From: a virus
Strand: one strand, 5' to 3'
IMG/VR virus record: IMGVR_UViG_3300037421_000285
Span: 1-21,617 of that record
DNA: 21,617 bases
Shown here: piece by piece, positions 1 to 21,617 of the stretch
Layout of the letters: every line of letters starts with the position of its first letter
Position numbering within the stretch: position 1 is the stretch's first letter
The notes under the pieces: generated by a model
Databases searched by the model: none
Told to the model about the DNA's origin: nothing
What the model saw: the letters and a program-made list of their open reading frames with translations, nothing else
Made by a program: the position numbers and the translations under genes

Positions 1-144
1 CCGCACGTAGATCACACCGACGGGCGCACCGACCTTTCCTTCGGGGTTACCCTGGCCGACGATGATCTGAGCAGCAATGCGCTCAAAGTTCTCGGTTGCT
101 GCCTTCTCGTCAGCGACGGGGATATGTGGAAGCCACGACGACAT
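1..144 (-). CDS. Tail-appendage-like protein, 5' end only
   Basis: The N-terminal 48 codons of a gene that runs off the left edge; no stop is seen. It begins MSSWLPHIPVADEKAATENF and continues with ERIAAQI and a GAPVGVIYVR stretch. It starts six bases after the TAG of the upstream appendage gene (151-663), so it is probably translated from the same transcript. Only a weak ribosome binding site is visible (a TAGTTACAG stretch directly before the ATG). Short openings of the form 'ENFERIA' are common at the start of phage tail-appendage proteins, and the position after adaptor and propeller genes supports that, but the fragment is too short to assign a domain. Confidence 0.6.
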   Translation of the reverse strand, partial: MSSWLPHIPVADEKAATENFERIAAQIIVGQGNPEGKVGAPVGVIYVR

Positions 145-150
145 CTGTAA

Positions 151-663
151 CTATGCGATCGCTACCCAGTAGAACTTCCATGAGCGGCTGCTCTGTACTC
201 CAGGTATACTGCCTTCATAACTTATTTCTGTAGCGCCCAGCGCAGTCACACCAAACGACGGTATATAGGCTCCTTCTTCGGAGCCGTTAGATGATGCCGT
301 TTGTTCTGCCGCTATCACCGACGCAAAGACAGGCGTTTTCCCCATACCGTGTGCGAAGCTGCCTGTGACCCTCGTGTTCGGCCCCGCTCTGCCCGAACCG
401 GGAGTAGCGATCGGCCCTCCCCACGCGATCTTCCGCTCAGTACCGGTTGAGAACAGCTCCAGCACGCCGCCGACGGTCAACTTGTCCGTCGTTATGGTGC
501 TTTTCTTGAGCTTTTTCCCTTCGATCCCTTCGTCAGTGAGATTTACGGAGTCGATCCCCCCGTTCGCCCATGACTGGATCGCCGCAAGCGCATTCGGGAT
601 CTTGACATCCTCAGTCTTATCGGGCTGACCGACGATTGGCGATACTAGTGTGAGGAGACCCAT
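151..663 (-). CDS. Small tail fibre/appendage protein
   Basis: 170 residues. Residues about 35-65 carry the fibre-type repeat seen in many phage appendages (IDSVNLTDEGIEGKKL, then STITTDKL), which in known fibres forms trimeric stalk segments. The C-terminal half (about 75-170) looks like a compact beta-rich head, with an F-H-G motif region (GSFAHGMGKTP) and a final beta strand ending WKFYWVAIA. AAGGAG lies about 6 bases before the ATG, giving a convincing start. It follows the beta-propeller tail gene by 9 bases. Likely role: distal tail appendage or receptor contact (inference from repeat type and position). No enzymatic motif is visible. Confidence 0.65.
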   Translation of the reverse strand: MGLLTLVSPIVGQPDKTEDVKIPNALAAIQSWANGGIDSVNLTDEGIEGKKLKKSTITTDKLTVGGVLELFSTGTERKIAWGGPIATPGSGRAGPNTRVTGSFAHGMGKTPVFASVIAAEQTASSNGSEEGAYIPSFGVTALGATEISYEGSIPGVQSSRSWKFYWVAIA

Positions 664-672
664 CGCTGCTCC

Positions 673-2307
673 TTAACTCTTGCGGAACTGAAGCATGTAC
701 GTGAAGGAATCGACCTCGAACGGAGCGTCGGTCGCGTTCCCGAACCCGACACTCCATGCTCGGGAAACGCCGAGACTGTAGAGTCGGGCGTCACGTGTAG
801 CTGACGCGCCGCCGAAGATCATGGTGCTGCCGTCGAACAGGTCGCCACCGAACTTCTGTTCTTCGTTTTCGTTGCCAAAGATCTGTTCGCCTTGGCTGAA
901 GTTGACGGGGAGAGTCTGATCGGTCTCGGGTTCGTTTGCTACAACTCCGGGCTCTTGTGTGCCTTGGTTGGCAAAGCCGCGGGCGATGATGGGAATGATT
1001 TCTCCGGACCCATCGAAATGGATTTGACGTATACGCTTCTTCAGGTGGGGCGTCTTGATGCGGTGGCGGAAAATGAACATAAAGAATACTTGCCACGCAC
1101 CAAACCAATACGCTGACAATCCGTTCGCTCCCGCGTACGGGTTGCCAACATCCGTGTAGACGCCGGGGACGAAGGCCCTGACAACGCCCTTGGAGACGCC
1201 GGGGGTGACGGCGTACAGGTTGGTTTCGCCGCCGGGCTCCCAGATCGCCCACTCGTTCGGTGCGAGGTCGTGCAGCCACCAGGACTTGAGCTGCACGTCA
1301 TAGTCGAGTGTCCGATTGTTCGTCACGCTACCGCCGGAAGCGAACGACAGGTAATAGTGGTTGTTGAAATATTCGCCAGCTGCGTTCTGACGTTGAGACT
1401 GGGTGATCCCGAGGATCGTCGGCCTGACCTTGTAGCTCATCTCGTGCAGATGCGACCCGTCCGTCAAGTAGACGCCCTGGTCGGCGGTCAGGAAGAACGT
1501 CCCCATCGCGGTCTCGACGATGCTCCGGTGGGAGACACAGCCGATGTTGTCGGCGAGCCGGCGGTTAGCGCCCGTGTTCAAATCGTGGATGATCCACGTC
1601 TTGTTCTCCTTGAACACGAGGATGTACGGGCCGACGACTCCGATACCCGTGATCGGATACCCGTCCGAGCTGTCGAACCGGACCACGTTCGTCTTCGGCC
1701 ACGAGCTTGGGTCACCCTGGCCGCCGGTTTCTCCGGTGCTCACGATGTCCGAGAACCAGACCGCTGATGGGTCTCCCGTAACCCCTGTCATCCAGATACG
1801 GTTCCCAGCAAAGATCATCCATTGGCCGTTCGGGACGTGTGGTTCGGTCGCGTAGTGTTCAGCGTCGTTCTTGCCTGTCCACGGTTTCACTTCCCCCGCA
1901 CCCGTCCAGTACTGGGGAGCATCCACCCCGTTGACCATGTAGACGGGCCCCTCGCCAGCGACAGCGACACTCGTCGGCGCTTGCACGATCGTCCAACGGG
2001 CAGTCGCGTTGAACCCCGTGCCGATCTGCGTCACCGCTCCCGCTGTGGAGATCGAGTAGAGCTTGCCTCCACCAGCTGCGATCAGCCACTTCGTACCGCT
2101 GATCGTCACCGGGAACACCGAGTGCAGTTCGACCGCAGGCGGCGCACCTGTCAAGAGGGTCGAACCTGTGCGCTTACGGATCGCTCCCCTCGTCGAGGAG
2201 ACCACGTTCATGCAGTCGCGGGACTCGCTGTCTTCCAGCGTGTAGGGCGAATCGACGGTGTTCAGGCCGGCGACGAACCCCTCGAAGAGAAAGGGTGTGC
2301 CTCTCAT
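673..2307 (-). CDS. Beta-propeller-like tail nozzle / tail tubular protein B-like
   Basis: 544 residues with repeated beta-strand blades. The opening (FEGFVAGLNTVDSPYTLED, then a C-M-N-V stretch and IRKRTGS) is the arrangement seen at the start of podoviral gp12/gp10-like tail proteins. Later blade-like segments include GPVYMVNGVDAPQYW, YILVFKENKTWIIHDL and MGTFFLTADQGVYLTDG. In the family this large protein attaches below the adaptor ring and forms the tail nozzle or seals the DNA channel. Its ATG shares one base with the TGA of the adaptor gene (TGATG), so the two are probably translationally coupled. The start choice follows from this junction. Function is assigned by fold impression and gene order, not by catalytic residues. 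Confidence 0.72.
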   Translation of the reverse strand: MRGTPFLFEGFVAGLNTVDSPYTLEDSESRDCMNVVSSTRGAIRKRTGSTLLTGAPPAVELHSVFPVTISGTKWLIAAGGGKLYSISTAGAVTQIGTGFNATARWTIVQAPTSVAVAGEGPVYMVNGVDAPQYWTGAGEVKPWTGKNDAEHYATEPHVPNGQWMIFAGNRIWMTGVTGDPSAVWFSDIVSTGETGGQGDPSSWPKTNVVRFDSSDGYPITGIGVVGPYILVFKENKTWIIHDLNTGANRRLADNIGCVSHRSIVETAMGTFFLTADQGVYLTDGSHLHEMSYKVRPTILGITQSQRQNAAGEYFNNHYYLSFASGGSVTNNRTLDYDVQLKSWWLHDLAPNEWAIWEPGGETNLYAVTPGVSKGVVRAFVPGVYTDVGNPYAGANGLSAYWFGAWQVFFMFIFRHRIKTPHLKKRIRQIHFDGSGEIIPIIARGFANQGTQEPGVVANEPETDQTLPVNFSQGEQIFGNENEEQKFGGDLFDGSTMIFGGASATRDARLYSLGVSRAWSVGFGNATDAPFEVDSFTYMLQFRKS

Positions 2308-2975
2308 CAGAGTCCCATCGTCCGGCTACCGCCCCACGTGCCGCTGATCTGCCGTGGCCTGTCTACGATCCGGTACTGCACGTCGGACGCGTACGCATCC
2401 CGGTCCTTTTCGTACCGGCCCTGCCAGAACTGGGCCGCTTCGATGTCGTCCTCTGCCGCGAATGCGCGTGCGAGCGCATAGTCAATCAGGAGCTGCGAAT
2501 AGTCCTGGTTGAGCACGGGCACGTCACTGTCCGCGACAAGTGTCGGGGGGCGCTTCATGTAACGCATCAGTAGGGGATCGGAACTGTTTGGTCCCGGATA
2601 GAGCCACAACTGGTTCTGGTAGAGCGTGTAGATCTCCGGAGGTCCAGAGACGAGCGCCGGGGCAGTCAGGTCGAACTGCTGCTGGTCTACGGGGCGCAGG
2701 CGTGTCGCGAGGAGTTCGTACACGACGTCCTGGACGCGCAGGAAATCTTCAGGTAGCGGGTACTTGTATGTGCCTGGGACCATCGCGATCGTCGCTGTTT
2801 CCTGGAACTCAGGTGCCTCGACCTCACGAGCGATCTCCCATTGGGCTTCGTTCACCCACGTCTTTACGCGTTCTCGATTGACCTGTGGCCCGTCGTTGAA
2901 ACCGTAGTTCAGCACCTCGTTGACGATTGCCAAAAATGCGGTCCCAGTGGAAGGGGGGCTTGCGACGAACGTCAT
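2307..2975 (-). CDS. Head-tail adaptor (tail tubular protein A-like)
   Basis: 222 residues. The pattern of an N-terminal helix followed by WVNEAQWEIAREVEAPEF, a strand pair ending YKYPLPEDFLRVQDVVY, then PEIYTLYQNQLWLYPGP and a C-terminal helix pair (YSQLLIDYALARAFAAEDDIE) matches podoviral adaptor/gp11-type proteins, which form a ring between portal and nozzle. A longer start at 3002 exists but overlaps the tailspike gene; the ATG at 2975 is preferred because GGGAG lies 10 bases upstream and the ATG shares one base with the tailspike TAA (TAATG). The downstream propeller gene supports the assignment. Confidence 0.78.
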   Translation of the reverse strand: MTFVASPPSTGTAFLAIVNEVLNYGFNDGPQVNRERVKTWVNEAQWEIAREVEAPEFQETATIAMVPGTYKYPLPEDFLRVQDVVYELLATRLRPVDQQQFDLTAPALVSGPPEIYTLYQNQLWLYPGPNSSDPLLMRYMKRPPTLVADSDVPVLNQDYSQLLIDYALARAFAAEDDIEAAQFWQGRYEKDRDAYASDVQYRIVDRPRQISGTWGGSRTMGL

Positions 2976-4843
2976 TACGCCAATTCTCCCGTGGCCGCCC
3001 AAACATTTTCGTCGCGCTTACGCAGAGTGACGGTCGCGTACTGTTCAAGGGTCTTGAGTTCCTTCGCTGGCGGGAACCACAAAGTAACCCCGGCTGCGGC
3101 TTTGATGACGACTTTGCCAGTACCCTCCTGAAAGACCGTGATCGTCGTCCCGATCGGGAACGGTACGGTCGCGTTGGTGGGAACTTCGATGGTCTTTTCT
3201 TCCGCCGAGTTCATCTCGATAGTGCGACCACCATCGTAAATGTTGAGTACGTAGTTGCCAGCCTGCCCGTTAGGGACAGGCTCGATGCCGACACAGCCTC
3301 GCACCCACACGGCCGTTGGTAGCGTCGATGCGGGTTTGGTCACGTTTTTAGCGATATTGACGCCCCCCAGCAGCAGCGGTTCGCCTTCCATTTTGACTTC
3401 GGCGCAGGAAACGCCCGTGACGACCTTGTAGATGATGCCACCAACCACAGAGATAGCTTTCCCCGTAAAGGTCCCGGTGATCCTGATCCCAACCGATTCG
3501 GCGTTGGCGTTACCGTTGATCGTGTTGTCCGCCAGCATGAGAACGGCATTTCCCGCCGCGGTACCCGTGACTTCGATCCCCGTACCTAGTCCTTCGCTCC
3601 CCTTGATACGAGCGCCGTCCACGATGATATTTGACCAGGAGGTGGCCCCATCGTCCGTGATGACAATTCCCTTTTGCGTCCCGGTCGTCGTGAAGCAGGC
3701 GGTAGCGTCAACATGCACGCTGTTGCAGGATTCTATGAGCAGTTGGGTTTCGGAGCTTTTACCGACCCAGCCGCCCTGAATCTGGAGGACAGAGCACTTA
3801 TAGGCGTGTATACCCACGGGGGGTTGCACGCTCTGCCCCAAGCAATAGACGTTGTTGATCTGGTTGTCGGTCGAGTTGTAGAGGTACAGCTGACGATGGA
3901 CAGCACCATTCAGCTCAAAGTCGTACCACTTTGAATCGTTCGTTTCGTAAAGGTAGAGAGCGTAGTACGGCTTGTTATTAGCCTCGCAGCCAAACTCGAT
4001 AATGGTCTCGCATCCCGAGAAGAAGTAGCCATAGGTCCATTCTTCGGGAGTGCCTTCTTTCGCGGGCGCACTGTTGCAGTTAGTGAGATAAATGATGCTG
4101 CATTTCGTGAGGGAGAATCCTGCCAACCCGTTCCAACCCTGCATTACTACGTCTCTCCACTCGCTGCGGCTCACTTCTAGCGCAGTGATGCCGCCGAGCC
4201 CAGTCGAATAGATATGGCTCAGGTTGATGGATTCGCATTTGTGCAGGTTTATCGTCCAGACCGTAAGTTGTCCGCTCTGTGGCTTGAAACTTATCCCCGT
4301 GATCGAGTTGTGGCTGCCCGTAACGTAGATTGCCTGTTCGGCAACGCCGTTCCCAACGATGATCGTTGTGCCGCCGGGCGTCCACAGATGATCGTTCGCC
4401 CCTCTCAGGTGGACGTACTGCGCGGTGATTGTGAGCGCGGACGTGATGAGATACTGGCCGGCGGGAAAGTAGACCGTACCGCCGCCCGCGCTTTGTGCGG
4501 TGTTAATCGCTGTCTGAATGGCCGCCGTATCGTCTGTGACGCCATCGCCCCGGGCACCAAATTCCTTGACGTTGAGAAATGGGAGGGTGTCGGATGAGAC
4601 GATATCGACCGTCTTGCCTGCCGCACCACTAGGGGCAATGTCGTATCGACCAGGGCTCAACCAGGCAGAAAAAACGCCAGTATCGTTTGTCCTAACGGCC
4701 GTGAGCGCGTCTTCGCCGGTCTCGGACCCATACAGCGTGGGCGACCCCTTGCTGCCAGGGTGCACAGTGATGCTCACTGGAACGGCCGCCACAGGCTTCC
4801 CAGACGGACTGATCACCACATCCGAGTATTGGACCCTAGACAT
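2975..4843 (-). CDS. Tailspike with pectate-lyase-type beta-helix
   Basis: 622 residues. Residues about 1-85 form a small beta-sandwich-like head (YSDVVISPSGKPVAAVPVSI) that may attach the spike to the tail. From about 90 there is the classic pectate_lyase_3 opening: NVKEFGARGDGVTDDTAAIQ, then GGGTVYFPAGQYLIT, followed by about 400 residues of short beta-helix rungs rich in N, G and I/V. The last 120 residues (GRTIEMNSAEEKTIEVPTNA, then FPIGTTITVFQEGTG) match the beta-sandwich ends common in fibre and spike proteins. Such spikes bind and often cut cell-surface polysaccharide; catalytic residues cannot be picked by eye. The ATG overlaps the upstream gene by 8 bases. Confidence 0.85.
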   Translation of the reverse strand: MSRVQYSDVVISPSGKPVAAVPVSITVHPGSKGSPTLYGSETGEDALTAVRTNDTGVFSAWLSPGRYDIAPSGAAGKTVDIVSSDTLPFLNVKEFGARGDGVTDDTAAIQTAINTAQSAGGGTVYFPAGQYLITSALTITAQYVHLRGANDHLWTPGGTTIIVGNGVAEQAIYVTGSHNSITGISFKPQSGQLTVWTINLHKCESINLSHIYSTGLGGITALEVSRSEWRDVVMQGWNGLAGFSLTKCSIIYLTNCNSAPAKEGTPEEWTYGYFFSGCETIIEFGCEANNKPYYALYLYETNDSKWYDFELNGAVHRQLYLYNSTDNQINNVYCLGQSVQPPVGIHAYKCSVLQIQGGWVGKSSETQLLIESCNSVHVDATACFTTTGTQKGIVITDDGATSWSNIIVDGARIKGSEGLGTGIEVTGTAAGNAVLMLADNTINGNANAESVGIRITGTFTGKAISVVGGIIYKVVTGVSCAEVKMEGEPLLLGGVNIAKNVTKPASTLPTAVWVRGCVGIEPVPNGQAGNYVLNIYDGGRTIEMNSAEEKTIEVPTNATVPFPIGTTITVFQEGTGKVVIKAAAGVTLWFPPAKELKTLEQYATVTLRKRDENVWAATGELA

Positions 4844-5255
4844 CTACGCCCCGTGGAAGAAAGATCCGGTCTTGGACTTGGAGGTCTTTGCGCATCGCGT
4901 GATACAAGCGTTCACCGACATCCCCGCTCTTCTCGTGAAACGCGTGCTGATTGTCGTGGTCAGCCTTGTCGTCGAGGCGTTCCAGTTCACCTGCGAAGTC
5001 GTAATTGGGGTCGGCGAGCCGTCGGACTTCCTCGACGACCTCGGGGGTCAGCTCGCGGGTCGTCGTGACGACGTGCTTCTCGCCGCCCTGCACGAGCTGG
5101 TAGACCCGGAAGTAGTTGCCGTCCTCGTTCCAGTCCACGCCGAGCGACGTGTCGATCTCACGAATTCGGTTGCAGATGTTCATGACGTCCGCGTCGATCT
5201 CGATCAGCCGGCCACCGCGCCCGGCGCGGACTTGGATGAGGGTCGCGCGGTCCAT
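4836..5255 (-). CDS. Conserved-looking virion-region protein, unknown function
   Basis: 139 residues, acidic, beginning MDRATLIQVRAGRGGRLIEI. A much longer open frame extends upstream to 5747, but it crosses the terminator and the gene at 5255-5587 and is arginine-rich noise there. The ATG at 5255 is chosen because it shares one base with the upstream TGA (TGATG). The middle contains SLGVDWNEDGNYFRVYQLV (strand-like), then a helical region (PEVVEEVRRLADPNYDFAGE) and a His/Asp-rich stretch around residues 100-115. Its place between a decoration-like protein and the tailspike suggests a virion or connector role, but no family is recognised. Confidence 0.72.
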   Translation of the reverse strand: MDRATLIQVRAGRGGRLIEIDADVMNICNRIREIDTSLGVDWNEDGNYFRVYQLVQGGEKHVVTTTRELTPEVVEEVRRLADPNYDFAGELERLDDKADHDNQHAFHEKSGDVGERLYHAMRKDLQVQDRIFLPRGVDV

Positions 5256-5587
5256 CAGCGGCCGATCGCGGTGACTTTCGCGACGATCGTGTGGACATCC
5301 GTTTCGCCCGCGACCTCGATGAGTGGTTCGCCTTCGGCTTTGTGTTGGGCGTAAAGCTGGAGCGTCCCTGTTTTCGTGGTGATTTTGGTTGGGTACCCGG
5401 TAGCGCCACCAGTGGGGATCGCGACGTCCGCGAACGCACGGTCCAGTAGCCCGTCGGGGAGCCCGAGCTTCGTTGCGTCGAGCACGTAGCCACCGGTCGG
5501 GTATTTCGTGTCGAGGGTAACGTCGGTCATGGTGAGCCAACGACCGCCCATCGCGACTCTTAGGGGTTCGCTGTATGTGAGAGCCAT
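5255..5587 (-). CDS. Capsid decoration-like small structural protein
   Basis: 110 residues. The phrase TDVTLDTKYPTGGYVLDATK, followed by LGLPDGLLDRAF and ending VAKVTAIGR, resembles a small beta-sandwich protein often encoded just after the phage major capsid gene. In that family it is a virion component, probably on the capsid surface (family knowledge; not proven here). An upstream in-frame start at 5614 lies inside the terminator stem; the ATG at 5587 has AAGGAG five bases upstream and is clearly the start. The gene lies directly after the terminator that follows the capsid gene, so it would be expressed by readthrough. Confidence 0.7.
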   Translation of the reverse strand: MALTYSEPLRVAMGGRWLTMTDVTLDTKYPTGGYVLDATKLGLPDGLLDRAFADVAIPTGGATGYPTKITTKTGTLQLYAQHKAEGEPLIEVAGETDVHTIVAKVTAIGR

Positions 5588-5610
5588 GAGCGCTCCTTGG
5601 TAGAAGAAGG

Positions 5611-5646
5611 ACAACGCCCCCAGGCATGTTTGCCTGGGGGCGTTGT
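5611..5646 (-). terminator. Strong hairpin terminator after the major capsid gene
   Basis: A perfect 16-bp inverted repeat (5611-5626 with 5631-5646) around a 4-base loop, beginning ACAACGCCCCCAGGCA. Read on the minus strand it starts 10 bases past the capsid stop codon and is followed by CCTTCTTCTA, a pyrimidine-rich but interrupted U tract. On the plus strand it is followed by GAGGAGG, so only the minus direction fits a terminator. A partial terminator after the capsid gene would lower expression of downstream tail genes relative to capsid, as with the T7 terminator after gene 10. Confidence 0.8.
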
Positions 5647-5656
5647 GAGGAGGTGC

Positions 5657-6904
5657 TTATTCCTTCGGGTTGTCGTCCGCGCAGAATTCGAGACGACCAG
5701 TCTGGTTGGCAGCGACAGTGCCGAGCACCGCGTACCACTTGTACCACGCCTGCCAGACCGAACTCGACCTGCCGGTCCCAGCGTTCTTGAGCTGGAAAAT
5801 GCTGCCGTTACCGTCGGGGTCGCGAAGAAACCCGGGGGCGTCGAGCTCAAACCAGCGGAGCGCCTTGTTTCGGAACCCGAACACGAACGTCTTCGGGCAG
5901 TCATCGTCCTTCATGACGGGAACCTCGTCGACCATGATGGCGGTGTAGCCACCGTGGATCTCGACGGTCTTCGCGTCATTCATCCGCTTCTGCGACTGGT
6001 ACAGGTTCGCGAGTCGCCGGCGGATACCGCGAGTGGTGAGGCACGCCTCGACGTCGCCCTGCCCGTTCTCCGCGATCTTGTCGAACAACTGGATGAACAG
6101 ATCCTCTCCAGCGACGGAGAGTTTTGTGAGCGATTCTCCCGCGGCGAGAGTGTTCCCGTCCCAGTACTTGTTGCCCGCGGCGGTCGAGTCGATCGAGTGG
6201 AGGGTGCGGCCTTTCGCGGTGATGTTCCGCAAACCGTCCATCTCGTCGTTTCGGTTACCGGTGACGTACACGCCGAACGTGTTGTCGGTCGTGACAGTCG
6301 CTTCGACCGTGATCGTTTTCGCCGCGACGTTACGTTCGGTGACCATCGTCGCGACGGCACCCGTGCTCGTTTCGCCGTTGGCCTTCTTGATGATGTCCAC
6401 GGTGTCTTCGATCTGGATGTACTGCACGTCGAACGCGGTACCCATTTCGACCACTTTCGAGCCGGCAGTCACGCCGCACGTGCCGAGGAGTCCGGTGCCT
6501 TCACCGTACGCTTGGCGCTGCATGTCCTTGCGCATGTCCTTCGCGACGCCTTCGGACTCGGCCTGGAGGAGTTTCACGAACGCTCCCTCAGCGCCTTTGG
6601 TCGCCTTGACAGACGCGTCTGTCAACTCGATCCCTTGGTAGTGGTATCGCATGTTGAGGATCGCGTCTGCATAACCCTGCTTCCCGGCGCCCGGGAGAGT
6701 CCCGCCGTCCACGGTCGATCCGCGACCACGGTTACGAGCCTTGTGCAGGGGCACGATCACACGCCGACCTTCGACGACGGTCTGCTCGGTGTCCTTCTCG
6801 ATCTGGTCGATCAAGTACGTCAACTGGTTCAACTGCTCCTGGATTGGACCCTCGTAGAAGTCCTTCAGGACGGCATCTGCTGTTGCGAGTGTCTGAGTGC
6901 TCAT
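5657..6904 (-). CDS. Major capsid protein (HK97 fold)
   Basis: 415 residues, normal for the family. Recognisable features are an N-terminal helical arm (YEGPIQEQLNQLTYLIDQIE), a Gly-rich E-loop-like region around residues 55-75 (NRGRGSTVDGGTLPGAGKQG), a spine-helix region (FVKLLQAESEGVAKDMRKDM) and A-domain segments ending with a receptor-like face (KALRWFELDAPGF). It assembles the icosahedral head around the scaffold. AAAAGGAG lies 9 bases before the ATG, one of the best ribosome sites in the window. It follows the scaffold gene by 22 bases and is closed by the terminator at 5611-5646. There is no N-terminal protease-delta-domain fusion. Confidence 0.88.
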   Translation of the reverse strand: MSTQTLATADAVLKDFYEGPIQEQLNQLTYLIDQIEKDTEQTVVEGRRVIVPLHKARNRGRGSTVDGGTLPGAGKQGYADAILNMRYHYQGIELTDASVKATKGAEGAFVKLLQAESEGVAKDMRKDMQRQAYGEGTGLLGTCGVTAGSKVVEMGTAFDVQYIQIEDTVDIIKKANGETSTGAVATMVTERNVAAKTITVEATVTTDNTFGVYVTGNRNDEMDGLRNITAKGRTLHSIDSTAAGNKYWDGNTLAAGESLTKLSVAGEDLFIQLFDKIAENGQGDVEACLTTRGIRRRLANLYQSQKRMNDAKTVEIHGGYTAIMVDEVPVMKDDDCPKTFVFGFRNKALRWFELDAPGFLRDPDGNGSIFQLKNAGTGRSSSVWQAWYKWYAVLGTVAANQTGRLEFCADDNPKE

Positions 6905-6926
6905 CGCTCAGTGCTCCTTTTAGGGA

Positions 6927-7739
6927 TTAGGACTGCTGACGCAGCCGTCCCAGTGCCATCTTGGAAGCCTCGTCGAACGTTTTCGGTGCCTGGGCCGCCG
7001 GCGTTCCGCCCGGTGTGAGCGGCGGATTGGGCTGGCGGACCTTCTCGTCAACGAAAGCGCGTTGGCCCTCGCTGACGATCTGCCGGTAACGGTCGAATCC
7101 CGCCTTCACCCAGCTCGCGTCGCCCATCGGGGGTTCTTTGCCGTCGTCATTGACCGCTAGGGCCAAGCCGAGCTGACAGATAGTCTCCTCTTGGTCGTCC
7201 GTCAACGAGACTTTCTCGGTCGCCTCGATCTCATCGAGGGCTTGACGAATCGCTGACTCCTCCACGGATGTAAGTTGCTGAGCCTCGAACTGCTCCAAAC
7301 GCTCCTGGAGCGGTGCGACCCGCTGCTCGGCCTGTTCCTGGATGAGTTGCTGGACCTGCTCCCGCGTCAGCTCGCCGTCCTCCTCAGCGTCAGACAGCTC
7401 CTGCTCCTCCGCGGGGGTCAACCCGGCCTCCTTCGCTGCTTGCGCGAGCCACTGTTGGAACGCGTCCGGACTGGACACGACCTGTTGGTGCCACGCGAGC
7501 AGCTCAGAGAGAGCCTCGGGCTGGTAGGACTTGAGAGCCTCGATCTGACTGAACGGCTCCCAGGTCTTGCGGAACTCGGCCGCCTCCTGCAGGCGACCTT
7601 CTACGCCCTTCGAGGCGTCCTTGAGGTATGACGCGACGGTCTCCCGTGCGTCCTCTGGGACGGTCTGAAGGTAGGAGTCGAATAGACCCCCGGTTGCCTC
7701 GCCGCCTTGGCCCTCCTCGGGCTGTACGTCATCTGGCAT
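6927..7739 (-). CDS. Capsid scaffolding protein
   Basis: 270 residues, strongly acidic and predicted almost entirely helical. Long Glu/Gln-rich coiled-coil stretches run from about residue 100 to 185 (LTREQVQQLIQEQAEQRVAP, then LQERLEQFEAQQL). The disordered start (MPDDVQPEEGQGGEATGG) and the conserved-looking basic C-terminus (FDEASKMALGRLRQQS), which in scaffolds contacts the shell, both fit. Directly upstream of the capsid gene, as expected. AAGGAG lies 6 bases before the ATG. No protease signature is present, so the scaffold is probably released rather than self-cleaving (inference). Confidence 0.85.
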   Translation of the reverse strand: MPDDVQPEEGQGGEATGGLFDSYLQTVPEDARETVASYLKDASKGVEGRLQEAAEFRKTWEPFSQIEALKSYQPEALSELLAWHQQVVSSPDAFQQWLAQAAKEAGLTPAEEQELSDAEEDGELTREQVQQLIQEQAEQRVAPLQERLEQFEAQQLTSVEESAIRQALDEIEATEKVSLTDDQEETICQLGLALAVNDDGKEPPMGDASWVKAGFDRYRQIVSEGQRAFVDEKVRQPNPPLTPGGTPAAQAPKTFDEASKMALGRLRQQS

Positions 7740-7830
7740 GGTGTTACTCCTTCTGCGCTGTGGCAGCCCTCACCGACCCGCTGTGCGTGAAGCCTTGGCG
7801 GTACTGGTGGGCCTGATGCCCTTGGCGCTG

Positions 7831-7856
7831 CTCGGGGCCACCTTCGGGTGGCCGAG
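7831..7856. other. Stable hairpin in the spacer before the scaffold gene
   Basis: A perfect 7-bp stem GGCCACC/GGTGGCC (7836-7842 with 7847-7853) closes a 4-base loop, with three further CTC/GAG pairs beyond a 2-base bulge. On the plus strand the loop is UUCG closed by C-G, an extra-stable tetraloop; on the transcribed minus strand it is CGAA. No U tract follows in either direction, so this is not a standard terminator. It lies in the 180-base gap between the 68-residue gene and the scaffold gene and could shape mRNA stability or processing. No convincing promoter is seen in this gap. Confidence 0.5.
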
Positions 7857-7919
7857 ATGTTCACCCGCGCGCGTAAAACGTGAAACAACGCGGATGCTTG
7901 GACCCGTGAGGGTCGAAGA

Positions 7920-8126
7920 CTATTTGGCTGCTAGCAGCCGTTCCTTGGCCTTCGCCGCCGCGGCCGCGAAGGGATTGACGGTCGGGGCGCTACCGGGCTT
8001 TTCCGGTTCGGCCGCGGCCTTGTCGTCCGCGTCCGGCTCCGGCGGTGCCTTCTTGCCTTTCGGCTTTCCGGAGCGCGCCTTTTCGGCTGCGAGCTTGCGC
8101 AGCAGCGCCATGTCGAGGGCCATCAT
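7920..8126 (-). CDS. Small Ala/Lys/Pro-rich protein, unknown
   Basis: 68 residues: a short N-terminal helix (MMALDMALLRKLAAEKA), a charged disordered middle (GKPKGKKAPPEPDADDKAA) and an Ala/Lys-rich C-terminal helix (NPFAAAAAKAKERLLAAK). Two tandem ATGs are present; the first overlaps the upstream stop as ATGA, the second as TGATG. Its position between portal-associated genes and the scaffold suggests a minor head-assembly component, but no family is recognised. In-frame codons stay open for 49 triplets past its TAG. Confidence 0.65.
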   Translation of the reverse strand: MMALDMALLRKLAAEKARSGKPKGKKAPPEPDADDKAAAEPEKPGSAPTVNPFAAAAAKAKERLLAAK

Positions 8127-8746
8127 CGGCCCCCGGGCTGCGCGGGGCGAATGTCGGCGTAGTTGACGGTGATGTACTCGTCACGATCGTCACGCGTACG
8201 GACCGTGACCGTCGCCGGCCACCCGTCGGTGAGCGCCACCGTCACTGTGCCGGTGAGCACGCCGTAACGGCCCTGGTGCTCGCCGGCGATCACGTTGCAG
8301 AAGGTGCCGGTGAGCACGTCGTCGTCTGTGCGGCCCCGGTAGACGATGCCGTCGATGACGGCCGGGGGTACCGGAGAGGTCACGAGCGGCTCGGCGAGGA
8401 CGCTCGAGGGCGCCTCAGCCGCGCCCGAGGGGGAAGGCGTCGCGCTGGAGGGCTCCGAACCGCTCCCCGTCTCGCTGGTAGGCGCGGGCCGGGTGGCCGG
8501 CTGGGAGGATGCTGCGGGGGTCGATCCGTCGGCCGGAGGCGTCGAGGGCGCAGAAGCCGTAGATGCAGCGGTCGGCAACGAGTTGGCCGGCGACTCGACA
8601 GGCGTAGTCGGTGGCTGCTCGGATGGCAGCGCCTGGGTTGTCTGCTGTGCCGTCGATACGTCGGATTGTATGGGAGCCGCAGGCTCGGTGACCGGCGGGG
8701 TGCCCGTGGGCACGGCGGGAGCGGTGGATGTTTCGTCGGGGGTCAT
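8123..8746 (-). CDS. Pro/Thr/Ser-rich stalk protein with KOW/SH3-like C-terminal domain
   Basis: 207 residues. Residues 1 to about 128 are low-complexity Pro/Thr/Ser/Ala, probably an extended disordered stalk. Residues about 130-207 form a compact beta domain with a KOW-like turn (NVIAGEHQGRYGVLTG) and an SH3-like last strand (EYITVNYADIRPA). KOW/SH3 barrels usually bind nucleic acid or protein. TAGGAG lies 6 bases before the ATG, and the gene follows the portal gene by 9 bases. A virion surface or internal head role is possible; the sequence does not decide. There is no signal peptide. Confidence 0.75.
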   Translation of the reverse strand: MTPDETSTAPAVPTGTPPVTEPAAPIQSDVSTAQQTTQALPSEQPPTTPVESPANSLPTAASTASAPSTPPADGSTPAASSQPATRPAPTSETGSGSEPSSATPSPSGAAEAPSSVLAEPLVTSPVPPAVIDGIVYRGRTDDDVLTGTFCNVIAGEHQGRYGVLTGTVTVALTDGWPATVTVRTRDDRDEYITVNYADIRPAQPGGR

Positions 8747-8755
8747 GTGGATCTC

Positions 8756-10801
8756 CTAACTGGTCTGTGGTTCTGGCTGGGCTGGAGACTCAGCAGTAGT
8801 TGACGATTCGGACTCTTCTTCCGGTGCTTCCTTCGAGGGTGTCAGTCCGGCTTGCCCCTCGATCTGGCGTTGAATATCGGGCGGCGCGTCCTTGTAGTTC
8901 AGGCTCTCCGCGGGCGTCACTTGGGGTGCTTGTGGTCCCATTGATCGCAATAGCTGGACGCGGTGTTCGCCGACGTGCGCTTCGATGCCTTGCTGCACTT
9001 CGGGCGAGAGCTGCTGGTAGACAGCGGTCTTCTGGAATTCGGTGTGCCCGTCGATGTGGGCCTGCGTGTTGTCGTAACTGTTGATCTGCAAGCGTGCACC
9101 TTGCGCCATTTGCTGGTTCTCACGGTTGACCTGCGCCTCGTCGGCGGTGAGGTCACCGAACAGCTTCTCCAGACCGCCGGCCTCATAGTCGCGGAGAACC
9201 TTGCGCAGGTCCCTCGGGTTGAGCGCTCCTGGACCGGAGTACTGCATGGCGAGGTTCAGTACCTCTTGGATCGCGGCTTGCTTGGCTGCCTTGGAGCGAG
9301 GGAACGCGCTGCCCATCTGCACTTCGGCGTGCGTGTTCTCCTTCAACATCGCTCCCCGGAACAGCATCGTGCTCCACGCCTGGTCCTCGCCGGCGATCAT
9401 GACGACACGCTCGTCCGTCCAGTACTTCGCGACAAGCTCCAGCAGACGGCTGCCGGCGATCCCGAGCGTTTCCTCCATGTCGTAGATCGCGGGCCCCAGT
9501 CGGGTGTCGTCGGCCTCCTGGAGCAGGTTGATCGCGGACGCCGCGGTTACACCTGCCGGTACCTGGGCGGATGAGACCTCGTGTTGGCCTGAAATGTCCT
9601 GCATGGACTGTTCGATGCGTTCTTGCTGTTGCAGGACGTAGGAGGGCATCGAGGGGGGTTGCAGGTAGGACGGGATGGCGTTGGGAACGGTGTCGTCGTA
9701 GTCGATGCGCTCACCGGGGACACCCTCGTACTCGACGTTCGCTTGCTTCGCTGCGAGGAGGGCGGGGTTACCGGTGCGTTGGGCGCTGTCGGTGATCTGC
9801 GAGCGGATCTTGTTCAGCTCGGCTTGTGGCTCGCGCAGCTGCTCGACTATGCTGGTGGGCCAGAACCGGCCGGGCACGTCGATGCCCTTGAACATCACGT
9901 ACGGCAGGTCGCGGTACGGGTTGTCTTCCTCCAACAGGATTTTGTCTTTCGCCCACACTGCACGTCGGCCGTTGGGATACTTGCTGGATGGCTTGCACCA
10001 GTACTCGCTGACCTTCACTCCACGACCACTACCCGATCCGGTGGTGAATAGCTTCCCCTCGGCGGTACCGGCTGCGACGTCCGTGTCGGGTTGGAGTTCG
10101 ACGTCGAAGTGTGCCTTGACCCACTCGGGGGTCTTCACGGCAACTTGGATGCAGTACTCGGCGTCCTCGATCACTCGGGCGACAGGGTCGAAGAACATTT
10201 CGAATGGGCTGGCCGTTTCGATGTTCACGTCTCCCGTCGCGATCGTCTTCGACTGGATGCCTTTGGGTGGCCCGTTCTCGCCGAAGTCGCTGGTGCGCAT
10301 CGGTGCGCCCGTCTGCGAATGCAGGATCGGATTGTTGTCGGGGTCGACGGCGATCGTGACCTGTTGGCCCTTAGCGCTGTCCCAGAACACCTTCCAGAAC
10401 CCGGCGCCCGTCACACGCGACCACAACAGGGCCTCCATGAGCTGGGTGCGCATGTGCAGGTGACGCCACAGGTAGCCGAGGATCTGTTCGCCGACCCTGC
10501 TGGCCTCTAGGTCCGCGTCTTCTGCGGTGACGGGAACGACTTGCCAGGCGGGCTTCTGCTTGGTCATCTTCGCCAGCTCGGTACGGACGATCCCGATGAT
10601 CCGGTTGTCCGTCAACGTGACACGCCACGGCTCAAGGAGTGGTCGGTCGAGCCGGCCACCGTTCCAGAACACCCATTGCTTGCCCATGTAGTACGAGACG
10701 TTTAGGTACCACACGGGCTCGAAACCGCCCTTGGCGCTCTTGGCTTGCCTGAGGAGCTTCTCCAGCTCCCCGACACCACTGTCCTTGGGTTCAGTTGCCA
10801 T
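8756..10801 (-). CDS. Portal protein (podovirus type)
   Basis: 681 residues, in the range of P22-like portals. The N-terminal region has the typical opening of a Trp/Tyr-rich helix (FEPVWYLNVSYYMGKQWVFW), then RVTLTDNRIIGIVRTELAKM and KQKPAWQVVPVT. The centre has the wing/clip-type sequence PFEMFFDPVARVIEDAEYCI and RDLPYVMFKGIDVPGRFWPT, followed by the stem helices LREPQAELNKIRSQITDSAQ. The C-terminal 130 residues are helical and Gln/Glu-rich, perhaps a short barrel. It forms the dodecameric DNA gate at one capsid vertex. TAGGAG is 6 bases before the ATG. The start overlaps the membrane-protein gene by 11 bases. Confidence 0.9.
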   Translation of the reverse strand: MATEPKDSGVGELEKLLRQAKSAKGGFEPVWYLNVSYYMGKQWVFWNGGRLDRPLLEPWRVTLTDNRIIGIVRTELAKMTKQKPAWQVVPVTAEDADLEASRVGEQILGYLWRHLHMRTQLMEALLWSRVTGAGFWKVFWDSAKGQQVTIAVDPDNNPILHSQTGAPMRTSDFGENGPPKGIQSKTIATGDVNIETASPFEMFFDPVARVIEDAEYCIQVAVKTPEWVKAHFDVELQPDTDVAAGTAEGKLFTTGSGSGRGVKVSEYWCKPSSKYPNGRRAVWAKDKILLEEDNPYRDLPYVMFKGIDVPGRFWPTSIVEQLREPQAELNKIRSQITDSAQRTGNPALLAAKQANVEYEGVPGERIDYDDTVPNAIPSYLQPPSMPSYVLQQQERIEQSMQDISGQHEVSSAQVPAGVTAASAINLLQEADDTRLGPAIYDMEETLGIAGSRLLELVAKYWTDERVVMIAGEDQAWSTMLFRGAMLKENTHAEVQMGSAFPRSKAAKQAAIQEVLNLAMQYSGPGALNPRDLRKVLRDYEAGGLEKLFGDLTADEAQVNRENQQMAQGARLQINSYDNTQAHIDGHTEFQKTAVYQQLSPEVQQGIEAHVGEHRVQLLRSMGPQAPQVTPAESLNYKDAPPDIQRQIEGQAGLTPSKEAPEEESESSTTAESPAQPEPQTS

Positions 10802-11057
10802 CCGAGGCTCCTACGTGGACACCCTCTGGAACGATCTGACCGACATACGCCAGCTCCGCGCTGTCCCTGGGAGGCTCAATCGGTTCGCGCTCTACGGGCG
10901 CGACCTGTGCGCGTTCGGGGTGCTGGATACGATCGAGAAGCGACCGGCGCTCCGCAGCGGTCGCGGCGAGGAGCCGTTCGAACTGGCGAGCATCGCGCTC
11001 GCGCAGGACAGTGAGCAGGATGACGATGCCCAGGAGGGCCAGCGTGACGTACAGCAT
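10791..11057 (-). CDS. Small single-pass membrane protein, unknown
   Basis: 88 residues. Residues 2-18 (LYVTLALLGIVILLTVL) form one clear transmembrane helix at the very N-terminus, followed by a charged helical region (RERDARQFERLLAATAAERR) that could be a coiled coil, then a Pro/Glu-rich tail. AAAGGGG lies about 4 bases before the ATG. It overlaps the portal start by 11 bases. Without an adjacent endolysin or holin I do not call it a spanin or holin. It could anchor head assembly to the membrane or be an accessory protein; both are guesses. Confidence 0.7.
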   Translation of the reverse strand: MLYVTLALLGIVILLTVLRERDARQFERLLAATAAERRSLLDRIQHPERAQVAPVEREPIEPPRDSAELAYVGQIVPEGVHVGASDGN

Positions 11058-11094
11058 GAGACCCCTTTCTGGAGTCGAGGTGCGTGCTACAGGG

Positions 11095-12942
11095 TCAAAC
11101 GCCCCCGCCGCCCTGGTACCCAGCTTCGATCCCGAGCCCTTCCGGGATGTAGTAGCCAGCAGGCGGACGCGGGGTCTTGCCTTCCGTCAATTCAAGTAGC
11201 GGATTCCAGACCGTCGTCGTCCAGCTAGGCGTCCAACTTACGACGTGGTGTGTTTGGGCTTCCGCCGATTTGTCGCCTGTGGCAGTGTAATCGATCGTGC
11301 ATGAGCTTTCGCAGCCACCGGCACCGAAGTCGCTCCCGCTTTTCGTCCCGACGGCGATGTTGTGGAGCACGCTGTATTCCCTGCCTTCAAGACAGTCGTA
11401 GCTATTGCCCGTCGGTTCGCCCACGAAGCCATGAAGCAGTACGCCGTTTTGGCTCCCCACGACCGTGTAGTGCTGGAAGGTGAGGCCCTTTATCGGGCAG
11501 AGATTCACTGCCTGGCTGCCCTGATTGTTGATGGAGAGGTCGTTTTCCATCGTGACGCCCGGATAGGTCGCCGCTGCGCCGAGCGATGCCTCTAGCAGCA
11601 CGGACGGGCTACCGCCCGTTTCCCACATGATGTCGTTAGAGAAGTCCACGGTGCTCGAACTGCCGAAGATCTGCAAGACGTTCTGGTGCACCAGCGTGTC
11701 CGTTTCGGACTTGGGTGGTCCGAGGAACGTGTTGTGGTCTACCGTCAGGTTTTCCCCGCTCGATATCTGAACGTAATGGTTGGGGATGTTCGGACCGCAC
11801 ACGTTGTAGGAGAACGTGATGTGCTTCTGTTTGCCGTTGCCCGCCGTGAAGCATTGGCCGATAAACGAGCATGCTTTGTTTTCCGGCGGGCACGGGCCAA
11901 GATTGCTGAACGTGTCATGTTCGACGGTTGTGTATTCCTGGACGCGGCCTTCGGCTGTCGCCGACTTCGTGTAGACGCCTTCGCGCGGGCCCGCGCCGAT
12001 CATCTCGCCCGTCGCCGTCGAAGTCGCAGGATGTTCGAGGACGATTTCGTTTAGCGGGAAGCCGTGTATTTCGCTGATCTTCGTCAGGTTCGTGGCGGTA
12101 GTGGAGATGTTGCTGGCGTAGACTGCCTCTCCCGTCGCCATCCGTTCGAGTGCGCTGGTGGGTACTTCTGTCACGATTGTCGAACCGCTAGTCGTGCTTC
12201 CGGTGGTGTTGACACCAAAAGTGTCGTACCGCACCGTGATATGCCCGACGTTGCCGAGGGGGGGTTCTGAGACTTCGAAGGTCCCCGTGAAGTTGAAGCC
12301 TTCGGTCGTCAACCGGCTTACGCCGCCACTGCCATTTTTGAGGGTCGCCCCTTTGATGTTGACCTTCGCGCCGGCAGCGGGCTTGAGAGTCACGGTGGAG
12401 GCAGGGTTGATGCCGCTGAGTTCGAGGAGCGGCCAGTTGCCTTCAGCCAAGCAGACCGTATCGCCCGCTTTCGCCGCTTTCAGGGCCGTGTTGACGGCCG
12501 CAGATGTTGTTTCGCTGACAGTGGTCGTGCAGGCCACTCCTTCGATCACGGTCGCCGTGGCCGCAGATGTAGCGCTCGCCGAGCCGCCCGCATTGATCGC
12601 GGTGACAACCATCCGCAGCTGGTGACCAACATCGCTGTGCGCGAGCAGGTAAGCATTGGACGTAGCACCAGCGATATTTGAACACGATTCGCCCGACGTG
12701 TTGCAGTCACGCCACTGGTAGGAGTATTCAGTGGCGAGTTCCCACGTCCCCGTCGTCGTTTTGAGTTCTTGGCCTTCCGTCGCCGTACCGCTGATCGCCG
12801 GCAGCACGGTATTCACGGGGACGGTGCCTTTGATCTGGCCGGAGCCGTGAGCACCAAGGGCCACCGAGCACCCCAACACAATCACCCAACAGAGCATCGC
12901 AAACACGAGCCAGGGGACGAGTCGGTCCCGGAACGGCGCCAT
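11095..12942 (-). CDS. Exported Ig-like plus beta-helix protein, spike-like
   Basis: 615 residues from the ATG at 12942, which has AAAGGG 6 bases upstream and shares one base with the upstream TGA; a longer start at 12987 is less likely. Residues about 10-31 are a hydrophobic signal segment with a near-lipobox VLGC (Cys25). Residues about 41-133 are an Ig-like domain (EYSYQWRDCNTSGESCSNI, then SDVGHQLRMVVTAINAGG) of the type repeated in Thermoleophilia surface proteins. From about 140 a parallel beta-helix runs to near the end (AVNTALKAAKAGDTVCLAEG, then HNTFLG-type rungs), ending in GYQGGGGV. Possible roles are a virion spike or a cell-surface protein made during infection. The Ig domain looks borrowed from a host gene. 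Confidence 0.78.
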   Translation of the reverse strand: MAPFRDRLVPWLVFAMLCWVIVLGCSVALGAHGSGQIKGTVPVNTVLPAISGTATEGQELKTTTGTWELATEYSYQWRDCNTSGESCSNIAGATSNAYLLAHSDVGHQLRMVVTAINAGGSASATSAATATVIEGVACTTTVSETTSAAVNTALKAAKAGDTVCLAEGNWPLLELSGINPASTVTLKPAAGAKVNIKGATLKNGSGGVSRLTTEGFNFTGTFEVSEPPLGNVGHITVRYDTFGVNTTGSTTSGSTIVTEVPTSALERMATGEAVYASNISTTATNLTKISEIHGFPLNEIVLEHPATSTATGEMIGAGPREGVYTKSATAEGRVQEYTTVEHDTFSNLGPCPPENKACSFIGQCFTAGNGKQKHITFSYNVCGPNIPNHYVQISSGENLTVDHNTFLGPPKSETDTLVHQNVLQIFGSSSTVDFSNDIMWETGGSPSVLLEASLGAAATYPGVTMENDLSINNQGSQAVNLCPIKGLTFQHYTVVGSQNGVLLHGFVGEPTGNSYDCLEGREYSVLHNIAVGTKSGSDFGAGGCESSCTIDYTATGDKSAEAQTHHVVSWTPSWTTTVWNPLLELTEGKTPRPPAGYYIPEGLGIEAGYQGGGGV

Positions 12943-14306
12943 CACGCACCCTTTGAGAACGTGCAGCCATCGAGGTCGAACACCCACGTCACGGCAGATG
13001 TGCCGTTATTCAGCACTTCCCCGTTGGTCTTGATGGTGAGGCTCTGGCCTTCCTTGGCGCTGTTGAGGTTTGGCGCCCAGCACTCTTTCTTGACCGTCGG
13101 CCGGGCAGACGTGGGGAGTGTCAGCACGAGTTTATTCGCCACGAGTTCCGCTTTGATCTTCAGGGCACCTGCCAGGTAGACACGTCCAGTGCCCCCTACC
13201 GCATACTTGGCTTCTCCGTATTCCCCGCCCTGCTGTTCGACGTTCGTGCCGAGGGATTCGACCGCGGCGTATGAAAGTTCCGTTTCGCCGCCACCCGAAC
13301 CGGCAGCCCATTCGGTATCGAAGTTCGTGTTCGATTTCTTCTTGAGGTACTGGCCGGTTGTGCCGCCCGTCGGGACGCCTTCCCCGTTAGCGCCTTTAGC
13401 GCCTTCGGGACCCGTGGGGCCTGTTGGACCAGTTTTGCCTTCTTTGCCTTCCTGGCCAGCCAATCCGAGGATTTCGCCGCCGGCTTTGTTGACGACGACG
13501 CTCTCGAACGACTTAGAGCTTTTAGTCGTAGGGAACGTCGGTTCAGAGCCGACCCAACTTAGGCTTTCCACGCTCCACGTCCATCCGCCCGTGCTGTTCT
13601 CCGTCAGCACGAGGCTGACTTCTGTCGGTCGGCTCGGCGCTTTCGTGATTTTGAATGTGACGTTTTTCTTTAGCGTCGCCGTGAACGTTGACCCTTCTTC
13701 AAGATTCAGCGTCACCGTACCTTCCACTTCGCCAAGCGCCTTTTCCTTCGCGAGCGGCACCGATTTCGGCAGCTCAGCTTCTGGCACCACTCCACCAGAC
13801 GTGAGTTCTGGAACCCCGCTAGCGACGCCCTTCTGCGTGAGGGGAATGGCAAGCGCTTCAGTTTCCACCATCGCACCCATCACAAACGCTGTTGTCGCTA
13901 GTTGCGTCGTGTTCGTTTTCGCCGCCGCAGTCGGTCCTAGTGGCACTCCCGTGAAGCTCAAGTTCGAGGCGAGCTGCGCACTTCCAACCGCTTCACTCGC
14001 GATCTTGGAAGTAGTCACGGCGCCGGTTTTCAGCGCCGCTGAACCGATCGCTTCCGCCCCCACCTTCGCGGACCCCACGGCACCCGTAGCGAGCTGCGCT
14101 TCGGTTATCACTTCCGAACCGAGATTCGCGGTGAGGATCGTCGGCACTTGCGCGGCCGTCAGCTTTGAGCTGCCGTTGGTCGTCGCGACACCATTCGGGG
14201 CACCCTTTTGACTCAGGGGGATCGCGTTCACGAGAGCGGCCGGCGCCGGCGACGTACAGGCCACGTATCCCACCAATAGGGCGACGGAGAAGAGTAGCCT
14301 GCGCAT
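12942..14306 (-). CDS. Collagen-containing tail-fibre-like protein with signal peptide
   Basis: 454 residues. Residues 1-24 look like an export signal (MRRLLFSVALLVGYVACTSP): Arg-Arg, a hydrophobic core, and either Cys17 as a weak lipobox or an APA|A cleavage site. Residues about 65-112 are fibre-stalk repeats (TGAVGSAKVGAEAIGSAALK). Residues 121-141 carry the fibre motif GPTAAAKTNTTQLATTAFV. Residues about 284-310 are collagen-like Gly-X-Y triplets, followed by TGQYLKKKSNTNFDTEWA, also typical of phage fibres. The C-terminal 110 residues are beta-rich with two Cys (409 and 448). It probably trimerises. The ATG lies immediately after the TAA of the preceding gene. Confidence 0.82.
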   Translation of the reverse strand: MRRLLFSVALLVGYVACTSPAPAALVNAIPLSQKGAPNGVATTNGSSKLTAAQVPTILTANLGSEVITEAQLATGAVGSAKVGAEAIGSAALKTGAVTTSKIASEAVGSAQLASNLSFTGVPLGPTAAAKTNTTQLATTAFVMGAMVETEALAIPLTQKGVASGVPELTSGGVVPEAELPKSVPLAKEKALGEVEGTVTLNLEEGSTFTATLKKNVTFKITKAPSRPTEVSLVLTENSTGGWTWSVESLSWVGSEPTFPTTKSSKSFESVVVNKAGGEILGLAGQEGKEGKTGPTGPTGPEGAKGANGEGVPTGGTTGQYLKKKSNTNFDTEWAAGSGGGETELSYAAVESLGTNVEQQGGEYGEAKYAVGGTGRVYLAGALKIKAELVANKLVLTLPTSARPTVKKECWAPNLNSAKEGQSLTIKTNGEVLNNGTSAVTWVFDLDGCTFSKGA

Positions 14307-14657
14307 TTAGAAGACCTCCGGATTGTTGGCGATAGCGATGACCGTGACGCTTCGGTAGAAGGTCGCTTCGATGGAGAGCGCGACCGCCGCTTCTTCTTTG
14401 TTGATCTGCTCGCCAGCAGCGGGCGTCAACGTGACTATGTTGGCACCCGAGTTGGGTGTTACCTTGATAACCAGCGTCTTGCCGCTGTTGCCCGTCGCGG
14501 GCGGTAGGTTCACTTTGAAAGAGCCACCGGATGCGTCAGCGGTGTATGCCTTCCCCCATTCGAGATTCTTTTCCCCCGAGATCGGTTCGCCCGTGAGACC
14601 CCCGCTTCCCCCGCTGCCGCTGGCTTTGCCTCCGCCGCTGATCTCGATCTCGCTCAT
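14307..14657 (-). CDS. Small beta-rich fibre-accessory protein
   Basis: 116 residues. After a Gly/Ser-rich flexible start (ISGGGKASGSGGSGG) comes one beta domain: AYTADASGGSFKVNLPPATG, then SGKTLVIKVTPNSGANIVTL and TPAAGEQIN. This pattern is common in phage fibre and spike heads, where it forms a small beta-sandwich. No signal peptide. Start ATG overlaps the upstream TGA as ATGA. With the adjacent fibre gene it probably forms part of one appendage (inference from order and fold). Confidence 0.65.
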   Translation of the reverse strand: MSEIEISGGGKASGSGGSGGLTGEPISGEKNLEWGKAYTADASGGSFKVNLPPATGNSGKTLVIKVTPNSGANIVTLTPAAGEQINKEEAAVALSIEATFYRSVTVIAIANNPEVF

Positions 14658-14974
14658 GCGATCGCCATCATGAAGGTGACGCCGTCACCGTTGATGGTTG
14701 AGTCGATCCAGATCGCACCGGGGTCAGCAATGTCGATCGCGACCGATTCGTTCGCGGCGAGCGCGATACCTCGTCGTGTTGGTGCACCGTGTATTCCGGG
14801 TGCAGCTTTCACGTTTTTGTCGCCGACGACGATTGTGCCTTCGTTCGTACCGAGGGCTTGCACGATCACGCTATGGGCCTCCCCGCCCGATTTCGATTCG
14901 AGCTGTACTGGCGTGCCGGCCGCGGCGACTGTGACGAGGGCTGGGGTGCTGAGTTTGACTGCCCGCATGCTCAT
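14654..14974 (-). CDS. Small beta-rich virion-type protein, unknown
   Basis: 106 residues, low in charge and rich in Val, Ala and Gly: MSMRAVKLSTPALVTVAAAG, then VIVQALGTNEGTIVVGDKNV and IDIADPGAIWIDSTINGDG. Alternating hydrophobic strands suggest a single beta-sandwich, such as a head- or fibre-decorating subunit. Two starts are plausible: GTG at 14977 (GTGA overlap with the upstream stop) or ATG at 14974 (TGATG); the ATG is chosen. No catalytic motif. Confidence 0.68.
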   Translation of the reverse strand: MSMRAVKLSTPALVTVAAAGTPVQLESKSGGEAHSVIVQALGTNEGTIVVGDKNVKAAPGIHGAPTRRGIALAANESVAIDIADPGAIWIDSTINGDGVTFMMAIA

Positions 14975-15375
14975 CACGCCACCGCCTTTACTGTCGCCTT
15001 GGACGGCCGGCCACGAGGCCGTGACACCTTCACGGGTGTCGGGCGCTCCGCCAACGCAGCCTCCATCCGTTCCGCGTACGACACCGCTTTGTCAGCACGC
15101 AGCTTCTCCTCGTCGAGCCGGCGCTCGAGGATCGCGATACGCTCAACCGGCTCCGCGTCGTCGATCATCCCGACGAGCAGCGCACCTGACCGCAGACACG
15201 TCTCGCAGAGGATGAGATCGTCCATCGAGACCGCAATAGCCTCATCAGCACCGTATCCGCGATCGCATGCGGCGTCGAAGTCAACGTGGCGCTTCTCGCG
15301 GTCCTGGCAGCCACACGCAGAGCAGTACATGGGTAGCTCTGCTGGGCGAATATCGTTCGCTAGCTTCACACTCAT
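14974..15375 (-). CDS. Zinc-finger, coiled-coil and AT-hook-like protein
   Basis: 133 residues. Cys18, Cys21 and Cys23 (YCSACGC) with Cys57 and Cys60 (LCETC) could bind one zinc ion. Residues about 76-110 form a charged coiled coil (EPVERIAILERRLDEEKLRA). Residues 118-126 (SRPRGRPSK) match an AT-hook core R-G-R-P, known to grip the DNA minor groove. The gene shares one base with the terminase stop (TGATG). A DNA-contacting helper of packaging is a reasonable guess; I do not recognise a named family. Confidence 0.72.
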   Translation of the reverse strand: MSVKLANDIRPAELPMYCSACGCQDREKRHVDFDAACDRGYGADEAIAVSMDDLILCETCLRSGALLVGMIDDAEPVERIAILERRLDEEKLRADKAVSYAERMEAALAERPTPVKVSRPRGRPSKATVKAVA

Positions 15376-16901
15376 CAGGCGAAAATCCCTCCCATTGGAG
15401 TCTTAGGTATCCCTCGACGTTTACGACCCTGCTGGTCGCGTCGAGCAGCACGTTCGAGTGGTGGTAGCCACTCCTCGGCGTCCACGAGTTCTGTCGCGTA
15501 CGGCCGTGACATGACGACGTAGCGGAGCGCATCGAGGAGATGGTCGTCCTTCTTGACGGGCTTCTCCTTCGGGTCGCTCTCAGTTCTTGCCGGGGACGAC
15601 CACCGGTACTTGCGGAACTGGTCGATCGTGCCCGTACAGTTCGCGGTCACGAACAGCCGACGGGCCTGCAGGCGCTCCTTCACGCGGTTGATGCCGGCAG
15701 TGACTGAGTTCTGGCCGAGGATCGTGACGATCCCGTGATCCATGAACTCCATCTGGTCCGACCGCCCCGTCTGATGCACAACATTCCGGGCTGACGGATC
15801 GATCACATACCACGCAGGCTGCAACGGGATCATCGCCTCGCCAGACTGACGCGCCCACTTCCGGTTGATGAGATGGATCGCGTCAGCGACCTGCTTGACG
15901 GTGTGGCCTTGCAGGGCGAGTTCGTCGAACGCGACCATCGTGTCGTCCGGCGTCAAATAGCACCACAACACTGCAGCCATATGGCGCATCCCGGGATCGA
16001 TACCGACATACACGCGAGCGTCCGCCGGAACGCCCTCTGACGGGTCGAGCTCGGGGACGACATGCTCGTTGCGGGAGAACTCGTCGTAGATCATCCCCGC
16101 GAAGTGCACGAACCGCCCAGACTTGCGAGCCTGACGCTCCTCCTCACTCAGACCGGCTAGCGCACGCTGCTTCGTCCGCTCATCCAAGTGCGGGTTGTCG
16201 TCCATGTCCACCAGAACGACAGTCGCCTCATGCAACTGAGCCTTCGTCCACGGCTCCCAAATCTCGTCGTACATCCACGACATTCCATGCAGCGGCGTCA
16301 TCGTGAACAGCTCGTCGCCGCCATAGTCGATCAGCCGCATCGTGCTCTCGCGACGGATCGGCGCTGGCGGCTCCTCGTCGTAGTGGACGCGGTGGAGTGC
16401 CGCGCCCCCGAACTTGTCGAGATCCTGCTCGAACGTCAAGAAATCCATCCACGACCCGTTCTTGAACCCCAACCGCCGGCGAGCCTTGTCGTACGCCTTG
16501 TCGAACCCGCCACCCGCCAACTGATCCTTCGGCGCCCATTCCCGCAGCTTCTGGAAGATGACACCCTCCAACGTGCTCGTGAAGTCCGGCACGATGATCC
16601 GGCAGAAAAACGGCGGCTCCCACTTCTTGAAGCCCAACAAGTGCTCGGGCAGACAGTCCCGATCCACCGCCTGGATCAGGTCGTCGCAGATCCCCGCCGT
16701 CGTCTTCCCCGACCGGTTACCACCCAGAAACGCCTTCAGCGGCTCGTGAGAGGCGTGGAACACGACCTGCTTCGCATGCGGGCTATAACCCAACAGCGGA
16801 TTCGCACGCAGCGCCGCCTCATACGTCGCGAGCAAGTCTCGAGCCCGCTCCTGCTGCTCCACCGGCAAACGATCAATCGCACTCCGGTCGATACGCAGCA
16901 C
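15375..16901 (-). CDS. terL: Terminase large subunit
   Basis: 508 residues. The ATPase half has Walker A GGNRSGKT at residues 60-67 and Walker B-like RVHYDEE with Asp175-Glu176. The coupling motif follows at about 200 (FTMTPLHGMSWMYDE). The RNase-H-like nuclease half shows YVGIDPG with Asp302, a second acidic site near YVIDPS (Asp368), and KKDDHLLDALRYV (Asp452/453, Asp457). This is the motor that pumps and cuts phage DNA. The start is GTG, with GAGGAGG five bases upstream. No small subunit is adjacent; the 543-base spacer upstream may carry packaging or control signals. Confidence 0.93.
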   Translation of the reverse strand: MLRIDRSAIDRLPVEQQERARDLLATYEAALRANPLLGYSPHAKQVVFHASHEPLKAFLGGNRSGKTTAGICDDLIQAVDRDCLPEHLLGFKKWEPPFFCRIIVPDFTSTLEGVIFQKLREWAPKDQLAGGGFDKAYDKARRRLGFKNGSWMDFLTFEQDLDKFGGAALHRVHYDEEPPAPIRRESTMRLIDYGGDELFTMTPLHGMSWMYDEIWEPWTKAQLHEATVVLVDMDDNPHLDERTKQRALAGLSEEERQARKSGRFVHFAGMIYDEFSRNEHVVPELDPSEGVPADARVYVGIDPGMRHMAAVLWCYLTPDDTMVAFDELALQGHTVKQVADAIHLINRKWARQSGEAMIPLQPAWYVIDPSARNVVHQTGRSDQMEFMDHGIVTILGQNSVTAGINRVKERLQARRLFVTANCTGTIDQFRKYRWSSPARTESDPKEKPVKKDDHLLDALRYVVMSRPYATELVDAEEWLPPLERAARRDQQGRKRRGIPKTPMGGIFA

Positions 16902-16927
16902 ACAAGCCTCCTCTCAGCCCGGGGAAG

Positions 16928-17032
16928 CCGCGAGACCCCCCAGACCAGTCCGGGACTCCACCCCACACGCGCCCACAGGGCCTTCTCCGTCGAACCCAAG
17001 GGACTCCACCCACCAACAAGACCCGCGAGACC
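16928..17032. repeat. Two nested direct-repeat pairs upstream of terL
   Basis: CCGCGAGACC occurs at 16928-16937 and 17023-17032. GGGACTCCACCC occurs at 16952-16963 and 17000-17011. The order is A-B-B-A, all in the same orientation, within 105 bases directly before the terL ribosome site. Repeated short words beside terminase genes are typical of packaging (pac/cos) or regulator-binding regions; which applies here is inference. Confidence 0.6.
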
Positions 17033-17069
17033 ACAAAAACCAGTGACCGGGAGGCTCATATGGGAGCGC

Positions 17070-17198
17070 TCATCCGTTCTTTTGCCGCGCACCCCCTGCC
17101 ATGTCACGCGGTTCGGTCATGTCACGCGTCACCATCGGGCAGTGGTAGCCGCAGCGCTTGCTGTTCGCTGTGTCTGTGCGTGCTTCCGTGCGTGTCAC
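17070..17198 (-). CDS. Possible 42-residue protein, unknown
   Basis: A GTG-started frame ending in TGA that includes RCGYHCPMVTRDMTEPRDMA, with Cys16 and Cys20 and a short internal repeat (TRDM, PRDM) produced by the 11-base DNA repeat. It begins 8 bases after the stop of the 28-residue frame upstream. No good ribosome site precedes it (the nearest AAGGAG is over 20 bases away). Another frame is also open across much of this stretch, so the call is tentative. Confidence 0.28.
   Translation of the reverse strand: MTRTEARTDTANSKRCGYHCPMVTRDMTEPRDMAGGARQKNG
17100..17128. repeat. Tandem 11-base repeat CATGTCACGCG
   Basis: Exact copies at 17100-17110 and 17118-17128, start to start 18 bases; a shorter form, GTCACGC, recurs at 17194-17200. 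The spacing is not a whole number of helix turns. It may be a protein-binding site near the start of the packaging module, or simply reflect a coded peptide repeat in the minus frame. Confidence 0.5.
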
Positions 17199-17206
17199 GC
17201 AGCGCG

Positions 17207-17293
17207 CTAGGGCCTGTGCTTGGCTCCTTGCTTGACCCCGACGACCAATCCTGCACGGTTGCTGGCGATTAATCGCTCACGCTCCTGCTTCAC
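17207..17293 (-). CDS. Possible 28-residue basic protein, unknown
   Basis: GTG-started frame reading VKQERERLIASNRAGLVVGV and ending KQGAKHRP before TAG. The peptide has the look of a helix followed by a basic tail. Its GTG overlaps a TGA in the preceding frame as GTGA, the junction used throughout the early genes. No strong ribosome site; could be chance. Confidence 0.3.
   Translation of the reverse strand: MKQERERLIASNRAGLVVGVKQGAKHRP
17265..17276. promoter_or_regulatory. 12-base perfect palindrome, operator-like
   Basis: GCGATTAATCGC is perfectly self-complementary with an AT-rich centre in otherwise GC-rich DNA, a shape suited to a dimeric repressor. A second, interrupted inverted repeat GCGT-CTAA-ACGC lies at 17305-17316. 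It also falls inside the possible 28-residue frame. No promoter boxes were confirmed beside it. Confidence 0.35.
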
Positions 17294-17444
17294 CAGTAGA
17301 TCAGGCGTCTAAACGCTCCGACACGCACACACAAAGGCCACTCGCGCGCATGGCCCGACGAGTTGCTCACGGCGAGCACACGCACCGGCGCGCAGTTACT
17401 CGGGTAGGCGAGGCTGCGCGAGTGCCGCCGCGCACCGGGACTGG

Positions 17445-17900
17445 TCAGCTTGGGTCTGTCGAGCCGTCTTGTGTGGCCTGTGCCGTGTTTACGCTGGCGG
17501 TCTGCTCGCTCGCCTGTGTGTCCCAGGGTGCGTGGTTCGCCATCCCGGCCGTGTAGAGCGCGATGAGCGAGAGGTTGCCGCTGATCGTGTTCCCGATCTG
17601 GCGTGTCCACTCGCCTATGAGTTCGGCGTACTGTGCACGAGTGAGCTTCTCCAACGGGAGCGTTTGCAGGTAGCGGTGGTGCAGGTCGTCGGTGCTCTGG
17701 CCGCATCCGATCTCGGCTGTGACCTTTTTCCATTGGCTGGGTGAGAGCGTGATGGGGGCGCTCATACCGGCCGGCGCGATCTCGATGTCGCCGTTTTCGT
17801 GACGCAGGAAGCGGTGCCCGTGGCACTCGACCTCTTTGGGCATGAAGTCAGCTAGGTGCTCTTCGTACGAGGGGACGTAGGGAGTGTGCGCATCACTCAT
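17445..17900 (-). CDS. Unknown protein before the packaging module
   Basis: 151 residues. The N-terminal half is mixed alpha/beta with Cys/His (VECHGHRFLRHENGDIEIAP), then a helical centre (LPLEKLTRAQYAELIGEWTR) and a disordered Thr/Gln/Ser-rich tail (SEQTASVNTAQATQDGSTDPS is within it). A GGAAGGAAG tract lies just before the ATG. It is the last sizeable gene before terL, where a small terminase subunit is often found, but there is no visible helix-turn-helix, so I leave it unnamed. Confidence 0.72.
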   Translation of the reverse strand: MSDAHTPYVPSYEEHLADFMPKEVECHGHRFLRHENGDIEIAPAGMSAPITLSPSQWKKVTAEIGCGQSTDDLHHRYLQTLPLEKLTRAQYAELIGEWTRQIGNTISGNLSLIALYTAGMANHAPWDTQASEQTASVNTAQATQDGSTDPS

Positions 17901-17942
17901 GTGGTCTTCCTTCCTTGTGTTTGCTTGACGGACCGGCCGTGC

Positions 17943-18284
17943 TCACAATCCAGCCGCCGCGAGTTGCACCGTCTCGACTGGCTTGCCGTTGATCGTCTGC
18001 GGGATCAGGTGGCGTGGACGGCTTGTTACGAGCATGAGCCCGTCTATCCGGTCTGACGACGCGTAACGTGCGAGTTGTCTCTCCACGGCGTCGGGTGTGC
18101 CAGCAACCTTGACCTCGATCCCGACGCGTCCGACGAGTAGGTCGATACGGCTTCGTCCGTCCAACCGTACCTCGCGCTCGACGTCGAATCCGGCGGCGGT
18201 CAACGCAGCAGCGATCCCCTGTTGCAACTGGTCCTCGTTGCTGTAGTTGAAGCGGTGGCGCCGGAGTGCCTCTGTGAGGCTCAA
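17943..18284 (-). CDS. PD-(D/E)XK-family nuclease
   Basis: 113 residues from a TTG that overlaps the upstream stop as TTGA; a GTG at 18374 would add 30 Arg-rich residues and overlap the neighbour by 94 bases, so it is disfavoured, but the start is uncertain. The catalytic core is plain: Glu17 in NEDQLQQGIAAALTAAGFDV, Asp48 in SRIDLLVGRVGIEVKV, Glu57-x-Lys59, and Gln70 in AVERQLARYA. This set defines a restriction-like nuclease fold acting on phage or host DNA, perhaps in recombination or DNA processing. The C-terminus (TSRPRHLIPQTINGKPVETV) is echoed in the neighbouring gene. Confidence 0.82.
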   Translation of the reverse strand: MSLTEALRRHRFNYSNEDQLQQGIAAALTAAGFDVEREVRLDGRSRIDLLVGRVGIEVKVAGTPDAVERQLARYASSDRIDGLMLVTSRPRHLIPQTINGKPVETVQLAAAGL

Positions 18285-18529
18285 ACGTGGACTATTTGGA
18301 CTGGCTTGCCGTTCACTGTCTGGTGCGGGCGACTCGTGTCGAGCAGTGTTTGCTCGCCGTTGTGATCGACGCACCCGACGTACACGGTGCTGTCGCCGTC
18401 GCCATCGCGCACACAGCGGACGATCAGCGTGTACGTGCCGATCTGCTCGTCCTCCGTCGGGTAAGCGTCCTTGATCGCGTCCAGGAAGTGCACGGCGGCG
18501 TTGAGTGCCTTGACTGGATCGATAGCCAT
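18281..18529 (-). CDS. Small protein sharing a C-terminal tail with the nuclease
   Basis: 82 residues: an N-terminal helix (PVKALNAAVHFLDAIKDAYP), a beta region (GTYTLIVRCVRDGDGDSTVY), then LLDTSRPHQTVNGKPVQIVH. The final 17 residues match the end of the adjacent nuclease (TSRP, QT-I/V-NGKPV) and share a 15-base identical DNA word. It starts 2 bases after the stop of the 62-residue gene. No known family is recognised. Confidence 0.72.
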   Translation of the reverse strand: MAIDPVKALNAAVHFLDAIKDAYPTEDEQIGTYTLIVRCVRDGDGDSTVYVGCVDHNGEQTLLDTSRPHQTVNGKPVQIVHV

Positions 18530-18531
18530 GC

Positions 18532-18720
18532 TCAGACGCTCACGGTGTCGGCTTGCTTGACGAGCGTGCTGTACTCACGCGGCGCCTTGACGTGTTCGCG
18601 CTGGACGGGCACTCGGATCGTCGGGAATGGCTGGACGATGCGGAAGTCTTCGACGGGGATTTCGGTCAAGCGCGGCATGGGATGAGCGCATGCGCGTTCG
18701 ACTGGCGGACGGTTGGGCAT
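18532..18720 (-). CDS. Small unknown protein
   Basis: 62 residues, Pro-rich and basic near the start (MPNRPPVERACAHPMPRLTE), then strand-like IVQPFPTIRVPVQREHV and a tail LVKQADTVSV. Only a weak ribosome site (GAAAGCGAAG) precedes the ATG. Support comes mainly from the tight fit with the next gene, whose ATG is 2 bases beyond this stop. Met15 is an alternative start. Confidence 0.5.
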   Translation of the reverse strand: MPNRPPVERACAHPMPRLTEIPVEDFRIVQPFPTIRVPVQREHVKAPREYSTLVKQADTVSV

Positions 18721-18840
18721 GCTTCGCTTTCGGTAGCCGGAAGGTGTTCGAGCCGACCCTTTCTGGGAGGGGAGTGACAGTTCGCTGACGCGGCCACACG
18801 ACTCGAAGGTTTAGCCGCAGGGGAGAGGGACCAACGGCAA

Positions 18841-18900
18841 GGTCAGCAGATGGCACGGGTCTACGCTCGTCGTTGTCCCGTCAGTACGGGGTGGCTGACC
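18841..18900 (-). ncRNA. Structured inverted-repeat element downstream of the tRNA
   Basis: A 60-base element framed by a perfect 7-bp inverted repeat, GGTCAGC (18841-18847) and GCTGACC (18894-18900). Inside, CCCGT-CAGT-ACGGG (18877-18890) forms a tight 5-bp hairpin, while ACGGG at 18855-18859 can instead pair with the same CCCGT, giving two exclusive folds. It lies 3 bases past the tRNA end on the same transcript. The rest of the 183-base gap (18721-18840) shows no gene. It may be a processing signal, attenuator or tRNA-like remnant; function unknown. Confidence 0.4.
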
Positions 18901-18903
18901 GCA

Positions 18904-18976
18904 TTGCGGGGCCAGGAGTCGAACCTGGTGTTCCAGCTTATGGGGCTGGCGTGGTGAGCCGTTCCACTACCCCGCT
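18904..18976 (-). tRNA. tRNA with CAU anticodon, initiator-like ends
   Basis: 73 bases. Acceptor AGCGGGG pairs with CCCCGCA except for an A1-A72 mismatch; D arm GTGG/CCAC; anticodon stem CCAGC/GCTGG with loop CCCATAA; a 4-base variable loop; T arm CCAGG-TTCGACT-CCTGG; A73; no encoded CCA. Reads Met (initiator or elongator) or, if modified, Ile. The mismatch at 1-72 is the hallmark of bacterial initiators, but the anticodon stem lacks the three G-C pairs and 11-24 is T-A, as in elongators. Position 33 is C instead of the near-universal U. Confidence 0.88.
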
Positions 18977-19205
18977 ACGTGTGGCTGTCGTAGGCTGCTT
19001 GTGCTGCCGCGATAGCTTCCTCGTGCCACGGAGGGAAAACGCCGCCCATCTCGGCCTCGGCGAGGAGGGCCGCGAGTCGATCCTCGATAGTCTCCCCTAG
19101 CTCGTCTACTTCGATCAGACCAGCGATGAAGGCGTCACGAGCACTTTGGATCACACCGTCGTTTTCGGCTCGATCCAGGGCGTCCCATAGGTCGCGCCGA
19201 CTCAC
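18975..19205 (-). CDS. Small acidic helical protein, unknown
   Basis: 76 residues, all-helical in appearance: SRRDLWDALDRAENDGVIQ, then DAFIAGLIEVDELGETIEDR and a C-terminal Ala-rich helix (EEAIAAAQAAYDSHT). The middle resembles short bihelical actinobacterial modules such as SHOCT or DUF1707 (loose resemblance only). GTG start overlaps the upstream stop as GTGA. Its TAG overlaps the first two bases of the tRNA, so mRNA and tRNA must be separated by cleavage exactly at the stop codon. Confidence 0.65.
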   Translation of the reverse strand: MSRRDLWDALDRAENDGVIQSARDAFIAGLIEVDELGETIEDRLAALLAEAEMGGVFPPWHEEAIAAAQAAYDSHT

Positions 19206-19393
19206 GACAACAGGACGTGTCGGGCGAGCATTGTGCGGAGCTCGTGGCTCGTGGCGCCGGCGAGCTTGTGGTTGCGTTCGGCGCGCTCTCGCTTCTCGAC
19301 TGGCAGGTCGGCGTCGCAGGCTTCAGCGAGACAGACCTGCTCAAGCGTGTTGGCGCGGTCGATCTCGACCAGAAGGTGCTCCTCGACGTTCAC
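19202..19393 (-). CDS. Small unknown protein
   Basis: 63 residues, charged and helical: MNVEEHLLVEIDRANTLEQV, then VEKRERAERNHKLAGATSHE. GTG start with a GTGA overlap to the preceding short gene, and its own TGA gives a GTGA to the next. No family recognised; accepted because both junctions follow the operon pattern. Confidence 0.6.
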   Translation of the reverse strand: MNVEEHLLVEIDRANTLEQVCLAEACDADLPVEKRERAERNHKLAGATSHELRTMLARHVLLS

Positions 19394-19557
19394 GCGCGTT
19401 TCGCCTGGGCTCGACGTCGGCGGCCACGTTCACGTTCGCGTTGAGCCGCTGTCGGCGTTTCGTTGCGTTCGTAGCGCGGCTGCTGCAAGGTCTCCGTGCG
19501 AGGCCGGGCGCGCGACGGCCCACAGTCGATGAGGCCACTAGCCGTGGAGCGCTTCAC
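19390..19557 (-). CDS. Very small basic protein, unknown
   Basis: 55 residues from a GTG that overlaps the RusA stop as GTGA; the TGA overlaps the next GTG the same way. The peptide starts KRSTASGLIDCGPSRARPRT after the initiator and ends in an Arg-rich stretch (RERERGRRRRAQAKRA), which may bind nucleic acid. A competing frame (19341-19538) is also basic but overlaps the next gene by 53 bases and fits no junction. Confidence 0.5.
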   Translation of the reverse strand: MKRSTASGLIDCGPSRARPRTETLQQPRYERNETPTAAQRERERGRRRRAQAKRA

Positions 19558-19973
19558 CGGTTGCTCCAGAGCTGGATCTCGGTACGAGCATCAGCCGATA
19601 GCGCCCAGTGCTTGGCGATCGCTGCCCAGCACGTGATCTGCGTGTCGTCGCGATACGCGAGCGCGTTGAGCGCGTCAGCGATCGCCTTCGCATAGTTGTC
19701 TGTGTCGCCAGGCGGGATCGCGTGCTCGTGGCGTGCTCGGATCTCACCCTTGCTCGTGAAGTGGCTCGCTGGCCGCCCGACGTACACGTACGCGCAGACA
19801 GTGACCGGCTGAGCGTCGAAGCTCGGGCGTCCGGCCTGCATCCATGCTGTCTGGATGCGTTCGCGATACTCGACCGACTTGGCGGGCGTATACCAGTTGC
19901 CGTGGCGGCCGCGGCGCGCACGCTCCATCGGCACCGGTTCACCCGGCACGGTGAAGCGGACAATGCCCGACAA
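19554..19973 (-). CDS. rusA: RusA-family Holliday junction resolvase
   Basis: 139 residues from a TTG at 19973, close to the usual RusA length; the longer open frame to 20321 is upstream noise. The RusA signature is clear: FTVPGEPVPMERAR near the start, GNWYTP, and IPPGDTDNYAKAIADALNAL with Asp90 and Asp92, Lys96 and Asp100, then AYRDDTQI. RusA dimers resolve four-way DNA junctions using the conserved acidic residues and a lysine. Here it would process recombination or replication intermediates before packaging. No strong ribosome site; expression may depend on coupling to the gene before it. Confidence 0.85.
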   Translation of the reverse strand: MSGIVRFTVPGEPVPMERARRGRHGNWYTPAKSVEYRERIQTAWMQAGRPSFDAQPVTVCAYVYVGRPASHFTSKGEIRARHEHAIPPGDTDNYAKAIADALNALAYRDDTQITCWAAIAKHWALSADARTEIQLWSNR

Positions 19974-19977
19974 GCGT

Positions 19978-20277
19978 TCACGCGGCCTTCGGGAGCTGGA
20001 GGCACTTCTGCTCGGCACGGTCGAGCATCCGCTCAATCGCGCGCACATGATGTTGGGCGGCAGGGTCGCGGTCGACGCGTTCAAGACGCGCGCAGAGCGA
20101 TGCGACGTCAGCCGCCGAAGACGTGTCCTTCGGCAAGACGATCCCCCTGACAGGCGGGTTGCAAGCCGCGCTGTCGGTGAACCGTCGAGTGAAGCGCGGA
20201 ACGCTCCTGGCTGAGGGCGTACTTCGACTACCGCCCACTTCCGGCCGCCCGTATGCGGACGCAACGATGGAACGCAC
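19978..20277 (-). CDS. Unknown protein upstream of RusA
   Basis: 99 residues from a GTG at 20277, 12 bases past the ASCH stop. The C-terminal half looks like a genuine helical protein (DTSSAADVASLCARLERVD, then RAIERMLDRAEQKCLQLPKA). The N-terminal half is less convincing. A TTG at 20136 preceded by AGGGGGA would give a 52-residue protein and has the better ribosome site, so the start is open. No family recognised. Confidence 0.5.
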   Translation of the reverse strand: MRSIVASAYGRPEVGGSRSTPSARSVPRFTRRFTDSAACNPPVRGIVLPKDTSSAADVASLCARLERVDRDPAAQHHVRAIERMLDRAEQKCLQLPKAA

Positions 20278-20293
20278 CTGAAGAGTACTTCAG
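20278..20293. repeat. Short inverted repeat at the ASCH gene end
   Basis: CTGAAG-AGTA-CTTCAG, a perfect 6-bp stem with a 4-base loop spanning the ASCH stop codon. It may affect coupling to the next gene; too short and without a U tract to call a terminator. Confidence 0.3.
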
Positions 20294-20958
20294 CCTGCGG
20301 ACGGTTTCTTGCGCTCAGCACGCCCGACCCGCTGCCCGATCATCCGCACCTCTGAGCTGATGTCGATGCCGCGCTGTCGGCACTCAGCGACCACGCGGCG
20401 AAGCCGCTCGGCAGGCGGCAGATGCGCGAGCTTCCGAGCTTCAGCGGCACGGAACTCCTTATCCCGCTTCCTGGCCTGCTTGGTGAAGCGGTCGAGGTCA
20501 GCGTCGCCGACAGCACCTCCGGGAGCACCTTTCGACGGGTCCGGCGTGTAGCCGCGGTCCTGGTCGGTTTCGGGTCGGTCCTCGGCCGCCGGATCGTACG
20601 TCGGCGGGGTGAGGCGCAGGTAGCGCTCGCGCTCGCGATTGCCCTTCTCGAACGTGATCACCAGCACTTCCGCGTCAAGGTCGAGCATGCCGTGCTTTGC
20701 CTGCCACCGCTCGAATAGCTCGGCCGTGGTGCGGCAACCCTCACGGCGGGCATCCTCGATCTTCGCGGCGCCGAGACGCTCACGACGCACGTCGCGGATA
20801 ATGATGCTTGTAGCCGCCTTCTCGCCGTGGGCACGATGGATCGCGTGCACACGACCAACACGGAGCGAGTGGCGCCGCGTGCGCGGCGGTGCTGGCCGGC
20901 GCAGCTGTGTCACTCGACCCCGCAGGATCAGCTTGACGAGCTCGGGATCCTCGATCAT
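20290..20958 (-). CDS. ASCH-domain protein with C-terminal extension
   Basis: 222 residues. The N-terminal 105 residues match an ASCH (PUA-like) domain: LVKLILRGRVTQLRR gives the G-x-(K/R)-x-x-x-x-x-R motif, followed by SLRVGRVHAIHRA, IIIRDVRRERLGAAKIEDAR and AEVLVITFEKG. ASCH proteins bind RNA or modified nucleosides, and some are amidohydrolases. Residues about 120-222 are a charged, largely helical extension with a basic end (RVGRAERKKPSAG). The ATG at 20958 overlaps the regulator gene's stop as ATGA and is preferred over the GTG at 20976. Confidence 0.75.
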   Translation of the reverse strand: MIEDPELVKLILRGRVTQLRRPAPPRTRRHSLRVGRVHAIHRAHGEKAATSIIIRDVRRERLGAAKIEDARREGCRTTAELFERWQAKHGMLDLDAEVLVITFEKGNRERERYLRLTPPTYDPAAEDRPETDQDRGYTPDPSKGAPGGAVGDADLDRFTKQARKRDKEFRAAEARKLAHLPPAERLRRVVAECRQRGIDISSEVRMIGQRVGRAERKKPSAG

Positions 20959-21122
20959 TCGCTGCTCGCTTCCCACTCGCGCTCGATGTGAACTCGGAGT
21001 ACAGCACTGATCTCCTGCGATAGGCCTCGGCCGTTCCGTGCCGCCACATTGCTTACCTCGTCCAGCAAGTCGCGCGGCATGCGCACCCGGACCTGCAGGG
21101 TCGAGTGTCCCTCGGTGCTCAC
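20955..21122 (-). CDS. Ribbon-helix-helix DNA-binding protein
   Basis: 55 residues from GTG at 21122. One strand (TLQVRVRMP, residues 8-16) is followed by helix 1 (RDLLDEVSNVAARNG) and helix 2 (LSQEISAVLRVHIEREW), the layout of Arc/MetJ/CopG-type dimeric repressors in which the strand pair contacts DNA. It overlaps both neighbours by 4 bases (GTGA before, ATGA after). Candidate regulator of this operon or partner of the ASCH protein. Confidence 0.72.
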   Translation of the reverse strand: MSTEGHSTLQVRVRMPRDLLDEVSNVAARNGRGLSQEISAVLRVHIEREWEASSE

Positions 21123-21307
21123 CGGCCCCCCTCTCTGGTCCGGGCGTCCGGCTTACGCTCGACTTTCTGACGCAAGCCTGAGAACCACAGGGAAACCGTC
21201 ACGTGCCAACCCTCCCTTGCGACTTCAGGGATCCGCCATTCCGATCGCGGCCCGGGTGTCGAGCACACGCACAACTGCACCGCGGCTGGCGAACTGAGAG
21301 CGTTCAC
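21119..21307 (-). CDS. Small unknown protein
   Basis: 62 residues from GTG at 21307, which overlaps the zinc-ribbon stop as GTGA; the longer open frame to 21472 is discounted because it lies over that gene. Central segment SEWRIPEVAREGWHVTVSLW looks like a short beta unit; the C-terminus is basic (RQKVERKPDARTREGGR). No family recognised. Confidence 0.55.
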   Translation of the reverse strand: MNALSSPAAVQLCVCSTPGPRSEWRIPEVAREGWHVTVSLWFSGLRQKVERKPDARTREGGR

Positions 21308-21510
21308 ACCACCTCCCGTTTGAGCAGGATGCGGGAGCGCTGACTCGTCAGATGCCAGAGACCGCACTCCGGGCACCGGTAGACTCTGCGTACTGCCACG
21401 CGCTGCCGGACGCGCTTCAGTCCGCGTTTGGCGTCCGCTTTCGATGCGTACGGCGTCTTGCCGCTCGAACACGGCTTGCTCATCGCCGCTACCCAGCCGT
21501 CACTGCTCAT
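21304..21510 (-). CDS. Small zinc-ribbon-like protein
   Basis: 68 residues. A basic helix (SKADAKRGLKRVRQRVAVRR) leads into YRCPECGLWHLTS, with Cys46, Cys49 and His53 as likely metal ligands. Short proteins with the Y-R-C-P-x-C-x-x-W-H-L-T-S ending are common in actinobacteria and their phages; their role is not settled, probably nucleic-acid binding. ATG at 21510 overlaps the upstream stop as ATGA; Met10 at 21483 is an alternative. Confidence 0.75.
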   Translation of the reverse strand: MSSDGWVAAMSKPCSSGKTPYASKADAKRGLKRVRQRVAVRRVYRCPECGLWHLTSQRSRILLKREVV

Positions 21511-21617
21511 GCCCTCCGACCACCGAGGCCGAGCTTTATCCGGACGAACGTCTTGAAGGTCAAGCGCTCGCTTGTCGTGCCCGGTCCCGTGAGCCACGTT
21601 GCCGCCTCGAAGCTCAT
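21507..21617 (-). CDS. Small protein at the right edge, possibly partial
   Basis: 36 residues from an ATG at the last window base: MSFEAATWLTGPGTTSERLT, then a basic end (FVRIKLGLGGRRA). The ATG may be the true start or an internal Met of a longer gene. It overlaps the zinc-ribbon gene by ATGA, which supports translation in this frame. Confidence 0.5.
   Translation of the reverse strand: MSFEAATWLTGPGTTSERLTFKTFVRIKLGLGGRRA

Follow-up and report, generated by a model that had tools for sequence, protein, structure and literature searches.

Late phage proteins with an N-terminal Sec signal or anchor are known among the endolysins, for instance Lys44 of fOg44 and the signal-anchor-release endolysins (PMC6116005). 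Export also occurs in superinfection exclusion, as described for gp41 of a Cutibacterium phage (PMC11480721); Llp and Ltp are small exported lipoproteins of this kind. Collagen triplets are found in tail fibres represented in PHROG and in prophage collagen-like proteins (PMC3368898), and pectate-lyase-like folds are found in tailspikes. Furthermore, active glycoside hydrolases, such as the chitosanase V-Csn and a GH5 enzyme, are encoded by soil viruses (PMC9485262). A limited search of open-access text found no precedent for an exported tail fibre.

We analysed a window that comprises a whole linear IMG/VR record of 21.6 kb (21,617 nt). It derives from a podovirus-like phage known from metagenome sequence alone, with genes mostly on the minus strand. 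Two of its proteins, coll454 and helix615, combine traits of the systems above. coll454 resembles collagen-containing tail fibres in its collagen triplets and repeat modules, and its C-terminal region is shared with the fibre of a related phage (L008). Unlike those fibres, it has an export-type N-terminus in place of a virion-side N-terminus. helix615 would resemble pectate-lyase-like tailspikes, such as the window's own, in a probable beta-helix and a probable glycan target, but it differs from them in its export-type N-terminus and Ig-like domain, and it gave no Pect-lyase match. Both proteins would share with the Sec-exported endolysins a late timing and a predicted N-terminal Sec signal or anchor. 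However, no murein-hydrolase domain was found in either, both are much larger, and their genes lie outside a lysis cassette. Like Llp, Ltp and gp41, they are phage-encoded with an export-type N-terminus, and helix615 has a possible loose lipobox; in contrast, they are at least four times larger, their lipobox is not conserved, they lie in a late operon and no family match was obtained. Size, lipobox and families thus all set them apart from small exported lipoproteins with a known exclusion domain. With the soil viral glycoside hydrolases the locus shares a putative polysaccharide-active cargo in a metagenome phage, but helix615 lacks an enzyme family match and lies among packaging genes with fibres, and its activity is putative.

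Genes between TerL and portal

The gene order in the window is TerL, a Cys-rich 133-aa protein, s107, s116, coll454, helix615, TM88 and portal, followed by a scaffold-like protein, the major capsid protein, a pectate-lyase-like tailspike, gp4-/gp10-like proteins and a small fibre. The names scaffold, capsid and gp4 were assigned from order, size and comparison with relatives rather than from family matches. As originally predicted, coll454 and helix615 are two adjacent large ORFs between TerL and a P22-like portal gene. The features are as follows.

15375-16901, minus strand: TerL
14654..14977, minus strand: s107, small beta protein, recurring at the same place in relatives
14307..14657, minus strand: s116, small beta protein with an N-terminus like that of the L008 fibre, ending directly before coll454
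14314..14319, minus strand: Shine-Dalgarno site GGAGGT, within the s116 end and 7 nt upstream of the coll454 ATG
12942..14306, minus strand: coll454, tail-fibre-like, bearing collagen triplets; its N-terminus is of export type (MRRLLFSVALLVGYVACTSPAPA, followed by A); from ORF and PHROG fibre families
14238..14306, minus strand: signal-like segment of coll454, residues 1-23, with a possible signal peptidase I site between APA and A
13380..13460, minus strand: collagen triplets of coll454, residues 283-309
11095..12942, minus strand: helix615, with an export-type N-terminus, an Ig-like domain and beta-helix-like repeats; from ORF, start context and L008 homologue
12850..12942, minus strand: residues 1-31 of helix615, a signal-like or anchor segment with Cys25 in a loose lipobox
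12574..12795, minus strand: residues 50-123 of helix615, an Ig-like domain that L008 lacks
11098..12537, minus strand: probable beta-helix-like region of helix615, residues 136-615, with a repeated motif
10791..11057, minus strand: TM88, small protein whose gene precedes that of the portal in many relatives
8756-10801, minus strand: portal, P22-like (Pfam E 5e-27)
2975..4843, minus strand: ordinary signal-less, pectate-lyase-like tailspike in a separate slot (Pfam Pect-lyase_RHGA_epim E 1e-23; PHROG tail spike)

Genes between TerL and portal are contiguous or overlapping, as in one operon, with the exception of a 37-nt gap after helix615. The cassette contained no promoter match in a scan for sigma-70-type promoters and no coding-strand terminator-like site. 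An abutting operon lacking a promoter or terminator match of its own suggests that the cassette is expressed late, together with the virion genes.

Several smaller features of this region were also recorded. TM88 carries a conserved LLxRIQxPE motif and adjoins or lies near the portal gene (L009-L015, L022-L029, L074, L083 and others); in many relatives, though not in all, its N-terminus holds a membrane segment. A search against PHROGs gave no family match. The Cys-rich protein (14974-15375), directly after TerL, appears zinc-ribbon-like by eye (CSACGCQ...CETC) and has an AT-hook-like C-terminus. It shows 42-81% identity in close relatives and has no firm family match. The closest cultured TerLs, from Arthrobacter and Microbacterium phages, are about 30% identical.

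N-termini and domains of coll454 and helix615

The N-terminal sequences are MRRLLFSVALLVGYVACTSPAPAALVNAIPLSQKGAPNGVA for coll454 and MAPFRDRLVPWLVFAMLCWVIVLGCSVALGAHG for helix615. Ranked by N-terminal hydrophobicity among 257 non-redundant ORFs of at least 180 aa, taken from the window plus its TerL relatives (some antisense ORFs included), helix615 was first and coll454 second. Both have the positively charged n-region and hydrophobic core expected of a Sec signal, and coll454 shows the typical layout of n-, h- and c-regions. The signal-type N-termini of the original prediction were confirmed at the sequence level. The Shine-Dalgarno site before the coll454 ATG indicates that its hydrophobic segment is translated. 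For helix615, the start is most likely the ATG at 12942 rather than the GTG at 12987, because this ATG overlaps the coll454 stop (TGATG) and is preceded, 6 nt upstream, by the ribosome-binding site AAAGGG.

A candidate signal peptidase I site of coll454 fits by eye, helix615 has several weak candidates, and the helix615 homologue of L008 has none that is clear; the hydrophobic stretch of helix615 is of considerable length and might act as an anchor that stays uncleaved. The lipobox-like sites that had been proposed did not hold up well. C17 of coll454, with Tyr at -3, fails both PROSITE PS51257 and the stricter G+LPP pattern, C25 of helix615 (IVLGC) passes PS51257 and fails G+LPP, and the L008 protein fails both. 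Hence, a lipoprotein reading was rejected for coll454 and is weak for helix615, and these N-termini appear likelier to be Sec signals that are cleaved, or anchors that are not, than to be lipidated.

From about residue 27 onward, coll454 consists of modules known in tail fibres. Many minor-tail and tail-fibre families of PHROG were matched (best E 5e-11), and the collagen triplets gave a weak Pfam Collagen match (E 0.04), so that its description as a collagen-bearing fibre protein stands. In other contigs its LSQKGAPNGVA module is internal to fibre-like proteins, well away from their N-termini. Tail-fibre identity, in terms of repeat modules and family matches, applies to coll454 and does not extend to helix615, which matched no PHROG tail family and no enzyme family.

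Of the domains proposed for helix615, the Ig-like stretch was recovered at a score below the cut-off (Pfam IG_AIR9 E 0.002), and comparable stretches are seen in proteins of phages, Azospirillum and Streptomyces. A beta-helix is suggested by repetition, not by a family or structure match: a T[VF]xHNxF-like motif, picked after reading the sequence, occurs in six copies where 0.18 are expected by shuffling. Neither helix615 nor its L008 homologue gave a pectate-lyase-type match in Pfam or NCBIfam. A PDB sequence search returned chance-level or low-complexity matches only, and structure models of helix615 and coll454 (mean pLDDT 36 and 30, respectively), built from two-sequence alignments, were unusable. 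All 10 Cys residues of the repeat region are kept in L008, an even count as expected for disulfides. Cys density as proof of secretion was rejected, since the set also contains Cys-rich proteins that lack a signal, one of them the window's tailspike with 11 Cys.

The interval in related phages

The relative that shares the trait, L008, has a TerL 81% and a capsid protein 94% identical to those of the window. It encodes the sole relative of helix615 that was found, with 68% identity over the repeat region and dN 0.25 and dS 1.17, which indicate purifying selection. The start of this protein (MRRRHLIPFALIASVLTLTALVKG) differs from that of helix615, yet is again charged and hydrophobic, and the Ig domain is absent. 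The L008 fibre is homologous to the C-terminal half of coll454, is signal-less and starts with MSPHAEIEN. Scans of genome contigs, each with only two short patterns, confirmed neither cellular homologues of the helix615 repeat region nor prophages by TerL.

In relatives, the interval between TerL and portal ranges from 229 bp to 6.8 kb, and it holds recurring s107- and TM88-like proteins beside changing large proteins. It is a recurrent cargo site of this lineage, where the position of the cassette is ordinary; the isolated insertion of the original prediction thus fell away. Large cargo proteins include LamG/GDSL-type (L013) and pectate-lyase-like (L014) proteins, fibres and others, all lacking a start signal, and cargo proteins of the site other than coll454 and helix615 match virion families. 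The L013 protein (12227-14044; 605 aa) contains a LamG lectin domain (Pfam E 1e-22), and it matches GDSL esterases weakly. A 638-aa cargo protein in L009 (10299-12215) gave no Pfam or NCBIfam match; its C-terminal half appears glycoside-hydrolase-like by eye (WDVVNEASYE).

Cargo recurs at the site, whereas export-type starts are the exception there. Among 30 cargo ORFs of at least 200 aa (some redundant, at least one antisense), three passed our chosen criterion of a hydrophobic, charged start, namely coll454, helix615 and the L008 homologue of helix615. A search for further trait-bearing phages by portal and capsid protein again returned L008 alone; other hits among the portal-matched loci look antisense. 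Moreover, the window and L008 each have a signal-less tailspike elsewhere, before gp4. No tailspike was found at that position in L009, L011, L013, L015 and L022, and L010 has an unrelated ORF there. The coincidence of a separate spike with exported-type cargo, seen in two phages only, is no more than suggestive.

The group probably includes a provirus, because L009 (TerL 81%) encodes a tyrosine integrase along with a serine recombinase and is bordered by host-like sequence containing tRNAs. In the closest relative with a long contig (record G002; L009, L101, L102), tRNA-Ala genes and queC were observed at the flank.

Export and its alternatives

We tentatively favour, at somewhat less than even confidence, an account in which a late-made, exported or anchored, glycan-facing beta-helix protein is carried as cargo together with a fibre that has gained a signal. 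The interval would house quickly changing cargo proteins that face surfaces or glycans. Both in L008 and in the window, the beta-helix protein would be made late, alongside the virion proteins, and its N-terminal hydrophobic segment would route it through the host Sec system out of the cytoplasm; it would then be set free by cleavage or stay attached through an anchor that is not cut. Outside, it would most likely bind or cut host surface polysaccharide, which may help progeny to spread or may lower re-adsorption to the cell and to debris. In the window, coll454 beside it would have gained a signal too and would take the same route. Since each of the two phages already carries a regular tailspike at another place, the cargo protein does not have to be the spike.

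Export is supported by the hydrophobicity ranks, the ribosome-binding sites, the L008 start, the cargo types at the site and, weakly, the 10 conserved Cys. It is weakened by the long possible anchor in helix615, the unclear cleavage site in L008, the missing enzyme family of helix615, the standard fibre character of coll454 with its signal-less L008 homologue, and the restriction of the trait to two phages. Taken separately, helix615 is predicted to be exported with fair probability, and for coll454 the prediction is evenly poised. A location in the host envelope or beyond it, as suggested, is plausible, because the export-type N-termini are real sequence features and the hydrophobic start of helix615 is kept in a relative; the lipidation suggested with it is poorly supported.

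The main rival to export is virion incorporation, which we consider unlikely but a serious contender. Both proteins would be fibres or spikes whose uncleaved hydrophobic N-termini pack them into the particle or insert into a membrane at infection. This fits the tail-fibre modules of coll454, the operon shared with packaging and portal genes, and the virion families of other cargo proteins. The particle does not need such N-termini, however, since, apart from the L008 homologue of helix615, the other cargo ORFs of at least 200 aa in relatives lack them; it already has another spike, and the signal layout of coll454 is typical. Another possibility is that the segments are unused, with the true starts downstream or with s116 and coll454 being a single fibre gene broken by a stop. 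The two are indeed in the same frame with a single TAA (14307-14309) between them, directly followed by the coll454 ATG, and a GTG at V26 could serve as the start of an ordinary fibre. This reading is the least probable of those weighed here: GGAGGT precedes the coll454 ATG and no comparable site precedes V26, which disfavours such an artefact, read-through would place a membrane-like segment inside a fibre, and L008 likewise keeps a hydrophobic start in its helix615 homologue.

Superinfection exclusion by outside-anchored proteins that mask the receptor or bind incoming virion parts, in the manner of Llp and Ltp, had also been proposed. The export-type N-termini, the loose lipobox of helix615, the existence of small exported exclusion proteins (PMC11480721) and the temperate nature of the closest complete relative agree with it, but no positive evidence emerged. 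It is very unlikely given the late operon position shared with packaging and portal genes, a size far beyond that of known exclusion proteins, and a lipobox that is not kept in L008. Comparably improbable is an auxiliary gene for the host or lysogen, whose product, secreted and either adhesive or polysaccharide-degrading, would benefit the cell rather than the infection, a role of the kind put forward for glycoside hydrolases of soil viruses. Related Ig-like stretches in bacterial surface or secreted proteins, the active soil viral glycoside hydrolases (PMC9485262) and the integrase-bearing, integrated member of the lineage would suit such a role. Conversely, the cassette is tightly coupled to virion genes with no promoter of its own, and the two-pattern scan gave no cellular homologue of the repeat region.

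A variant of the favoured export account is rather doubtful. Here, a fibre and a beta-helix spike would have exchanged their virion-side ends for Sec signals, and receptor-binding proteins would thereby be secreted or displayed by infected cells; the exported fibre modules would act as soluble adhesins, receptor maskers or depolymerases. If true, receptor-binding modules would be used twice, in the virion and on or around the infected cell, via a swapped N-terminus. Phages would thus have a simple, testable way of altering the surface of their host at a late stage of infection, and not every fibre-like gene in metagenomes could be assumed to encode a virion part.
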